NCBI GenBank assembly: GCA_019637955.1 | Contig: JAHBUS010000007.1 | Coordinates: 1 to 64,000, forward strand | DNA: 64,000 bases | DNA from: Pseudobdellovibrionaceae bacterium | GTDB lineage: Bacteria; Bdellovibrionota; Bdellovibrionia; Bdellovibrionales; Bdellovibrionaceae | Direction: 5' to 3' | In this document: positions 1-64,000 of the stretch, one piece after another | Position numbering within the stretch: the stretch's first letter is position 1 | Layout of the letters: every line of letters begins with the position of its first letter | Program-made: the position numbers and the translations under genes | The notes under the pieces: model-generated | What the model was told of the DNA's origin: nothing | The model's input: only the letters and a program-made list of their open reading frames with translations | Database searches by the model: none

Positions 1-77
<77 letters not shown>

Positions 78-206
78 TCCGAGTGATAAGGCAAACTAGG
101 CCCGTCACCAGATCTTGTCAACCTCCAAAAGTGCACGCATTTCGCACAATCTCTTCGCGAACTCTTCATTTGTTCGGTGTTCGTTCTCAGGCCAGACTCG
201 AGCGAC

Positions 207-995
207 ATGAAGCCCATGACGCTTGTGACAATTCTGATCTTTTGCCTCTGCGCAAAGCCGACGCTCGGACAATCGAGCGAACGGATCACCATGTGGGTCG
301 GGGAGTACCCGCCCTACACAAGCAGCAAAGCCAAAGAGGGCGGTCCTTTGGTGCGGGTCGTGTCGCGTGCGCTCGAGATGATCACGCTCGAATCCACGCT
401 CAAGTACGCGAACTGGTCGGACATCCCGCAAAAACTCGAGATCGGCAGCGCCGTCTCTTACCCCTACACCAAGAGCAGCGAGCGTCTTTCGAAGTTTTCG
501 TACAGCGATCTTCTACTAAGCGTGCGCTCCCATTTTTTTACTTACGGCGAGAGACCGTCGAGCCTGTACAAGAACAAGGTGTACTGGCGTGGAAAGACCC
601 ACTGCCGGCCGCGGGCTTGGGAAATGGAAAATTTCGAAGCGCGCTACAAAGAATTTGATTTCCGCCAGGTGCGTCCCGCGACGCTGGAAGAGTGTTTCGA
701 GCAGATGAAGGCCGGAAAAGTCGACCTGGTGCAAATGACCGACCCCGTTGTTTGGGACCTGCTGCGGACGCGTTATCAAAAGGCCGAGGGCTTTCGCACG
801 CTCGAGGATGGCGATGTCACCAACGAGTTTTTTGTGATCGTTTCGAATCGCAACCCCAAAGCGCGCGCCATTTTGGATTCGTTCAACAAGGGCCTCCAGC
901 AGCTCAAAACTTCGGGCGAGTACCGACGGATCTTGGAGCAGACCAAGATGATCGCGCCCGAGCCGACCCCGACTCAGGGCGGGCGCAAAAAGTAA
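207..995 (+). CDS. periplasmic solute-binding protein, family 3-like (transporter substrate-binding domain)
   Basis: This 262-residue protein starts with a clear signal peptide (residues 1-21, ending KPTLGQ). The mature part resembles the bilobed extracellular solute-binding fold of amino-acid ABC transporters, with WVGEYPPYTS near the N-terminus and a KVDLVQMTDP stretch in the second lobe. No permease or ATPase gene lies beside it, so it may serve a distant transporter or act as a stand-alone sensor; such orphan binding proteins are common in this group. A GTG at 177 would extend the frame, but I chose the ATG at 207 because it places the signal sequence at the start. Ligand unknown. Confidence 0.75.
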   Translation: MKPMTLVTILIFCLCAKPTLGQSSERITMWVGEYPPYTSSKAKEGGPLVRVVSRALEMITLESTLKYANWSDIPQKLEIGSAVSYPYTKSSERLSKFSYSDLLLSVRSHFFTYGERPSSLYKNKVYWRGKTHCRPRAWEMENFEARYKEFDFRQVRPATLEECFEQMKAGKVDLVQMTDPVVWDLLRTRYQKAEGFRTLEDGDVTNEFFVIVSNRNPKARAILDSFNKGLQQLKTSGEYRRILEQTKMIAPEPTPTQGGRKK

Positions 996-1064
996 CGGAC
1001 TTGCCTGAACAAGTCCGGGCAAGCACACTAAAAGCCTCGATAAATCTCTAAAGGGAGTCTCACG

Positions 1065-1265
1065 ATGAAAAGTCTCGTTTTCGGTTTGGTTTCGGTCACC
1101 GCGATCATCTTCGCCATGTCGTTGTCGTCTTGCTCAAGCGCGGGTCACCGCGGGCATAAGCACGAGTGCGCCTGCGGAGAGGCCAAAAAGACCGACGGTT
1201 GCAGCCACTGCAAAGAGAAAAAGGGCTGTGACGGCTGCGAAGTTAAGGATGAGAAAAAGCCCTAA
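1065..1265 (+). CDS. small Cys/His-rich lipoprotein, possible metal binder
   Basis: This 66-residue protein has a lipoprotein signal peptide with a lipobox SLSSC at about residues 19-23. The mature chain is only about 44 residues and carries HRGHKHECAC, GCSHC and GCDGC, so CxC and two CxxC pairs with several histidines, then a Lys/Glu tail. That composition suggests binding of a soft or transition metal at the envelope. A GGGAG ribosome-binding site lies about 9 nt before the ATG. The 3' end overlaps the end of the convergent trhO gene by 23 bp. The family is not recognised; the metal role is inference. Confidence 0.7.
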   Translation: MKSLVFGLVSVTAIIFAMSLSSCSSAGHRGHKHECACGEAKKTDGCSHCKEKKGCDGCEVKDEKKP

Positions 1266-2169
1266 TCTGCTTGGCCCCTTTGCGCCCAGGATGCATTTTC
1301 GCATGATGGGCGCAGTTCTTCGAGCACACCTGGCCGACAATCTCCTTCGGCTCACAGCTCACGCACACCACGAATTCGGACTCACAGCGCACGCATGACT
1401 TGACCAGTTCGCCCGGCTGACCGCAGTGGGGGCAAAGTTTGTATTTGCGACTGGGCTCAAGGTTCTGATCCAAAGCGACGCGGTTGTCGAACACGAAGCA
1501 CTCGCCCTCGAACTGCTCGTTCGGCTTTTTCTCGAGGTAATTCAAGATCCCGCCCTCGAGTTGGTAGACATTGTCGTAGCCCGCTTTTTCGAGCTCCAAA
1601 ATGCCTTTTTCGCAGCGGATCCCGCCGGTGCAAAAAATCAGAATCTTTTTGTCTTTGGTGTAGTTTTGCTTTTCAAAAAACTCCGGGAACTCGGTAAACT
1701 GCTCGATGTTCGGGTTGACCGCATTTTTAAAACTGCCGATGCGGTACTCATACCAGTTGCGCGTGTCGACGACGACCGTGCCGTCTTCGGCCATGGCCCG
1801 GTCCCATTCTTCGGGGCTCAAGTGCCGGTGATTCTCGTTGTTGGGGATCAGCTCGGGTGTTCCGAACGTCACGATCTCGGGGCGCACCTTGGATTTGAAT
1901 TTCGGGAAGGGTTGCGTGCGAGAAACTGAATCTTTGAAAAGCATGTCACCGCAATCGAAAGTTTTGAGCACCCAGGCCTTGAAGGCGGCCAGCTTTTCGG
2001 GGCTCGGCGCCGCGCATGTGGTGTTAAAGCCCTCTTTGCCGAGGATCAGCAAGCCGCAAAGATCCGACGCGGCGGCGGCCTGGTCCCAGTCGATTTTGAC
2101 CTGTTCGGGGTTTTCAAGGGGGAGAAATCGGTAAAAAGTGGTCACGGACCACGCGGCGGACTCGCTCAT
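1243..2169 (-). CDS. trhO: tRNA uridine(34) hydroxylase TrhO (rhodanese family, YceA/UPF0176)
   Basis: A 308-residue protein of the rhodanese-related TrhO family, which hydroxylates uridine 34 of certain tRNAs with oxygen on the way to 5-oxyacetyl/methoxy-uridine. The N-terminal acylphosphatase-like part (STTFYRFLPLENPE) is followed by a rhodanese domain with VVDTRNWYEYRIG and the catalytic loop FCTGGIRCEK at about residues 180-190. The C-terminal part holds paired cysteines (CPHCGQPG, SCVRCESEFVVCVSCEP) typical of the longer members and likely to bind zinc. It is divergent from prfC across about 110 bp, and its 3' end overlaps the small lipoprotein gene. Confidence 0.92.
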   Translation of the reverse strand: MSESAAWSVTTFYRFLPLENPEQVKIDWDQAAAASDLCGLLILGKEGFNTTCAAPSPEKLAAFKAWVLKTFDCGDMLFKDSVSRTQPFPKFKSKVRPEIVTFGTPELIPNNENHRHLSPEEWDRAMAEDGTVVVDTRNWYEYRIGSFKNAVNPNIEQFTEFPEFFEKQNYTKDKKILIFCTGGIRCEKGILELEKAGYDNVYQLEGGILNYLEKKPNEQFEGECFVFDNRVALDQNLEPSRKYKLCPHCGQPGELVKSCVRCESEFVVCVSCEPKEIVGQVCSKNCAHHAKMHPGRKGAKQIRAFSHP

Positions 2170-2282
2170 GTTGACTCCTTGGGGTTCAAGCCCAAAAGTA
2201 ACGCCCGGGATCTAACAAACCGGGCCAGCCCCAGACTTAAATTGTTGCGCCTCGGCAGGCAAGTCATTAGTTTGTTCCGTCT

Positions 2283-3878
2283 ATGCTTTTAACCGGTTTA
2301 CCTGCTCAAGAAATCAACCGTCGACGCACCTTTGCGATCATCTCCCACCCCGATGCCGGCAAGACCACGCTGACCGAGAAACTGCTCTACCACGGCGGTG
2401 TGATTCACCAAACGGGTGAGGTCAAAGGCAAGCAAGGCACCAAAGCCGTGACGTCGGACTGGATGGAGCTGGAACGCCAAAAAGGGATCTCGATCACCTC
2501 GTCGGTGATGACCTTCGACTATGACTCTTTGCGCGTGAACCTACTGGACACTCCTGGTCACAAAGACTTCTCCGAAGACACCTACCGCGTTTTGATGGCC
2601 GTGGACTCGGCCTGCATGCTGATCGACGTCGCCAAGGGCGTCGAGGAGCGAACCAAAAAACTCTACGATGTCTGCCGCTACCGCCAGATTCCGATCTTCA
2701 CCTTCATCAACAAACTGGACCGCGAGGGCAAAGCGCCCTTGGAGCTTCTCGATGAAGTCGAAACCACGCTGCAGATGAGCTGTTACCCGCTCACGTGGCC
2801 GATCGGGATCGGCAATCGCTTTGCGGGGATTTACAACCGCTTGACCAAAGAGGTGATGCTCTACGATCAGCGCCGCGAAGCGGTCGAGCAAGTGGAGTAC
2901 TTCAAGGTCGACGACCCCTCGTGGAAAGACAAAGTCCACCCCGAGATCTATGCGCAATTTCAAGAAGAGCTCGCCTTGGTCGAAGGCGTCTTGCCGCCTT
3001 TCGATGTTGACGAATTTCTCAAGGGAAAAATTTCGCCGCTCACGTGGGGCTCGGCCAAGCAAAACTTCGGCGTCGACACCTTTCTTAAGTTTTTCTGTTC
3101 TTACGCGCCGGGGCCTCAGGCTCGCCGCACCAAAGACGGCAAAGAGATCGAACCGACCGACGCCAATTTCACGGGCTTCGTGTTTAAGATCCAGGCCAAT
3201 ATGGACCGCCGTCACCGCGACCGCGTCGCCTTCTTGCGGATTTGCTCCGGCAAATTCGAGCGCGGCATGAAGATCAAACACTCGCGCCACGACAAAGAGA
3301 TCCGTCTGGCCTATTCGAATCAATTCGTGGCCGCCGAACGCGAGACCGTGGACGAGGCCTACGCGGGCGATATCGTGGGCGTGAACGACACGGGCAATTT
3401 CGCCATCGGTGACAGCGTGGGCAGTTTGTCGCGCGTGACCTTTGAAGACATCCCAAAATTTGCACCCGAGCTTTTTGCCCGCATGAGCGTGCGCGATGCG
3501 CTGAAACGCAAAAAGATGCAAGAGGCCCTTCAGCACTTGTCGGAAGAAGGCGCGATTCAGCTCTTTATCGATCCGTTCGTGGGCGCGCAAGATCCCATCA
3601 TCGGCGCGATCGGGGAGCTGCAGTTCGAGGTGCTGATGCACCGGATGCAAGACGAGTACAATTTAGAAGTGAAGCTCAACCGATTGTCTTACACCGTTGC
3701 GCGCTGGCCGCGCACGGCCGACGGCAAAGCGGTCGATCAGCTCAAAGGCAACTTCACCATTTACCGGGACATGATCGAGCAGCCCGTGATTTTGCTCGAT
3801 CAAGAATGGGATTTGAATTGGGCGAAGAAAGAAAATCCCGACGTTGAATTTGCAACGTCCATCGCGCGAGCGCGCTAA
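2283..3878 (+). CDS. prfC: peptide chain release factor 3 (RF3)
   Basis: RF3 is the GTPase that recycles RF1/RF2 from the ribosome after peptide release. At 531 residues it has the usual length. The P-loop SHPDAGKTT lies at residues 21-29, then DTPGHKDF near residue 90 and the NKLD specificity motif near 143. The C-terminal part contains the RF3-type stretch IGAIGELQFEVLMHRM. No obvious Shine-Dalgarno sequence precedes the ATG, although no alternative start fits better. The gap to the following ABC ATPase gene is only 20 bp, so read-through transcription is likely. Confidence 0.96.
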   Translation: MLLTGLPAQEINRRRTFAIISHPDAGKTTLTEKLLYHGGVIHQTGEVKGKQGTKAVTSDWMELERQKGISITSSVMTFDYDSLRVNLLDTPGHKDFSEDTYRVLMAVDSACMLIDVAKGVEERTKKLYDVCRYRQIPIFTFINKLDREGKAPLELLDEVETTLQMSCYPLTWPIGIGNRFAGIYNRLTKEVMLYDQRREAVEQVEYFKVDDPSWKDKVHPEIYAQFQEELALVEGVLPPFDVDEFLKGKISPLTWGSAKQNFGVDTFLKFFCSYAPGPQARRTKDGKEIEPTDANFTGFVFKIQANMDRRHRDRVAFLRICSGKFERGMKIKHSRHDKEIRLAYSNQFVAAERETVDEAYAGDIVGVNDTGNFAIGDSVGSLSRVTFEDIPKFAPELFARMSVRDALKRKKMQEALQHLSEEGAIQLFIDPFVGAQDPIIGAIGELQFEVLMHRMQDEYNLEVKLNRLSYTVARWPRTADGKAVDQLKGNFTIYRDMIEQPVILLDQEWDLNWAKKENPDVEFATSIARAR

Positions 3879-3898
3879 CAGTAACATAAGAGTTGGAT

Positions 3899-4825
3899 AT
3901 GACAGCACCTCTCGAAGTTTCGAACGTCAAAAAAACCTACACGAGCCCCAAGCTCGGTGCCGTCGATGCCGTGAAGGGCGTGTCCTTCGAAATCCGCCCT
4001 GGGGAAATCTACGGACTTCTCGGGCCGAACGGCGCGGGGAAAACCACGCTGATCTCCATGATCACGACGCTCGAAAATCCGTCGGAAGGGGACATCAAGG
4101 TTTTCGGCGAGTCGACCCAGACCAACTCGGCATTTACGAAAAAACAAATCGGCGTCGTTCCGCAAGAGATCGTCACGCAAGGGTTCTTCAATCTGGTCGA
4201 GATCCTGCAGTTTCACTCGGGCTACTACGGCGTTTGGAACAACAAGGAGCGCATCGACTACCTGCTCAAGCGCTTGGGCCTGTGGGAGCACAAGCACAAG
4301 CTCGTCAAGCAGCTCTCGGGCGGGATGAAGCGCCGCCTGATGATCGCCAAAGCCTTGGTTCACAAACCGAAGCTTTTACTTTTGGACGAACCCACGGCCG
4401 GCGTGGATCTCGAGCTTCGAACCAGCCTCTGGGAATTCGTGCGCGATTTGCAAAAAGAGGGGATTTCGATCCTTCTCACCACGCATTACCTGCAAGAAGC
4501 CGAAGCTCTGTGCGAGCGCGTGGGGATCATCAGCAAGGGCTCGCTGGTCTTTAATGGTGAAACCCAAGGCATCATCCGTAAGCTCACCCGCCGCACGGTC
4601 GAGATGGATTTGAAATCAATTCCCAACTGGACCTTGCCTGAAGGTGTGCAGCTTCTGGGTCAGCGCGAGAACCGCGTGACCTTCTCGACGCCGAGCGAGA
4701 TGTCGGTGGGCGCGCTGCTCGCGGGCCTTTCGATCCCCTCGGATCTTCTTTTGGATTTAAAAACGCGTGAAGGTTCGCTCGAAGAGGCGTTCCTCAACGT
4801 GGTTCAGAAAGGAGCCAGTCTGTGA
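3899..4825 (+). CDS. ABC transporter ATP-binding protein (ABC-2 exporter type)
   Basis: This 308-residue ATPase has Walker A GPNGAGKTT at residues 42-50, the signature LSGGMKRR near 140, Walker B LLLLDEPTAG near 160 and the switch histidine in LLTTHYLQEAE. The C-terminal region after about 220 is the regulatory extension of ABC-2 export ATPases. An upstream in-frame TTG at 3893 sits directly on the AAGAG ribosome-binding site, so the ATG at 3899 with a 6-nt spacer is preferred. Its stop overlaps the start of the permease gene, so the two proteins are translationally coupled subunits of one exporter. Substrate unknown. Confidence 0.9.
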   Translation: MTAPLEVSNVKKTYTSPKLGAVDAVKGVSFEIRPGEIYGLLGPNGAGKTTLISMITTLENPSEGDIKVFGESTQTNSAFTKKQIGVVPQEIVTQGFFNLVEILQFHSGYYGVWNNKERIDYLLKRLGLWEHKHKLVKQLSGGMKRRLMIAKALVHKPKLLLLDEPTAGVDLELRTSLWEFVRDLQKEGISILLTTHYLQEAEALCERVGIISKGSLVFNGETQGIIRKLTRRTVEMDLKSIPNWTLPEGVQLLGQRENRVTFSTPSEMSVGALLAGLSIPSDLLLDLKTREGSLEEAFLNVVQKGASL

Positions 4826-5595
4826 TCGGCTTCCTCAGTCTTTTTCACCGTGAAATCGCACGCTTCCTGAAAGTTCTCGTGCAAACCATCGTCACGCCGG
4901 CCGTGTCGAGCGCTCTGTACCTTTTGGTCTTTGGCGTCTCGCTGGGTTCGACCGTGCAATCGCAAAACGGCGTGGATTACCTCGCGTTTTTGATTCCGGG
5001 TTTGATGATGATGGGTCTTTTGAACAATGCGTTTCAAAACTCGTCATCCTCGATCGTGAACTCCAAGTACACGGGCGAACTCGAAGATCTGCGCGTGGTT
5101 CCTTTGAGCCATCATCAGATCATCATCGCGATGGGTCTGGCCGCAATGGTTCGGGGCTTGGTCGTGGCGCTGGTGACTTTTGTGGTCGGAAGCGTGTTCT
5201 ACGCGATCGTGCACGGTGGTTTTATCGGCCTGCACTCGGTGTTCGAGCTGATTTATTTCATCGTCACGGGCGGCTTGGTGTTCGGGATGCTGGGGCTTTC
5301 GGCGGCGTTTTATGCCAAATCCTTCGATCAGCTCAGTGCGGTTTCGGCGTTCATTCTTTTGCCGTTGACCTACTTGGGCGGCGTCTTCATCTCGATCCAA
5401 AACTTAAGCCCGTTCTGGCAAAAAGTGTCGACGCTCAACCCTTTGCTTTATTTTATCAACGGTCTGCGCCACGCGATTTTGGGCGTGAGCGACATTCCGA
5501 TCGGGCAGTCGATGTTGATCAGCGCCTTGGGCCTCGTGATGTTTTACGTGTTGTCTCTCTTCGCGCTCAAGCGCGGAAACTTCCACAGGTGGTAA
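4822..5595 (+). CDS. ABC-2 type transporter permease
   Basis: A 257-residue membrane protein with about six hydrophobic helices and the ABC-2 permease layout: a cytoplasmic start, a first helix over VTPAVSSALYLLVFGVSLG, and a conserved C-terminal block PLTYLGGVFISI-NLSPFW-LNPLLYFINGLR. The last block is the ABC-2 signature also seen in NodJ/DrrB-like exporters. The GTG start overlaps the TGA of the ATPase gene, so it is the partner subunit. The next gene, ffh, starts 4 nt after the stop. Confidence 0.9.
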   Translation: MIGFLSLFHREIARFLKVLVQTIVTPAVSSALYLLVFGVSLGSTVQSQNGVDYLAFLIPGLMMMGLLNNAFQNSSSSIVNSKYTGELEDLRVVPLSHHQIIIAMGLAAMVRGLVVALVTFVVGSVFYAIVHGGFIGLHSVFELIYFIVTGGLVFGMLGLSAAFYAKSFDQLSAVSAFILLPLTYLGGVFISIQNLSPFWQKVSTLNPLLYFINGLRHAILGVSDIPIGQSMLISALGLVMFYVLSLFALKRGNFHRW

Positions 5596-5598
5596 GCC

Positions 5599-6927
5599 AT
5601 GTTTGACAATCTTTCGGACAAGATGCTCGCGAGCATCAAAAAAATCCGCGGACAGAATAAGATTTCCGAAGCGAACATCGAGGAAACGCTGCGCGAGATC
5701 CGTCTGAATCTGCTCGAAGCGGACGTGAATTTTAAAGTCGTGAAAAGCTTTATCGACCGGGTCAAAGCCAAGGCTCTCGGGGCCGAGGTCTTAACCGCAC
5801 TCAATCCGGGTCAGCAGTTCGTTAAAATCGTTCATGAAGAGCTGATTTCGACTTTGGGCGGCGCCGCGGTTGAGCTCAACGTGCGCGAGAAGCTTTCGAC
5901 TTTGATGCTCGTCGGTCTGCAGGGGGCGGGTAAGACCACTTCGGCCGCGAAGCTGGCGCTCTACATCCGGCAAAAGCTCGGCAAAAAGCCCGGTCTGGTG
6001 CCCGCCGACGTTTACCGTCCGGCCGCCATTGACCAGTTGATGACTTTGGCTAAAACCAACAACATCCCGGTCTTTGAGTCGCGTTCCGATCAAAAACCTG
6101 AAGACATCGTGATCGCGGCGCAAAAATGGGCCGCCGACAACATGATCGAAGTCCTCATCATCGACACCGCCGGACGGCTGCAAATCGACGATGCCTTGAT
6201 GGCGGAGCTCGAGCGGGTGAAGGCGATCGCCAAGCCCCAAGAGATTTTGCTCGTCGCGGATGCGATGCTGGGCCAACAGGCCGTGAACGTCGCTGAGGGC
6301 TTCCATGGGCGCTTGGGACTCTCGGGCCTGGTGCTAACGAAGGTCGACGGGGATGCGCGCGGCGGGGCCGCGCTGTCGATCCGTGAAGTGACCGGCATTC
6401 CGATCAAGTTTTTGGGCGTGGGCGAAAAAGTCGCCGCCCTTGAAGTCTTTCACCCTGACCGGCTGGCGGGACGCATTCTGGATATGGGCGACGTCCTGAC
6501 TTTGGTGGAGCGCGCAAAGGACGTGATCGACGAAAAGTCGGCCAAAGAATCCGCTCGCAAGATGATGAAGAACGAATTTTCGCTGGAGGATTTTCTTCAG
6601 CAAATTCAGACGCTCAAGAAACTGGGCGGCTTCGAGAGCATGATGAAGTTTTTACCCGGAATGGGTCAGCTCACCAAACAACTCGAAGGCATGAGCCCCC
6701 CTGATGACGAGATTAAGAAAATCGAAGCCATCATCCGTTCGATGACGTTCCAGGAGCGCCGCAAGCCCGACGTTTTAAATGCATCGCGTCGCGAGCGCAT
6801 CGCCAAGGGCTCGGGCACTCAGGTTCAGGACGTGAACAAGCTGGTCCGCCAGTTTGAGCAGGCGAAGAAGATGATGTCGGGAATGATGAAGATGGGTCTC
6901 GGCAAAGGTGGACGGGGGCTCTTTTAA
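5599..6927 (+). CDS. ffh: signal recognition particle protein Ffh
   Basis: Ffh binds signal sequences and 4.5S RNA and delivers ribosomes to FtsY at the inner membrane. The 442-residue protein has an N domain of four helices, a G domain with LQGAGKTTSAAKLA near residue 108, DTAGRLQ near 190 and TKVDGDARGGAA near 247, and a Met-rich M domain from about 320 (FLPGMGQLTK, MMSGMMKMGLGKGGRG). Length and motif order are standard. No 4.5S RNA gene was recognised nearby. It precedes the rpsP-rplS region, a common arrangement. Confidence 0.97.
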   Translation: MFDNLSDKMLASIKKIRGQNKISEANIEETLREIRLNLLEADVNFKVVKSFIDRVKAKALGAEVLTALNPGQQFVKIVHEELISTLGGAAVELNVREKLSTLMLVGLQGAGKTTSAAKLALYIRQKLGKKPGLVPADVYRPAAIDQLMTLAKTNNIPVFESRSDQKPEDIVIAAQKWAADNMIEVLIIDTAGRLQIDDALMAELERVKAIAKPQEILLVADAMLGQQAVNVAEGFHGRLGLSGLVLTKVDGDARGGAALSIREVTGIPIKFLGVGEKVAALEVFHPDRLAGRILDMGDVLTLVERAKDVIDEKSAKESARKMMKNEFSLEDFLQQIQTLKKLGGFESMMKFLPGMGQLTKQLEGMSPPDDEIKKIEAIIRSMTFQERRKPDVLNASRRERIAKGSGTQVQDVNKLVRQFEQAKKMMSGMMKMGLGKGGRGLF

Positions 6928-7038
6928 TGTTTCCTCTTGCCAGCCCGAGGCAAAACCCTTAAATATTTGGTCTTTGAATTTCAGACCCCTGGGTGGGTCT
7001 GTGACAGATGACGCCCTCTTGTGGGTGGAAAGGTTCTC

Positions 7039-7290
7039 ATGGCAGTAGTCATTCGCCTTGCTCGTTTTGGTACTAAGCACGCTCCGAAATACCGTGTGAC
7101 GGTTGCGGATTCGCGCCGTTACGTCACGGGCAAATTCTTGGAAGTTTTGGGCACATACAACCCCACTCCCGCTGGACAAGACAAAAAAGTTGTTTTGGAT
7201 CTCGCAAAAACTCAAGAGTGGATCAAGAAGGGTGCTCAACCTTCAGATCGCGTTAAACACGTGATCAAGCTCGCGGAAGCAACCAAGTAA
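7039..7290 (+). CDS. rpsP: 30S ribosomal protein S16
   Basis: An 83-residue S16 starting MAVVIRLARFGTKH, with the family block YRVTVADSRRYVTGKFLEVLGTYNP. A GTG at 7021 would add six residues. The ATG at 7039 matches family starts and is preceded by GGAAAGG, so it is preferred. The 110-bp leader after ffh holds a hairpin (AGACCC / GGGTCT around 6985-7000) but no clear promoter that I can assign. It heads the conserved rpsP-khpA-rimM-trmD-rplS cluster. Confidence 0.96.
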   Translation: MAVVIRLARFGTKHAPKYRVTVADSRRYVTGKFLEVLGTYNPTPAGQDKKVVLDLAKTQEWIKKGAQPSDRVKHVIKLAEATK

Positions 7291-7312
7291 TAGCGTCACG
7301 CCTCAGCAATGA

Positions 7313-7400
7313 GTCCATTTTTTGGGGCAGAATGCCCAAAAAGATTGGACGTCACTAAAGTGTCGAGTTAAATCTATGAACTCGATTAAATGTTGTTGAG
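7313..7400 (+). other. structured leader between rpsP and khpA
   Basis: The 154-bp gap between rpsP and khpA contains strong inverted repeats. GTCCA at 7313 pairs with TGGAC ending at 7350, enclosing TTTTTGGG and CCCAAAAA arms with a GAA turn. Further on, TCGAGTT and AACTCGA form a second hairpin at about 7362-7385, and CTCGA/TCGAG can form a competing alternative. The recurring GACGA...CGGGG motif follows directly (7410). This is visible sequence structure; a regulatory role in the ribosomal operon is inference. Confidence 0.5.
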
Positions 7401-7409
7401 TCGAGGATA

Positions 7410-7435
7410 GACGAGCGCGCGTCAGCGCGCCGGGG
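7410..7435 (+). repeat. GACGA-stem-CGGGG dispersed motif, copy 1
   Basis: GACGA, then the stem GCGCGC / GCGCGC closed by the loop GTCA, then CGGGG. It lies 9 nt before the khpA start codon, so it would sit in the 5' leader at the ribosome-binding region. Four related copies occur at 10214 (minus), 11305, 11337 and 39803. The arms and loop differ between copies, while the flanks are kept in all but the truncated 11337 copy. Confidence 0.6.
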
Positions 7436-7444
7436 GAAACAGAG

Positions 7445-7690
7445 ATGGACGATTCTACTTTGAAAGAACTTGTCGAATACATGGCCAAATCGCTGGTCGA
7501 CTCTCCTGACGACGTTGAAGTCAACGAAGTGATCGGCGAGCAGACGACAGTTGTTGAGTTGAAAGTCGCAAAATCCGACCTCGGCAAAGTGATCGGCAAA
7601 CAAGGCCGCACCGCCCGTTCGATGCGCACGATCTTGAACGCCGCTTCGACAAAGTTAAACAAACGCAGCGTCCTCGAGATCGTCGAGTAG
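7445..7690 (+). CDS. khpA: KH-domain RNA-binding protein KhpA
   Basis: An 81-residue single KH-domain protein of the KhpA/YlqC family. The RNA-binding GxxG loop appears as [15 protein letters not shown] at about residues 49-63. Such proteins bind RNA, often with a KhpB/Jag partner encoded elsewhere, and are classically encoded between rpsP and rimM, as here. The gene is followed by a strong terminator at 7722-7748. Confidence 0.93.
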
Positions 7691-7721
7691 AAATCGTTTT
7701 GCGTTCATAAAGATGAAGTTT

Positions 7722-7748
7722 AAAAGGGAGCCCACCGCTCCCTTTTTT
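7722..7748 (+). terminator. rho-independent terminator after khpA
   Basis: Stem GGGAGC / GCTCCC extended by AAAA/TTTT pairs, loop CCACC, followed by a run of six T. It lies only about 20 bp before the rimM start codon, so it splits a normally continuous operon and must be read through or bypassed. Confidence 0.85.
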
Positions 7749-7770
7749 ATTTTCACGAAAGGAACCCGTC

Positions 7771-8286
7771 TTGTCTTGGCAGCGTATCGGTAAAGTCATT
7801 GAAGCCAAAGGTCTTGGCGGCGAGTTCTACGTCGTTCTTTTTTCGAAGGACCCTTCGGGATTGGCCACCTTGCGCGAGTTCGCGCTCGCGAGCGACGATG
7901 CGGGTCCCTACGAAATTTTTAAAGTCGAGCGTTCCAAAGCCCAGAAAGACGGACTTCAACTCAAAGGCGCGGGCATTGGCGACCGCACCGCCGCCGAGAA
8001 GAAGCGCGGTTTGTTCTTTTACGTCTCGAGTGACGCCATGGTTTCAAAAAAAGGCGACACGATTTTTTTGAGCGAGATCAAAGGCTTCACGGTCGAGAAC
8101 GCGGGCGCGGCTGTCGGGCCCATCAAAGCCTTTGCCAGTAACGGTCCGCAAGATCTGCTGCTGGTCGAGTACCAGGGACGTGAAGCCGCGATTCCTTTTG
8201 TTGAGGCCTTTTTGGAGGGCATCGACTTCGAAGCGCGTATCGTGCGCATGAATCTTCCCGAGGGTCTGCTCGAGGTGGACGAGTGA
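7771..8286 (+). CDS. rimM: ribosome maturation factor RimM
   Basis: A 171-residue RimM, the 30S assembly factor that binds S19 and assists 16S rRNA maturation. It has the N-terminal beta-barrel (RIGKVIEAKGLGGEFYV) and a C-terminal PRC-barrel (DLLLVEYQGREAAIPFVEAFLEGID). It starts with TTG, supported by AAAGGA about 7 nt upstream. Its stop overlaps the GTG start of trmD, so the two are translationally coupled. Sequence divergence is fairly high, but position and domain order make the call firm. Confidence 0.92.
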   Translation: MSWQRIGKVIEAKGLGGEFYVVLFSKDPSGLATLREFALASDDAGPYEIFKVERSKAQKDGLQLKGAGIGDRTAAEKKRGLFFYVSSDAMVSKKGDTIFLSEIKGFTVENAGAAVGPIKAFASNGPQDLLLVEYQGREAAIPFVEAFLEGIDFEARIVRMNLPEGLLEVDE

Positions 8287-9080
8287 AGGCGCACTTTCAG
8301 GTCATCACCCTGTTTCCGTTGATGATCGAAACTCTCTTTGGCGAGGGCGTGGTCGGGCAGGCTCGAAAAAAAGGCCTCATCGACCTCTCGCTGATCAATC
8401 CGCGCGAATTTACCGAAGATGTCCACAAGACTGTGGATGACCGGCCCTTCGGCGGCGGTGACGGCATGATCGGCATGGCCGAGCCCTTGTGGCAGGCTTG
8501 GCAGAAGGCCCGCGCGCAGGACTCCGAAACCGAGCTCATCTACCTCTCGCCTCAAGGCGAGACTCTCACCGACACCCTGGTCAAAGAGTTGGCCCTTCGG
8601 CCCCGGCTCACGCTCTTGTGCGGCCGCTATGGCGGCGTCGATCAGCGATTGATCGAGAAGACAGGCGCGCGCGAGATCTCGATTGGCGATTACGTGCTCT
8701 CGGGCGGTGAGATCGGGGCGGCGGTTTTGATCGACACGATCTCGCGTCAGATCCCGGGCGTCTTGGGGCACGCGGATTCGGCCGTGAGGGAGTCGTTCGC
8801 GGGTGGCCTATTGGAGGCCCCTCAGTTCACGCGTCCTCGCGAATGGCAGGGGCTGTCGGTGCCCGAGATGCTCATGTCGGGCAATCACGCCAAGATTGAG
8901 GAGTGGCGGCGCTGGGTTTCGATCCTGGTGACCCTCGCCAAGCGTCCCGATCTTTCGAAGCTCGAGGAGTTGTCGCGCAAAGAGCGTCAGAAGCTGCGCC
9001 AATTCTTTGAGGGCTTGAGCGGTCAAGACAAAGTGCTTTTGGGGCTCGAGGACCTTGCCAGTGAAGAGCTGGATGGCTAA
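8283..9080 (+). CDS. trmD: tRNA (guanine(37)-N1)-methyltransferase TrmD
   Basis: TrmD places m1G at position 37 of tRNAs and prevents frameshifting. The 265-residue protein has the SPOUT trefoil-knot motifs: VDDRPFGGGDGMI, LLCGRYGGVDQRLIEK, and SIGDYVLSGGEIGAAVLID near residues 135-153. The C-terminal block contains SGNHAKIEEWRRW, shared by the family. It starts with GTG within the rimM stop codon. Confidence 0.97.
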   Translation: MKAHFQVITLFPLMIETLFGEGVVGQARKKGLIDLSLINPREFTEDVHKTVDDRPFGGGDGMIGMAEPLWQAWQKARAQDSETELIYLSPQGETLTDTLVKELALRPRLTLLCGRYGGVDQRLIEKTGAREISIGDYVLSGGEIGAAVLIDTISRQIPGVLGHADSAVRESFAGGLLEAPQFTRPREWQGLSVPEMLMSGNHAKIEEWRRWVSILVTLAKRPDLSKLEELSRKERQKLRQFFEGLSGQDKVLLGLEDLASEELDG

Positions 9081-9089
9081 AAGGTCCGC

Positions 9090-9668
9090 ATGAGCGCTGA
9101 CACCTACGTTCCCCGCATGGCCCTGGGCCTGCTTCATTACCCCATTAAAGACCGCAGCAAGAAGATCGTCGCGACCAATATCACCAACTTCGATATTCAC
9201 GACATCGCTCGCGCCTGCACGGTTTACGGCGTCGAACGCTACTACCTGATTCACCCGATGCAGGAGCAGCTGATGTTCGTGGACCGGGTTTTGGACCACT
9301 GGCGGCTGGGGGAGGGGGCGAAATTCAACCCGTCTCGCAAGCGCGCGCTCACCAACGTTCACACTGCCACCTCCTTTGAAGCAGCGGTGAAGGACTGGGG
9401 AGTCGATTGCCTGACCGTGGGAACGCACGCTCAGCCCGTTGAAGGGACTCTCCACTACACGATCCCGGCGCTCCGGGATGAAATGAGAGTCGCGAAAAAG
9501 CCCATTTTCCTGCTGTTTGGGACGGGTTCGGGAATGACGGACGAATACATGCAGGGACTGGATGCCGTGGTGGAGAGTATACGCGGTGCTCCGCCCCAGG
9601 ATTTTAGGCACCTTTCGGTCCGCTCAGCCGTGAGTATCTATCTTGACCGACTCATGGGGCCATGGTAA
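9090..9668 (+). CDS. SPOUT-like RNA methyltransferase (COG4752 / Methyltrn_RNA_4 family)
   Basis: This 192-residue protein resembles the uncharacterised SAM-dependent RNA methyltransferase family that sits beside trmD and rplS in many deltaproteobacteria. Seen here: ALLHYPI-like start (GLLHYPIKDRSKKIVATNITNFDIHDIAR), a knot-like C-terminal part with PIFLLFGTGSGMTDEYM and RHLSVRSAVSIYLDRL. The glycine-rich loop and final helix fit a SPOUT SAM site. Substrate RNA is unknown, although the neighbours point to tRNA or rRNA. It follows trmD by 9 bp. Confidence 0.8.
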   Translation: MSADTYVPRMALGLLHYPIKDRSKKIVATNITNFDIHDIARACTVYGVERYYLIHPMQEQLMFVDRVLDHWRLGEGAKFNPSRKRALTNVHTATSFEAAVKDWGVDCLTVGTHAQPVEGTLHYTIPALRDEMRVAKKPIFLLFGTGSGMTDEYMQGLDAVVESIRGAPPQDFRHLSVRSAVSIYLDRLMGPW

Positions 9669-9724
9669 CTGCTTTGGTTCGTTTTACCTAGATTAGGGAT
9701 TTTAAGGGATTAGAGAGGCATCAA

Positions 9725-10183
9725 ATGGCAGCACGCGGACAAGAATTGGTGAGAAACATCACCCTCAAAAACAAAAAAAGCGCACAGATCGCGACTTTCA
9801 CTCCTGGCGACACTGTGAACGTTTTCGTCAAAATTAAAGAGGGCGAGAAAGAACGCGTTCAGGTTTACAAAGGCATCGTGACCAAGCTTCAAGGTGCGGG
9901 TGCTTCGCGTTCGTTCACCGTTCGTAAAATTTCGGCGGGTGTTGGCGTTGAGAGAACCTTCCCCTTCGCAAGCCCTGCGGTTGACCGCGTTGAGCTCGTG
10001 AGCATCGGAACCGTTCGCCGCGCGAAACTCTACTACCTCCGCGAGCGCGAAGGTAAAGCGGCAAAAATCGAGTCCGAAATGGCGGCGACGCCTGCAGAAG
10101 GTTCGGCTCCTGCTACTGAAGGTGCTGAGGCGACTGAAGCCGCGGCGAAACCTGCGAAAAAGAAAAAAGAAGCCAAAGCTTAA
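9725..10183 (+). CDS. rplS: 50S ribosomal protein L19 with Ala/Lys-rich C-terminal tail
   Basis: The first ~115 residues are a normal L19 ([54 protein letters not shown]). L19 proteins are usually about 115-120 residues; this one is 152. The extra C-terminal ~35 residues are rich in Ala, Glu, Thr and finally Lys ([11 protein letters not shown]). The tail is unlikely to be folded. It is followed by a copy of the dispersed motif in reverse orientation and a strong terminator. Confidence 0.95.
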
Positions 10184-10213
10184 TTTTCTGAATCGACATC
10201 CGAATTTCGATGT

Positions 10214-10240
10214 CCCCCGGCGCGGTCACACGCGCTCGTC
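10214..10240 (-). repeat. GACGA-stem-CGGGG dispersed motif, copy 2 (reverse)
   Basis: Read on the minus strand: GACGA, stem GCGCG / CGCGC with loop TGTGAC, then CGGGGG. It sits between the rplS stop and the rplS terminator, on the strand opposite to the genes. On the plus strand it is preceded by another inverted repeat, GACATC / GATGTC (10195-10213). Confidence 0.55.
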
Positions 10241-10245
10241 AATAA

Positions 10246-10276
10246 ACGGGAAGCCCACGCTTCCCGTTTTGTTTTT
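10246..10276 (+). terminator. rho-independent terminator after rplS
   Basis: A nine-base stem ACGGGAAGC / GCTTCCCGT with loop CCAC, followed by TTTT, G and six more T. It closes the rpsP-rplS transcript before rnhB. Confidence 0.92.
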
Positions 10277-10297
10277 TGTGATCTAGACTTTTCGAGC

Positions 10298-10954
10298 ATG
10301 CTTCATCTGAAAAAAGCCACTTCATCAAAAGCAAAACTCCTCGCGCTTGAGTTCGAGCCCGTGGATTGGAAAGTCTTAGGACCCGGGCCCATCATCGGTG
10401 TCGATGAGGTGGGACGCGGTTGCTTGGCTGGCCCCGTGGTCGCGGGCGCGGCCCTCTTGCGTTCGGAAGAGGGCCTTGAGTTCTTGACCGACTCCAAGCT
10501 TTTGTCCGAGAAGCAGCGTGAAGAGTACGCCCCTCTCATCGAGCAGGCTCATTGGGTGGGGATCGGTGTTGCAAGCGTAGAGGAGATCGACTCGATCAAC
10601 ATTCTTCAGGCGAGTTTGTTGGCGATGAGGCGAGCGGTTGAAGAGCTCGAAAAAAAGATGAACGCGAAGGCGGGACACGTCTTGATCGACGGGAACAAAG
10701 CGATCCCGCGGTTTCAGCGCCGACAGACGACCTTTATCAAAGGCGATCTGCGCGTGGCGCCGATCTCGGCGGCCGCCATTGTCGCGAAGGTGTTCCGCGA
10801 TCGGATGATGCGCGAACTCGGGGGGCAGTTTCCTCACTATGGATTCGAGAGTCATAAAGGCTATGCCAGCCCCGTCCATAAAAAAGCCATCGCGGACCAC
10901 GGTCCGTGCCTCTGGCACCGCAAAACGTTTGCGGGCGTCAAAGAACACCTCTAA
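10298..10954 (+). CDS. rnhB: ribonuclease HII
   Basis: RNase HII cuts RNA in RNA-DNA hybrids and removes misincorporated ribonucleotides. The 218-residue protein has the catalytic start [20 protein letters not shown] at about residues 32-51 (Asp-Glu pair), HVLIDGNK near 127-134 and [15 protein letters not shown] near 186-200. The N-terminal ~30 residues precede the usual domain start. Length is normal. Confidence 0.96.
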
Positions 10955-10964
10955 ATCCCGAGTT

Positions 10965-11300
10965 TTGGGTCCCCATGCTCCGGCCTTCTTGCGCGCGCGT
11001 GCGCTCGAAGAGCGGGTGCTCGAGGCGTCGCTCAAGCGGGGCGCCAAGCTCGTCGCCCGCAATATCGAGATCGCGGGTGTCGAGGTCGATTTGATCATCG
11101 AGAAGAATCGCGAGCTCCATTTGATCGAGATCAAGTCGCTGCAAAGCCTCGACTATCTCGAAAGACGGGTCACGCCTAGTCAGCGCGAGCGGCTCCGGCG
11201 GGCGCTCCGCGCGCTTCTCGAGCAAGGTCACCAGGCTCGCGCGCACCTCGCCTTGGTGCTGCCAGACCGGATCAAAATTCTAGCCGATTTTTTTGTCTGA
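10965..11300 (+). CDS. UPF0102 / YraN family nuclease-fold protein
   Basis: The product resembles the YraN (UPF0102) family: LEASLKRGAKLVARNIEIAG, then VEVDLIIEK and LHLIEIKSL. That is the D...ExK core of the restriction-endonuclease-like fold, here with VEVDLI where GEIDLI is usual. Function in the cell is unclear. The open frame extends upstream inside rnhB to ATGs at 10839 and 10863, but those would add an out-of-frame basic tail and about 90 bp of overlap. The TTG at 10965 gives 111 residues, the normal family length, but has no clear ribosome-binding site. Start uncertain. Confidence 0.72.
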   Translation: MGPHAPAFLRARALEERVLEASLKRGAKLVARNIEIAGVEVDLIIEKNRELHLIEIKSLQSLDYLERRVTPSQRERLRRALRALLEQGHQARAHLALVLPDRIKILADFFV

Positions 11301-11304
11301 GATC

Positions 11305-11330
11305 GACGAGTGCGCGTCCGCGCGCCGGGG
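11305..11330 (+). repeat. GACGA-stem-CGGGG dispersed motif, copy 3
   Basis: GACGA, stem GTGCGC / GCGCGC with a G-T pair and loop GTCC, then CGGGG. It begins right after the yraN stop codon and is the first unit of a 32-bp tandem repeat. Confidence 0.6.
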
Positions 11331-11336
11331 CAAATC

Positions 11337-11356
11337 GACGAGTGCGCGTCCGCGCG
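11337..11356 (+). repeat. GACGA-stem dispersed motif, copy 4 (truncated tandem unit)
   Basis: The second unit repeats the first exactly through the 3' stem arm, then diverges where CGGGG is expected, because it runs into the stop codon of lptD on the opposite strand (11357-11359). The two units lie 32 bp apart in the gap between convergent yraN and lptD. Confidence 0.55.
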
Positions 11357-13792
11357 CTAGAATCCGAAGCTGTCGAGAAGGCTTTCGGGGAGAGTCGGTC
11401 GTTTTTGGCCGTCCCAGATAAAATCGAAATTGAGCTTGAAGTTGTTGTCGCCGCCGGTGATTCGGTACTGCTGGATGGTGAAGTACCAACAGTCGCCCGG
11501 AAGTTTGACTTGGGCGCCGTAGCCGTACGACTTGAATTGGCGTTCATTGTCGCGGGCCGCGACGCTGTTGTCGTACACAATGCGGCCGAGCAGCTCGAGG
11601 TATGAAAAATTCTTGCGGACCGAAAAGCTGTAGTCATCGGTCTTGTTGATCGCGTTGACGTCTTGTCCGGGGGCGATGTCATTGTACTGACTGAGGTAAC
11701 CGAACTCGATGAAGTCGTTCGCGGCATTGAGGAGACGGATGCGCGTCGACGAGTTCGTGACGTTCTGATAGCGGTAGTAGTTGGCCTTTTGGTAGATGCG
11801 AACATAGTCAAAGTTCACGTTTAAATCCGAGAGAAGGTCCGACCAGGGCTGTTTGCGGCGCTCGTCGATATTGCTCTCGGCTTGATAGAAGTCGTAGGAC
11901 TGGGCGAGGCGCCACGAAACCGCTTGGCGGTACTCGGGGTTGCCGCGCACCCAGCGTTTTTGGATGAGCCGGTTGGTCAGCGCGAACGTCATCAATTTGC
12001 GGTCGTAGACGCGGTCATTGTAATCAAACTGAAAGCCGTAGGGACCATTGATATCGGAATCCGAAATGTTTTCCTGCGAGAAAAATGGAGTCTCTTGATC
12101 CGCGCCGAAGAAAGGGTGGGCCGGGTGAGAGATCCAAGGAATGGTCGTGAATTTAAGCTCCGGCTGAATTTCGTGCTTCATGCGTTCAAAGCTGCCGGGG
12201 CTTTGATTGCCGTAGATCCGTGAGAAGAGCGATCGTGCCGAGATCTCGGCGCGCAGGTAGCGCCGGGTGTTGGTCAGTTCATTGCCCACGTTGAAGTAAT
12301 ACTGCGTCTCGCGGTAAGACACCTTCGGGAGGAGATCGAGCGAGTCGGCGATTTTAATCGGGCGGTAGAGCGAGGCCTGCGCATCGAGGCGCTGACCGGT
12401 GCGGATCAAATCTTTGGTGGGATCGTACTCGCCGTCGCGCACACGGCGGCAATTGGGGTTGTTGTACCAGGCATTGCCAGCGCACCCGCCATTTTCGAGG
12501 TAACGATCATTCACCCCGTTGGGATTGTAGGCGGCGTTCATGTCATCATAGGCGAACTCCGACCGCGCAAAGTTCACGTAATTCACATCGGCCGAGTACA
12601 AGAAGCCGGTGGAGCCTAGGCGGGTCATGGCCTGCGAAAAGCGAAGTTCCGGAAAGCGGTGAACGGCGTCACTGTTGCCGGCCAAGGGATTGGCCTGCAT
12701 CAGATTCACGTAATAAGACGCGTCGATCGAGTAGTGTTGGGAGCGGTTGTTCTTCGTGAGCGACGCGCGATTTTCCATCGCCGAATCGCCATGATTTCGC
12801 GTTTCGAGAGGGAAGTCTTTGGGGTATTGCAAGTCGCTCGCATTGTTGAGTTGCATGCGCTGCACGTACCCTTCGGGCATTTCGTAAAAGTGTTCGTAAC
12901 GCATAAACCACCGGTCGATGGTCTCATCGCGCTCGCTGGCCGTGCGGTAGTCGTTGAGGCGGCGCTCAGACGAGAACACGCGGTCACTGAGTGAGCCGAC
13001 GTCGAGTTCGCCGTAGCTGCTCTCGCTCAAGGCGTAACGGTAGTTGACGAGCGTCTTGAAGCCACGGAGTTCGTAATTCTTAAACGTCCACGTCGAATCG
13101 GTCGAACGCGACATCGCCCAGAAAAACCCTTCCGAAAGCGTTAGACCCCCGGAGTCCGAGACTTCAAACTCGGGCGTGAGCAGCCCGGTCTGGCGGTCGG
13201 ATTTCAGGGGCACGACCAGGTAGGGAAGCCAGATAAACGGAAAGCCGCCCACGCGCAGGAATGAATTTTTAATGTAGGCGTAGCCGCCGAGCTCGGCACG
13301 GATCTTTTGCCCCGAGAAACTCCAAGATTCGGGACAGTTCGTGCATGTCGTGAACTTCGCGCCTTCGGCCAGGTAATCGGATTCGCTCAGGCGCGTGATG
13401 AGCCGGCCTTCAACGTAGACGTTGCCGGACTGAACGTACCCGCCGTAAATCACGCCGGTGTTGGACTCGTAGTCCAGGTACACGCGCTCGCCGCCGGCGG
13501 TGGCCTTGGGGCCGACCACGAGCACCTCGCCCATGGCATCAATGGTTTTTGCGCGGAAATTGATGCGCGCCGATTGGCAGGACAAGTGCTGATCCTTGAA
13601 AATGATCTGCACGTTGCCGCGCAGATCCAGCGTGTCAGCCTCGTTGTCCCGGTCCGATTCGTCGGCGCTCATCGAAAGGCCACGCATCGAGGTCATCGCC
13701 GAAGGGCTTTGCGCATGGGCGACCGGGGCCCAGGTGAGCGAGGGCAGAGCAGCGACGAAGAAAAAAAGAACAAAACGGATCGACAAACTCAT
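11357..13792 (-). CDS. lptD: LPS-assembly protein LptD
   Basis: LptD is the outer-membrane beta-barrel that inserts lipopolysaccharide with LptE. The 811-residue protein starts with a signal peptide (residues 1-28, ending PVAHAQ). An OstA/LptA-like domain follows (DTLDLRGNVQIIFKDQHLSCQSARINF), then the conserved TTCTNCPESWSFSGQKI with the redox-active-type cysteines, and GGFPFIWLPYLVVPLKSDRQTG at the start of the barrel. The ATG at 13792 overlaps the TGA of the upstream cyclase gene; an upstream start at 13825 would place the signal sequence internally. It is convergent with yraN. Confidence 0.94.
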   Translation of the reverse strand: MSLSIRFVLFFFVAALPSLTWAPVAHAQSPSAMTSMRGLSMSADESDRDNEADTLDLRGNVQIIFKDQHLSCQSARINFRAKTIDAMGEVLVVGPKATAGGERVYLDYESNTGVIYGGYVQSGNVYVEGRLITRLSESDYLAEGAKFTTCTNCPESWSFSGQKIRAELGGYAYIKNSFLRVGGFPFIWLPYLVVPLKSDRQTGLLTPEFEVSDSGGLTLSEGFFWAMSRSTDSTWTFKNYELRGFKTLVNYRYALSESSYGELDVGSLSDRVFSSERRLNDYRTASERDETIDRWFMRYEHFYEMPEGYVQRMQLNNASDLQYPKDFPLETRNHGDSAMENRASLTKNNRSQHYSIDASYYVNLMQANPLAGNSDAVHRFPELRFSQAMTRLGSTGFLYSADVNYVNFARSEFAYDDMNAAYNPNGVNDRYLENGGCAGNAWYNNPNCRRVRDGEYDPTKDLIRTGQRLDAQASLYRPIKIADSLDLLPKVSYRETQYYFNVGNELTNTRRYLRAEISARSLFSRIYGNQSPGSFERMKHEIQPELKFTTIPWISHPAHPFFGADQETPFFSQENISDSDINGPYGFQFDYNDRVYDRKLMTFALTNRLIQKRWVRGNPEYRQAVSWRLAQSYDFYQAESNIDERRKQPWSDLLSDLNVNFDYVRIYQKANYYRYQNVTNSSTRIRLLNAANDFIEFGYLSQYNDIAPGQDVNAINKTDDYSFSVRKNFSYLELLGRIVYDNSVAARDNERQFKSYGYGAQVKLPGDCWYFTIQQYRITGGDNNFKLNFDFIWDGQKRPTLPESLLDSFGF

Positions 13793-16605
13793 CACTTCGT
13801 TTTCATCACGTAAACGCCGTCCCATTCCGGCGGCGGCGGTTCTTTCACGTATTCAGCGCAGCGCTCGATGTAAATTTCCGACACCGGGTCTCCGGGCCGC
13901 GCCAATAAAGCTTCTTGGAATTTGATCCCGGCCTCTTCAAATTTGCGGGCATGGTAGAGCTCGAAGCCCTCCTGGAACCGCGGCAGGCAGCCCGTCCAGT
14001 CATGACCCGGTTTGCCTTCGCAAATCAATTCGAAGATGCGGATGGGTTCGTTCTTCCCTTTGACTTTCACCCAGTCCAGCTCGCGCGCGGTGAAGGCGTC
14101 TTTCACTTCGGCGTAGGTGAACTGGCTGATGACGATGCGCACACCGTACTCCTTGGTCACGCCTTCGAGCCGCGAGCCCAGGTTCACGCCGTCGCCCATC
14201 ACGGTGTAGTTGCGGACGATGTCCGAGCCCATATTGCCCACACTCATATCCGAAGTATTGATGCCGATCCCGATATCGATATCCGGCAGGCCCTGTTCTT
14301 TGAACTGCTTTTGGATCTCTTTGAGTTTCTCAATCGATTGAAGTGCGCACCGGCAGGCGTACTTGGCATGATCAGGGTAAGCGATCGGAGCGCCGAAAAA
14401 CGCCATCACGGCATCGCCGATGTATTTGTCGAGCGTTCCGCGATTGGCGAAGACGATGTTCGTCATCGGGGTTAGATACTTATTCAAAACATCGGACAAG
14501 ACTTGCGGGTCGAGCTTTTCAGAGATCGTGGTAAAGCCGCGCACGTCCGAGAAGAAGACCGTCATGCGCTGTTTTTTTCCGCCGAGTTCGATGTTCTCGG
14601 GGGCTTTTAAAATCTCGTCGACGACCGCGGGAGAGACGTATTTTGCGAACGTGCTCTTCAAGTGCCGTTTGTTGCGCTCTTCGGTGAAGTACTTGTAAAG
14701 GGTGAGGAACAGGTAGACGCTCATCACCAGCAAGGCGGGGAGGGCCATGGTGGCGACGATGCCTTTGCGCAGGAGCCACTGGTCGACGAAGACCAAAAAG
14801 GTCTCGGCGAGCAGCGTGACGACGAAGCCAAGAAGGGCCCCCGACTGCGCCACCGCGAAGCTCAAGAGCAAGCCGAAGAAGATCAGAGCCCACGTCATTT
14901 TGATCTCTTCTTGGTTGTCGACGCGCAAGAAGCTGCCATCGAAAAGATTGGCCAAAACGGTCAAATGCGTTTCGGGACCGGGGTAGTTTTTTTCAAAAGG
15001 CGTGACGCGAAGGTCGTAAACGCCGATGGCCGTGGCGCCAAATAAAAATGTTTTGTCCTTGATGAAGTCGGCTTTTTTCACTTCGACTTCTTTTTCAACG
15101 AAGCGTTTGATCTCGGGCTCCCAAACGCGCTCGAGGATCTTCATCGTGGGCCGGTCATTCAAAATTTCTTTCGCCGGAACGTAGGGAAACATGCGCGTGC
15201 CACCGGCATAGTTGATTTTCAGCCGCCCTTGGCCGTCCACGGGGATGTTCATGACCGGCGCGCCATCTTTGTTGATATCCTTGACCGTGAAGGACGAAAT
15301 CTTTTTTTGGAGCGGGTCCTTGGGATCGTAGTCGATTTCGACTTCGGCTTGGTACCCCGGGTGCGCGGCCAAGTAGGTCTGCAGGGCCAAGGACGGGATG
15401 AAGCTGACGCCCAGACGGTTGCCGGTGCGGCTGAAGAGTGGGTTGTTGCGGATCTTGCCGTCATTGTCTTGAACGGCATGAAAGGACGCGGTGTAGATCG
15501 CGGGTTCCTGGATTTGATCGATGTTGATCGTCCACGACAAGAACTGAGGCATGGGATAATCCAGAACTTTGCGCGTAAAAGTGGTGGTGGCGGCTTTACC
15601 GTCAAGACCTTGCAGCGTTTTGTTGCTCGCCGCAATTTGTCCGAAGAAGTTTTCGGACATGGGTCCGAATTCGTCCTGCGACGTCAGCCAGCGGTCGCAG
15701 TAGGTCATGATCGAACTGTCGACCATGTACTTCAGTTTTTTGCGCTCTTGCTCCGTCAACTGATTCTCGCCCGTTTTTTTGAATTCGTCCCTCAGAGCTT
15801 CGGCGACGGTTTTCTTTTCGACTTCGGCGAAAATGGGCGTGAAGAGCTTGCTAAAATCCACGGACTCGAAAAGGTCGGTGTTGTCCACGACGACGAAGCT
15901 GATGTTTTCGATCTTGATGAATTTTGATGAGTTGGCCCGCTGAAAGGCCTCGTTGCGGCAGTAGTCCGAGTACGCCGAGTGTCGGTTTTCGGTGTGCTCT
16001 TCGGGGAACGCGCCCAGAACGATGCGCTCTTTGTTGTTTTCGATGGATTGCGCCAAAGACCGGTCGGGATTGGACTTGGCTTTTTCTTCTTCGAGGACCG
16101 CTTTGATATCGGGCGGCATCGACGGGAATCGCGACTCAATTTTTTGCACGGTTTCCAGGCGCACGTCCTCTTGAGGTTCGGCGAACACGATGTCGAAGCC
16201 AATGGCGCGCGCGCCGTACTTGTTCATCTCGTCAACGACGTGCGAGATCTTTTCGCGGCTCCAGGGCCAGCGTCCGACCTCTTCGATGGAGCGGTCGTCC
16301 ACGGTGAGCAAGGCGACCGGCGCCTCGCTCTTGCGCTCGCCGCGAAGAAGAAAGCGGGTGTCGGTCAAAAGAAAATCAAGACCTTCCACCGCGCGGAAGA
16401 TCGTCGTCGTGATCTTGCCATCGCCCAGGTCGATTTTGTTTTGATTGCGAACGAAGTAGAAGGTGCGGGCAAAAAAGACGAAAGCGGCCGTGATCACGAT
16501 GCCCACGAAGAAGGGCGACTTCACGAATTCGATGACCCGGACCAAGGCCGGATGCAGGGGCGCCGGCTTTTTGTCTTTCTTCACGGTGATTTTGGACTCG
16601 GTCAT
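13792..16605 (-). CDS. CHASE2-domain adenylate cyclase (class III), large
   Basis: A 937-residue membrane cyclase. One N-terminal helix (about 30-52) precedes an extracytoplasmic CHASE2 sensor (LLTVDDRSIEEVGRWPWSREK near 100; LFGATAIGVYDLRVTPF near 540). Three helices near 575-670 follow, then a class III catalytic domain. Both metal Asp are present (FFSDVRGFT and YIGDAVMAFFGAP). The Lys of DKYIGD and the Asp of MGDGVN fit ATP rather than GTP as substrate, and NLGSRLE supplies the transition-state Asn and Arg. A ~75-residue TPR-like tail ends the protein. CHASE2 cyclases are often shorter; the sensor carries long insertions. It is coupled to lptD by an ATGA overlap, linking an envelope sensor with LPS transport. 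Confidence 0.92.
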   Translation of the reverse strand: MTESKITVKKDKKPAPLHPALVRVIEFVKSPFFVGIVITAAFVFFARTFYFVRNQNKIDLGDGKITTTIFRAVEGLDFLLTDTRFLLRGERKSEAPVALLTVDDRSIEEVGRWPWSREKISHVVDEMNKYGARAIGFDIVFAEPQEDVRLETVQKIESRFPSMPPDIKAVLEEEKAKSNPDRSLAQSIENNKERIVLGAFPEEHTENRHSAYSDYCRNEAFQRANSSKFIKIENISFVVVDNTDLFESVDFSKLFTPIFAEVEKKTVAEALRDEFKKTGENQLTEQERKKLKYMVDSSIMTYCDRWLTSQDEFGPMSENFFGQIAASNKTLQGLDGKAATTTFTRKVLDYPMPQFLSWTINIDQIQEPAIYTASFHAVQDNDGKIRNNPLFSRTGNRLGVSFIPSLALQTYLAAHPGYQAEVEIDYDPKDPLQKKISSFTVKDINKDGAPVMNIPVDGQGRLKINYAGGTRMFPYVPAKEILNDRPTMKILERVWEPEIKRFVEKEVEVKKADFIKDKTFLFGATAIGVYDLRVTPFEKNYPGPETHLTVLANLFDGSFLRVDNQEEIKMTWALIFFGLLLSFAVAQSGALLGFVVTLLAETFLVFVDQWLLRKGIVATMALPALLVMSVYLFLTLYKYFTEERNKRHLKSTFAKYVSPAVVDEILKAPENIELGGKKQRMTVFFSDVRGFTTISEKLDPQVLSDVLNKYLTPMTNIVFANRGTLDKYIGDAVMAFFGAPIAYPDHAKYACRCALQSIEKLKEIQKQFKEQGLPDIDIGIGINTSDMSVGNMGSDIVRNYTVMGDGVNLGSRLEGVTKEYGVRIVISQFTYAEVKDAFTARELDWVKVKGKNEPIRIFELICEGKPGHDWTGCLPRFQEGFELYHARKFEEAGIKFQEALLARPGDPVSEIYIERCAEYVKEPPPPEWDGVYVMKTK

Positions 16606-16729
16606 CCCACTTCCTTCATCTGATCGGCTGACAGGCTAAAGTCTACGGACGAAGGGCCTCGATGTAAATCTCGACTCTCGAGATGGGGGGTGTCATCCGA
16701 AACGATTCTTGATCAGGAGGATTTCAGGC

Positions 16730-17125
16730 ATGGAAGCTCAAGTGAAGCGTCATGGGGACATTACCGTTATTTCGATCCGCGGAGCCCTCACGATTGAGGA
16801 GACTCAGCCGTTTCGAGAGGCCTGCCTGAAGCATTTTTCCGGTCAAAAAGTCATTTTCAATATGGCACAGGCAAACTTTGTTGGATCAACGGGTTTGCAG
16901 GCCTTTTTGGAGACTTTGAAGGCCTTCGATGCGGGATCCGAACATGGCGTGCGCGTCGTGGGGGCGAAAAGCGAGTTTCGCCGCATGATTTCAAGCCTCG
17001 AGGCGCGTCGGATTGAATTTTTCGAACAAGAGGCCCCCGCAATTAAAGAGTGGCCTCTCCTTTGCGAAGCTGGTTTAGCTTCGCACTCAATTCTTGATTC
17101 AACTTCTCTAGAGACTGAAGAGTGA
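16730..17125 (+). CDS. STAS-domain protein (anti-sigma factor antagonist-like)
   Basis: A 131-residue single STAS domain (MEAQVKRHGDITVISIRGAL, then QANFVGSTGLQAFLETL near residues 48-64). The Ser of VGSTGL is at the position phosphorylated by anti-sigma kinases in SpoIIAA/RsbV proteins. The family acts by partner switching, and no kinase or sigma factor gene is adjacent. An AGGAGG site lies about 9 nt before the ATG at 16730; a start at 16709 would precede this site. The last 83 bp overlap the 3' end of the convergent coiled-coil gene. Confidence 0.85.
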   Translation: MEAQVKRHGDITVISIRGALTIEETQPFREACLKHFSGQKVIFNMAQANFVGSTGLQAFLETLKAFDAGSEHGVRVVGAKSEFRRMISSLEARRIEFFEQEAPAIKEWPLLCEAGLASHSILDSTSLETEE

Positions 17126-18149
17126 GCTGAAGCTTCTCGGTCTCTTCGCACTTGTTTGTCCAGAGGTAACGCAGGCTCGAAAGCTGCTCTTGCAACTGGT
17201 CGGCGCGGTGCTTTTGGCGGTCGGATTCCTGGACGATCGCTTGAAGTTTGGAATCTAAGCCTTTGTTTTTATAACGCTCTTCGGTCAAATCTCGTTTCAG
17301 AGTTTCGAACTCGATTTCGCGGTCGGTGATGCCTTTTTTGTAGGCTTCTTTGGCCTCTTCCTGCGAGCGGTTGAGCGCGATGATGACGTTCTCAAGCTCA
17401 TCTTGTCGCATCAAGGCCTGATCCAATTTGTCGGCTTTGCCTTCAAGGGCCATGTTGATTTTGCGCAGCTCGGTCAGCTCCAGCTGCAGGCGCGATTTCT
17501 CGTCTTCAAAGAGGGCCACCAGTTCGCGGCTCTGCTGATCTTGACGGCGGTACTGCTCGTCCATATCGGCGCGCAGGTCGCGCAGACGGCGCTCGACATC
17601 CAGGCGCTTGGCTTCCTTGCTCTCGATTTCGGTCATGAGCTTGCGGATCTCGAGCGTGAGATTCTGGGCGTACGCTTTGAGCTGCTGGATGTAGGGTTTG
17701 ACCTGAACGCGGATTTTTTCGTGGTACTTTTTGTAGCGTTCGATCTTCTCTTCCATCTGCTCAAGCTCGGGAAAGCGGGCACGGATGGCGTTCATGTCAT
17801 TTTCGAGCGTCTGATTTTTTTTGTGCCAGTAGCTCTCTTTTTCTTTCCAGATCAAAAGCTGATCGGTGAGCGATGCATTCTCGGTGCGCACTTCGTGCTC
17901 AATGTCTTTGAGGGTGTCATTCTCGGCTTCGAGCGCGGTCAAGCGGCGCAGCGTGACCTTGAGGCGGGCCATCAAGTCTTCATTTTGCGAGAGCAGGGCT
18001 TCAACCGTTGATGAGGTCGTGGGACGTGCCGAAGGAGTTCGCGCCATCCGGGCGGGCGCCGGCGCCTGCTCGGGTGTGGGCGGAAGTTCCTCGCGGAAAT
18101 CCAAATGGGCCACGTCCGAAAAGGGGGTTTGGAAAGATCCATTTTCCAC
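17043..18149 (-). CDS. long coiled-coil protein, unknown function
   Basis: The 368-residue product has a Pro-rich N-terminal ~50 residues (PPTPEQAPAPARMARTPSA). A nearly continuous coiled coil follows, from about residue 50 to the end, rich in Glu, Lys, Arg, Leu and Gln with heptad-like spacing. There is no signal peptide or membrane segment, so it is probably cytoplasmic and scaffold-like. It overlaps the STAS gene tail to tail by 83 bp. Family not recognised. Confidence 0.8.
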   Translation of the reverse strand: MENGSFQTPFSDVAHLDFREELPPTPEQAPAPARMARTPSARPTTSSTVEALLSQNEDLMARLKVTLRRLTALEAENDTLKDIEHEVRTENASLTDQLLIWKEKESYWHKKNQTLENDMNAIRARFPELEQMEEKIERYKKYHEKIRVQVKPYIQQLKAYAQNLTLEIRKLMTEIESKEAKRLDVERRLRDLRADMDEQYRRQDQQSRELVALFEDEKSRLQLELTELRKINMALEGKADKLDQALMRQDELENVIIALNRSQEEAKEAYKKGITDREIEFETLKRDLTEERYKNKGLDSKLQAIVQESDRQKHRADQLQEQLSSLRYLWTNKCEETEKLQLTLQSLEKLNQELSAKLNQLRKGEATL

Positions 18150-18343
18150 TCTTGCCTCCCAAGCTTTGCTGAGTTGACGGCCGTTCTAGCCTGTCCAGAT
18201 CAGTGTCTCGTGTGAAACAGAATCTGTCAAAAAGCTCGACAAAAGAGCAGACATTCCTGGGGCTAAGGTCGGGGTTTTTGAAGGCCTCCGGAATCTTCAA
18301 GTAAAACCTCAACTGGGCTTTTGTTTGGTCCGATAGGTCTGGT

Positions 18344-18889
18344 ATGGGTTTGCCGGCAAAAAAAGAGCAGTTCCAATTCCAGGTCGAGCGCTCCGAAATG
18401 GGCAAAGCGGACACGCTCCGCTACAACGTCATTTCGTTTGTCGTCGAAGGGCAGTACGACCGCGCCGTGAGTGAACTTAAAAACTTCGCCGGCAAGGACT
18501 CGGAATACCCGCGTTTTCAAGAAAAGACCGAGCGCTACGTGAGCCACGCCGTGGACTTGGTAAACGCGATCCGGGCGAAGCGCAACTTCCCGGGCGCGCA
18601 GTACTTGACCATGGCCAAGCAGCAAGAGCTCAATGAGCGGTTCCGCGAGCATTACTCGGAGCTGCAGGTGGTCCTGAAGCGCATCGAAAAAATCCATATC
18701 GATTTGAAGTTGGAAGATTCGCGCTCAACCGTTTGGGTGGTGCGCGCGCTCGTTCATTCGGCGTTCGCCATTTTATTGGTGGCCTTTATGATCGAGGCGA
18801 CGAGCGGTCTTATGGGGACGGCTCATTACGTCGTGGATGATGGTCTGAATCAGACCATCAATTGGTTCTTCGATAAAATTGGCTGGTAG
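18344..18889 (+). CDS. hypothetical protein with one C-terminal membrane helix
   Basis: A 181-residue protein of unrecognised family. The first ~130 residues are charged and helical (TLRYNVISFVVEGQYDRAVSELKNFA, possibly TPR-like). One hydrophobic helix lies near residues 135-155 (ALVHSAFAILLVAFMIEATS), then a short tail. With no N-terminal signal it looks like a C-tail-anchored cytoplasmic protein. The stop is 2 bp from the stop of the convergent VKOR-DsbA gene. Confidence 0.75.
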   Translation: MGLPAKKEQFQFQVERSEMGKADTLRYNVISFVVEGQYDRAVSELKNFAGKDSEYPRFQEKTERYVSHAVDLVNAIRAKRNFPGAQYLTMAKQQELNERFREHYSELQVVLKRIEKIHIDLKLEDSRSTVWVVRALVHSAFAILLVAFMIEATSGLMGTAHYVVDDGLNQTINWFFDKIGW

Positions 18890-18891
18890 GC

Positions 18892-20094
18892 CTATTCCTT
18901 CGCTTTTTTATAGATGCCGTCCAGAACAGGCAGGGCCTGTCCGCGGTCAACTTTGCGTCCGTTGAGGTAGATCGCGGGCGTTCCTTGGAGTTCCGCTTTT
19001 TGCCCCTCGTTCGCCATCGCCGTGACCAGGTCTTGGATGTCGGATTGACCCATGCAGGCCTTCATCTCTTCAAGTTTCAGTTGAAGGGCGGTCGCCATCT
19101 CCTGAAGTTGCGTGTCGTATTGGGGGAAATTCAGCTCCGCTTGGTGAGCGAAAATCCAATCGAGAGCCGGCCAGCCTTTTTGCGCCAGCTTTTCGGCGCA
19201 GAACAGAGCGTAGGACCATTGGCAGCGGATGCCGTCGCCTTTGCGTTGAATGACCTGGTTGCAGGTGCCATCGAGCGGAAAGATTTTAAGAACGAGCTTG
19301 GTGTCGGGACGGCTTTCGGCAAAGGCATGAAGGGTGGGCGTCGCCGCTTTGCAATGGGGGCAGAGCAGATCGACGAATTCAACCAGCGTGACTTTGGCGT
19401 CGCCCTTGCCGGCCTGGTAAACAAGTCCCTTGGTCGGGTCGAAGTCATTCGTCTTGGCCGAGACCCAGTCGTTGAGGCTCTCTTGGACGACGATGCCGAG
19501 TCGGCCCGCGCCGTAAGAGTCGAGCATGACCTTGTTGCCAAAAAAGGCCAAGCCGGGAATTGCCACAAAAAGCAGCAAAAGAAGTTTGCCGGGGCCCATG
19601 AGCGTGGCCATGTCGTTGTGGGTGGGTTCCAGTCGGCCGCGCGACCACATCCAAGTGCCGACAAAAGTGCCGAGCGAAGCGATGTAAGTTCCGATGCAGA
19701 AAAGACAGTAAGTCCCTAATTTTGTCGCCGAAATGGCGCCCATCACGACCGAGGCCAGGGCGATCGCGCCCGAGAGCCATAGGCTGAGGCGCGTCCAGAG
19801 GCTGGTGGAGCTTGCCATCCCACTCCAGGCGCCCACGAACAAAACCAAGAAGATCAAGTTGGTCATCAATCCCCACAGCGCCATGGGGACCGACAAGAAG
19901 CTGGCGTAAGGGCTGATGGCCACGACTTCGCAGTTGAAAGTCGCCGAGACGTTGCAAAGACTCTTGCCGCTGCTGACTCCGAACTTGAGTTGATAGAACT
20001 CGACGGTGAGGTAGGCGTGCAGGCCAAGGGCGATCAGGGTCGAGAGAACGGCGACCCAAGACCAAGCTTTGGTATTTGAGGTGGTGTTTTTCAT
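18892..20094 (-). CDS. VKOR-DsbA fusion: disulfide-bond forming oxidoreductase
   Basis: A 400-residue fusion of a vitamin K epoxide reductase domain and a periplasmic DsbA-like thioredoxin domain. The VKOR half (about residues 10-190) has several helices, the loop cysteine pair in SLCNVSATFNCEVV and the active-site CLFC. The second half has VEFVDLLCPHCKAATPTLHAFAE with CPHC and a cis-Pro motif QGTPAIYLNGR. Such fusions replace DsbB plus DsbA, oxidising exported proteins and passing electrons to quinone. The frame is open to 20544, but the ATG at 20094 starts the VKOR domain and avoids overlap with the divergent gene. Confidence 0.92.
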   Translation of the reverse strand: MKNTTSNTKAWSWVAVLSTLIALGLHAYLTVEFYQLKFGVSSGKSLCNVSATFNCEVVAISPYASFLSVPMALWGLMTNLIFLVLFVGAWSGMASSTSLWTRLSLWLSGAIALASVVMGAISATKLGTYCLFCIGTYIASLGTFVGTWMWSRGRLEPTHNDMATLMGPGKLLLLLFVAIPGLAFFGNKVMLDSYGAGRLGIVVQESLNDWVSAKTNDFDPTKGLVYQAGKGDAKVTLVEFVDLLCPHCKAATPTLHAFAESRPDTKLVLKIFPLDGTCNQVIQRKGDGIRCQWSYALFCAEKLAQKGWPALDWIFAHQAELNFPQYDTQLQEMATALQLKLEEMKACMGQSDIQDLVTAMANEGQKAELQGTPAIYLNGRKVDRGQALPVLDGIYKKAKE

Positions 20095-20166
20095 AGCGTC
20101 CAGCAGATCAGTTTTCCGGTTTGAAATCAACACGAACATCATGAACAATGAATTGGGAAGCTCCGC

Positions 20167-21762
20167 ATGCAGCCTTGGATTCGCATTCGAAATCAACTTT
20201 ACCGACGCCTTGAGGCGCACGTGCGCCTTCTCTTGGGCAAGGAATCGCCCGGTCTTGTCCGTTACCGTCAAGAGTACGACAAGGAGTTCAGTCGGCGCCC
20301 CCGAGTTTCGAGTCGCGAGGAGTTGGTCGGGGAGCTCGGCCGCTGCGATGTTTTGCTGATCGGGGACTTTCATGCTCTCCAGCAGTCGCAAAAAGCCCAG
20401 CTCCGGGTCTTGAAATCGGTTCCCGCCGACAAGCCCCTGATCCTGGCGGTTGAGTTTTTTGAGGCCCGCCACCAAAAGGCGATCGATCGCTATCTCTCGG
20501 GCCATCTGGCCGAGCGCGATTTTTTGAAAACCGTGCAGTGGCAAAAATCATGGGGATTTCCTTGGGAGCATTACCGGCCGATTCTGCGTTGGGCTCAGAA
20601 GCGCAAGGTGCGTGTCGTGGGGCTGAACAAGAAAACGTCGAACCGCTCGGCCCTGACGCTGAAGCAGCGAGATGTTTTTGCCGCCAAGGTTGTCGCGGAC
20701 CTGCGGCGAAAGAATCCCGGGACGATGGTGGCCTGCATTTACGGAGATCTGCATTTGGCGTCGAATCATTTGCCCCGGCAAATCCGCGCCCAGAGCGCTC
20801 TTAAAAAAGACCGGCTGCTGACCATCTTTCAAAATTCGGAGCGGCTTTACTTTCAGCTTCTTGAAAAAGAGCTGGAGCTCGAGGTCGATGTCGTCCGCAT
20901 GTCCAAGGATCAATTTTGTCTGCTCAACGTGCCTCCGTGGGTGAAGTGGCAGAACTATCTTTTGTTTTTGGAAAATCATTTGGACCGCGAAATTCGCGAA
21001 GACTCCGACTTTCAGGACGAGGTTCATAACCATTTGCAAATTCTTGAACACGACTTGAACGTCAAGGTTCCGGAAGGCAGTTTCTCGGTCGTTTCGGCTC
21101 AGGACCGTGGGTTCTGGGACCAGATTCTCAGAACCTTCGCCGAGCGGGACCGCAAATTCATCGAAGGGTGGATCGAGAAGGGCGCGAGCTTTTACGTTCC
21201 CGAACTTCAGAGCGCGTTTTTGGCCCGCGCGACGGTCAATCACACCGCGCAGCTGGCCACCGCGGTCTTGCATGCGCACCTGAGCGGTTGGTCCAAGACC
21301 CCCACGCGCATGCCCGAAGACTTTTTGAAACTTATTTGGCTGGAGACCGTTCAGTATTTCGGAACCAAGTTGATCAACCCCAAACGTAAAACCGACACAC
21401 TCCAAGATATCAAAGCGGCCCTGGCGGTGCGGTTGCCGGACGATTTGGGAAAAGAGGCTTTGCAACTCGCACTTCAACAAAAGATGAATGAGCTGTTGGT
21501 CCTGGCGGGTCAGCGCAAGCCCCGCGTCTTGGCGAAGCCGCGGCGGGTGGGGAGTTCCATCGAGGCGGCTCGACTTTTGGGCGGGATGCTCGGTGAAAAG
21601 CTGTTCTTGGGTTATCGGCGCAAGGTTTTGTCGAAAGAGACGCTGCTCAATCTCTTTCGACGTCCAGTCGAGGCCGAGTCGTTCGAGCTGTTTTATTACG
21701 AAGTTTTGGATTTGATCGAAAGTCTGCCCGAACCTTTTCTTTCTAAGAACGAGAAGTTGTGA
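20167..21762 (+). CDS. ChaN-like (Tiki/TraB-type fold) domain protein
   Basis: A 531-residue protein whose region at about residues 60-225 resembles the ChaN haem-binding-uptake family. It has DVLLIGDFHALQQSQ, where the family has GE-H followed by Gln, then LILAVEFFEARHQKAIDRYLSG and CIYGDLHLASNHLPRQI. The Glu of the usual GExH is Asp here (GDFH). No signal peptide is evident, unlike ChaN lipoproteins, and the C-terminal ~280 residues match nothing I recognise. It is divergent from the VKOR-DsbA gene across 72 bp. The call is by motif and approximate. Confidence 0.68.
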   Translation: MQPWIRIRNQLYRRLEAHVRLLLGKESPGLVRYRQEYDKEFSRRPRVSSREELVGELGRCDVLLIGDFHALQQSQKAQLRVLKSVPADKPLILAVEFFEARHQKAIDRYLSGHLAERDFLKTVQWQKSWGFPWEHYRPILRWAQKRKVRVVGLNKKTSNRSALTLKQRDVFAAKVVADLRRKNPGTMVACIYGDLHLASNHLPRQIRAQSALKKDRLLTIFQNSERLYFQLLEKELELEVDVVRMSKDQFCLLNVPPWVKWQNYLLFLENHLDREIREDSDFQDEVHNHLQILEHDLNVKVPEGSFSVVSAQDRGFWDQILRTFAERDRKFIEGWIEKGASFYVPELQSAFLARATVNHTAQLATAVLHAHLSGWSKTPTRMPEDFLKLIWLETVQYFGTKLINPKRKTDTLQDIKAALAVRLPDDLGKEALQLALQQKMNELLVLAGQRKPRVLAKPRRVGSSIEAARLLGGMLGEKLFLGYRRKVLSKETLLNLFRRPVEAESFELFYYEVLDLIESLPEPFLSKNEKL

Positions 21763-21776
21763 AACAATAGGTGAAC

Positions 21777-23477
21777 ATGGCTTCATCACTGCAATGGTAC
21801 CTTCAGCGTGACGGCAAGGCCTCGGGGCCTTACTCTTTGGACGATCTCCGCGATCAAGTTCGTCAAGGTTTGCTTTTGGGTCACGATCTGGTTTTTCAAG
21901 AAGGTGCCGAAGCTTGGAAGCGCGCGTTCGACTGGCCCGAGCTTGCCAGCGAAATTTTCTCCGAGGAGCGCACATCGTTTACGCGTCTTTTTACGCTGCC
22001 CCGCTCGGCAGCGGCGCCGCCAGAAGATTGGATCGTCTTGCTTCGCTTCGAAGAGCCCGATGGTCTTCGCTTTAAGCAAGAAGGCCCGTACTCCACCGAT
22101 CAAGTCCGCGAACTTCTGCAGTCCGGAAAAATGAAGCCGAGTGATCACCTCTGGCGCAAGGGCTACCCGGCATGGGTCGCCGTCTACATGGAGCCTGACT
22201 TCTCGCCCTCTCTCTGGAACTTGAAGAGCGAGAGCGCTCCTCTTCTGAAGTCTGTCGTTGAAGCTCCCGAACAAAAGCCGGTCGTGACCACGCCCGAGCC
22301 GGTCTTGGCCGTGGAGCCCGCGGTCAGCGCCAAGCCGTCGCTCGCGTCCTTGTCGGTTCATCCCCCCGAGATGCCTTCGCACCCCGCGGAAGATGAAGAC
22401 TTGAGCGATGCCGTCACGGCCTCTGGCGTGATGCCCGTGCCCGCGGTGGCGCCCCCGGCACCCTCGAGCCAGGTGTTCCCACCGCAAGAGTTCACCACAT
22501 CGGCCAAAGTGGAATTTTCGCCGACGCCACTCCCGAGCCCGCCTCGTCGAAGTCTTCGCTTCGTCGGAATGGGGGCGGCGCTCGCCGTGCTCGCCATCCT
22601 CGGCGCCGGTTACTACAAGCGCGATGCCTGGCTTTCGAAATCAGGACGGCCTTGGATTTTGCACACCTCCCAAAACTCTCCGGAGGCGTCCGACGTTTTA
22701 AGCGGGGAGGATGAGGCCGCCACGCAGGTGAGCGCGCCCAAGGCCGAAGTTCCCCAGACGCCCACGCCCGCGCCGGTCGCCGAAGCGACTCCGGCGCCGG
22801 CGGCGCCGCCCGCACCCGCCCGTCAGGTGATCTGGTCCTACTCGCTGGCCGGATTGTCGAAGAGTCCCGTCGTCGTCATGATCACGGGTTACTCGGGACG
22901 GGTGCTTCAAGTGCAGGCTTTGAATTTGCGCGTGAGTCTCGATGCGCCTCAGAATGGCCGCCTGGATTTGGACCCCCGCGATTACAAATTGCCGGAGGGC
23001 GAATTTTTGGTGCAGATTTTTCAGAACGGAAAGTTGCTGGTCCGTGACGACAAAAGCACCGTTGAGGATCCCGAGAAGTTCGCCAAAAAAATTCGCGATC
23101 ACCGCAAGCAGATCGCGTTTGATCAGCAGCAAGAAAAGCGCGCGCTGCTCAAAACGTTGGATCAGATGCAGTCTTTCGTGGGTAAATACCGGAGCGAGTT
23201 GACGGGCAAATCCGTGAATGCCAAGGCGAAAAAAGTTTTGCAAAAAGATTTCGATGCGCTCGCGCGATCGGAGATGAAAACCGTGCGGCTCTCGCGCCAC
23301 GGTCTGATGTACCCCAGCGGCTGGTCGCAGGCGGCTCAGCAATACGAGTCGCTCCGGTCCTCGGTGGCGAGCATCGGATCCCGCCGTCCGGCTTCGAAAC
23401 AGGATGTCGAAAATCAGCGCAAGAAGCTGGTCCAGCTCCGCACTCAAGTCAGCCAGATTTCATTGGGCGCCAATTAA
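21777..23477 (+). CDS. double GYF_2 (DUF4339) domain protein with one membrane helix
   Basis: A 566-residue protein with two N-terminal GYF_2/DUF4339 domains. The first is at about residues 5-50 (WYLQRDGKASGPYSLDDLRDQV), the second near 85-145 (EEPDGLRFKQEGPYSTDQVRELL, DHLWRKGYPAW). Pro/Val-rich linkers surround one membrane helix near 260-280 (RFVGMGAALAVLAILGAGYY). The C-terminal part beyond it has a beta-rich stretch and a charged helical end. GYF_2 domains usually tether or recruit proteins at the cytoplasmic face. The ATG at 21777 and a GTG at 21771 are both possible; AGGTGA overlaps them. Confidence 0.8.
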   Translation: MASSLQWYLQRDGKASGPYSLDDLRDQVRQGLLLGHDLVFQEGAEAWKRAFDWPELASEIFSEERTSFTRLFTLPRSAAAPPEDWIVLLRFEEPDGLRFKQEGPYSTDQVRELLQSGKMKPSDHLWRKGYPAWVAVYMEPDFSPSLWNLKSESAPLLKSVVEAPEQKPVVTTPEPVLAVEPAVSAKPSLASLSVHPPEMPSHPAEDEDLSDAVTASGVMPVPAVAPPAPSSQVFPPQEFTTSAKVEFSPTPLPSPPRRSLRFVGMGAALAVLAILGAGYYKRDAWLSKSGRPWILHTSQNSPEASDVLSGEDEAATQVSAPKAEVPQTPTPAPVAEATPAPAAPPAPARQVIWSYSLAGLSKSPVVVMITGYSGRVLQVQALNLRVSLDAPQNGRLDLDPRDYKLPEGEFLVQIFQNGKLLVRDDKSTVEDPEKFAKKIRDHRKQIAFDQQQEKRALLKTLDQMQSFVGKYRSELTGKSVNAKAKKVLQKDFDALARSEMKTVRLSRHGLMYPSGWSQAAQQYESLRSSVASIGSRRPASKQDVENQRKKLVQLRTQVSQISLGAN

Positions 23478-23564
23478 GCGCGGCCCGGCGGCTTTTTCGC
23501 GTCTCATTTTGGGAATCCGTCTCTGAAATCTAGAATTTTCCTTCACGATTCCGATAAGTTCGGC

Positions 23565-24251
23565 ATGAGACATCAAGGTTTGTTTCTTGTTTTCATCATG
23601 TGTCTGACGTTGGGTCTGTCGTTTTCGTACAACGTCTTTCAAGATCATTTTTCGGATCGCGGCGATTTGAGCGGCGAGATCGCATTGCTGAAAAAGAAAA
23701 ACGAGCGCCAGGCCCTTGAGCAGGCATTGGTACGCAACCAGCTCGAAGATTTGCAGGCTTACGCGTTTCAATCATTGGGTCAGAAGGCCATGCTCGCCTG
23801 GGATCAGAGTCAGTGGCGCGAGTCTTTGCGCTCGCCCGCGGCCGTCTCTCCGTTAAAAAACGAAGTGTCTTCGCGCACGATCTTCGCGCAAGCCCGCGAG
23901 GATTTCCGTCAAAAGGACTTTGCCGAGTCGGCGAAGAAACTGCGTCAAGTGATCGAGAAGTATCCCGTTTCAAACGACATCATCGAAGCTCATTTCTTGC
24001 TGGCGGAGTCTTTGTACCTTTCGGGGCAGCAAGAGGCGAGTATGGATCTGATCGATGAAATGATGACCCGCTATCCGGATTCGGAACTGACGGGCTTTAT
24101 CATGATGCGCATGGGCCAGATTCTCGAGAAGAAAAACCGTTCGGGCGAAGCGCAAGAGGTCTACCAGACCATCGCGCAGCAGTTCCCGGGTTCGAAAGCT
24201 TTGCAAGCGCAGCTCGAATCGCGTTTGAAAATCGTGAGAAAAATGCAATGA
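23565..24251 (+). CDS. TPR-repeat membrane-anchored protein (CpoB/YbgF-like)
   Basis: A 228-residue protein with an N-terminal signal anchor (about 5-24), a short coiled coil (GEIALLKKKNERQALEQALVRNQLEDLQAY) and C-terminal tetratricopeptide repeats (FAQAREDFRQKDFAESAKKLRQVIEKYP; EAHFLLAESLYLSGQQEAS). This coil-plus-TPR layout resembles CpoB/YbgF, but no tol-pal genes are adjacent, so I do not assign the name. The stop overlaps the next start (ATGA). Confidence 0.78.
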   Translation: MRHQGLFLVFIMCLTLGLSFSYNVFQDHFSDRGDLSGEIALLKKKNERQALEQALVRNQLEDLQAYAFQSLGQKAMLAWDQSQWRESLRSPAAVSPLKNEVSSRTIFAQAREDFRQKDFAESAKKLRQVIEKYPVSNDIIEAHFLLAESLYLSGQQEASMDLIDEMMTRYPDSELTGFIMMRMGQILEKKNRSGEAQEVYQTIAQQFPGSKALQAQLESRLKIVRKMQ

Positions 24252-24955
24252 AGTCTCTGTTCACGTTGCTCGCTCTGATGGTCTTGTCTTCTCCGGTGGC
24301 GGCGTATGTCGACCTTCCGGAAGGCTGCTGGAAGAAGTCTGGCAGCGCCGAGGCCTGTGCCGTTCGGGCCGCAAAACGCGAATGGTTGCTGTCGCCGGAA
24401 GGCACGCGCCTTCTGTTGGGCGCGGGGTCCAGCCTGATCCGCACCCAAGGCGGTGAAGAGTGGCAGATCGTGGCGGGTCAATTGTGGATCGAGACCGAAA
24501 AGCCGGTCCAAATCCGCTACCTTCAGCAGACATTTCAAGTTCAAGGCGAGTCCTGGTGGAAGCGCTCAGGCGCTCAGCTCAAGACGCAGGTATTCCGCGG
24601 CCAGGTGAGCACGGCTTTCGGCTCCAGCGAAGAAGTGGTCCCTGCCGGTTTTGAGAATTGGTGGGAGTCGGGGACTCGCGGTGTGATGAAGCCGCTCCTG
24701 GCGGACAAAGCTCTGCGCGAATGGAATCAATGGGTGCGTTTTCCCAAAAGCGAATCCAAAAAGCGGGTCGAAGAGTATCAAAAGCTTTGGGCTAGTCGAG
24801 TCGAGGACAGCTCGGATTTGTACCAAGAGATCGTGAACCGCCGCATCGCCTCGGTCGAGAGCAAAGAGCGTGAAGCCGAAGACCGGCGCCGCCGCGCCGA
24901 TCAGGGGCAGCGCAAAATGCGCGAGATGTTTCGCAGCCGTTACAACAATCCCTAA
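24248..24955 (+). CDS. exported protein, possibly FecR-like, unknown function
   Basis: A 235-residue protein with a signal peptide (residues 1-19, ending SPVAAY). Its middle region has short beta-strand-like repeats (SSLIRTQGGEEWQIVAGQLWIET, YLQQTFQVQGESWWKR) reminiscent of FecR-type domains. The C-terminal ~60 residues are a highly charged helix with many Arg and Glu. It is translationally coupled to the TPR protein by a 4-bp overlap, so the two probably act together. A terminator follows at 24969. Confidence 0.72.
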   Translation: MKSLFTLLALMVLSSPVAAYVDLPEGCWKKSGSAEACAVRAAKREWLLSPEGTRLLLGAGSSLIRTQGGEEWQIVAGQLWIETEKPVQIRYLQQTFQVQGESWWKRSGAQLKTQVFRGQVSTAFGSSEEVVPAGFENWWESGTRGVMKPLLADKALREWNQWVRFPKSESKKRVEEYQKLWASRVEDSSDLYQEIVNRRIASVESKEREAEDRRRRADQGQRKMREMFRSRYNNP

Positions 24956-24968
24956 GTCTTGATTGCGG

Positions 24969-24987
24969 GCCCGTCTCCGGGCTTTTT
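24969..24987 (+). terminator. rho-independent terminator
   Basis: Stem GCCCG / CGGGC with loop TCTC followed by TTTTT, starting 14 bp after the stop of the exported protein gene. It separates the 21777-24955 cluster from the coiled-coil gene. The stem is short but GC-only. Confidence 0.65.
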
Positions 24988-25013
24988 GCCTCCCAAAATC
25001 CTCCTTGTGTTAC

Positions 25014-25048
25014 ACTCGAAGTACGCGTCATTCGTACCTTTTTCGAGT
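25014..25048 (+). promoter_or_regulatory. long interrupted inverted repeat before coiled-coil gene
   Basis: ACTCGAA (25014) pairs with TTCGAGT (25042-25048) and, inside, GTACG pairs with CGTAC around the loop CGTCATT. It ends about 15 nt before the start codon at 25064 and just before the GGGAGGA ribosome-binding site, so it could be an operator or a leader hairpin. Only the symmetry is directly seen. Confidence 0.4.
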
Positions 25049-25063
25049 TTTGGGAGGACAAGG

Positions 25064-26740
25064 ATGTCTTCAGTTTCTTCAGCCGATCGTAAAAATCAAA
25101 CCGACGAAGTTCGCCAGCAGCGTGAAGAGTATCAGGACCGCGAGGTGCAAACCGCAAAGCGCAACCGCGCCGAAAAGAAGCGGATGCAAGAGCGCCACGA
25201 GACCGAGTTGCAGAATTTGCGCGAGTCTTTCGACAATCAAGTGAGCACCATCCGCAATAAAAATCGCGAGACCCTGACCGCGCGCGATCAGGAAAATCAA
25301 GAGCAGATCGAGAAGATCAAAAAACTTTACACGGATCAGATGCAGCGCAAGACCGAAGACAGTGAGGTCGCCCGTAACGAGATCAAGCGTTCCTACGAAG
25401 CGGAGCTGGATCAAAAGCAGAAGGTCCACAACCAGCAGCAGGAAGGCTTGACCCGCGGTTTCCGGGCGTCAATTGAAGAGCGAGACCGTCAGTTCGAAGA
25501 CTTCCAGGGCCGCGCGCAAGACACGATTCGCAAGTCGATCGACGATCGTACCGAGCGTCTGAACGAGAAACATGCCAGGGAGCTGGGAGCGGTGGTTGAC
25601 GACCGCGATGAGCGCGTGGCGAACACGAAGCGCGAAAAAGACGAGACGCGCAACAATCTCGAAGGCCGCTTGCGCGACCGCGAGCGCCAACATCAATCCG
25701 AGCTTGATCGCACCAATACCAATTGGCGCATGGCCTATGACAACAACCAAAAGACCCATGACGAATTGCTGACAAGCCGGAACGAAATGCTTCAGGCCGA
25801 GCGCAAATCCATGCAGGGAAAATTCCAAAACGCCACCGAGGCCAAGCTGGACGACTTGCAATCGGCTCATGAGACGCTGCGGGAGCAGGTTCAGAACCGT
25901 CAGAACAATCAGGTGCGGGCGCTTTCGAATGAACTCGTGCAGGTCAAGAATGACCGCACCATCGACAATATCGCCAACCGCCGCATTCGCGATCTGGAGC
26001 GAAAAAACCTGCAAGAGCAGCAGGTTGAACGTATGAACGCCATGGACCAAGAGCGTTCGCAGATGCTTGATGTCGCCAACGACCGTGTTCACTCCAAATT
26101 GGGAGAAATGGTTCGTCGAACGGATAAGATCGTTCAAGACACGAACCGGGACAACCGGCTCAAGCAGAACATTTTGGTGCAGCAAAATCGCGAAGGTCGA
26201 AGTCAGCTGGAATTCGAGATGAAGAGCCGCTTGGATCAAGCCGCCGATCAAACGGACAAACGTGTCCGCCGGATTTTGACTTCGACAAACGATGAAACTC
26301 GGGCTCAGGCTGAATATCACGAGAAGCACATTGCCCAAGCCAAAAACAATTTTGCCGATACGCTGGCCAGCCAGCGCGAGACCCAGCTGGAGATGATCTC
26401 GGACATCCGTCAGCGCTCGGAAGAGCGCCTGCGTGAGCAAGAGGCCAAAGCCTCGAAGAAGCTCGAAGAGGTCGTGAACAACTACGAAGCCAAGATCGCC
26501 AAGCTCCAGTCGGACAATAAAGACGACAAAGAGCGGGTGGTGTCGATGTACGAGCAGCGCATGAGTCAGCGCGAAAAAGGTTTCAAGACCGAGATGGATT
26601 CGCAGGCCATCAAGTATCAAGGAAAGCTTGCTCAGTCGGATGACTTGAGGCAAAAAGAGATGGAGCGCTTGGAGCGTCGCCATCAACAGCAAATGGCGGA
26701 TCTTTCGAGCCGGATGAAATATTTGAATAAAAAAGCTTAA
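25064..26740 (+). CDS. very long charged coiled-coil protein, unknown function
   Basis: A 558-residue protein that is almost wholly coiled coil and extremely rich in Glu, Arg, Gln, Lys, Asp and Asn, with hardly any Trp or Cys and few Pro. It recalls intermediate-filament-like or SMC-arm-like proteins, but no head domain, signal peptide or membrane helix is present. The frame is open to 24959, but the ATG at 25064 with GAGGACAAGG upstream is the natural start; the extra N-terminus would lie over the terminator and inverted repeat. Pyruvate kinase follows 14 bp later. Family not recognised. Confidence 0.82.
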   Translation: MSSVSSADRKNQTDEVRQQREEYQDREVQTAKRNRAEKKRMQERHETELQNLRESFDNQVSTIRNKNRETLTARDQENQEQIEKIKKLYTDQMQRKTEDSEVARNEIKRSYEAELDQKQKVHNQQQEGLTRGFRASIEERDRQFEDFQGRAQDTIRKSIDDRTERLNEKHARELGAVVDDRDERVANTKREKDETRNNLEGRLRDRERQHQSELDRTNTNWRMAYDNNQKTHDELLTSRNEMLQAERKSMQGKFQNATEAKLDDLQSAHETLREQVQNRQNNQVRALSNELVQVKNDRTIDNIANRRIRDLERKNLQEQQVERMNAMDQERSQMLDVANDRVHSKLGEMVRRTDKIVQDTNRDNRLKQNILVQQNREGRSQLEFEMKSRLDQAADQTDKRVRRILTSTNDETRAQAEYHEKHIAQAKNNFADTLASQRETQLEMISDIRQRSEERLREQEAKASKKLEEVVNNYEAKIAKLQSDNKDDKERVVSMYEQRMSQREKGFKTEMDSQAIKYQGKLAQSDDLRQKEMERLERRHQQQMADLSSRMKYLNKKA

Positions 26741-26754
26741 CCAGAAAGCCCACC

Positions 26755-28242
26755 ATGCTCGCAGACCGCCGTGTTAAGATCGTTGCCACCATTGGTCCCG
26801 CTACGCGCGAAGAGGCGTCTCTCGAGAAAGCGATCCGGTCGGGGATGAATGTCGCCCGGCTGAATTTTTCGCACGGCACCCACGAGGATCACCTCAAGGT
26901 CATTCACTCGGTCCGGAAGCTCTCGGAGAGCTTGATGGCTCCCGTGACCATTCTCCAAGACCTTCAGGGTCCCAAGATTCGGGTGGGAAAATTCGAGAAC
27001 GGCTCCATCGAACTTGTCGAAGGGCAAAAGGTCGTTATCACCATGAAGCCCGTGCTCGGAAAACCCGGTCTGATCCCCAGCGATTTTCCGGAGCTGGCAT
27101 CGAGCGTTCAGCCGGGCAATAAAATTTTGATCGACGATGGCTTGCTCGAGCTGCGCGTGCTGCAGGTGCGCGGAGATGAGATCGACTGCGAGGTCATCTA
27201 TGGCGGAACGCTGAAAGACCGCAAAGGAATGAACTGCCCGGGCGTGACCTTGGCGGTGGAGTGCTTGACCGAAAAAGATCTCAAAGATCTCGAGTTCGGC
27301 CTCGCCAACAACGTCGACTACGTGGCTCTCAGCTTCGTTCGTCACGGCAAGGATATCCGACGTTTGCGCGAGCTGATCGACGCGAAAAATCCGGCGGTCC
27401 GCATCTGTGCTAAAATTGAAATGGTCGAAGCGGTCGAAAATCTTGAAGAGATCGTGCGCCTCAGTGACTCGGTCATGGTCGCACGTGGAGATTTGGCCGT
27501 TGAAGTCGGGCAGGTCCGTTTGCCCGGGATTCAAAAAGAAATCATCCGGATCTGCAACAAGCAAAACAAGCCCGTCATCACCGCCACCCAGATGCTCGAC
27601 AGCATGGTTGAGAATCCTCGTCCGACACGCGCGGAGATCACCGACGTTGCGAACGCCGTTTTGGACGGCTCGGATGCGTTGATGCTCTCGGCCGAGTCGG
27701 CGAGCGGGAAGTACCCCTTTAAGTGCATTCAGACCATGCACGAAATCATTCGGGAAGTCGAAGAACGACAGGAAAAGTACTACAAGATTTCACTCGAAAG
27801 CGAGTTCTTGAGCGTGGCGGGCAGTATCGGCGCCAGCGCTTCGCTCAGCGCACTGAAGCTGGATGCCAAGGTCATCGTTTGCCTGACGACCACCGGAAAG
27901 ACGGCCAACATCATCTCGGGCTACCGCCCGAAAGCGCGGATCATCGCGGTCACCGATCAAATTTCGGTTCTGAACCGTCTTGAACTGATTTGGGGTCTGC
28001 AAACCCTGGTGATTCAGCCCTACAAGACGATCGAAGAAGTCGTGTCTCAGGTGGAGCGCCAACTTGTCGAGTACGGTCTGGCGAAGACCGGCGATAAGAT
28101 CGTGCTCACGCTGGGTCTTCCGATCGCGGATGGATCTAAGACGAATTGCCAGTACATCTTCACGCTCTCGGGTGAACAGTTCAAAAGGCAAAGTGATCAA
28201 GACTTGCCGCTGCGCTGCCAACGTGAAATTCCGCGCGATTAA
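26755..28242 (+). CDS. pyk: pyruvate kinase
   Basis: Pyruvate kinase converts phosphoenolpyruvate and ADP to pyruvate and ATP. The 495-residue protein has KIVATIGPA near residue 8, VARLNFSHGTHEDH near 33, and the active-site helix KIEMVEAVENLEEIV near 220. It also has MVARGDLAVEVG and ATQMLDSMVENPRPTRAE, which carry cation- and substrate-binding residues. The C-terminal allosteric domain is present (IVCLTTTGKTANIISGYRPKA). The gene lies 14 bp after the coiled-coil gene and may share its transcript. Downstream, TGCAAACG / CGTTTGCA (about 28253-28287) forms a hairpin without a T-run. Confidence 0.97.
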   Translation: MLADRRVKIVATIGPATREEASLEKAIRSGMNVARLNFSHGTHEDHLKVIHSVRKLSESLMAPVTILQDLQGPKIRVGKFENGSIELVEGQKVVITMKPVLGKPGLIPSDFPELASSVQPGNKILIDDGLLELRVLQVRGDEIDCEVIYGGTLKDRKGMNCPGVTLAVECLTEKDLKDLEFGLANNVDYVALSFVRHGKDIRRLRELIDAKNPAVRICAKIEMVEAVENLEEIVRLSDSVMVARGDLAVEVGQVRLPGIQKEIIRICNKQNKPVITATQMLDSMVENPRPTRAEITDVANAVLDGSDALMLSAESASGKYPFKCIQTMHEIIREVEERQEKYYKISLESEFLSVAGSIGASASLSALKLDAKVIVCLTTTGKTANIISGYRPKARIIAVTDQISVLNRLELIWGLQTLVIQPYKTIEEVVSQVERQLVEYGLAKTGDKIVLTLGLPIADGSKTNCQYIFTLSGEQFKRQSDQDLPLRCQREIPRD

Positions 28243-28419
28243 TTGCTCTCTTGCAAACGTGAACGCGGCTCCACGGTGCGTTTGCATCCGCGCCATATCC
28301 TGTTGAAATCTGGACTGGATGAAGCGTTTCCTGAAATGATTTTTCAAAAAATTCTGGCAATCTAGTTTATCGAAATAGGCCGGTGCCAGGATGGCGCGGC
28401 CCACTGAGGTTGAACGACG

Positions 28420-28542
28420 ATGCGCGAGATCCGATTCTTTGTTAAATCCGAAATTAAACTCATGACGAAATTCGCGGCTCCCTTTTTGATGGGATGCGGG
28501 TTCTTGGTTCTGATCGCCTTGCTTTTAAGAATGGGAATTTGA
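28420..28542 (+). CDS. small single-helix membrane protein (40 aa), unknown
   Basis: A 40-residue frame starting MREIRFFVKSEIKL and continuing into a hydrophobic helix of about 20 residues (FAAPFLMGCGFLVLIALLL) with a short polar end. GAGG lies about 10 nt before the ATG. It fills most of the 335-bp gap between pyk and the next gene; the first part of the gap (28243-28419) holds only a hairpin. The basic N-terminus plus one helix is typical of small inner-membrane proteins, but nothing confirms expression. Confidence 0.45.
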   Translation: MREIRFFVKSEIKLMTKFAAPFLMGCGFLVLIALLLRMGI

Positions 28543-28576
28543 GCGCTGTTCTTGCAGGTCCCCGCGAGGAGGCTCT

Positions 28577-30112
28577 GTGAGTGTGGCGAGGTTGGCCAGA
28601 GGGGTTTTGACGGCCCTTTTGGTGTTCATTCCTTTGACAGTGTCGGCGCAAAACGGTGCCGAAATGCCTTCTATTCCGGCGAACGCGCGGGAACATTGGG
28701 ACCTGGTTCGCCAAGAGCTGCAGGTGTCAATCGAAGGGCAGCTGCCCGAGTTGGCCCGAGGTCAGTCTTACGCTGCCGCCGCAAGCTTTGCGCGGGCTCT
28801 CGTCGATGGGTCTTCTCCTGACAATTTGGTTCTTTTTGCGCGTGATTTCGATTCGCATCGGCTCAGCTCACTCAACTTTATGATCGCGGTTTTGGAAGAG
28901 ATTCAGCATGACCGGTCGAGACTGGAGCGGGTCGAGCGATCGCTGGCGCGATTGCAGGAAGAAATGCGCCAACAAAAGTTGCCCCAGACGCATCTGGGAA
29001 CACGCCTCATTCCCCTCACGGCGATCGGGGTGGGGATGGTGGGCTATATCTATAGCTACTGGTCAGGATTCTTAGGATCAAGCGCTCAAAATGTGTTCAC
29101 CGAGAATGCCACATTCTTGTCGGTCTCCTTTGCGGGAATGCTGGTGTCGGGAGCGACCAACGAAATCCGTGTCCTGATCCGTTCTCTAAAAATCGTGAAA
29201 GAGCGGGCGTTCGATCTGGCGCGCTCGCAACAGGCTCTTCGTGATCTGCGGCGGCTCCTGTCGGCCATTCAGCGAACCCCCATGGGGTTTTTAACCGCGC
29301 AAGATTTGGCTTACGCCCGGAGCGCGGCTGCAGATGCGGTTCGCATGAAGGCGATCGGCGAAGCGGTGCGGTTGCTTGCGGCCGACTACCAGGCTCACCG
29401 GATTCAGGGCGCTCTGCCATCCGACTTTTTTGCGCGCACCCAGCTTCTCAGATCGGAAGTTCGCGAATTCGCCGAGTCCCTCTCCGAGACGGAAAAAGAT
29501 CAGTTCCGCTCGCAGTTGGAAAAACGTCTGCCCGGTTTTTCACAGGCTTTTGATGTGTCGGTGAAGCGGCGGCTTTTTGAGTTCAAAGCGCGAAGCGCGA
29601 TCGAGGCTTGGCTGCGCGACGGCGGAAATGCGGACGCCCTGCGCGCGCATTTGCTTCGCGGCCGTAGCGACGCGCAAGAGGCGATTCTGCTCGGAAATCG
29701 AACCACCCCAGGGGCTCGTCTGACCTTGGCCAGCGTGACTTTGGGTATCACCATGATCGGACTCGTGGCTTCGGTCGGACCCGACGCCACGGCTTTGGAT
29801 TTTATCTTCTCCGCGCATCTGATCGATTTTATCCGTGATCATTCGCGCGTGATTTACCGGCTTTCGGGGCTCTTGGTGGCCGGCGCTTTGGCCAATCAGG
29901 TGTTCGAATTTATCCGGTTGTGGAGGCGTCGTCCTCCGCCGGAAGCGTTGAGGCCGGCGGACTTCGAGTCGCTCGTCAAAGTTCTGAATGAAGTCGAAAT
30001 GCGCGGGTTCGCTCCCGTGGCGGCGGTCTCATCTGACTCCGCCGAGGACTTGATCGAGCGGCTCACTCGAACACGTTTTGCGCCTCTGAGTTGCCGTCAA
30101 ATTTTCAGGTAG
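28577..30112 (+). CDS. large membrane protein with signal peptide, unknown function
   Basis: A 511-residue protein starting at GTG with a good AGGAGG site. It has a signal peptide (1-24, ending TVSAQ), a helical region, hydrophobic segments near 145-165 and 175-195, a long Ala/Arg/Leu-rich helical middle, and two more hydrophobic segments near 380-400 and 430-445. The layout suggests a multi-pass envelope protein with a large soluble helical domain. No family recognised. It is convergent with the CNMP-binding gene (stops 4 bp apart). Confidence 0.78.
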   Translation: MSVARLARGVLTALLVFIPLTVSAQNGAEMPSIPANAREHWDLVRQELQVSIEGQLPELARGQSYAAAASFARALVDGSSPDNLVLFARDFDSHRLSSLNFMIAVLEEIQHDRSRLERVERSLARLQEEMRQQKLPQTHLGTRLIPLTAIGVGMVGYIYSYWSGFLGSSAQNVFTENATFLSVSFAGMLVSGATNEIRVLIRSLKIVKERAFDLARSQQALRDLRRLLSAIQRTPMGFLTAQDLAYARSAAADAVRMKAIGEAVRLLAADYQAHRIQGALPSDFFARTQLLRSEVREFAESLSETEKDQFRSQLEKRLPGFSQAFDVSVKRRLFEFKARSAIEAWLRDGGNADALRAHLLRGRSDAQEAILLGNRTTPGARLTLASVTLGITMIGLVASVGPDATALDFIFSAHLIDFIRDHSRVIYRLSGLLVAGALANQVFEFIRLWRRRPPPEALRPADFESLVKVLNEVEMRGFAPVAAVSSDSAEDLIERLTRTRFAPLSCRQIFR

Positions 30113-30116
30113 TGGT

Positions 30117-31097
30117 CTAGCGGGTGATCTTTTTAAGCGAGTAGATGATGCTCCAGAACGGAGACGTCTTTTCGAGTTCTTCGACTTGCACCAGCGTGAA
30201 AATGCCTTTTTCTTCCATGATCTTGTCGGATAAAATCTTTTTCTCGATCAACGAATTCACGTCGTCCACTTTGATCACGAAACCCAGATCGCGCATCGAA
30301 TCGTTTTGAATTTCGTTGAGCGAAAGCTTGGTAAATCCTTTGTCGTCTTTGGGCAGTTTCTTGGCGAAATGCAGAAGGCCTTCGATAATTTTGAGTTCAT
30401 CTTCGCGGATGGTGGTGCGGTCCTTCTCTTGTTTGAAGAGCCATTCATTGTACCACTCGACAAACTGAAACATCAGCTCGGGTTTGAAAATCGTCAGGCG
30501 CTGACGGCCCTGTTCAAGATCTTCAACTTTCATCAGGTTCAATTCCATCAACGCGTTCATGAGCTTTTGCATTTTGTGCGTGGGCTCTTGAAAAATCTGA
30601 ATCGTGTAGTTGCGCAAAACCGCGCCGTTGATCTGCAGGCCCTCGGGAGCCATTTTGCCGTACTTGTGGCCGACCAAATTCAGGATCGAGATCAGCTTGG
30701 TGATCGTGTGGGGTGGAAACATCTCATCGGCTTCGCCGGGTGCTTTTTCGAGCTGTTTGAGGCGTTGGTTGGCGTTGCGAAGATGCTCGTTCACCGTGCG
30801 CATGATCGCTTTGCACCATTCGGGAAAGCTGGCGAATTGCGCGTGCAGGGCTTTGTAGGGAAGCGCGATCACTTCGCTGTCTTTGAGCGCTTTAACGCTT
30901 GCGCTGCGGGGTTTGTTGTCGAAAAAGGCCATCTCGCCGACCATCGCGCCGGGACCGATTTCGGCCAGCACGATTTCGGAGTTGGTCTTGGATTTGACGA
31001 CCGCGAACTTTCCACTCTTGATCACATACATGGCATCGGGCGGGTCGCCTTCACGGAACAAGTAGTGGTCGCGTTCGATTTTTTTGGTGCCCGACAT
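30117..31097 (-). CDS. cyclic-nucleotide-binding domain protein
   Basis: A 326-residue protein with an N-terminal CNMP-binding domain: HYLFREGDPPDAMYVIKSGKFAVVK, then IGPGAMVGEMAFFDNKPRSASVKAL, where GEMAFF...RSAS is the phosphate-binding cassette with its Glu and Arg. The rest is helical, with no helix-turn-helix that I can identify, unlike CRP. It is a plausible cAMP target in an organism that also encodes a CHASE2 adenylate cyclase. The frame is open to 31157; the ATG at 31097 starts at the usual domain edge. Confidence 0.85.
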   Translation of the reverse strand: MSGTKKIERDHYLFREGDPPDAMYVIKSGKFAVVKSKTNSEIVLAEIGPGAMVGEMAFFDNKPRSASVKALKDSEVIALPYKALHAQFASFPEWCKAIMRTVNEHLRNANQRLKQLEKAPGEADEMFPPHTITKLISILNLVGHKYGKMAPEGLQINGAVLRNYTIQIFQEPTHKMQKLMNALMELNLMKVEDLEQGRQRLTIFKPELMFQFVEWYNEWLFKQEKDRTTIREDELKIIEGLLHFAKKLPKDDKGFTKLSLNEIQNDSMRDLGFVIKVDDVNSLIEKKILSDKIMEEKGIFTLVQVEELEKTSPFWSIIYSLKKITR

Positions 31098-31185
31098 TGA
31101 ATTTAGTTTACGGGCGCCCTCAGGGAATGTCGAAGAATGCCTCCAGAGACCTGACAAAGGTCCTGGAGGCTCATGGGGGTCGTCA

Positions 31186-31845
31186 TCAACCCAAGTTCAT
31201 CGGTTTACAGTTCGGGGCCACCTTGCATTTGCCCTCGGTGGCGGCCAAAACTTTTTCGGCGGTGAGGTCGGGCGCGTACTCGAGCAGAACGAATCCTTCA
31301 GGAGTGACGTCGAACACGCCGTAATCGCTCACGACTTTGTTAATGCAGTTGATGCCCGTGAGCGGCAGCGTGCAACGCGTGCGCAGTTTGCTGCCGCCGT
31401 CTTTGTCGGTGTGCTGCATGGCCACGATCACTTTGCGAGCGCCAGCAACCAGATCCATCGCGCCGCCCATGCCTTTGACCATTTTGCCCGGAATCATCCA
31501 GTTGGCGATGCTACCGGTCTCATCGACCTCCATCGCGCCGAGGATCGTGAGGTTCACGTGCCCGCCACGGATCATAGCGAACGAGTCCGCCGATGAGAAG
31601 TAGCTCGCACCCGGAAGGGCGGTGACCGTTTGCTTGCCGGCATTGATCAGATCGGGATCGACTTCGGACTCCGATGGAAAAGGACCGACGCCCAGAAGTC
31701 CATTCTCGCTCTGAAACATCACGTTTTTGCTCGCCGGAACGTAGTTCGCGACGAGCGAGGGAATGCCGATGCCGAGATTGACGACGAAGCCGCTCTCGAC
31801 CTCTTGAGCGATGCGCATGGCGATTTGTTCACGATTTAGCGGCAT
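31186..31845 (-). CDS. scoB: 3-oxoacid CoA-transferase, subunit B
   Basis: The beta subunit of succinyl-CoA:3-ketoacid (or acetoacetyl) CoA-transferase, 219 residues. It starts with IAMRIAQEVESGFVVNLGIGIPSLVANY and carries the catalytic-Glu motif QSENGLLGVGPFP near residues 45-58, plus RGGHVNLTILGAMEVDETG and the C-terminal EGFVLLEYAPDLT. It follows scoA by 3 bp. Whether succinyl-CoA or acetyl-CoA is the donor cannot be told from sequence. Confidence 0.93.
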   Translation of the reverse strand: MPLNREQIAMRIAQEVESGFVVNLGIGIPSLVANYVPASKNVMFQSENGLLGVGPFPSESEVDPDLINAGKQTVTALPGASYFSSADSFAMIRGGHVNLTILGAMEVDETGSIANWMIPGKMVKGMGGAMDLVAGARKVIVAMQHTDKDGGSKLRTRCTLPLTGINCINKVVSDYGVFDVTPEGFVLLEYAPDLTAEKVLAATEGKCKVAPNCKPMNLG

Positions 31846-31848
31846 ACA

Positions 31849-32541
31849 TCACTTCCTGACAGTGCGTTGTTCGATGCGTTTTTGGTAATTGGTGCCTTGA
31901 AAGATGCGCTGAACGAAAACGCCCGGCGTGTGGACCTGATCGGGATCCAGCTCGCCAACCTCGACCAGCTCTTCAACTTCGGCCACGGTGATCTTGCCGG
32001 CCGTTGCGCACATCGGATTGAAATTGCGCGCGGTCTTTCGGTAGATCAGGTTTCCGAATTTGTCGCCCTTCCAGGCTTTGACGAAGGCGAAATCGCCCAT
32101 GATGCCTTTTTCCATGACGTACTGCCGGCCGTTGAATTCACGCACCTCTTTGCCCTCGGCGACTTTGGTGCCGACGCCGGTCGGGGTGAAGAACGCGGGG
32201 ATTCCCGCGCCGCCCGCCCGGATGCGCTCCGCGAGCGTGCCCTGGGGCGCGAGCTCGACTTCGAGTTCGCCGCTCATGAACAGCTTTTCGAAGAGAGCGT
32301 TCTCGCCGACATAGCTTGAGATCATCTTTTTGATCTGGCGGGATTGGAGCAGCAGACCCAGGCCCCAGTCGTCCACGCCCGCATTGTTCGAGGCGATGGT
32401 GAGGTTTTTGGGGCCGAGCTCGCGCAAGGCGAGAATCGAGTTTTCGGGAATACCGCAAAGACCAAAGCCCCCGACAACGAGGGTCATTCCGTCTTTGACG
32501 TCACGGCAAGCTTCCATCGCGTTCGCAACGACTTTGCTCAT
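31849..32541 (-). CDS. scoA: 3-oxoacid CoA-transferase, subunit A
   Basis: The alpha subunit, 230 residues, with the N-terminal CoA-binding loop [20 protein letters not shown], then [16 protein letters not shown] and [17 protein letters not shown] start at 32592 is possible, but it would overlap the thiolase gene; the ATG at 32541 lies just after that gene's stop. With scoB and the thiolase it forms a three-gene operon for activating acetoacetate and cleaving acetoacetyl-CoA to acetyl-CoA. Confidence 0.93.
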
Positions 32542-32543
32542 GC

Positions 32544-33719
32544 TTAAACCTTTTCGATGATCAAAGCGACGGCTTCGCCGCCACCGATGCAAAGAGTGGC
32601 CAGGCCGTAGCGCTTGTTCTTCTCATGCAGCGCGTGCGTGAGGGTGGTGAGCAGGCGCGCGCCCGAACCGCCGATGGGGTGGCCGATGGCGATCGCACCG
32701 CCGTGAACGTTCACGCGGTCGGCGGGGATCTCGAGCTCTTTCATCGCCGCCATCGTCACGTTGGCGAAAGCTTCATTGATCTCCCAGAGTTCGATGTCCG
32801 AAGCCTTGAGGTTGGCCTTGGCCAGAGCGGCTTTGATGGCGCCGACGGGTGCCGTGGTGAACCACTTGGGATCTTGCGCGAAGGTGGCGTGCGCAACGAT
32901 GCGGGCCAGGCCTTTGGTGCCCCGCTTTTTAGCTTCGGATTCGCTCATCAACACGACCGCCGCCGCGCCGTCGTTGATTTTCGATGCGTTCGCCGCGGTG
33001 ATCGTGCCGGTTTTGTCGAAGGCGGGTTTGAGGCCGGGCATTTTTTCGAACATGGCCTTGCCGGGCTCTTCGTCTTTATCGACGGTGATGGGTCCTTTGC
33101 GGTCTTGGATTTCGACGGGCGTGATTTCTTTTTTGAAGACGCCGGCGTTGATCGCGGCCTGCGCTTTTTTGTAAGAGTCGACGGCAAAGGCGTCCTGCTC
33201 TTCACGTGTGAAGTTGTATTCTTTTACGCAGAGTTCAGCCGCATTTCCCATGTGCCAGTTGTTGTACGGATCCCAAAGACCATCTTTGATCATCGAGTCG
33301 ACCACGGTCGCGGGTCCCATTCGGTAACCGCTGCGCGAGTTCTCCAGAAGGTGAGGCGCCAGCGTCATATTTTCTTGGCCGCCCGCGACCGCGATGGTGG
33401 TGTTTCCCAGTGCGATGTTGTCCGCGGCGAGCATCACGGCCTTGAGTCCGGACCCGCAAACTTTGTTGATTGTCATACAAGGAACCGACGAGGGAAGGCC
33501 CGCGCCAAGCGCAGCTTGACGTGCGGGGGCTTGTCCAACACCGGCGGTCAGGACTTCGCCCATGATGCATTCTTGCACATCACCCGGATTGAGGCCGGCC
33601 TCTTTGACCGCAGCGGCGATGGCGATGGCGCCCAGCTTGGGGGCGGGAAGGCTGCTGAGAGTTCCTTGAAAGCTGCCGACGGGGGTGCGTTTCGCGGCGA
33701 CGATGATCGCTTTTTCCAC
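32544..33719 (-). CDS. acetyl-CoA acetyltransferase (thiolase)
   Basis: A 391-residue thiolase with the nucleophilic Cys in [15 protein letters not shown] near residue 88, the His motif [18 protein letters not shown] near 340-357 and the second Cys in [12 protein letters not shown] near 378. It is first in the operon with scoA and scoB, which points to acetoacetyl-CoA as substrate and to ketone-body or amino-acid-derived carbon use, or the reverse route to acetoacetate. The choice of symbol (atoB/thlA/phaA) is open. Confidence 0.93.
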
Positions 33720-33817
33720 TTGTAACTCCTCTGAAGGGTGATGTTTTTCAGTTGCATCCTGACCGAAACACCCTCTAATTTCAAGAGACAGATCCTTTAT
33801 CTGACGCGGAGGCCATC

Positions 33818-34777
33818 ATGGTTCGCATCGCTGACTCGCTTGTTTCGGGAATGGTCCTGCTTCTTGTTCCCACCTTCGGTTTCGCCGCCGTCACCAAGTG
33901 GCCGCTCCAGCCGCAAGACCGCGTGAAGATCTCGGTCGGCAAGGCGCAGGTTGGTGTTGCCCGCGGGACCGACAATCAACTCACCGTGCAAAGCACCGGA
34001 GCCTGCCGGGAATTTCAGGCTGAAGCCGCCGCGGGTCACCTCACGTTGCGTGAGTCTGATTTAATGAAGCCGCGCAGCGAAAGCGAGATGTGCACGCTTC
34101 AAATTTCGCTCCCGTCGGCGCAGCCCTTGAGCGTGCACATCCTGGAAGGGTCGTTGCTCGTGCAAAAAGTCAGCTCGGACTTGATCTTGCACATTCAGAA
34201 AGGCCGGTTGGTTCTGCGCGAGGCTTCGGGTTCCGCGCAGGTCCATGTGCAAAAGGGCGATCTGCTCGTGCAAGATTACTCGGGCCGCGTGAAGGCGGAT
34301 GTTCTTCAGGCGCCGGTGCAGATCCGAAACCTGCAAGGCGATCTCGAATTGCAAGCGCTGGCGGGCGATCACACCATCGACAAGTCCAAGGGCCATCTGC
34401 ACATCAATCAGGCGCAGGGCACGATGAAGGTCACCGGCAGTAGCGGGGCGCTCAATTTTGAAAGCGTGCGTGCCGGTTTGAACGCGGATCTGTTTGGGGG
34501 GCGCATCGAAGGGCAAACGCAAGAAGGCTCCATCGCTTTGAAGCTGACGTCGGACGCGGATGTGAATATCAAGAGCCAGGCGGGCAAGATCAACGTGCAA
34601 GCGCAAGGCGGCACCAGCGTGAATCTCTCGACCCAAGAGGGTGAGCTCTTCCTGCCGGCTTATATGTCGATGGTTCGGGAAGGCACGGCCAAGTCGATCC
34701 GCACGCGCGTTCGCGGTGAAGGTGCGAAGGGGAGCGTCTTCGTGCGCACTCAAGAGGGCAGCATCACTCTGCGATAA
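33818..34777 (+). CDS. exported beta-repeat protein (DUF4097-like)
   Basis: A 319-residue protein with a signal peptide (1-23, ending TFGFA). The mature part is a series of ~18-22 residue beta repeats of the form hydrophobic-X-hydrophobic with Gly/Asp turns (VHILEGSLLVQKVSSDLIL, HIQKGRLVLREASGSA, HVQKGDLLVQDYSGRV). This is typical of the beta-solenoid DUF4097 type. It probably acts in the periplasm or on the cell surface. It is divergent from the thiolase operon, and no partner gene is adjacent. Confidence 0.75.
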   Translation: MVRIADSLVSGMVLLLVPTFGFAAVTKWPLQPQDRVKISVGKAQVGVARGTDNQLTVQSTGACREFQAEAAAGHLTLRESDLMKPRSESEMCTLQISLPSAQPLSVHILEGSLLVQKVSSDLILHIQKGRLVLREASGSAQVHVQKGDLLVQDYSGRVKADVLQAPVQIRNLQGDLELQALAGDHTIDKSKGHLHINQAQGTMKVTGSSGALNFESVRAGLNADLFGGRIEGQTQEGSIALKLTSDADVNIKSQAGKINVQAQGGTSVNLSTQEGELFLPAYMSMVREGTAKSIRTRVRGEGAKGSVFVRTQEGSITLR

Positions 34778-34792
34778 TCTTTGGGGGAGGGG

Positions 34793-34822
34793 TTGACAGC
34801 CCTTCAAAATTCGATCAAGCAT
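34793..34822 (+). promoter_or_regulatory. putative promoter for histone-like gene
   Basis: A perfect TTGACA -35 box at 34793-34798 is followed after 18 bp by a weak -10 candidate, AAGCAT. It lies about 45 bp before the start codon at 34866. The -10 match is poor, so confidence is low. Confidence 0.35.
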
Positions 34823-34865
34823 GATTTGGAAAGATCAGTGCGCTTTATGACGCACGAGGATAGCT

Positions 34866-35702
34866 ATGGCAAAGAGTGTCAAAAAGGCAAAGCCTGCCTC
34901 CAAAGGTGTTTTAAAACCGGCCGCTAAGGTGCTGAAAAAGCTTGTGAAGGCCGCAATGCCTGCCAAAAAGGCGACGCCCAAGCCCGCAACCAAAGCGGCT
35001 GCGGCAAAAAAGCCGGTCCCGGCTAAAGCGGCCGCAGCCACTCCCAAAAAAGCGGCGGCGCCAAAGAAACCGGCGGCGGCTGAAAAAACCGCGGAGAAGC
35101 CTGCGGGCAAAACCAAAGGCAAAATCGACGCGAAAGGCAAAAAAGGGAAACCCGAGGACCTCGACGAAGATTTGATGGTCACCGATGACGAAGAGATCGG
35201 TGGCGAAGAGATCCCGGATCTGTCGGACTTCGATGAAGAAGAGGACGAAGACGATGAGACCGAAGACTCGGATGCCGACGCTTCTGACGAGCCGAGCAGC
35301 GTTTCGGCCGCATCGAACGACGATCAAGAGGCGATTTTAACGGATGCTGAGGGTCGGCCCTATTGCAAAGTCCGCGACTGCGATCAGATCGCCGCCGTCG
35401 ACAGCTACTGCCGCTATCACTACCTGCTTCTGTGGAAGAAAATCCAAGTCCGTCGTAAAATTTTGGTCGATGGTAAGCTTGAGCGTTATGTTGAAGAGCT
35501 CACCTCGCGCTACCCGGATAAATTCTTGGAGATGATCAAACGCGATTTGCGCACCGAGAAAGACTTCTTGTCGGCGATCGCGGAACTTGAAATTGATGAA
35601 TCGGCAAACGAGAACGAATTCGATGACGACAGCCAGGTACTTGATGAAGTGCGTGGTTTCGGAGCCGAGTCGTCTTCGATGTCGGACGACGAAGAATTTT
35701 AA
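34866..35702 (+). CDS. histone H1-like/acidic protein with predicted C4-type zinc site
   Basis: A 278-residue protein in three parts. Residues 1-97 are a Lys/Ala/Pro-rich tail with AAxKKP repeats like histone H1 and bacterial H1-like proteins. Residues 98-150 are strongly acidic (DEEEDEDDETEDSD). From about 155 a compact domain follows, with cysteines and histidine spaced C-x4-C-x9-C-x2-H (YCKVRDCDQ...SYCRYHY), then a basic helix IQVRRKIL. The tail could bind DNA or RNA; the acidic block could compete with or shield it. No signal peptide. Function unknown; a nucleoid or transcription role is inference. Confidence 0.82.
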   Translation: MAKSVKKAKPASKGVLKPAAKVLKKLVKAAMPAKKATPKPATKAAAAKKPVPAKAAAATPKKAAAPKKPAAAEKTAEKPAGKTKGKIDAKGKKGKPEDLDEDLMVTDDEEIGGEEIPDLSDFDEEEDEDDETEDSDADASDEPSSVSAASNDDQEAILTDAEGRPYCKVRDCDQIAAVDSYCRYHYLLLWKKIQVRRKILVDGKLERYVEELTSRYPDKFLEMIKRDLRTEKDFLSAIAELEIDESANENEFDDDSQVLDEVRGFGAESSSMSDDEEF

Positions 35703-35733
35703 GAGGCGCCCGCGCGATCTCTAAAAACAAAAA

Positions 35734-35763
35734 AGCTCTCGGGATGACCGAGAGCTTTTTTTT
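35734..35763. terminator. bidirectional rho-independent terminator
   Basis: A nine-base stem AGCTCTCGG / CCGAGAGCT with loop GATGA. It is followed by a run of eight T on the plus strand and preceded by six A, so it has a T-run on the minus strand too. It sits between the convergent histone-like and Gly/Cys-rich genes and can serve both. Confidence 0.92.
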
Positions 35764-35782
35764 GTTTGGGCGTTTGCAGTTT

Positions 35783-36271
35783 TTAGCGGCAGGCGCGTTG
35801 ACTCACGACGGTGGTGTTGGTTTCGCAGCCTTGCAGTGAGCACGAGGACGCGCGGTTCCAGTTGCACTCACGTTGGGCTTGCTCTTCGGCGTCCCATCGG
35901 CTGCCACCTCGGCCGTAGAAAATCTGCTGGACGTTGTTGCCCGAGCGGTCGCGGACTTGGCCCACGATTTTGCAACGGTACTCCTCTTGCGTGCAGCGTT
36001 CGGTGCAGGTGCCGTGTTTCGCCGTGCACTCACCGCAGTTGGAATGGCCACCGAAGTGCTCCTCCCAGCCGTTGTCCGTGGCCGAACAGTTCACGGGGCC
36101 AGGACGGCCGCCGGGATTGAAGCTGCCACCACCGCCGCGGTCAAAGCCGCCACCACGATCAAAACCACCGCCACGGCCGAACCCGCCGCCACCACCGCCC
36201 CATCGAGGGGCTGCTTCAGCTGCAGTTGCCAAGGCCACAACAAAACCAAAAACGAGGAACAATGCTTTCAC
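35783..36271 (-). CDS. exported Gly-rich and Cys-rich protein, unknown
   Basis: A 162-residue protein with a signal peptide (1-20, ending ATAAEAA). A low-complexity Gly/Arg/Phe/Asp segment follows (repeats of GGGFDRG, residues ~24-55), then a domain with ten cysteines (NCSATDNG, HSNCGECTAKHGTCTERCTQEEYRC, ECNW, SCSLQGCETN, RACR). The even Cys count and export signal suggest a disulfide-stabilised extracellular domain. Family not recognised. Confidence 0.75.
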   Translation of the reverse strand: MKALFLVFGFVVALATAAEAAPRWGGGGGGFGRGGGFDRGGGFDRGGGGSFNPGGRPGPVNCSATDNGWEEHFGGHSNCGECTAKHGTCTERCTQEEYRCKIVGQVRDRSGNNVQQIFYGRGGSRWDAEEQAQRECNWNRASSCSLQGCETNTTVVSQRACR

Positions 36272-36368
36272 GGAAAACTCCTTTTTGCCGGCGTGCCGGT
36301 GTTGGTCGTTCGCGAGAAGGCATTAGCAAGGCGGAGGCCAGGCAAAATGGGGTCAAAACGCGCCTGAA

Positions 36369-36914
36369 TTAGTGCAGTTTGTTTCGGTCTTTCGGGGGAA
36401 CGTCGGGGTTCTCGGTCTCCTCGGGAGACTCCTCGCCGCCCTCAGGGATGAGTTCGTCCTCATCTTCTGAGCCTTTGACCAGACCGGTGTCATCAAGGCC
36501 CAAGAGGCGGTCGGCCTCGTCCTCGAGGCGCGAGTTCACGGTGGAGTGACGGCACCAGACTTTGAGCTTTTCGAATTCGAATTCTTGCCAGTCGCTGGGG
36601 AATTCGATGTCACCGTCATTTTCAAAGTAGTCCGCGACCATGCTGGCGGTCACGTCGATGGCGTCATGGATGCGGTCGACGGCCTCGTCTTGCTTGTAAT
36701 CCATCGAGACTTCAAAGTTGTTCTGGCGCAAGGCCTTTTTTTCGACAAAGCCCACGCTCAAAATGATCTCTTTGGGATAGATGCGGCCTTCGATCAGAAG
36801 ATCAAAGCCTTTGAGCTGCGGCCCAAAATTCTCCAAGAACGCATTCTTGATTTGTTCAACGAAATCGCCCGGAAAGGCGGTCCACTTTTTGGAGGTTTTG
36901 AGTCTGGGTTCCAT
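36369..36914 (-). CDS. hypothetical protein with acidic tail
   Basis: A 181-residue cytoplasmic-looking protein without signal peptide. The first ~135 residues look folded (PGDFVEQIKNAFLENFGPQLKG, IEGRIYPKEIILSVGFVEKKALRQNNFEVSMDY). The last ~45 are acidic and disordered (GSEDEDELIPEGGEESPEETENPD). No family recognised. It is divergent from miaB, whose promoter lies in the 100-bp gap. Confidence 0.75.
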   Translation of the reverse strand: MEPRLKTSKKWTAFPGDFVEQIKNAFLENFGPQLKGFDLLIEGRIYPKEIILSVGFVEKKALRQNNFEVSMDYKQDEAVDRIHDAIDVTASMVADYFENDGDIEFPSDWQEFEFEKLKVWCRHSTVNSRLEDEADRLLGLDDTGLVKGSEDEDELIPEGGEESPEETENPDVPPKDRNKLH

Positions 36915-36959
36915 GTGCTTTTATTCGTCGCATACGGGGAGACAGGGGGCAAGCATCTA

Positions 36960-36990
36960 TTGACAAGGTCCGCATGACACTTCATATAAA
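36960..36990 (+). promoter_or_regulatory. putative sigma70-type promoter of miaB
   Basis: TTGACA at 36960-36965, with TATAAA at 36985-36990 (19-bp spacer) or CATATA at 36983-36988 (17-bp spacer). Transcription would start roughly 15-20 bp before the miaB start at 37017. It is the best consensus match I saw in the window. Confidence 0.6.
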
Positions 36991-37016
36991 TACCAACTTT
37001 CAACATGGAGAAAACC

Positions 37017-38363
37017 ATGAACCTGAACGAGACCTCCGCACAAACAGCGGCTCCGGTGACTCAGAAGGGTGTCTACATCTCGACCTACGGTTGTCAGATG
37101 AACGTCAATGACACCGAGCGGATGTACAGCCTCCTTGAGATGGCGAACTTCACGCCCGTCACGAGCCCCGATCAAGCCGAAGTGATCATCATCAACTCGT
37201 GCAGCGTGCGCGAAAAGCCCGTGCACAAGGTTTACTCGGAAGTGGGCACGTTCCGCCGCTTGAAAGAAAAAAATCCGAACATCCGCATCGGCGTGGGCGG
37301 CTGCGTGGGTTCGCAAGAAAAAGACAAGCTCATCAAAGACGCGCCCCTGATCGATTTCGTTTTTGGGACCGACAATATTGATCAGCTTCCCGAAATCGTG
37401 GGCCGCGCCTACGACCAGTCGAAGGTCGTTCAAACTCAGTTCCAGCACCGAGCGCCTTACCATGTTGAAACCATGGTTCGAAATCCCGGCGTCGCCACCT
37501 TCGTGAACATCACGAAAGGCTGCGATAATTTCTGCACGTTCTGCGTGGTGCCTTACACCCGCGGCCGTGAAAAGAGCCGGCCCTTTTCGCACATTTTGGA
37601 CGACGTGAACAAACTCACCCAGCGGGGCGTGCGTGAAGTCACGCTGCTCGGCCAAAACGTCAATTCGTACAAATCCGACTGCGGCGTTGATTTTGCCGAC
37701 TTGATCGAGCGGCTCGCGGTGGAAACCGATTTGCAGCGCATCCGCTACACCACCTCGCACCCCAAAGATTTCAATCAAAAACTCGTGGACGTCATGTACC
37801 GCAATCAGCCCAAGGTGTGCGAGTACATCCACCTGCCGTTTCAGGCCGGAAATTCGCGCGTTCTCGAGATGATGAACCGCGGTTACACGCGCGAGCAGTA
37901 CCTCGAAAAAATCGCCATGATCAAAAAGGCGATCCCGAACGTGGTGCTTTCGACCGATATCATCGTGGGTTTCCCGACCGAGACCGAGGACGAATTCAAA
38001 GAGACCATCTCCATGGTGGAGGCGGTGGGATTTGAGACCATCTACGCCTTCAAATATTCGCCTCGTCCCTTCACCAAGGCCGCGCGCTTTGAAGGGCAGA
38101 TCGCCGAAGACGTCAAGGACGACCGCTTGGCGCGCCTCTTTGCGGCGCACGACGCTTTGGCGATGCCGCTGGCCGAGTCGTACGTGGGCCGCGTTCTTGA
38201 TGTCTTGGTCGAGGGCAAGGACGAAAAGCGCGGAAACATGCATGGCCGCACGTCACAGAACAAGAACGTGTACTTCACCGGCGACAAATCTTTGATCGGC
38301 CAAATGGTTCCCATGCGAATCACCAAGGCCAATCCGGCCGTCTTTCGCGGAGAGTTGATTTGA
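37017..38363 (+). CDS. miaB: tRNA-2-methylthio-N6-dimethylallyladenosine synthase MiaB
   Basis: MiaB is a radical-SAM enzyme that adds a methylthio group to i6A37 of tRNAs. The 448-residue protein has the auxiliary-cluster cysteines of the UPF0004 domain (STYGCQMN, INSCSVRE, GGCVGSQEKD). It also has the radical-SAM motif GCDNFCTFCVVPYTRG near residues 155-170, and a C-terminal TRAM domain (VLVEGKDEKRGNMHGRTSQNK). An ATG at 37005 has no ribosome-binding site; the ATG at 37017 is preceded by GGAGAAAACC. Its stop overlaps the next gene's TTG start. Confidence 0.95.
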   Translation: MNLNETSAQTAAPVTQKGVYISTYGCQMNVNDTERMYSLLEMANFTPVTSPDQAEVIIINSCSVREKPVHKVYSEVGTFRRLKEKNPNIRIGVGGCVGSQEKDKLIKDAPLIDFVFGTDNIDQLPEIVGRAYDQSKVVQTQFQHRAPYHVETMVRNPGVATFVNITKGCDNFCTFCVVPYTRGREKSRPFSHILDDVNKLTQRGVREVTLLGQNVNSYKSDCGVDFADLIERLAVETDLQRIRYTTSHPKDFNQKLVDVMYRNQPKVCEYIHLPFQAGNSRVLEMMNRGYTREQYLEKIAMIKKAIPNVVLSTDIIVGFPTETEDEFKETISMVEAVGFETIYAFKYSPRPFTKAARFEGQIAEDVKDDRLARLFAAHDALAMPLAESYVGRVLDVLVEGKDEKRGNMHGRTSQNKNVYFTGDKSLIGQMVPMRITKANPAVFRGELI

Positions 38364-38848
38364 CCGAACTGGATTTGATCCGCCTCACGGCTTACGGGAT
38401 GACGGTGACCAACGATGGCGGCCGGCCCATGCTGCTTTTGCGTGACGAGCGCGGTGAGCTGACGCTGCCGGTCCCGATGGGACCGCTCGAGGGTGGCGTG
38501 GCGATGGCGCAGTCCAACCGCATGGCACCGCCCTCCAGCCCGCACCGCGTGACCGAGCTTCTTTTGAAGTCGATGGATCTGAAGATCACCCGCTGCGTTT
38601 TTTCTGAAATCGATGGATTCCGTCAGTGGGTCGAGCTCGAGCTTGAGAATCACCCTTTAGGTGCAAAGACCTTGCGGGTGCGAGCCGATGAGTGCATGAG
38701 TCTGTGTCTTCATCTCGAAGTGCCGGTGTACGCCTCGCGCGCGCTTATCTTGAAGGCTCGGGATTATGTTCCAGATCCGAAATTCCCGGACCCCAGCCGC
38801 TTGGTAAACCCCCGGCTGCGCCAATCTCCGCATCCTTACGTTCAGTAA
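38360..38848 (+). CDS. bifunctional nuclease-family protein (DUF151)
   Basis: A 162-residue DUF151/bifunctional-nuclease-domain protein (LTLPVPMGPLEGGVAMAQSNRMAPPSSPHRVTELLLKSMD; VRADECMSLCLHLEVPVYAS). The family often follows miaB or related RNA genes, and the product has been reported as a nuclease in plants. The function in bacteria is uncertain. It starts with TTG overlapping the miaB stop. Its 3' end overlaps a minus-strand lipoprotein gene by 104 bp. Confidence 0.87.
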   Translation: MTELDLIRLTAYGMTVTNDGGRPMLLLRDERGELTLPVPMGPLEGGVAMAQSNRMAPPSSPHRVTELLLKSMDLKITRCVFSEIDGFRQWVELELENHPLGAKTLRVRADECMSLCLHLEVPVYASRALILKARDYVPDPKFPDPSRLVNPRLRQSPHPYVQ

Positions 38849-39104
38849 ACGAACTCTCGCACAGCGCTTGCTCGCTTTTTTCAATGGCGGCTTCGATGGC
38901 AACGGCGATCAGCACCACCACGAGAATGGCGAGAAGCAGCGCTGCTTCGTCTCCATGCGCGCTCGGCCAGTGGCTCCAGTAGCCGGGTGACGAAGAGCTG
39001 TGGGCTCGGGCGCAGGAGGTCCGGGCGCGTTCACTTGTGGGAGGTGCGTGCGCGCATCCCGCAAGTAAGAAAAATGAAATCAAAAGACAAAGAAGGCGCC
39101 TCAT
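38745..39104 (-). CDS. small lipoprotein with internal membrane helix
   Basis: A 119-residue protein with a strong lipoprotein signal (MRRLLCLLISFFLLAGC, Cys at 17). A Ser-rich linker follows, then a very hydrophobic helix (LLLAILVVVLIAVAIEAAIE, about residues 56-75) and a Gly/Pro-rich end. A lipidated protein with a second hydrophobic segment is unusual. The last third overlaps the end of the DUF151 gene in antisense, so that part may be constrained by the other gene. Family unknown. Confidence 0.6.
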   Translation of the reverse strand: MRRLLCLLISFFLLAGCAHAPPTSERARTSCARAHSSSSPGYWSHWPSAHGDEAALLLAILVVVLIAVAIEAAIEKSEQALCESSFTERKDAEIGAAGGLPSGWGPGISDLEHNPEPSR

Positions 39105-39259
39105 GCCTTGATCTTCTCAAGGGTAGTTTTGCGGCGGCAATGGGATCACGGTTGCCAGCATTCGTATGTGTTTCATCCATGGAAACGGCCGGGCATTGCC
39201 TGAGAGTCTCTTTTCAGTTAGTGTTTCAGCATTGTCTTGGACGTTCAAAAGGGGTTGCT

Positions 39260-39772
39260 ATGATCAAGAAAACCGTCCGCGGGTTCACCCCGAAAATCGC
39301 GACCGGCGCCTGGTGTGCCGAGAATGCCGCCGTGATTGGAAATGTCGAGATCGGCGAGAAAAGCACAATCTGGTACAACGTCACTTTGCGCGGCGATGTG
39401 AATCACATCCGCGTGGGCAAAGAGACCAATATTCAGGATGGCACCGTGGTGCATGGCACCTACGAAAAGTTCGGCACGACGATTGGAAATCGGGTCACGA
39501 TTGGACACTTGGCGATGCTTCACGGCTGCGAGATCGGGGACCGTTGCCTGATCGGCATGGGTTCGATTCTCATGGACGGCGTGGTGATCGGTGAGCAGTC
39601 GATCGTGGGGGCCGGGAGCTTGGTCACGGAAGGCAGTCAGTTTCCGCCGCGATCGTTGATTTTGGGGCGTCCCGCCAAGGTGCAGCGCCCTCTCACTGAG
39701 CAGGAGATCGCCTTTTTGGATAAGAGCGCCGACAACTACCTGATGTACAAGACTTGGTACCAAGAAAATTAA
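39260..39772 (+). CDS. gamma-class carbonic anhydrase / left-handed beta-helix protein
   Basis: A 170-residue protein of hexapeptide repeats forming a left-handed beta-helix, of the gamma carbonic anhydrase (YrdA/PaaY-like) family. The metal-binding His positions are visible in TVVHGTYEKFG and TIGHLAMLHGCEIGDRC, and the substrate-site Arg is in LRGDVNHIRVGKETNIQDG. Many members are inactive or act on other substrates, so activity is not certain. The open frame runs upstream to 38987, but MIKKTVRGF at 39260 is the family start. Confidence 0.9.
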   Translation: MIKKTVRGFTPKIATGAWCAENAAVIGNVEIGEKSTIWYNVTLRGDVNHIRVGKETNIQDGTVVHGTYEKFGTTIGNRVTIGHLAMLHGCEIGDRCLIGMGSILMDGVVIGEQSIVGAGSLVTEGSQFPPRSLILGRPAKVQRPLTEQEIAFLDKSADNYLMYKTWYQEN

Positions 39773-39802
39773 GCACTGCTTCATGTCAGATTCGGCGGTA
39801 TA

Positions 39803-39830
39803 GACGAGCGCGTTGTTAAACGCGCCGGGG
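39803..39830 (+). repeat. GACGA-stem-CGGGG dispersed motif, copy 5
   Basis: GACGA, stem GCGCGTT / AACGCGC (seven pairs) with loop GTTA, then CGGGG. The longer A/T-containing stem shows that the pairing is kept while the sequence differs from the other copies. It precedes a terminator-like hairpin in the guaB leader. Confidence 0.6.
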
Positions 39831-39838
39831 CCAATATT

Positions 39839-39860
39839 CCCTCGATTCGGGGGTCTTTTT
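39839..39860 (+). terminator. terminator-like hairpin in guaB leader
   Basis: CCCTC / GGGGG with a T-G pair and loop GATTC, followed by TCTTTTT. It could end the carbonic anhydrase transcript or act as an attenuator 50 bp before the guaB start codon. Confidence 0.5.
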
Positions 39861-39908
39861 CCGTCTAGAATGTGGCGACATTCAACGCTGCAAATTGGGG
39901 AGGCTTCA

Positions 39909-41378
39909 TTGGGATCCGGATCAACTTTTGAGTACGCGCTGACCTTCGACGACGTTCTTTTGATACCGAAATACTCCGAGGTGATTCCGTCCGAAGTCTC
40001 CACTCAAACCGAGTTTGCCCGCGACATCAAATTGCAAGTGCCGATCTTGTCCAGCGCGATGGACACCGTCACCGAAAACAAAATTGCCCGTATCATGGCC
40101 CAAATGGGCGGGCTCGGGATCATTCACAAAAATCTCTCGATCGAAGACCAGGCCTTTCAGGTCGAAAAAGTTAAAAAGTACGAAAGCGGAATGATCACCG
40201 ATCCCATCACGCTCGGACCCGACGCCTTGGTCAGCGAAGCGGTCGAGATGATGAGACGCTACTCGATCAGCGGTGTGCCGATCACCGTGGAGGGGAAGCT
40301 GGTCGGAATTTTGACCAATCGAGATCTGCGCTTTGAGAAAAAACTGAATCAGCCGATTAAAAATCTGATGACGTCCGAAAATTTGGTGACGGCGCAAATT
40401 GGAACCACGCTCGAAAAAGCCAAGTCAACTCTGCAAAAACACCGCATCGAAAAATTGCCGGTTGTCGACAATCAAAACCGCCTCAAAGGTTTGATCACGA
40501 TCAAAGATATCGAGAAGGCGCAAAATTACCCGCAGGCGAGCAAAGACTCGCGCGGGCGCCTGCTCGCGGGCGCGGCCATTGGCGTGGGAGCCGAGGCGTT
40601 TGAACGGGCGGCGGCTTTGGTCGCGGCTCATGTCGACGTGCTCGTCATCGACACCGCTCATGGTCACAGCAAAAATGTTCTCGAGATGGTCAAGCGCTGC
40701 CGCAAGGAATTCAAAGACGTCGTGATCGTGGCCGGTAACGTAGTCAGCGCAGAAGGCACCGAGGCGATTCTTTCGGCGGGCGCCGACGTCGTGAAAGTCG
40801 GCGTGGGCCCCGGCAGCATCTGCACCACGCGCGTGGTGGCGGGTGTGGGCATGCCGCAAATCTCCGCCATCATGGAGTGCTCGAAGGTCGCCAAGAAAAA
40901 AGGCAAATCGATCATCGCCGATGGCGGGATCAAGTTCTCGGGTGATTTGACCAAAGCGGTCGCGCTGGGCGCGAACACGGTGATGATTGGCAATCTCTTG
41001 GCCGGCACCGAGGAGTCTCCCGGTGAGACCATCTTGTTCCAAGGCCGCACCTACAAACTCTACCGCGGCATGGGTTCGCTCGGCGCGATGGCCAAAGGCT
41101 CGAAAGACCGTTACGGTCAAATGGACGTCCTGGATGAATCCAAATTGGTTCCCGAAGGGATCGAAGGCCGCGTGCCTTACAAAGGCAATGCGACCGGCGT
41201 GATCCATCAATTGGTCGGGGGCCTGCGGGCGGGCATGGGTTACCTCGGAGCCTCGTCGATTTCGGAATTGCAAAAAAATCCCCGCTTCGTGCAAATCAGC
41301 GCGGCGGGCCTTCGCGAGTCGCACGTGCACGATGTCAGCATCTTGCGTGAAGCTCCCAACTACCGAATGGAGTCGTGA
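39909..41378 (+). CDS. guaB: inosine-5'-monophosphate dehydrogenase
   Basis: IMPDH oxidises IMP to XMP, the first committed step to GMP. From the TTG at 39909 the protein is 489 residues, the family norm. It starts with [24 protein letters not shown], has two CBS domains (about 95-205; [40 protein letters not shown]), the catalytic Cys loop [15 protein letters not shown] near 300, and the flap [15 protein letters not shown] sits 6 nt before this TTG; the ATG at 39870 and starts further up lack a site. The stop overlaps guaA. Confidence 0.97.
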
Positions 41379-42913
41379 TCGTGAAGAAGGAACGCGGTTT
41401 TCTGGTTTTGGATTTCGGCTCGCAGCTCACGCAGCTGATCGCGCGCCGCTTACGCGAGCTCGGTTATTACTCGGAAGTCTACGCTTACGATGTTTCGATT
41501 GAAGTGATCAAAGAGCTTAATCCTGCGGGCATCATTTTGTCGGGTGGTCCCTCTTCGGTTTACGAAGAGGGTAGCCCCAAGCGTGACGTGAAAGAGCTTT
41601 TGGAGCTGGCGCCGGTGTTGGGCATTTGCTACGGCATGCAGCTCTTGGCGTTTCAGATGGGCGGGATCGTGCAGAAGTCCGATCACCGCGAGTACGGCTT
41701 TAACCGCGTGAACTGGAAAGAACCGGTCGGCAATATTCCCGACAGTCAAAAAGTTTGGATGAGCCATGGCGATATCGTCAAAGCGCCTCCCGTTGGGTTT
41801 CGCGTGGTCGCTCACAGTGAAGGCGGGCACCCGGCCGCGATGAAGTCGGACCGCGCTTGGGCCGTTCAGTTTCACCCCGAAGTGGCGCACACCGAAATGG
41901 GTTCTGAAATTTTAAAATCGTGGGCCCTGGAGGTCTGCCATCTTCAGCCCAACTGGAACGCGCCCCACATCCTTGAGCGCTTGACGGCCGAAGTCCGTGA
42001 GAAAGTCGGAAACGACCACGTGCTCGTGGGCCTCTCGGGCGGCGTGGACTCTTCGGTCGTGGCGACGATGCTGACCAAGGCGCTGGGTGCCGAGCAGGTG
42101 CATTGCGTGTTCGTCGACAACGGTCTTTTGCGCAAAAACGAATACGAAGATGTTTTGCAGATGTACCATCAGATCGGTCTCAACGTGATGGGCGTCGACG
42201 CCAAAGCCGAATTCATGGCCGCGCTCGCGGGCGTGGCGGATCCCGAGAAGAAGCGCAAAGCCATTGGCCGCGTGTTCATCGAGGTTTTCGAGAAGGCCAA
42301 AGAAAAGCTGCCCGGCTCCGTCAAGTGGCTCGCGCAAGGCACTCTCTACCCCGATGTCATCGAGTCGACGTCGGCGCACGGAGGACCTTCGCAGGTCATC
42401 AAGTCCCATCACAACGTGGGCGGACTGCCGGAGCGCATGAATCTGGGGCTGGTGGAGCCGGTGCGCTGGTTGTTCAAAGACGAAGTCCGTGAAATCGGCA
42501 AGATGCTGGGTTTGCCCGCGAACATGTTAGGACGGCATCCGTTTCCAGGCCCAGGCCTGGCGATTCGCGTGTTGGGCGAAGTGAACGAAGAGTCGCTGCG
42601 AATCATGCGCGACGCTGACCACATCTTTATCTCAAAACTACGCGAAAAAAATCTGTATCATAAAATTTGGCAGGCCTTCTGCGTTTTGCTCCCGGTGAAA
42701 ACTGTCGGAGTGCAAGGCGACGGCCGCACGTACGATCAAGTGCTGGCGCTTCGGGCGGTGACGAGTCAAGATGGAATGACCGCTGACTGGTATCCGTTTG
42801 AGTTTGAGTTTCTGCGCGAGGTTTCGAACGAGATCACCAACAAAGTGCGCGGTGTGAACCGCGTGGTCTATGACGTGACATCGAAACCCCCGGCCACGAT
42901 CGAGTGGGAGTGA
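41375..42913 (+). CDS. guaA: GMP synthase (glutamine-hydrolysing)
   Basis: GuaA aminates XMP to GMP. The 512-residue protein has an N-terminal glutamine amidotransferase domain ([12 protein letters not shown]; nucleophile Cys in [25 protein letters not shown] with His-Pro-Glu), an ATP-pyrophosphatase motif [15 protein letters not shown] near residue 222, and the C-terminal dimerisation domain ending KPPATIEWE. The GTG start overlaps the guaB stop, so the pair is translationally coupled. Confidence 0.97.
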
Positions 42914-42914
42914 G

Positions 42915-45900
42915 ATGACGGTAAATAATGGCCCCTCTGGGGCTGGATTTGTCCATTTGCACACGCATTCCGAGTATTCGCTGCTCGAAGCCTCGAGCCG
43001 TTTGAAAGCTTTGGCCAAAAAGGCCAGCGAATACCAAATGCCCGCGCTCGCGTTGACCGACAATGGCAACATGTTCGGCGCGATCGAATTCTATTTTGCG
43101 TGCATGGATAAGAACGTGAAGCCCATCATCGGCCTGGACGCTTACATGGCGCCGAACGGCCGTTTGCAAAAAGGAACCGACCGCAACGAAGTCCAGCGGC
43201 CGCCGACACGTCTGGTGCTTTTGGCCCAGAACCTCGAAGGTTATAAAAATCTCTGCAAGATCTCCTCGATCGGTTACCAAGAGGGCTTTTATTACAAGCC
43301 CCGCATCGACTACGAAGTCTTGGAGAAGCTGAGCGGCGACATCATCTGCTTGAGCGGTGGTCTGCGCGGCGAGATCCCGTTTGCTTTCTTGAATGATGGT
43401 CCCGAAGTCGCGCTCGAAAAAGTGCGCCGCCTCAAAGAGATCTTTGGCGACCGTTTTTATCTTGAGATGAACCGCACCGGCGTTCCGCAGTGGAACGACG
43501 TGAATCCGTTCTTGATGGAAGCCTCCAAGATCGCGGGCGTCCCGCTCGTCGCGGCGAACGATGTGCATTACCTCGAACGTGACGATCAAATGATCCAAGA
43601 GGTCTTGGTTTGTATCGGAACGAATAAAACTTTGCAGGACGAAACCCGCTACCGCTTGGGAAGCGATCAGTTTTACCTGAAAAAGCCCGAGCAGATGCGC
43701 GAGCTGTTCAAGGATCTACCGGAAGCTTGTGACCGCACGCTCGAGATCGCCGATCGTTGCAACGTCAAATTCAAACTCAAAGACGACAAAGGCAAGCCGA
43801 TTTACCATCTCCCGTCGTTCCCGACCCGCCACGCGGCAACCGTGAAAGAGGAGATGGAGATCGAGGCGCAAAAGGGTCTGGAAGAGCGCTTTCAAGAAGC
43901 CGAAGCTCGCGGCGAACCCGTCACGCCCGAGCAGCGCGATGAGTACCAAAAACGTCTCACGTTCGAGCTTGGCGTCATCGACCGGATGGGCTTCAACGGT
44001 TACTTCTTGATCGTTGCGGACTTCATCAATTGGGCCAAAGAGCACGGCATTCCCGTGGGGCCCGGTCGGGGCTCGGGAGCGGGCAGCTTGGTCGCCTACA
44101 GCTTGAAGATCACGGACCTGGATCCGATGCCTTACAAGCTTCTGTTCGAGCGGTTTTTGAATCCCGAACGTATCTCGATGCCTGACTTCGATATCGACTT
44201 CTGTCAGGACCGCCGTCAGGAGGTCATTCAGTACGTCACCGAAAAGTACAGCCAAGACTCGGTTTCGCAAATCATCACTTACGGAAAACTGCAGGCCAAA
44301 GCCGCGATCAAAGACGTCGGCCGCGTTTTGGGAATGACCTACGCCGAGGTCGATCAGGTTTCAAAACTGATTCCTGACAAACCCGGCACCACGCTCGAGG
44401 GCGCGCTCGAGGCCGAGCCGCGCATGAACGAACTCATGGAGATGAGCCCGCAGGTCAACACGCTCGTGGGACTTGCGAGGCGGGTCGAGGGTCTCGTGCG
44501 CCACGCCGGGATTCACGCCGCCGGCGTGATCATTGCCGATGGTTCGCTCGTTTCGCACGCTCCGCTTTACAAGGGTGCTGATGGCGAGAACGTCGTTCAG
44601 TACGACATGAAGCACGCCGAGAAGATCGGCCTCATCAAGTTCGACTTCTTGGGTCTTAAAACCCTCACGCACATCAATCACGCCCTTCATTTGATCGAGA
44701 AAAATCGCGGTAAGAAGATCACCACCAAAGAGATTTCGCTTTCGGATCCTGGGATCTACGAAATTATGTCACGAGGGGACACCGCCGGGATCTTCCAGTT
44801 CGAGGGCGAGGGCATCACGGACGCGATTCGCAAGATCCGTCCAACCACGTTCTTCGACATCACCGCGATCAATGCCCTGTACCGTCCCGGTCCCATGGCC
44901 ATGATTCCGGACTTCGCCAAGCGTAAGCACGGCGAAGAGCCTGTCACCTTTTTGTTCGACGATTTGAAAGACGTTCTCGACGAGACGTACGGTATTATCG
45001 TCTACCAAGAACAGGTCATGGGGATTGCCTCAAAAATCGCGGGTTACAGTCTCGGCGAAGCGGATATGCTCCGACGCGCGATGGGGAAAAAGATCAAAGA
45101 AGAAATGGATCAGCACCGCCTTCGCTTCATGAAGGGTGCGACCGAAAAGGGATATGATCCGAAAAAGTCCGACGAGCTGTTCGACCTCATGTACAAGTTC
45201 GCCGACTACGGTTTCAATAAATCGCACGCGGCCGCTTATTGCGTCGTCGCCGCGCACACGGCTTACCTGAAAAATTACTACCCCGCCGAGTTCTTCGCGG
45301 CTCTTCTCTCGACGGAGTTGTCAGACACCGACAAGGTCGTCAAGTACGTCAAAGACGCGCAGAGACGCGGCCTGCTCGTGAAGCCTCCGCACGTGAACGA
45401 CTCCGAGTTCCTTTTTACCGTTAAGGGTGAAGATATTTACTTCGGATTGGGCGCCATCAAGGGCGTGGGCGAGCTTGCGATCAAGGCGATCGTCGATGCC
45501 CGTGAGGCCAACGGCGGCAAGAAGTTTGAAACCCTCGAAGAGTTTTTCGAGCGTGTCGATCTCAAACGTCTGAACAAAAAAGTCATCGAATGCTTGATCA
45601 AGGCCGGCGCGCTCGACGGTTTTGGCGCGCACCGGGCGCAGATCATGGCCGGGTATCAAAAGTTCTTGGACCGTGCCGAAGAATCGCGCAAAGAGCGCGA
45701 GGTCGGCCAGGTGTCGCTGTTTGATTTGGGCGAGGGCACCGAGAAGAAAGTCGTGCTCGAGCAGGTGAAGCCCTGGTCGCGTTCGGCGAACCTCTCGTTC
45801 GAAAAAGAAGTTTTGGGTTTTTATCTCAGCGACCATCCGCTCAAAGGCTTTGAGAATATCGCCTCCATCTGGACCACGGGGAACATTTCAGACATGCCCC

Positions 45901-46481
45901 GTCTCTTGGAGGAGCACAAGGCCAAGCTCGCGCTCGACACCAACAAGCAAAAATACGATTTCCGCAACCGTGACGGCAACAAGCGCCGCGTGGTTGTTTC
46001 GGGCATCGTGGCCGAGAGCCGTGAGTTGATCACCAAAAAGGGAACGCGCATGGCCTTTGCCAAGCTCGAAGACCTGACGGGTGCGCTCGAGCTCGTGATC
46101 TTTCCGGACAGCTACGCCAAGGTCGAGGGCCTTCTCAAAGAGGAGAAGCCGCTTTTGATCGGCGGTTTCCTCGAGGGCGAGGACGGCGGCGCGAAGATCA
46201 TCGTCGATAGCGTGGCTTTATTGGAAGAGGCGCTTCGTAAAACGCGCAAGATGATTTTAAGGCTGGATAAGCTCGAGGAGAGCCAGTACGAGGCGCTGTA
46301 CTCGATCCTCACCGAAAATAAAGGCAATGTTCCCGTCGAACTCATCGTCTCGGTTCCGGAGTTGGGCCAAGAGGTCTTGCTTGAAACCGAAGGCCTCAGC
46401 GGAGTTCAAGTCGGTAACGAATTGCTCGAATCGATGCACTCCCAGTTTGGTCACACCAATTTTATCGAGATGCGGGTTTAA
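42915..46481 (+). CDS. dnaE: DNA polymerase III subunit alpha
   Basis: The replicative polymerase of 1188 residues. It has an N-terminal PHP domain (FVHLHTHSEYSLLEASSRL near residue 12), the polymerase core with GPGRGSGAGSLVAYSL near 375 and the catalytic Asp pair in PDFDIDFCQDRR near 418. The fingers and helix-hairpin-helix regions follow (YGFNKSHAAAYCVVAAHTAYLKNY; VKYVKDAQRRG), then a C-terminal OB fold (VVVSGIVAESRELITKKGTRMAF). Length matches DnaE1. It starts 1 nt after the guaA stop. Confidence 0.97.
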   Translation: MTVNNGPSGAGFVHLHTHSEYSLLEASSRLKALAKKASEYQMPALALTDNGNMFGAIEFYFACMDKNVKPIIGLDAYMAPNGRLQKGTDRNEVQRPPTRLVLLAQNLEGYKNLCKISSIGYQEGFYYKPRIDYEVLEKLSGDIICLSGGLRGEIPFAFLNDGPEVALEKVRRLKEIFGDRFYLEMNRTGVPQWNDVNPFLMEASKIAGVPLVAANDVHYLERDDQMIQEVLVCIGTNKTLQDETRYRLGSDQFYLKKPEQMRELFKDLPEACDRTLEIADRCNVKFKLKDDKGKPIYHLPSFPTRHAATVKEEMEIEAQKGLEERFQEAEARGEPVTPEQRDEYQKRLTFELGVIDRMGFNGYFLIVADFINWAKEHGIPVGPGRGSGAGSLVAYSLKITDLDPMPYKLLFERFLNPERISMPDFDIDFCQDRRQEVIQYVTEKYSQDSVSQIITYGKLQAKAAIKDVGRVLGMTYAEVDQVSKLIPDKPGTTLEGALEAEPRMNELMEMSPQVNTLVGLARRVEGLVRHAGIHAAGVIIADGSLVSHAPLYKGADGENVVQYDMKHAEKIGLIKFDFLGLKTLTHINHALHLIEKNRGKKITTKEISLSDPGIYEIMSRGDTAGIFQFEGEGITDAIRKIRPTTFFDITAINALYRPGPMAMIPDFAKRKHGEEPVTFLFDDLKDVLDETYGIIVYQEQVMGIASKIAGYSLGEADMLRRAMGKKIKEEMDQHRLRFMKGATEKGYDPKKSDELFDLMYKFADYGFNKSHAAAYCVVAAHTAYLKNYYPAEFFAALLSTELSDTDKVVKYVKDAQRRGLLVKPPHVNDSEFLFTVKGEDIYFGLGAIKGVGELAIKAIVDAREANGGKKFETLEEFFERVDLKRLNKKVIECLIKAGALDGFGAHRAQIMAGYQKFLDRAEESRKEREVGQVSLFDLGEGTEKKVVLEQVKPWSRSANLSFEKEVLGFYLSDHPLKGFENIASIWTTGNISDMPRLLEEHKAKLALDTNKQKYDFRNRDGNKRRVVVSGIVAESRELITKKGTRMAFAKLEDLTGALELVIFPDSYAKVEGLLKEEKPLLIGGFLEGEDGGAKIIVDSVALLEEALRKTRKMILRLDKLEESQYEALYSILTENKGNVPVELIVSVPELGQEVLLETEGLSGVQVGNELLESMHSQFGHTNFIEMRV

Positions 46482-46493
46482 GGAGATTTTTTT

Positions 46494-47687
46494 ATGAACC
46501 GAAAACTTCGAAACATAAAACTTCTAGCCATGGTGGTGTTGCTGGCATTGGGCTTCGCGGCCTCGATGTCGGATGCCCAGCCCCAAACTTTGGTGGAACG
46601 CGTGGTTGAGGTGCAAACCGGGGAGAAGAATCCGTCGCTCGCGCGGACCGTGTTGATGAACGCGGCGGCCGAGCGCGCTTCGGAAGATCTGATCAAAGAA
46701 ATCATCGGCGAGCAGAAGTTTCAGAAAAACCGTTCGATGATCACGGCCAAGATCGTAAAGCGCTCGGCGTCTTACCTGCCATTTTCGAAAGCCGGGGAAT
46801 TGGTGCCTCGAACCGGCACCGATGGTTTTGAAATGTCGGTCACGTTGCGGGCGAATCTGGATCAATTGCAGGCGCTGCTTTTGGAAAACGGCCTTTTCTA
46901 CGACAGCGACTCGACCCCCGCGGCGCTTCCGGTGGTGCGCTGGCAGGACCGCGTGGGCTCGCGTTCTTACGGTTGGTGGATGAGCGCGGAGCCCAGTTTT
47001 TTGTCGCAAGAGTCCCGCGTGTTCGAGACCGCGCTGCAAGACGCCTTTCTGAAGTCGGGGTTCTTCGTCTTGCGTCCGCAAACATTCGCCTATGAGGATA
47101 TGCTCCCGCGCGATCAGCGGGCCGAGTCGCCCGCGCCGGACCAGGTTTCCAATTGGGCGCAGATCTGGAACGCACAGATTGTGATTCAGGGGCAGGTACA
47201 AATGTCCAAAGGCGAGCGCACCGACACCGTGTCCATCGATATTCGTTTGACGGCGCTGCAGGCGCTCAACAACCGCGTGATCGCCGAAGTGGCGCGAAAA
47301 TTTGAGACCGATGCGGGATCGTTTGATGCGGTCGTGGGCCGCAAGCTGAAAGAGGTCACGCCTGGTCTGGCCGCCGATCTCTCGAGTCAGGTTTTGGAGG
47401 CGTGGAAGCAGGGGACCATCAACTCCCAGCTCTACCGCCTGAAAGTCGCCGGCCGCATCAGCTTGCAGCAGCAAGAGGCGCTTAAAGAAGCCTTGCGCAC
47501 GAAGGTGCGCGAGATCAAATCTGTCAAAGAGCGCTTGATTTCTTCGGATGCGTTGATTTACGAGATCGACTCGTCGATGGCTCCCAATGAGATCGCGAAG
47601 AAGATCGGCGAACTCGACGTGCAAGGTCTTAAGCTGGTGGTCGATTCCGCGAACGAAAAAGAAATCACCCTGAAAGCGAAGAGGTAG
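46494..47687 (+). CDS. exported protein with FlgT N-terminal-like and TolB-like regions
   Basis: A 397-residue protein with a signal peptide (about 1-28, ending MSDAQ). The next ~110 residues (LARTVLMNAAAERASEDLIKEIIG, then GFEMSVTLRANLDQLQ) have the Ala-rich helix-plus-strand pattern of the FlgT N-terminal/LPP20-type domain. Residues ~140-285 look TolB-like (VFETALQDAFLKSGFFVLRP; IWNAQIVIQGQVQMSKGE). The last ~100 residues hold more alpha-beta repeats. It is followed after 4 bp by the lipoprotein gene that carries a FlgT C-terminal-like domain. Family assignment is by pattern only. Confidence 0.72.
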   Translation: MNRKLRNIKLLAMVVLLALGFAASMSDAQPQTLVERVVEVQTGEKNPSLARTVLMNAAAERASEDLIKEIIGEQKFQKNRSMITAKIVKRSASYLPFSKAGELVPRTGTDGFEMSVTLRANLDQLQALLLENGLFYDSDSTPAALPVVRWQDRVGSRSYGWWMSAEPSFLSQESRVFETALQDAFLKSGFFVLRPQTFAYEDMLPRDQRAESPAPDQVSNWAQIWNAQIVIQGQVQMSKGERTDTVSIDIRLTALQALNNRVIAEVARKFETDAGSFDAVVGRKLKEVTPGLAADLSSQVLEAWKQGTINSQLYRLKVAGRISLQQQEALKEALRTKVREIKSVKERLISSDALIYEIDSSMAPNEIAKKIGELDVQGLKLVVDSANEKEITLKAKR

Positions 47688-47691
47688 TCGG

Positions 47692-48633
47692 ATGTCTTGG
47701 ACGCAGCGAACTTGGTGGTGTTTGGCGCTGACCCTGTCGGCGGCGGTGGGTTGCTCGACCTTTCAGGCGGCCGAGACCGGGACGAAAAAAGAAATCCGCG
47801 ATGACAACCGGGTGGGTTCCCGAGAAGATGGCGGCGTTCGCAAACGCATGATGGTTTTGCCCTTTTTGGATTCGAGCGATGTGCGAGGTCAGGACCTCCG
47901 TGACGACGCCCGGGCTGAGTTCATTCGCGGAATCAACCGGACCGGGGCGATCGTGGCGGTCGACTCCAAAGATCTCAAGGTGGACTTCACGAAAAACATC
48001 AAAAACGGCGAGTATGATATGACGGCGATCGCCAAGCCGGCGGGCCAACTGGGCGTTCAAGCGGTTCTTGAAGGCAAGCTCATCGACATCAACGTCAAAC
48101 GCTCGGCCGATCCTGTCGGCATCTTCCGCCAAGTGAAAACCAAGTTCGAAGCCCAGGCACGCGTGCGCATTTTTACGGCCCGCTCGGGACGTGAGATCTT
48201 CAACACGGTCAAAACCGTGACGCTCGAAGAGGCCAATGTTCGAGTCGCCGAGCGCGTGGATTCGGACCGCTTTTTGACGAACAACCCGGAACTTGTTCGT
48301 AAGCTGGTCGAGGAGGCGTTTTTGGATTTCACGCCCCAGATCGTGGCGGCTTTGGACAAGATGAGTTGGGAGGGCCGGATCGCCATGGTGAATGGCGACC
48401 GCATCTTCTTGAATGTGGGAAAAATTTCGGGTCTGCAAATCGGCGACATTTTGAAAGTTTCGGAAGACGGCGATGAGATCTACGATCCGCAAACCGGGAA
48501 CTACATCGGAAAAACCCCGGGCCGTATGAAAGGCACCCTTGAGGTGGTGAGTTATTTCGGTCAAGACGGGGCCATCTCGATCATCCATTCGGGATCGGGC
48601 TTTCGCGAAAGCGATCGCGTTGAACTCTATTAG
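47692..48633 (+). CDS. lipoprotein with CsgG/TolB-like and FlgT C-terminal-like domains
   Basis: A 313-residue lipoprotein (lipobox AAVGC, Cys at about 21). Residues 50-215 resemble the CsgG/TolB-N-type fold (RMMVLPFLDSSDVRGQDLRDDARAEFI; VQAVLEGKLIDINVK; FEAQARVRIFTARSGREI). Residues 225-313 resemble the FlgT C-terminal domain (EGRIAMVNGDRIFLNVGKIS; GLQIGDILKVSEDGDEIYDP; ESDRVELY). In Vibrio, FlgT builds the H-ring around the basal body of a sheathed flagellum. With the preceding gene it could supply the whole FlgT set of domains in two chains. Convergent with the next gene; the ends overlap by 4 bp. Confidence 0.78.
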   Translation: MSWTQRTWWCLALTLSAAVGCSTFQAAETGTKKEIRDDNRVGSREDGGVRKRMMVLPFLDSSDVRGQDLRDDARAEFIRGINRTGAIVAVDSKDLKVDFTKNIKNGEYDMTAIAKPAGQLGVQAVLEGKLIDINVKRSADPVGIFRQVKTKFEAQARVRIFTARSGREIFNTVKTVTLEEANVRVAERVDSDRFLTNNPELVRKLVEEAFLDFTPQIVAALDKMSWEGRIAMVNGDRIFLNVGKISGLQIGDILKVSEDGDEIYDPQTGNYIGKTPGRMKGTLEVVSYFGQDGAISIIHSGSGFRESDRVELY

Positions 48634-48992
48634 TTGGCGCCGATTTTCGTGAGATCGAAGCTGTAAGTGGATTTTTGCTCGTGGTCCATGATGACCAGGT
48701 TTTTCGATTGATCGAAACCCAAAATGCCGCCGCCCGCACGGATCCGCTCCAGGGCCAGTTCGACCTGCGCGCGAGCGAGGAGGGACTCGTCTTCGTCCTC
48801 GACGTCCAAAAGGTTTGAGAGCTTCACGATCAAGGTCTTCACGTCGGATTCCGCCTGAATCAACTCGAGGCGCAAGAAGGATTCAGGACGCAATTTTTGC
48901 ACGAACGCAGGCAGCGCCGCCGCCGCGGCGTTCGGCTCCAGTGCCCGGATGAGATCCAGGATTCCGATCTGCAAGTCCTCGTTCTGCGACAT
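48630..48992 (-). CDS. hypothetical small cytoplasmic protein
   Basis: A 120-residue helical, acidic protein (LQIGILDLIRALEPNAAAAALPAFVQKL; VKTLIVKLSNLLDVEDEDESLLARAQVELALERI) ending in a short beta-like part (LVIMDHEQKSTYSFDLTKI). No signal peptide, no family recognised. The ATG at 48992 gives the compact form; one at 49010 is also open. It is divergent from lipB across 57 bp. Confidence 0.72.
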   Translation of the reverse strand: MSQNEDLQIGILDLIRALEPNAAAAALPAFVQKLRPESFLRLELIQAESDVKTLIVKLSNLLDVEDEDESLLARAQVELALERIRAGGGILGFDQSKNLVIMDHEQKSTYSFDLTKIGAN

Positions 48993-49049
48993 GGCCCCAT
49001 CTTGGGGCAAAATCTTGACTCATACCAGAGAAATCGGCATTTCAAACCT

Positions 49050-49661
49050 ATGTCCGTTTCGACAAAGCCCGAATTTGAATGGAAAGGCCTCATTTCTTAC
49101 GAGAGCGCCCTGCTCTTGCAAGAAAAATGGGCGGTTGAAATCGCTCAAGGGCGGAGCTTGAGTCGGGTGTTGGGCCTGGAGCATCCTCACGTGATCACGC
49201 TCGGACGGCGCTCGAGATTGGATCCCGTTGTTCCTCAAGGCCCCGTGGTGTGGACCGAGCGGGGCGGGGAGGCCACGCTTCACTCGGAAGGCCAGCTTGT
49301 CATTTACCCGCTCATGAAACTTCGCCCCCGCTTCGAGGTCCGCACTTGGGTGGACTTGTTGCTCGAAGTCACCCGTCTCAGCCTGCTCGAGGTTGGGATC
49401 GAGTCCCGCGTCGGCGAGCAGTCGGGGCTGTGGACCAAAAACGGCAAGATCGCTTTTCTCGGCATCCGCGTGAAGAACGGCGTGAGTCTACACGGTCTTT
49501 CGATCAACGTGCGCAACGACCTCGCCCTCTTTAACGCGATCAAAGCCTGCGGCATTCGCGGGGCGGCGCTGGACTCCGTGGCGCTGAACGGTCTCGAGCT
49601 CTCGCCCCACGACCTCTATCGCGTCTGGATGAAGCACTTTTCGTCCCAATTTGAGAAATAA
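49050..49661 (+). CDS. lipB: octanoyltransferase LipB
   Basis: LipB moves octanoyl groups from acyl carrier protein to lipoyl domains, the first step of lipoate synthesis. The 203-residue protein has the family blocks VLGLEHPHVITLGRRS, TERGGEATLHSEGQLVIYPLMKL, and the catalytic-Lys region GLWTKNGKIAFLGIRVKNGVSLHGLSINV near 130-158. The conserved Cys is in IKACGIRG. No lipA gene is beside it. The open frame extends to 48897, but MSVSTKPEF at 49050 fits the family length. Confidence 0.93.
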   Translation: MSVSTKPEFEWKGLISYESALLLQEKWAVEIAQGRSLSRVLGLEHPHVITLGRRSRLDPVVPQGPVVWTERGGEATLHSEGQLVIYPLMKLRPRFEVRTWVDLLLEVTRLSLLEVGIESRVGEQSGLWTKNGKIAFLGIRVKNGVSLHGLSINVRNDLALFNAIKACGIRGAALDSVALNGLELSPHDLYRVWMKHFSSQFEK

Positions 49662-49732
49662 GCCAAGATATCTTGTACCGCCCTTGTCCCTGTCTTGAGG
49701 CGCTTCTTGTTAGCCTGTTCATCGGAGGTTAC

Positions 49733-50272
49733 ATGAAGACACAAATGATTTTACTCGCCGTCACCGTTTGCACCTTGGGACTGTTCACCGCCACGCCTGC
49801 GAAAGCCGCCAGTGGAAGCGGGGTTCTGCTTTCGTTCAACGGTTTTATGTACAACCAGACTCGAGAGACAAATGGGGGTTCGAGCGACGACAATACGTAC
49901 ATCTACGACATCAAGCTGGGTTACCTGAATGGGAGCGGTCTTTACTTCGGCGCCATTCATACGACCCGAAATCACAATGGCTCCGCCATTTCCGGAGAGT
50001 CGGGATCGGCTCTGGGCGCTTCGCTCGGGTACATGGGTGACGCGGGCTTTTATTTGATGGGTCACTACTATCTGGATGCGAAGCTCGGCGACAACAGCAA
50101 AGGCACCGGCTATCAGGGCGACTTCGGCTACATGGGGAATGTGTCGGGACCCTTCTACGTGGGCACCGAATTGACCTATCGAAACATCACTTACACCGAC
50201 CGCAACGGCGGCGCGGGAAATCTCACGGTCAAAGAGCTCTTCCCGATGCTCACCGCCGCGTTTATTTTCTAA
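49733..50272 (+). CDS. small outer-membrane beta-barrel protein
   Basis: A 179-residue protein with a signal peptide (1-25, ending TPAKAA). Alternating hydrophobic strands with aromatic girdle residues follow (NTYIYDIKLGYLNGSGLYFGAIHTT; GSALGASLGYMGDAGFYLMGHYY) and a C-terminal aromatic residue (LTAAFIF). This is typical of eight-stranded outer-membrane barrels ending in Phe, as recognised by BAM. CGGAGGT precedes the ATG at 49733 by 4 nt, which rules out the longer frame. Function unknown. Confidence 0.8.
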   Translation: MKTQMILLAVTVCTLGLFTATPAKAASGSGVLLSFNGFMYNQTRETNGGSSDDNTYIYDIKLGYLNGSGLYFGAIHTTRNHNGSAISGESGSALGASLGYMGDAGFYLMGHYYLDAKLGDNSKGTGYQGDFGYMGNVSGPFYVGTELTYRNITYTDRNGGAGNLTVKELFPMLTAAFIF

Positions 50273-50288
50273 GATTTTTAAAACAGAG

Positions 50289-51272
50289 TCAGTCATAGTC
50301 CCCCGGCTTGCAGTCGGGGGCTGCCAACTTCCGCGCAAACTCGACCGTGTTTTTCATTCCCATCAGTTGAGGGAGATGTCGCGAAGGCTGGACACCAAAG
50401 GTGTTACTTCCTGTTTTGAGGTGGATCACCACTTTCGTCTGTGGATCGACGGTCAAAGATTCGGAGCTCGGGGCACGTGAGCTTGGTTTTTCTTTAACAT
50501 CGGCCAAGAACGCTTTCATCAGCTTTCGCTTGTTCGTCAGTTTTTCGCAAGCGCTCTTGGGAGCCTCGGTTCCAAACTCATCCAGGTCGTCTTTGAAAAC
50601 ATTCACGACAAAATCCCCGCGCTCCGGTCCAAACCAAACCGAGGTCTTTAGATCATCGAATCGAACCTTGACGGAACTGACTTCCGAGAGTGGTTTGCTG
50701 GATTGAAAGATCGGTCCATAGGTTTTGGGGCACTCGATCAGCTTCTCGCGTTCAAGCAAACGCAGCCACTCCCTCTGTGTTTTTTTGGTTGCCGATTGTA
50801 CCAATAAGAGCCGCTTGTTGTCCCACATGTGCACGATGACGGATTGGTCACCGTCCTGAATTTTCATGCCGCAGGTCTCGCTCACGACGGACTTGGTGAC
50901 GAGTTTTCGAATTTCATCAATGACCGTATTCTCAACAGAGTCGGTGCAGGTATCCCAGGCTTGAAGACCCGCGATGGGATGGCGGTAGACTCTTGTGGCA
51001 CCTCGATACCCCCGATCAATTCTGAAGAGGAGGTCGGTATCGCCGGAATCTTTTCTTTTGACCGTGATATTGAACAGATTGAGAGAGAGGGTTTGCTTAA
51101 GAGTGAGCGTTTCAGTTTTGACGTCCTTGCTGTGTTCCAGCGTCCTTTTTCCATCCGGCGCAGTCTTGTATGTCGGCGCAATGATATCGCAAGGCGGATC
51201 CTTTTTCGCGAATGCTGAATGCGAAGCGACCACTGAGATGAAAAGACTCAAGGAGAGTGTGCGCATCATCAT
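50289..51272 (-). CDS. exported protein, tandem paralogue A, unknown function
   Basis: A 327-residue protein with a signal peptide after three consecutive ATG codons (MMMRTLSLSLFISVVASHSAFA). The mature region is mixed alpha-beta with a few cysteines (DPPCDIIAP, DTCTDS, ETCGMKI, LIECPKTYGP). The motif WLRLLEREKLIECPKTYGPI matches FIRLLERE...SCSRPATGPL in the upstream gene, and both end with a GL/GM-K helix, so the two are diverged tandem duplicates. The first ATG overlaps the stop of the upstream copy (ATGA). Family not recognised. Confidence 0.75.
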   Translation of the reverse strand: MMMRTLSLSLFISVVASHSAFAKKDPPCDIIAPTYKTAPDGKRTLEHSKDVKTETLTLKQTLSLNLFNITVKRKDSGDTDLLFRIDRGYRGATRVYRHPIAGLQAWDTCTDSVENTVIDEIRKLVTKSVVSETCGMKIQDGDQSVIVHMWDNKRLLLVQSATKKTQREWLRLLEREKLIECPKTYGPIFQSSKPLSEVSSVKVRFDDLKTSVWFGPERGDFVVNVFKDDLDEFGTEAPKSACEKLTNKRKLMKAFLADVKEKPSSRAPSSESLTVDPQTKVVIHLKTGSNTFGVQPSRHLPQLMGMKNTVEFARKLAAPDCKPGDYD

Positions 51273-52294
51273 CTCTTTTCTGGGTAAATGGGTTTTTCCG
51301 GTGAGGGGTCCACCCAATCAAAACCCTTGGACTTTCGATTTTGAACAACTTTGAAAATTTCTTTGAGGCCGATGAGTCGAAGGCCCAAGCTGCTAGGCCC
51401 CTGATAGGCCAAGCCGCCAGGAGCAGATCCGCCAGAGAACAAGACGCGCACGGTGTCTTTTGTTGACGGTTGCGAGTTTGATTTCTCAAGCCTAGCTTCG
51501 GCGAGCTCCTTGCGAAGGATGGGGCCGAGACCTGGCTTGAAAGTCAATTCTTTCGCCGATCCGTCGACGGATGAAATATAGTCGAGGAAAATTCCTCCTT
51601 TGATGTCATCAGCAAACATCACCCGGATGCTGACCCGGTCGTTGAACAAGAAAAGAACGGAGTCAATTCGATCTAGATTTGCAAGATTGGAGAGTGGGCC
51701 TGTCGCTGGGCGGGAGCAAGACGAGGGAGACGACTCCCTCTCGAGGAGTCGAATGAAATCGCTCTGCGCATCTTTGGACATACCAAAATACTCGACCTGA
51801 TTGCTCGAGCTGAGAGAAATAGAGATCGAGAAAGGTTGCCATCCCTCTTTACTCAACGACGCGGGTTCGCGAAAATTTCGTCCGCAGCCTTCCTTCACGC
51901 GCGTTTTTGATAGAATGCTCATCAGCTCTTGGTAGAGCGTTCGGTCATTCTTGCGCTCGCACACGACGGCGTCGAAATGAAGATCCTCGGTTTGCGAGTA
52001 TCTGATCGTCGAGCTTCGATCTTTGTGATTGAGGCTCATCGAGAAGTGCTCGGAAAAGGTGCGTTCTTTTTCATAATTGGACTGTGTGCGCCGAGAAATC
52101 GAAACGTGTTCGACTTTTTCAAGTTCGTCTTTGTCGAAACTATTTTTTGAATAAGGCTTTGGCCGCGGATGATTTGTCGGGTCCGAGTAAGACCACGAGA
52201 CCGAGTAATCACAACCGGCTTCGGGTGGGTCATTCGCGGCGGCTGGAGCTGCACAGGACAAAACAATGGCAATGATCGCGCCTTTGCGAATCAT
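51269..52294 (-). CDS. exported protein, tandem paralogue B, unknown function
   Basis: A 341-residue protein with a signal peptide (MIRKGAIIAIVLSCAAPAAA). It shares the layout of the downstream gene: an early DPPEAGCDYSVSW block like DPPCDIIAP, a Cys pair in the middle, FIRLLERESSPSSCSRPATGPL, then LDRIDSVLFLFNDRVSIRVMF. A GGAGG site lies before the ATG at 52294, so the longer frame to 52369 is not used. Function unknown; coupled to paralogue A. Confidence 0.75.
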   Translation of the reverse strand: MIRKGAIIAIVLSCAAPAAANDPPEAGCDYSVSWSYSDPTNHPRPKPYSKNSFDKDELEKVEHVSISRRTQSNYEKERTFSEHFSMSLNHKDRSSTIRYSQTEDLHFDAVVCERKNDRTLYQELMSILSKTRVKEGCGRNFREPASLSKEGWQPFSISISLSSSNQVEYFGMSKDAQSDFIRLLERESSPSSCSRPATGPLSNLANLDRIDSVLFLFNDRVSIRVMFADDIKGGIFLDYISSVDGSAKELTFKPGLGPILRKELAEARLEKSNSQPSTKDTVRVLFSGGSAPGGLAYQGPSSLGLRLIGLKEIFKVVQNRKSKGFDWVDPSPEKPIYPEKR

Positions 52295-52414
52295 AATCCT
52301 CCCTGATGTCTCCTTTTCGGACGGGATCGGATGAACTTGAGACAAAAGTCCTGTTTCAAGATGAGACATCCTAAATCGGGAAAATCATTCGTGTTTTGCG
52401 GGGAGAGAGAAAAT

Positions 52415-52490
52415 TGGTCGTCTCTACTGGACTCGAACCAGTGACCTTTTCCATGTCAAGGAAACGCGCTACCAACTGCGCCAAGAGACG
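52415..52490 (-). tRNA. tRNA-Val (GAC)
   Basis: On the minus strand a 76-nt cloverleaf with encoded CCA. The acceptor stem is CGTCTCT / AGAGACG, the D arm GCGC-AGTTGGTA-GCGC, the anticodon stem TTTCC/GGAAA, and the T arm ACTGG-TTCGAGT-CCAGT. The loop TTGACAT gives anticodon GAC, which reads valine codons GUC and GUU. It starts with a C-G pair instead of the common G-C. End coordinates could be off by one base. Confidence 0.93.
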
Positions 52491-52651
52491 AACGGGATGA
52501 GAGTTTTTAACAACTTTCGCCGGGCCTTACAAGGTCTGCGGTGGGGCACCAAATTGCAATGCGTCATCGGCCGGAGAGGCTCGCAGTCCTCAAGAAAAGT
52601 CCTCGAGAATTGACTTGTGATTTCGACACCTTCGGCTGAAGACAGGGTGTG

Positions 52652-53767
52652 ATGCCGATTTACCTCTCGCACTTTCGATGTCCGGAGCCTCCCCACTCGA
52701 AAGAGCAAGGCGAGAGCTTCCTTTGGCTGCAACGGGCCTATGCCCATTACCAAAAAACAAAGACCTCCACCGAGGCGGACTACGCCCGTTTATTGAAGCG
52801 AGTGGGCTGCTCACCCGGTCAAATCGGCCGGCGCCATTACTTCCTTGCGGACTTCAATGAGACCGATATCGCCGAGGGCGTGATTTTTAAGCGTGAGCGG
52901 ATCGAAGGCGCGCTCGCGCGGCAGAACTTTTTCCAGGGCGTTTCCAAAAAAATCTTTCGTGATCTTTATGACGGCGAGACGCTGCCCTCGCAGATCATCC
53001 ACGTTTCGTGCACGGGCTACGTATCACCTTCGGGAGCGCAGTTGGTCGCGGCCGAGAAGGCACCCGAGACCATCGTCACTCATGCTTACCACATGGGTTG
53101 CTACGGCGCCTTTCCGGCCCTGCGCATGGCCTCGGGGTTTCTGACCAATGAGGCTTTGCCATTGGTCAACCGCGAGAGTGTGGATGTTGTTCACACCGAG
53201 CTCTGCACTTTGCAATTGAGTCCCGAGGACCCAACGCTGGAGCAAATCGTCATCCAGACGCTTTTTGCGGACGGCGTTGCGGCCTATCGGCTAGAGAAAC
53301 ATAACATTTTGGGTTCAGCGCTGGAGCTCAATCAAATCGGCGAGTTTCTCATTCCGGATTCGGCGGGCGCCATGGAGTGGACTGTCGCCGATAGCGGGAT
53401 GCAGATGACGCTCTCGAAAGACGTTCCCACATTGGTCGGTCAGGCCTTGCGCGAAGCGCTCCTGCGTTGGGAAACGCAAAGCGGTCGAGCCCTCGTGCGT
53501 GAGCTCCCGCAGATGATCGTCGCGGTTCATCCCGGAGGGCCCAAGATCATCGACGCGGTTCAAAATCTCTTGGAGCTCAAAGATTCGCAGGTGCGCTACA
53601 GCCGAGACGTTCTCTTCGAGCGTGGCAACATGAGCTCGGCCACCGTGCCGCACATCTGGAAGAAGATTCTGGACGACGTCAATGTGACCGACGGCACTCA
53701 AGTGCTGTCGATGGCTTTTGGCCCTGGCCTCACGCTGTGTCTGAGTTTGATGACGGTGCGGCGATGA
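52652..53767 (+). CDS. type III polyketide synthase
   Basis: A 371-residue chalcone/stilbene-synthase-like enzyme. The catalytic triad is visible: Cys in YHMGCYGAFPALRMA near residue 152, His in VAVHPGGPKIID near 292, and Asn in ERGNMSSATV near 325. The C-terminal block SMAFGPGLTLCLSLM is typical. Bacterial members extend acyl-CoA starters with malonyl-CoA to alkylresorcinols, alkylpyrones or similar phenolic lipids. Starter and product cannot be read from sequence. A GTG at 52649 and the ATG at 52652 are both possible. The stop overlaps the next gene (ATGA). Confidence 0.93.
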   Translation: MPIYLSHFRCPEPPHSKEQGESFLWLQRAYAHYQKTKTSTEADYARLLKRVGCSPGQIGRRHYFLADFNETDIAEGVIFKRERIEGALARQNFFQGVSKKIFRDLYDGETLPSQIIHVSCTGYVSPSGAQLVAAEKAPETIVTHAYHMGCYGAFPALRMASGFLTNEALPLVNRESVDVVHTELCTLQLSPEDPTLEQIVIQTLFADGVAAYRLEKHNILGSALELNQIGEFLIPDSAGAMEWTVADSGMQMTLSKDVPTLVGQALREALLRWETQSGRALVRELPQMIVAVHPGGPKIIDAVQNLLELKDSQVRYSRDVLFERGNMSSATVPHIWKKILDDVNVTDGTQVLSMAFGPGLTLCLSLMTVRR

Positions 53768-54213
53768 CCTTTTTGTTTCTCATCTCCGCAGGCCTGCAAG
53801 CCGCTTTGATCTTGATCGATGAATTTTTCTTTCACTGGGCGCGCGGCCTGCCGCGATGGGAGCGACTGGGGCACCCCGTGGATACTTTGTCCTTGCTGGC
53901 GCCGCTGAGTTTGGCGGCATTTTCGACGCCGACCGAAATCACCCAGCGCCTTTTTATCGTCCTGGCCGTGCTGTCATGTCTTTGCGTGACGAAAGATGAG
54001 TGGGTGCACCGTGAGCGGGCGCCGGCCGCGGAGCAATGGGTTCATTCGATTCTTTTTATATTGCACCCTGTGGTTCTTCTCGGGGCTTACTTCGCTTGGA
54101 CCGTGGACCCCGTTTGGATTCGGATCGTGGTGATGCCGATGGGCGTGTTCCTTCTCTACCAAATTATTTTTTGGAACTTCTATGCAGACCGATTTTTCGC
54201 GAAAAGACCGTGA
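53764..54213 (+). CDS. four-helix membrane protein with conserved-looking His/Glu, in PKS cluster
   Basis: A 149-residue protein with four hydrophobic helices (near 3-22, 48-62, 66-84, 100-140). Between and beside them are polar His/Glu/Asp clusters: DEFFFHWARGLPRWERLGHPVDTL, KDEWVHRER and AEQWVHSILFILHP. Clustered His and Glu next to membrane helices recall di-metal membrane oxygenases or hydroxylases, although I cannot match it to one. Its start lies inside the PKS stop and its end overlaps the methyltransferase gene by 32 bp, so it surely belongs to the same pathway. Function unknown. Confidence 0.82.
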   Translation: MTFLFLISAGLQAALILIDEFFFHWARGLPRWERLGHPVDTLSLLAPLSLAAFSTPTEITQRLFIVLAVLSCLCVTKDEWVHRERAPAAEQWVHSILFILHPVVLLGAYFAWTVDPVWIRIVVMPMGVFLLYQIIFWNFYADRFFAKRP

Positions 54214-55000
54214 GCTGATCAACAACGACTATTACCACGACCTCTCGGATCGCTGGTACACGGCCGACGACGACCCGATTGCGCTCTTGCGTGCGGAGGC
54301 CCGGCTGCGCAACCCGTGGATCGCCGACAATATTCGCCGTCATGCGCGGGCCAGCGAAGACACCACCGTTCTGGATGTGGGGTGCGGGGCCGGTTTTCTC
54401 TCGAACCATCTGTCCGCGCAAGGTTTCCGCGTCACCGGCGTGGATCTCTCCGAGAACAGTCTCAAAGTGGCCCAGTTGCGCGATCAGACCGGCCGCGCGG
54501 AGTACATTTTGGCGGACGCGTATCAGCTCCCGTTTGCCGATGAAAGTTTTGACGTCGTGACCTCAACGGATTTTCTGGAGCATGTCTCGGAGCCTCGGCG
54601 TGTGCTGCGCGAAATTTCACGTTGTCTCAAACCGGGCGGTCTGTTTTTCTTTCACACCTTCAATAAAAACAAAATCTCCGAGCTTCTCGTGATTAAGAGT
54701 TTGGAGTGGTTCGTTAAAAACACTCCGGAGCATTTGCACATCGCGGATCTTTTTATCAAGCCTCAGGATCTCAAAGCCTGGATGGAGCTGGAAAACATGC
54801 ATTTGGTCGAAATCCGCGGCGTGCGGCCGGTCTTCTTGCAGAAACCGATCTGGCGGCTGCTCACCACCGGAACGGTGGATCCCAAATTTCGGTTCCGTTG
54901 GACGAAGTCGCTCGCGGTTTCGTACACGGGGTTCGCGCAAAAGATGGGCGACCCGGCTAAATCGCGGGTTCCGTCCCCGGAGTCGGCGGCGGCTGAATGA
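54182..55000 (+). CDS. class I SAM methyltransferase, UbiG-like
   Basis: A 272-residue methyltransferase. The start (NNDYYHDLSDRWYTADDDPIALLRAEARLRNPWI) resembles the UbiG family, which methylates hydroxyl groups of quinone precursors. The SAM-binding motif VLDVGCGAGFLSNHLSAQG lies near residues 62-80, then GVDLSENSLKVAQ and the DVVTSTDFLEHV motif near 125. It overlaps the membrane-protein gene by 32 bp and is third in the type III PKS cluster, so an O-methylation of the polyketide product is the likely role. Its last 44 bp overlap the convergent mscS-like gene. Confidence 0.87.
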   Translation: MQTDFSRKDRELINNDYYHDLSDRWYTADDDPIALLRAEARLRNPWIADNIRRHARASEDTTVLDVGCGAGFLSNHLSAQGFRVTGVDLSENSLKVAQLRDQTGRAEYILADAYQLPFADESFDVVTSTDFLEHVSEPRRVLREISRCLKPGGLFFFHTFNKNKISELLVIKSLEWFVKNTPEHLHIADLFIKPQDLKAWMELENMHLVEIRGVRPVFLQKPIWRLLTTGTVDPKFRFRWTKSLAVSYTGFAQKMGDPAKSRVPSPESAAAE

Positions 55001-56018
55001 TTTTGATGGTCGTGTGAGTCACCTGCAGGCCGTTGGCTTTGAGATACTCCAGACCGCGTGCCAGCACCTTGTGTCCCACGGTGTACTGCGCGCCATAATT
55101 GTCGATGTAGTACGAGAGTTTCAGTCCAAGCCAGGATTCGTTGTTTTCGGAGACCAAGCAAACGGGTTCGGGAAAGTTTCGAATTTCGGGAATCTCCCGC
55201 AGCGAGGCCAAGAGGCACTCTTGGGCCAGTTGAACATCGGTGCCGTAGGGGAGACGAAAAATCTGGCTGCGAATGATCGGAAGATCGCCGCTCTGGTAAT
55301 TGGAAATGTGGGAGTTGGCCATCGTGCGGTTGGGGATGACGATCACTTCATCGGCCCAGCCGATCAACGTGGTGGCGCGCCAAGTGATCTCTTTGACCTG
55401 ACCGACGGTCTTTTGCAGGCCTTGGACCACCTCGACCCAATCGCCAATTTCAAATGATTTGTCGAGCTGAAGGCTGATCCCGGCGAACAGATTTCCGAGA
55501 GTGTCCTGAAGCGCGAGACCGAGAATGATCGAGAAGGCGGCCGAGGTCGCGAGCAGCGGCGCCAGCTGGATGCCGAAGATTTGCGAGGCTCCCCAAAGCG
55601 CTAAGACCACCGACATGAGAAGCGAGAAGATGTTGACGATCAGAACCGGAACGCCGGCTTTCATGGATCCTAAGAACAGATACTGCAGAATGATCAGGCG
55701 GCAGACTTTGACGAAAACCGCGCCTCCCCAGCCAAAGGTGAGAATTCCCAAGTACGGCAGCGAGCGGCCGAGCGGACCCTGGCCTTCGGTGAAGTGCAAG
55801 ATCCCAGCGAACGTCATGAAAAAGACCGACATGATCAGGTAATGGCGGAACAGCCCGCGAAAGTGATTTTTTAAGTTCCGGTGGCGCTCGTCCGAGACTT
55901 CGCGAAGAAAAAGTTTGTAAAACACCCAGGCCAGCAAGAGCAGCGCGCTCAAGATGATGAATGGTTCAAGATCCAGCAGGGCGTAAAGACTTTGGGTTTG
56001 GATGAACTTTTCGTTCAT
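54957..56018 (-). CDS. MscS-family mechanosensitive channel
   Basis: A 353-residue membrane protein with four to five helices. The pore-lining helix is followed by the MscS beta domain: LATSAAFSIILGLALQDTLGNLFAGISLQLDKSFEIGDWVEV near residues 165-205, then ATTLIGWADEVIVIPNRTMANSHISNY. Such channels release solutes on hypo-osmotic shock. The extra N-terminal helices make it longer than E. coli MscS. The 3' end overlaps the methyltransferase gene, but the opposite strand suggests no shared role. Confidence 0.92.
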   Translation of the reverse strand: MNEKFIQTQSLYALLDLEPFIILSALLLLAWVFYKLFLREVSDERHRNLKNHFRGLFRHYLIMSVFFMTFAGILHFTEGQGPLGRSLPYLGILTFGWGGAVFVKVCRLIILQYLFLGSMKAGVPVLIVNIFSLLMSVVLALWGASQIFGIQLAPLLATSAAFSIILGLALQDTLGNLFAGISLQLDKSFEIGDWVEVVQGLQKTVGQVKEITWRATTLIGWADEVIVIPNRTMANSHISNYQSGDLPIIRSQIFRLPYGTDVQLAQECLLASLREIPEIRNFPEPVCLVSENNESWLGLKLSYYIDNYGAQYTVGHKVLARGLEYLKANGLQVTHTTIKIIQPPPTPGTEPAI

Positions 56019-56025
56019 GCGCTCC

Positions 56026-56490
56026 TCAGATGACTTCGGACAAAAGCGCCGTCAGTCGGTAAATCGCGAGATTGATCTGATCTTGAGAAATGTCGTCCTC
56101 GGCGCTCTCGTCATTGCGCCAATTGCGAAAGGCTTTGATGTTCTTCCAGCCGATCGAGAAGACGACCGTGCCCGAGGGGTTCGATCCGTGCGGGGTGATG
56201 TAGGGCATGAGAGTTGTTCCCCGAAACGACACGCCAATCGTCGACGATCTCAGCGTCATCACGCCCGAAGAGATGTCTTGGATGGCCATCTCAATCGCTT
56301 CGGCTTTGAGTTTCTTTAAATTTTGAAAGGAGATTCGAAAGTTCGGATCTTCGTAAAAGGCCAAAAGCTCATCTCCGGCTTGCAGCAGCTCGCGCTCTTT
56401 GGCGGAGGCGTCTTGCTTCATGATTTCGGCCAGTTCGCGAGAGGTGGCGATCACGTCGACTTTTTTGAAATTCTCGTTGGGCTGTGACAT
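56026..56490 (-). CDS. hypothetical protein
   Basis: A 154-residue soluble protein with a helical N-terminal half (SRELAEIMKQDASAKERELLQAGDELLAFYE; FQNLKKLKAEAIEMAIQDI). A beta-rich C-terminal half follows (VMTLRSSTIGVSFRGTTLMPYITP; GTVVFSIGWKNIKAFRNW) that looks like a small PilZ- or PH-like barrel. No signal peptide; family not recognised. It lies 8 bp upstream of the mscS-like gene on the same strand and probably shares its transcript. The ATG at 56490 avoids overlap with the divergent gene. Confidence 0.72.
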   Translation of the reverse strand: MSQPNENFKKVDVIATSRELAEIMKQDASAKERELLQAGDELLAFYEDPNFRISFQNLKKLKAEAIEMAIQDISSGVMTLRSSTIGVSFRGTTLMPYITPHGSNPSGTVVFSIGWKNIKAFRNWRNDESAEDDISQDQINLAIYRLTALLSEVI

Positions 56491-56632
56491 TGAGGCTATT
56501 GTCCTCGAGGTCCAGCCGGGGAGCAAGAACGGGCCGAGAGCCCGACCTCGGTCGAGATTCCCGGGTCCGGGGCTGGGGCGTCTCAAGACAGAGCGCCGAA
56601 ATGCCGATAGGTTCGACGGAAAGAGGTGTTCT

Positions 56633-58279
56633 ATGTTCCGAGCCTGTCTGACATGGGTTTTGTCCGTTTCGTTGGCGCTGCCGGCTTTTGCGCTCACGCC
56701 CAATCAAACGAAGACCGTGCAAGATTTTTTGAACACCACGGGTCTCTCAAAGAAATCGGTCACTTGGGCCGAGTTTTACAAGACGGTCGAGCGCGATCTG
56801 CCCTTGGATGTTCAGCGCGAAATGCAACTGTTTTTGAAGCAGCACCCGAAAGCCAAAATCCCCCAGCCCAAAATTAGCAAACTCAAACAAGGAAACGACG
56901 ATGTCGTTCAGCTTGAATTCGGAACCGGGAAAGACAAAGTCTTCTTGGTCATTTCCGGTAAAAACGAGTTCGCGACTTTGAAGGGTCAGCAGGGCGGAAA
57001 AAAATTCGACCGGCGCGTGCGTTTGTCGGATTTGCGCAACCCCGTGCGCTTCATCACGGAACTCTCCGGCACCCAGCGTCCCTGGACCGAGCAGGTCCCG
57101 TCGGTGCAAGTGCTGAATGCCGATCAACTTAAAAAATTAGGCGCGGGACAGCGCCAGGCTTACATCGACAAGTTTCGCGAGATGATGGCGGCCGCCGAGA
57201 AAGTGCAAAATGCGTTCGGAACTCCCAAGGGTTCCGCCCGCTTGCAGGATTATCTTTGGAAACAGCTTGTGGAGGAAGCGATCGCCGCCGCCCCTGCGGG
57301 CGAGTGCATCGTCGCGGGCTGGGTGGGTCAATACCGCTCGGGTTCGTGCGAACCTCCGTCGGAGGCCCGCTCTTCGGGCTGCGCCAAGTGTAATGGCGAA
57401 ATTTACGGCGGCTCTTCACCTTGCATCAGCCTTCAAAATGGAAAACTCCCCTTAAATGCCACCGAGATTTGCAATCAGCGAACGGAATCCAACAAGTACG
57501 CCGTTTTCCAAGGGGTGAAAACTCAGCAAGACGTCGACAATAAAAAACAAAGTCTGGCGGGTGTGCTCACGGGTCTTCGTGAAAAATGCTCGACCATCGA
57601 GGGCGGCGTCTCGCAAGGGACCAAACTGTCCGAGCAGACCGCGACCTGCGCGAATTTGAAAACCCGCATCTCCGAGCTTGAGGCCGTTCAATGCGGCATC
57701 TTGGAGCAGCAGCGTGACAACTTCCCGGATTTGCGTTGCCGTCCTCCCGAGCCTGCTCCCGCGCCCGCACCCGTGCCGCCGCCGGCCGAGCCTGAGCCCG
57801 GTCCTCGCGAACCCGTCAACCGTCCGTCGAGCGGGGAGTGCTTGAATCTGCCGACGTCACAAAACCAATTGCGTTGCCAAGCTTCGCAGGTGCGCCAGAT
57901 TGCGTGTAACGAAGACGGCGAAGCCGTGGCGAAGTTCTATTGCCAGTGCGGCGCGAACGAACAGCCCGAAAAACAAAATACGAACTTGGATGTCGGCTGC
58001 GCGCCCGCCGCGCGCGAGAGTTCCTACGACGATTACTCGCGCCGCCGCGAGCGTCCCAAAAAAGAAGAGTCGTGGTTCAAGCCGTGGATGGGGATCGCGC
58101 TGGCCGGCGCGGCCGGTTTGGCTCTTTGGTATTACGGGACCAAATCGACATTGGAAAATCAATACAGCCTGATCACGCCTACGCCTGTGGCGACTCCGGT
58201 TCCTGCGCCTTATACCGCACCGATCACGGCGCCCACGCCGATTGACGTGTCACGGCCACCGCCCACCGGGACTCGATAA
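56633..58279 (+). CDS. large exported Cys-rich protein with C-terminal membrane helix
   Basis: A 548-residue protein with a signal peptide (1-21, ending LPAFAL) and an N-terminal domain of about 200 residues. A Cys-rich region near 225-400 follows (GECIVAG, SGSCEPPSEARSSGCAKCNG, REKCST, ATCANL), then a Pro/Ala/Glu-rich linker. A second Cys group (GECLNLP, QLRCQ, IACNEDG, FYCQCG, GCAPA), one membrane helix near 490-505 and a Pro/Thr tail complete it. AGAGGTG lies 5 nt before the ATG. About 20 cysteines in an exported protein imply many disulfides. Family unknown. Confidence 0.78.
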   Translation: MFRACLTWVLSVSLALPAFALTPNQTKTVQDFLNTTGLSKKSVTWAEFYKTVERDLPLDVQREMQLFLKQHPKAKIPQPKISKLKQGNDDVVQLEFGTGKDKVFLVISGKNEFATLKGQQGGKKFDRRVRLSDLRNPVRFITELSGTQRPWTEQVPSVQVLNADQLKKLGAGQRQAYIDKFREMMAAAEKVQNAFGTPKGSARLQDYLWKQLVEEAIAAAPAGECIVAGWVGQYRSGSCEPPSEARSSGCAKCNGEIYGGSSPCISLQNGKLPLNATEICNQRTESNKYAVFQGVKTQQDVDNKKQSLAGVLTGLREKCSTIEGGVSQGTKLSEQTATCANLKTRISELEAVQCGILEQQRDNFPDLRCRPPEPAPAPAPVPPPAEPEPGPREPVNRPSSGECLNLPTSQNQLRCQASQVRQIACNEDGEAVAKFYCQCGANEQPEKQNTNLDVGCAPAARESSYDDYSRRRERPKKEESWFKPWMGIALAGAAGLALWYYGTKSTLENQYSLITPTPVATPVPAPYTAPITAPTPIDVSRPPPTGTR

Positions 58280-58301
58280 AAGACCGGAACTCGAACTCAA
58301 C

Positions 58302-58341
58302 AAAAAGAAGGTCGGGCAATGCTCGACCTTCTTTCTTTTTT
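58302..58341 (+). terminator. rho-independent terminator
   Basis: AAGAAGGTCG pairs with CGACCTTCTT around a short loop that can add a GC/GC pair, followed by T-rich CTTTTTT. It lies 22 bp after the Cys-rich protein gene. Confidence 0.85.
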
Positions 58342-58356
58342 GCGTTCCAATGAGGA

Positions 58357-58962
58357 ATGCCCATTTTACCCCATGATCCCACCCGCGAGCCCTCGGTACC
58401 CGGTCACATTCCGGCCCCCGAAATTGCGCCGCCCGTCCAGAAGCGCGCGTACGTCGATGAGGCCGCCCTGGAGGGTCTCGATTTCGTCGAGACGAGCGGC
58501 GCTTTTCATGGGGGGCCGCGGTGGCGCAGCCGCGGTTACGCCCTCGTGGCGTGGTCTTTCGTGGCGACCGTGATCGATGCCTGCGTTGTTTTGGGGCTGG
58601 CGTGTCTGTTCTTGTTCGTCACGCTTTGGATCGAAAAGACGGGCGTGCAGATGGCCTTTCTGGAGCGTTCGCTGATTTTAAAAAGCGGCGCGATGATCTT
58701 TCTGTTTTTGCACGTCACCTATCTGCTCTCGCTGCGCATCGTTCTCGGTCACAGCCTCGGTGAGTGGGCCTGCGGTCTGAAGCTGGGTGAGCCTCGCATG
58801 CGCCTCTCGCCCCGCTATTCTCTGCAGGTGCTCTGGCGCTTTGCGATCGTGGTGGGAACCGGAGTCGTGAGTCTTCCGATTCTGAGTTACCTCACGGGAC
58901 AGGATTGGGCGGGCCGCCTTTCGGGGCTCCCCTTGATTACGTACGACAAGACATCGAATTGA
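58357..58962 (+). CDS. RDD-family membrane protein
   Basis: A 201-residue protein with a cytoplasmic Pro-rich N-terminal ~60 residues and three helices of the RDD domain ([20 protein letters not shown] near 62-81; [14 protein letters not shown] near 112; [14 protein letters not shown] near 155-168). The RDD Asp is in the first helix (ATVIDACV), and [12 protein letters not shown] matches the family's glycine-rich G-K-L stretch. Function of RDD proteins is mostly unknown; some act as transporters or assembly factors. The ATG lies 2 nt after GAGG, a short spacer. Confidence 0.83.
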
Positions 58963-58984
58963 ATCCGCGTCAAAGGAACCAAAG

Positions 58985-59929
58985 ATGAAAACATGGATGT
59001 TGAAAAGCTCGCTCTGCTTGTTCTTGGTCCTCGCCGCTTGCGATAAAAAAGAACCGCAAGGGTCGGACAACAACAATAGCAATGGAAACAACGAGAATGG
59101 CAATTTGCCTCAAGCCGACTCCACCAAATGGGACACCGGAACCACCGTGCCTCCACAGGAGGCGGGCAAGGAAGGCGACTTCTTTATCCATACCGGAACC
59201 GGAGAGCTCTACCGTAAACTTCGTGATCAGTGGACCGTGGTGATGAACATGCGCGGGGCTGCCGGTGCGCCGGGGCCGGCTGGAGCCGCCGGACCTCAGG
59301 GTCCTCAGGGCGCGCCGGGGTTGAATGGTGCCGTCGGTGCGCAAGGTCCCGCAGGTCCCCAAGGTCTGGCCGGGGCGAACGGCGCCGCGGGACCTCAAGG
59401 CCCCAAGGGTGACACGGGAGCCGTGGGGGCGACGGGAGCTCAAGGCCCGGCCGGGCCTCAAGGTCTGGCCGGCGAGCATGGATTGGATGCGAATCGCATC
59501 ATCCTCGCTCATCGCTTCGGTCAAACCGCGACGATTTGGAAAGTTCCGAAGCGCGTGATCGCCGGTGGTCCCAGCACGTTGGAAGTTACTTACGGCACCG
59601 TGGGCAATGGCGCCGTGATCTTGGATCTGGGTCCGCGTGTGCGCTGTGCGTACCGCGGTGAAGGAGCCAGCGCGGATCCTCGTTACGGCACCTTCGACTA
59701 CGAACGTGGCCGCATCGCTTCGCTCGAAAAGTGCGTGGATCAAGGCGTGGTCTCACCCTCGGATATTTTAAACCGGACCGACCGTTACACCAAAGCCGCC
59801 GCGATCGACATGGCGCGCGGACTTGAATTGATTTCGCAAGATCAGGTGAGCTTTCAAATTCTTAAAGCGGGAACAACGGTTCCCGGCGCCAAGGTTCTCG
59901 CGCTGATTCCTTTGTACGTTTATCCTTAA
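58985..59929 (+). CDS. lipoprotein with collagen-like triple-helix repeats
   Basis: A 314-residue lipoprotein (lipobox LAAC, Cys at 19). A short Asn-rich linker and a small domain ([21 protein letters not shown]) precede about 27 uninterrupted Gly-X-Y triplets at roughly residues 90-170 ([19 protein letters not shown] and similar, with many Pro at X and Gln at Y). A globular C-terminal domain of about 140 residues follows. Bacterial collagen-like proteins trimerise and often project from the surface for adhesion. The 3' end overlaps the convergent methyltransferase gene by 4 bp. Confidence 0.9.
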
Positions 59930-61020
59930 CGGGTCCAGAGACCCATGACCTCGAGATGCTCGGTTTGCGGGAACTGATCGATCAAGACCAGCTTCTCGCA
60001 GTTCCAGCCCGCAAGCGTTTTGGCGAGATCCGCCGTCATCGATTCGGGAAAGCAAGACATGTAAACTAGTCGCTCCACATGGGAGCCCGGCAGGGATTCA
60101 AGAAAGTCTCCCACGCCTGAGCGCGGAGGGTTGACCAAAACCGTGTCGACACCGCTCAGGGCTGCGGCTTGGTTCTGAAAATTTCCCACCCGCAATTGGA
60201 GTTTCGCCTGAGGTCTCAAACGCCCAAAGCTGGCGCGGTTGATCTCAAAGGCCGCGGCGGCGCTCGCGTCGAACTCATAGGCGTCCACGCGCTCGCAGCG
60301 GGCGGCACTGGGAAACGTGAGATTGCCCGTTCCCGAGCCGAACTCGACCAGATGTTCAGAAGCGGGGAGAACGGACTCGAGCGCTTGAATGATCGCGCGG
60401 TTGGCTTCACGTCCCACTTGCGAGAAGTCGCCAATGCGGGACTTGAGGGCGAGCGGCTCGCCGTCAATCCAGGTCTCGCTCCAAACATGGTAGTGCGGGT
60501 CTTTCAGAAGTCTGGGGGCCCCGTTTTCAAAAACGAGACGCTTGCGGCGTTGGCCGATTTCGACGACCTCCGCGATTCGCGAGAGCCGTTCGAGAGTTTC
60601 ACGTTCTTCGAACAAAGACTTCACGTCCTCATTTGCCAAATCCAGCCAAACTCCCATGTCGCCTCGGGAATTCACCCGCAAACGCACGGATCCACGCCGA
60701 ACCGGAAATTTAAATTCACGAAACTTTTCGTGCCAGTGTTTCAGCTGGGGACTGAGCTGCTCGCAGGTGAAAAGATCTTCAATGCGCGAGCGGTCCTTGT
60801 TCCACAGACCAAAGCGCCCCTCTTGAATCTGAAAGTCGAGGCGGTCGCGGAGGCCGTGCCCGGGAAGGTCCGCCCAAATCAATTCGCGCGGTTCACGCAG
60901 GCCGCGGCCGCGTAAAAGCTCGAGAAAGCGCGTTTGTTTGCGCTGACGCTGCAGCTTCAAAGGGTCTCCCCAATGACTGCAGCCCGAACAAATGGAGGCG
61001 TGAGCGCAGGTCAGTTCCAT
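59926..61020 (-). CDS. RNA m5U methyltransferase, TrmA/RlmCD family
   Basis: A 364-residue protein of the family that makes 5-methyluridine in tRNA or 23S rRNA. The N-terminal [14 protein letters not shown] has the cysteines of the [4Fe-4S] cluster found in the RlmC/RlmD type. The C-terminal half holds the SAM motif [17 protein letters not shown], then [15 protein letters not shown] with the NPPR-type catalytic loop and [13 protein letters not shown] with the nucleophilic Cys. No N-terminal TRAM domain is evident. Start at 61020 or 61032; both overlap the upstream gene's end. Exact target site not determinable. Confidence 0.88.
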
Positions 61021-61607
61021 CGCATCCAGCAAGAGCTGGCGTCTTTCACGGCGCCGTCCTGTTCGTGAAGATCCCGCTGCGTGAATCCCAGGGTGACATG
61101 CGGCTTGAAGTGCGTGGGCTCAAAGTCTCCCGTGCCGCCGCGCTTGGTGAATTCGGCTTTCAGTTTCTCACGGAATTCCAGGAGAGCGGGAGATTCCACG
61201 ACAACGTAATAGGTTGACTGATGTCCCTTGTGAAAACGCCCCACGCAAAGGGGCACGTAAGGAGAGTGGTGAAGGGCGGCCGCTTCGGCCCAAGCGTTCA
61301 CTTCGCTCATCAGGAGCTTTTGGCTCAAGACGGTCCACTCCGGCGGCGTGATCACCGTGATGTGCGCCTCGCCGCGATTCTTCAGTTCGATTTTCAATCG
61401 ACTTTCAACTTGCCGGCGCAGCTGTTCAAAAGGCGCGTATTTGAGATTTTGCGCGACGTAATGGCTTTGCGGCTCAAAGTGCTCGGCCAGGGTTTTTTCG
61501 ACCTCAAGGGGCTTCAATGCGCGAGCGAAAACGAGAACAGGAAGAAGCCAGATGACGCACATCAAATAAAACGCCGATTTGACAGAAACTGAGGGGGTCT
61601 GCATCAA
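61011..61607 (-). CDS. 2H phosphoesterase-like protein with N-terminal signal/anchor
   Basis: A 198-residue protein with both HxTx motifs of the 2H phosphoesterase/LigT fold: AHITVITPPEW near residue 80 and KPHVTLGFTQRD near 170. The spacing of about 90 residues is right for the family. Most 2H enzymes work on RNA or cyclic nucleotides in the cytoplasm, but this one has an N-terminal hydrophobic segment (KSAFYLMCVIWLLPVLVFARA), so it appears exported or membrane-anchored. The end overlaps the methyltransferase gene start. Confidence 0.83.
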   Translation of the reverse strand: MMQTPSVSVKSAFYLMCVIWLLPVLVFARALKPLEVEKTLAEHFEPQSHYVAQNLKYAPFEQLRRQVESRLKIELKNRGEAHITVITPPEWTVLSQKLLMSEVNAWAEAAALHHSPYVPLCVGRFHKGHQSTYYVVVESPALLEFREKLKAEFTKRGGTGDFEPTHFKPHVTLGFTQRDLHEQDGAVKDASSCWMRWN

Positions 61608-61615
61608 TATCCTCT

Positions 61616-64000
61616 ATGAAAAAACTCATCTTTTTGCTGCTCCTCTCTACCCCTCTTTTGGGGTCTTGCCAATTCTTTGATCGCGTCCATGCCGAAGACA
61701 AAAAGCCCAGTTTCCATTCCGAAAAAACCGACGTGTCCCAAGATCCAAAAGTCATCGGCGCCCGCCGTCAGATCACCCAGGTTGGGCCCCGAAGCGGGGA
61801 GGCGTACTTCAGTCCCGATGGCAGCAAGCTGATCCTTCAGAGCGAGCGCTTCGAAGGCAATCCGTTTTATCAAATTTACAGCCTCGATCTGAAATCGGGA
61901 CGCTCCGAGCTGCTCTCGACCGGCAAAGGCAAAACCACTTGCGCCTGGTACCACCCATCGATGACCAAGGCACTTTACTCCAGCACGCACCTCGACCCCG
62001 ATCTCAAGAAAAAAGCGCAGGAGGAGTACGATACGCGCAAGTCGGGCCAAAAAGCCAAGTACAGTTGGAGCTACGATGACACCTACGACATCTTCGAGGT
62101 GAACTTGAAGACCAAGGCGCAAAAACGCCTGACGACCGCCAAAGGCTACGATGCCGAAGCGTCATACTCGCCCGATGGTCAGTGGATTCTCTTCGCCAGC
62201 AACCGCACGGGTTACACCGAGAAGCTGTCGGCGGAGGATCAAAAACTTTTCGAACAAGACCCGTCCTCGCAGATGGAGCTCTACATCATGAAGTCGGATG
62301 GCACGAACGTGAAGCGCCTGACGAACCACCTCGGCTACGATGGGGGCCCGTTCTTTAGTCATGATGGAAAAAAAATCACCTGGCGCCGGTTCACTCCCAA
62401 TGGCGCCTCGGCGGAGATCTGGACGATGAATGTCGATGGCTCCGACCCCAAAGAGCTCACCCACTGGAAGGCGATGAGTTGGGCGCCGTTCTATCACCCT
62501 TCGGGCGACTACATCATCTTCACGTCGAACAAGCTCGGGTATTCGAATTTTGAACTCTTCATCGTCGATGCGGCCGGAACCAAGGAGCCCGTGCGCGTGA
62601 GTTACTGGGACGGCTTTGACGGCCTTCCGGTGTTTTCACCCGATGGACAAAAGCTGGCCTGGACCCACCGGGATGAAAAAGGGGAGTCGCAGGTGTTCTT
62701 GGCCGACTGGGATGATGCGAAAGCCCGCTCCCTGCTGGGTTTGGGAGCGCGTGCGCCGCGAGGGTCTGACTTGTTGGGAGACTTCAATCCTCACGACGGT
62801 CGTACGATCGTGTCGTATCTGGCCAGCCAAGAGCTGGGCGGCCGCCTCACCGGATCGCCCGAAGAGATCCGTCTGAATCGAGAGCTCGGCGTCCTGATGA
62901 AAGATTTGGGGCTGAAGCCGGGTTGGCAAAACACCTACACGCAGGAGTTTGAATTCACCTCGGGCGTGGACGCGGGATCTGGGAACGAGGTCGTGCTGTC
63001 GCTCGAAGGGAAAGAGCAAAAACTCAATCAGGGCGATGATTTCATGCCACTCTCGTTTTCGAAAAGCGGGGCCTTTGAAGCCGCCGGCATTGCGTTTGCG
63101 GGCTACGGACTCGTGGCCCCTGCAAACGAGAAACAGCCCGAATACAACTCGTACAAAGACCTGGATGTGAAGGGCAAATGGGTGCTCGCCTTCCGTGAAA
63201 TTCCCGAAGAGGTTCCGAATCAACGGCGCATTTTCTTGAATCAAGTCTCGCGCTTGCACCACAAAGCTCTCGTGGCGAAGCAAGCCGGCGCGGTGGGGTT
63301 GATCTTGGTGTCGGGTCCAAATTCAACGGCGAAGCAGAAAATTCTCAAGCTGCGGTTCGACGGAAGTTTCGCCGAAGCGGGTTTGCCGGTGCTTTCGGTG
63401 TCTGACGACGTCGCTGAAAAATTGCTGAAATCCACGGGCCGCTCGCTCAAGTCTTGGCAGAGCGAGCTCGACCAAGGCGTGATCAAAGGCGAAGCGGAAC
63501 TCAAGAATGTCCGCCTCGGCGCCAAGGTGGATTTGATCGAAAAGAAATCCACGGGCCGCAACACCCTCGGAATGATCTCGGTTCCCGGCGCCAAGCAAAC
63601 GCTGGTGATCGGCGCGCACGGCGATCATTTGGGAAAAGGGGAGTCGGGTTCTTCGCTGGCGAAAGGCGCGGAGCAAGGCCAAGTCCATGTCGGCGCGGAT
63701 GACAACGCTTCGGGCGTGGCCGCCCTTTTCATGGTCGCGCAGCAAATGCAAAAGGCCATCAAGGCGGGAACGTTTAAGCCGAAGCAAAACATTCTGTTTG
63801 CCGTCTGGTCCGGCGAAGAGATTGGGCTTTTGGGCTCGAGTGCGTTCTTGAGAATGAACAAGGCGCCGCTTTCGGCGTACCTCAATATGGACATGGTGGG
63901 CCGTTTGCGCGACACGCTCCTGGTCCAAGGCGCGGGCTCGGCGCTCGAGTGGCGCTCGATCCTGGAGCCGCTCGCGGTTTCGCAAAAAGTGTCGATCAGC
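61616..64000 (+). CDS. lipoprotein peptidase: PD40 beta-propeller, PA domain and M28 zinc peptidase (partial)
   Basis: The frame starts at ATG 61616 and runs open to the window end (795 codons), so the C-terminus is missing. It has a lipobox LLGSC (Cys at 18). A TolB/WD40-like PD40 propeller at about 45-375 carries repeats such as AYFSPDGSKLILQS and PVFSPDGQKLAWTH. A PA-type insert follows (GIAFAGYGLVAP...KGKWVLAF, ALVAKQAGAVGLILVSG), then an M28 aminopeptidase domain. Zinc ligands and base appear in IGAHGDHLG (~664), VGADDNASGV (~695), WSGEEIGLLGS (~730) and NMDMVGR (~760). It probably digests peptides at the cell surface. It is divergent from the 2H gene across 8 bp. Confidence 0.93.
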   Translation, partial: MKKLIFLLLLSTPLLGSCQFFDRVHAEDKKPSFHSEKTDVSQDPKVIGARRQITQVGPRSGEAYFSPDGSKLILQSERFEGNPFYQIYSLDLKSGRSELLSTGKGKTTCAWYHPSMTKALYSSTHLDPDLKKKAQEEYDTRKSGQKAKYSWSYDDTYDIFEVNLKTKAQKRLTTAKGYDAEASYSPDGQWILFASNRTGYTEKLSAEDQKLFEQDPSSQMELYIMKSDGTNVKRLTNHLGYDGGPFFSHDGKKITWRRFTPNGASAEIWTMNVDGSDPKELTHWKAMSWAPFYHPSGDYIIFTSNKLGYSNFELFIVDAAGTKEPVRVSYWDGFDGLPVFSPDGQKLAWTHRDEKGESQVFLADWDDAKARSLLGLGARAPRGSDLLGDFNPHDGRTIVSYLASQELGGRLTGSPEEIRLNRELGVLMKDLGLKPGWQNTYTQEFEFTSGVDAGSGNEVVLSLEGKEQKLNQGDDFMPLSFSKSGAFEAAGIAFAGYGLVAPANEKQPEYNSYKDLDVKGKWVLAFREIPEEVPNQRRIFLNQVSRLHHKALVAKQAGAVGLILVSGPNSTAKQKILKLRFDGSFAEAGLPVLSVSDDVAEKLLKSTGRSLKSWQSELDQGVIKGEAELKNVRLGAKVDLIEKKSTGRNTLGMISVPGAKQTLVIGAHGDHLGKGESGSSLAKGAEQGQVHVGADDNASGVAALFMVAQQMQKAIKAGTFKPKQNILFAVWSGEEIGLLGSSAFLRMNKAPLSAYLNMDMVGRLRDTLLVQGAGSALEWRSILEPLAVSQKVSIS

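Follow-up and report, generated by a model that had tools for sequence, protein, structure and literature searches.

A type III polyketide synthase operon of Bdellovibrionota and Chlamydiota with an apparently undescribed membrane protein, a probable source of a methylated alkyl-phenol or quinone lipid

The window analyzed here, a stretch of 64,000 nucleotides from a Pseudobdellovibrionaceae bacterium, contains three overlapping genes that encode a type III polyketide synthase (PKS), a small integral membrane protein (TM) and a UbiG-like methyltransferase (MT). The same three-gene order recurs in the Bdellovibrionota and the Chlamydiota, and the product of the operon is probably a methylated alkyl-phenol or quinone lipid. 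A more specific reading is favored tentatively, at somewhat less than an even chance: the operon would be a pathway of the polyketide-quinone type leading to a membrane-resident, O-methylated alkyl-hydroquinone or quinone lipid, with TM acting as a dimetal ring hydroxylase.

Gene Organization

All three genes lie on the forward strand and overlap end to end, by exactly 4 bp between PKS and TM and by 32 bp between TM and MT. The coordinates and overlaps of the original prediction are borne out, and codon-position GC is coding-like in each of the three open reading frames (Table 1). The PKS start codon is an ATG, with a GTG one codon 5' of it. A consensus scan detected no promoter-like site 5' of the operon. 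A tRNA-Val is encoded 160 bp upstream, on the opposite strand.

Table 1. The operon and other features of the surrounding DNA.
Feature	Coordinates	Strand	Basis or description
Type III PKS	52652..53767	+	Chal_sti_synt_C (Pfam), E 2.6e-22; ArsC 3VS8/3VS9, E 1e-53; residue conservation
TM, 149-aa five-helix membrane protein	53764..54213	+	Alignments; AlphaFold2; no family or PDB match
MT, UbiG-like SAM-dependent O-methyltransferase	54182..55000	+	TIGR01983 (UbiG), 134.6 bits; solved relatives UbiG
MscS-type mechanosensitive channel	54957-56018	-	Overlaps MT tail to tail by 44 bp
Two adjoining, apparently secreted proteins	50289-52369	-	342 and 366 aa; no Pfam match; possibly paralogues
Putative lipoprotein	58985-59929	+	Collagen-like Gly-X-Y stretch

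The Polyketide Synthase and the Methyltransferase

The closest solved structure to the PKS is that of ArsC, which together with ArsB comes from Azotobacter vinelandii. The triad C151, H294 and N327 (numbering from 52649) aligns with ArsC and is conserved in all relatives readable at each site (Cys 112/112, His 113/113, Asn 113/113), so that the intact Cys-His-Asn triad described earlier is confirmed. The tryptophan found at ArsB position 281 corresponds to W244 and is present in 113 of 113 PKSs; the position aligns with that of 3VS9, the ArsC G284W mutant. Tryptophan at this position belongs to ArsB, the resorcinol synthase (PMC6274091), and is predictive of resorcinol-type (aldol) cyclization (PMC6274091, PMC9927152). 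The PKS is predicted to be an alkylresorcinol synthase, for which the tryptophan is supportive only, being non-discriminating: the phylum's FAD-linked and ICMT-linked PKSs have it as well.

The MT exceeds the cut-off (102.95 bits) of the curated NCBIfam UbiG equivalog, its best solved relatives are UbiG structures (4KDC, 4KDR, 5DPM), and the alignment with UbiG runs on through the segment after the SAM domain. Its assignment to the quinone-O-methylation type is thereby upheld; the difference from UbiG lies in its setting beside a type III PKS. UbiG enzymes methylate ortho-dihydroxy rings, and resorcinol is a meta-dihydroxy compound. An alkylpyrone is a less likely product than a resorcinol or quinone, given the invariance of the ArsB-type tryptophan and the ortho-dihydroxy substrates of UbiG-type enzymes. 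A role of the MT as a genuine ubiquinone UbiG is disfavored, since no ubiquinone-type hydroxylase (UbiH/UbiF/UbiI-type) above cut-off was found in its own genome, where one weak match reached 39.8 bits; the rejection is not complete. The futalosine menaquinone marker was also absent from this genome.

The Membrane Protein

The AlphaFold2 model of TM has five confident helices (mean pLDDT 95.2) instead of the four originally assigned. No significant match was obtained in Pfam or NCBIfam and no solved relative was found in the PDB by sequence, while fold searches of the PDB and BFVD returned nothing at E < 0.7 and no diiron enzyme. COQ7, alternative oxidase (AOX) and ferritin-like diiron proteins match TM neither in sequence nor in fold, and TM was not found in viral contigs. 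The protein was first described as unrecognised, and it indeed falls into no well-known family, whether Pfam, NCBIfam or ICMT-like; as far as these comparisons go, its family appears undescribed in the family and structure libraries searched.

A small membrane protein encoded beside a type III PKS is reminiscent of BpsA-BpsB of Bacillus, and the operon could be viewed as a plain alkylpyrone methyl ether pathway of that kind, with TM as an ICMT-type membrane methyltransferase. BpsB-type ICMTs are small and membrane-bound, and their genes adjoin those of type III PKSs, in this phylum too (L136-L138). However, TM is not an ICMT: none of 20 members matches PF04140, a profile comparison with the local ICMTs (hhalign) gives a probability of 0.1%, and the operon already includes a separate UbiG-like MT. 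Such a pathway is very improbable.

Nineteen positions of TM are invariant in 114 sequences: Q12, D19, E20, H24, R27, E33, H37, D40, S71, K77, D78, E79, H82, E90, H94, L97, F98, H101 and Q133. Five histidines and seven Asp/Glu residues are thus identical in 114/114. As the scan demanded a match to either of two short peptide patterns, which span parts of 31-38 or 75-82, invariance within these two segments is partly due to selection, and E20, H24, D40, E90, H94 and H101 are unaffected. Most of the invariant polar residues lie near the C-terminus of helix 1 or helix 3 or in the N-terminal half of helix 2 or helix 4, and in the predicted model the invariant histidines and carboxylates cluster around the H1-H2 and H3-H4 turns, on one side of the membrane. 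This side is probably cytoplasmic, because the Lys/Arg-rich segments of TM are the loop between H1 and H2 and the C-terminus. The candidate ligands E20, E33-xxx-H37, E79 and E90-xxx-H94 sit on helices 1-4 according to sequence and model, and within each helix the putative Glu/His ligands share a common face. The conserved residues resemble a carboxylate-rich metal site, a pattern that suggests a putative dimetal site. The motif looks repeated between the two hairpins, and an internal two-fold repeat was considered; hhalign gives it no support.

Divergent solo relatives of TM were identified in five loci (L114-L118, in genomes G109, G066, G193, G171 and G189) with no PKS nearby. They keep D19, E20, E33, D40, S71, E79, E90 and H94 and mostly lose H24, H37 or H82.

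Distribution and Co-occurrence of the Three Genes

Scanning 84,980 prokaryote genomes with a TM profile yielded 180 related stretches, and 80 loci were fetched and examined. A PKS gene lies directly upstream of TM on the same strand in 78 of them, the remaining two starting at contig ends. The MT gene is found downstream of TM in 71/80; the loci devoid of it are Bdellovibrio-genus loci, loci at contig ends, and L052 and L062. A search for the same gene order across genomes had been proposed at the outset, and the order proves to be present in several phyla rather than restricted to this genome. In addition to Bdellovibrionota and Chlamydiota, it probably occurs in Acidobacteriota, Fibrobacterota and Myxococcota. 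Phyla in record titles are unreliable: metagenome-assembled genomes titled Acidobacteria or Verrucomicrobia (L057, L061, L081, L083, L091) share the GTDB phylum of the chlamydiae.

Among 197 relatives in the Bdellovibrionota, the main TM family comprises 37 genomes at E <= 1e-35 plus G194, where the gene is partial; PKS and MT accompany TM in all 38. The MT gene is located elsewhere in the chromosome in about 20 genomes of g7, a Bdellovibrio-type genus. The Chlamydiota set consisted of 234 genomes of the phylum that holds Candidatus Sacchlamyda. TM was detected in 69 of these, and the PKS of the operon's clade (clade A, E <= 1e-30 plus the fragment in G291) in 66, every one of which has TM; genomes with another type III PKS have TM in 0 of 30 cases. 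In the three TM genomes without PKS, TM lies at the end of a contig or close to it (G384, G360) or is a fragment match only (G375). The trees of PKS, TM and MT agree in their distances, with correlations of 0.78-0.84, whereas permutations reached 0.19 at most. A second PKS-TM copy in one genome (L154, G060:C12:2729-3916) is apparently decaying, with an internal stop and a TM fragment, next to an intact pair elsewhere in the same genome.

In two lineages (L049, L056), TM and MT are joined in one open frame. Such fusions would fit tethering, and TM might have no catalytic role and serve as an anchor or chaperone recruiting the soluble PKS and MT to the membrane, or as a transporter of the lipid; TM is small and membrane-bound, and PKS and MT themselves match no membrane family. 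Yet anchors rarely hold about 19 invariant polar or aromatic residues over 114 sequences and several phyla. Moreover, TM is retained without an adjacent MT in Bdellovibrio (PKS-TM), and linkage is broken in G007, with TM unlinked, and in G118, with TM-MT apart from PKS. A purely structural or transport function is therefore considered rather improbable.

The neighbors outside PKS-TM-MT show no overall conservation. In 11 of 20 Bdellovibrio-genus loci (L123, L141 and nine more), the gene just 5' of PKS-TM encodes a type II NADH:quinone dehydrogenase-like (NDH-2-like) protein with an NDH2_C domain, and suggests a possible link of the operon to quinone redox. Other loci of this genus have an AmpG-like MFS gene upstream of PKS, in the place of the NDH-2-like gene. 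Around the chlamydial operons (L091, for example), a TSUP/TauE-like permease gene is found upstream in 20 loci and a thiol-peroxidase-like gene downstream in 18.

The NDH-2-like neighbor, present in half of the Bdellovibrio-genus loci, and the five invariant histidines would also agree with TM as a heme-binding or quinone-reactive electron-transfer subunit, which oxidizes a hydroquinone or passes electrons and is not a hydroxylase. Against this stand the seven invariant carboxylates near one membrane face that form part of the ligand-like set, the frequent loss of H24, H37 and H82 in the divergent relatives, and the lack of any cytochrome-b-like family match for TM. An electron-transfer role is improbable, a little more so than that of an anchor.

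Comparison with Other Type III PKS Clusters

In the published srs, hid and pkq operons, a PKS is combined with a methyltransferase and a flavin oxidoreductase or hydroxylase (PMC8086630, PMC9927152, PMC10896814), and their members lead to alkylresorcinols and alkylquinones (PMC9927152, PMC10896814, PMC8086630). Like the present operon, srsABC of Streptomyces griseus, pkqABC of mycobacteria and Streptomyces, and hidABC of cyanobacteria and planctomycetes have three genes, with a type III alkylresorcinol synthase (a predicted one in the present operon) and a SAM methyltransferase. The comparison with srs-type clusters that the original prediction recommended shows that PKS and SAM methyltransferase are common to both. 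In contrast to them, the PKS-TM-MT operon is devoid of an FAD-dependent oxidoreductase or hydroxylase and has the unrelated five-helix TM instead, and its methyltransferase is UbiG-like. The set is accordingly a variant, and not a member, of the srs/hid/pkq type, because the flavin oxidoreductase, one defining feature, is missing.

The Azotobacter PKSs ArsB and ArsC are the closest solved ones and share the ArsB-type tryptophan at the cyclization position with the operon's PKS. The ars operon of Azotobacter vinelandii carries its own fatty acid synthase, and to our knowledge it has no TM-like gene.

Other type III PKS clades of the same phylum form clusters without TM. PKS-MT-FAD oxidoreductase clusters were found in L133 and L134, and FAD oxidoreductase-PKS-ICMT clusters in L136 and L138. 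In L129, on a short contig (G105:C247), a TM-less PKS near the operon's clade is immediately followed by a gene for a P450-flavodoxin fusion protein, which seems to stand in for TM as a non-homologous substitute. Given the flavin oxidoreductase of srs/hid/pkq and the FAD or P450 genes in these TM-less clusters, TM sits in the oxidase slot, and the earlier proposal that a short membrane protein takes the place of the oxidase is supported. An oxidase is not obligatory, since the type III PKSs of L127 and L128 stand alone without any.

TM could instead be another metal-dependent or acid-base enzyme, such as a hydrolase, decarboxylase, cyclase or reductase, acting on a membrane-bound polyketide; the product would then be a methylated alkylresorcinol with an unhydroxylated ring. 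The invariant Asp/Glu/His/Ser/Arg/Lys set is enzyme-like and by itself silent on redox, the divergent orphans mostly lose H24, H37 and H82 yet keep the carboxylates, and the specificity of the E. coli-type UbiG need not apply to the MT. The phylum's other type III PKS clusters argue against it by filling the corresponding slot with an FAD oxidoreductase or a P450, and TM has no hydrolase-type motif match in Pfam. This alternative is unlikely, but deserves more weight than the structural and electron-transfer roles.

Proposed Pathway

In the pathway tentatively favored, the PKS would condense a long acyl starter with malonyl-CoA and cyclize the chain to a 5-alkylresorcinol. TM would then hydroxylate the ring with O2 through a carboxylate/histidine dimetal site, most likely diiron, at the cytoplasmic face, giving an ortho-dihydroxy ring. 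The UbiG-like MT would O-methylate the new catechol, and oxidation would lead to a methoxy-quinone. Hydroxylation is expected to precede methylation because UbiG-type enzymes need an ortho-dihydroxy ring, which resorcinol does not offer, and TM is proposed as the hydroxylase since it is the sole candidate encoded in the operon.

Judging from its residues, TM is a candidate membrane hydroxylase of the alkylresorcinol ring, probably a diiron one; a ring hydroxylase that has neither flavin nor P450 domains, and has a Glu/His-rich site in a membrane helix bundle, would most simply be a diiron enzyme. A likeness in function to COQ7 and alternative oxidase can be put forward as a hypothesis from the four helices of TM with their Glu and ExxxH pairs; COQ7, too, adds a hydroxyl group to the ring of a lipid quinone, alongside UbiG. 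TM differs from them in being integral to the membrane, in having the site at the ends of helix hairpins, in the ExxxH instead of ExxH spacing, and in its additional histidines. Two features count against the diiron reading, namely that four Glu and five His amount to more histidines than in classical diiron sites, and that the motif of TM is of the type ExxxH/ExxH and not E..ExxH. Heme-copper oxidase is encoded in 35 of 40 sampled TM genomes and bd oxidase in four of the other five; terminal O2 reductases in 39/40, with neither type detected in G214, are consistent with the use of O2 by TM.

A broader proposal is that TM founds a new family of ring hydroxylases, integral to the membrane and with a dinuclear iron site, that have no sequence relationship to COQ7, AOX, fatty-acid hydroxylases or flavin monooxygenases and would complete a polyketide-quinone pathway to an alternative respiratory quinone in Bdellovibrio and environmental chlamydiae. 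In this full form the proposal is doubtful.

Biological Meaning

Chlamydial type III PKS clusters have been reported as "T3PKS BGC", with their chemistry unassigned (PMC9666466, PMC13229535). In the literature searched, no link of such a PKS to a UbiG-like enzyme was found for the Bdellovibrio or chlamydial groups. About two thirds of the chlamydial type III PKS clusters found here resolve into one fixed set of three proteins, which is common to predatory Bdellovibrio. If TM is a hydroxylase, it would represent an undescribed family of membrane enzymes. In actinobacteria, polyketide quinones provide an alternative means of carrying electrons (PMC9927152). If the product of the operon is a quinone, intracellular and predatory bacteria would possess an extra respiratory carrier of a kind so far known from actinobacteria.
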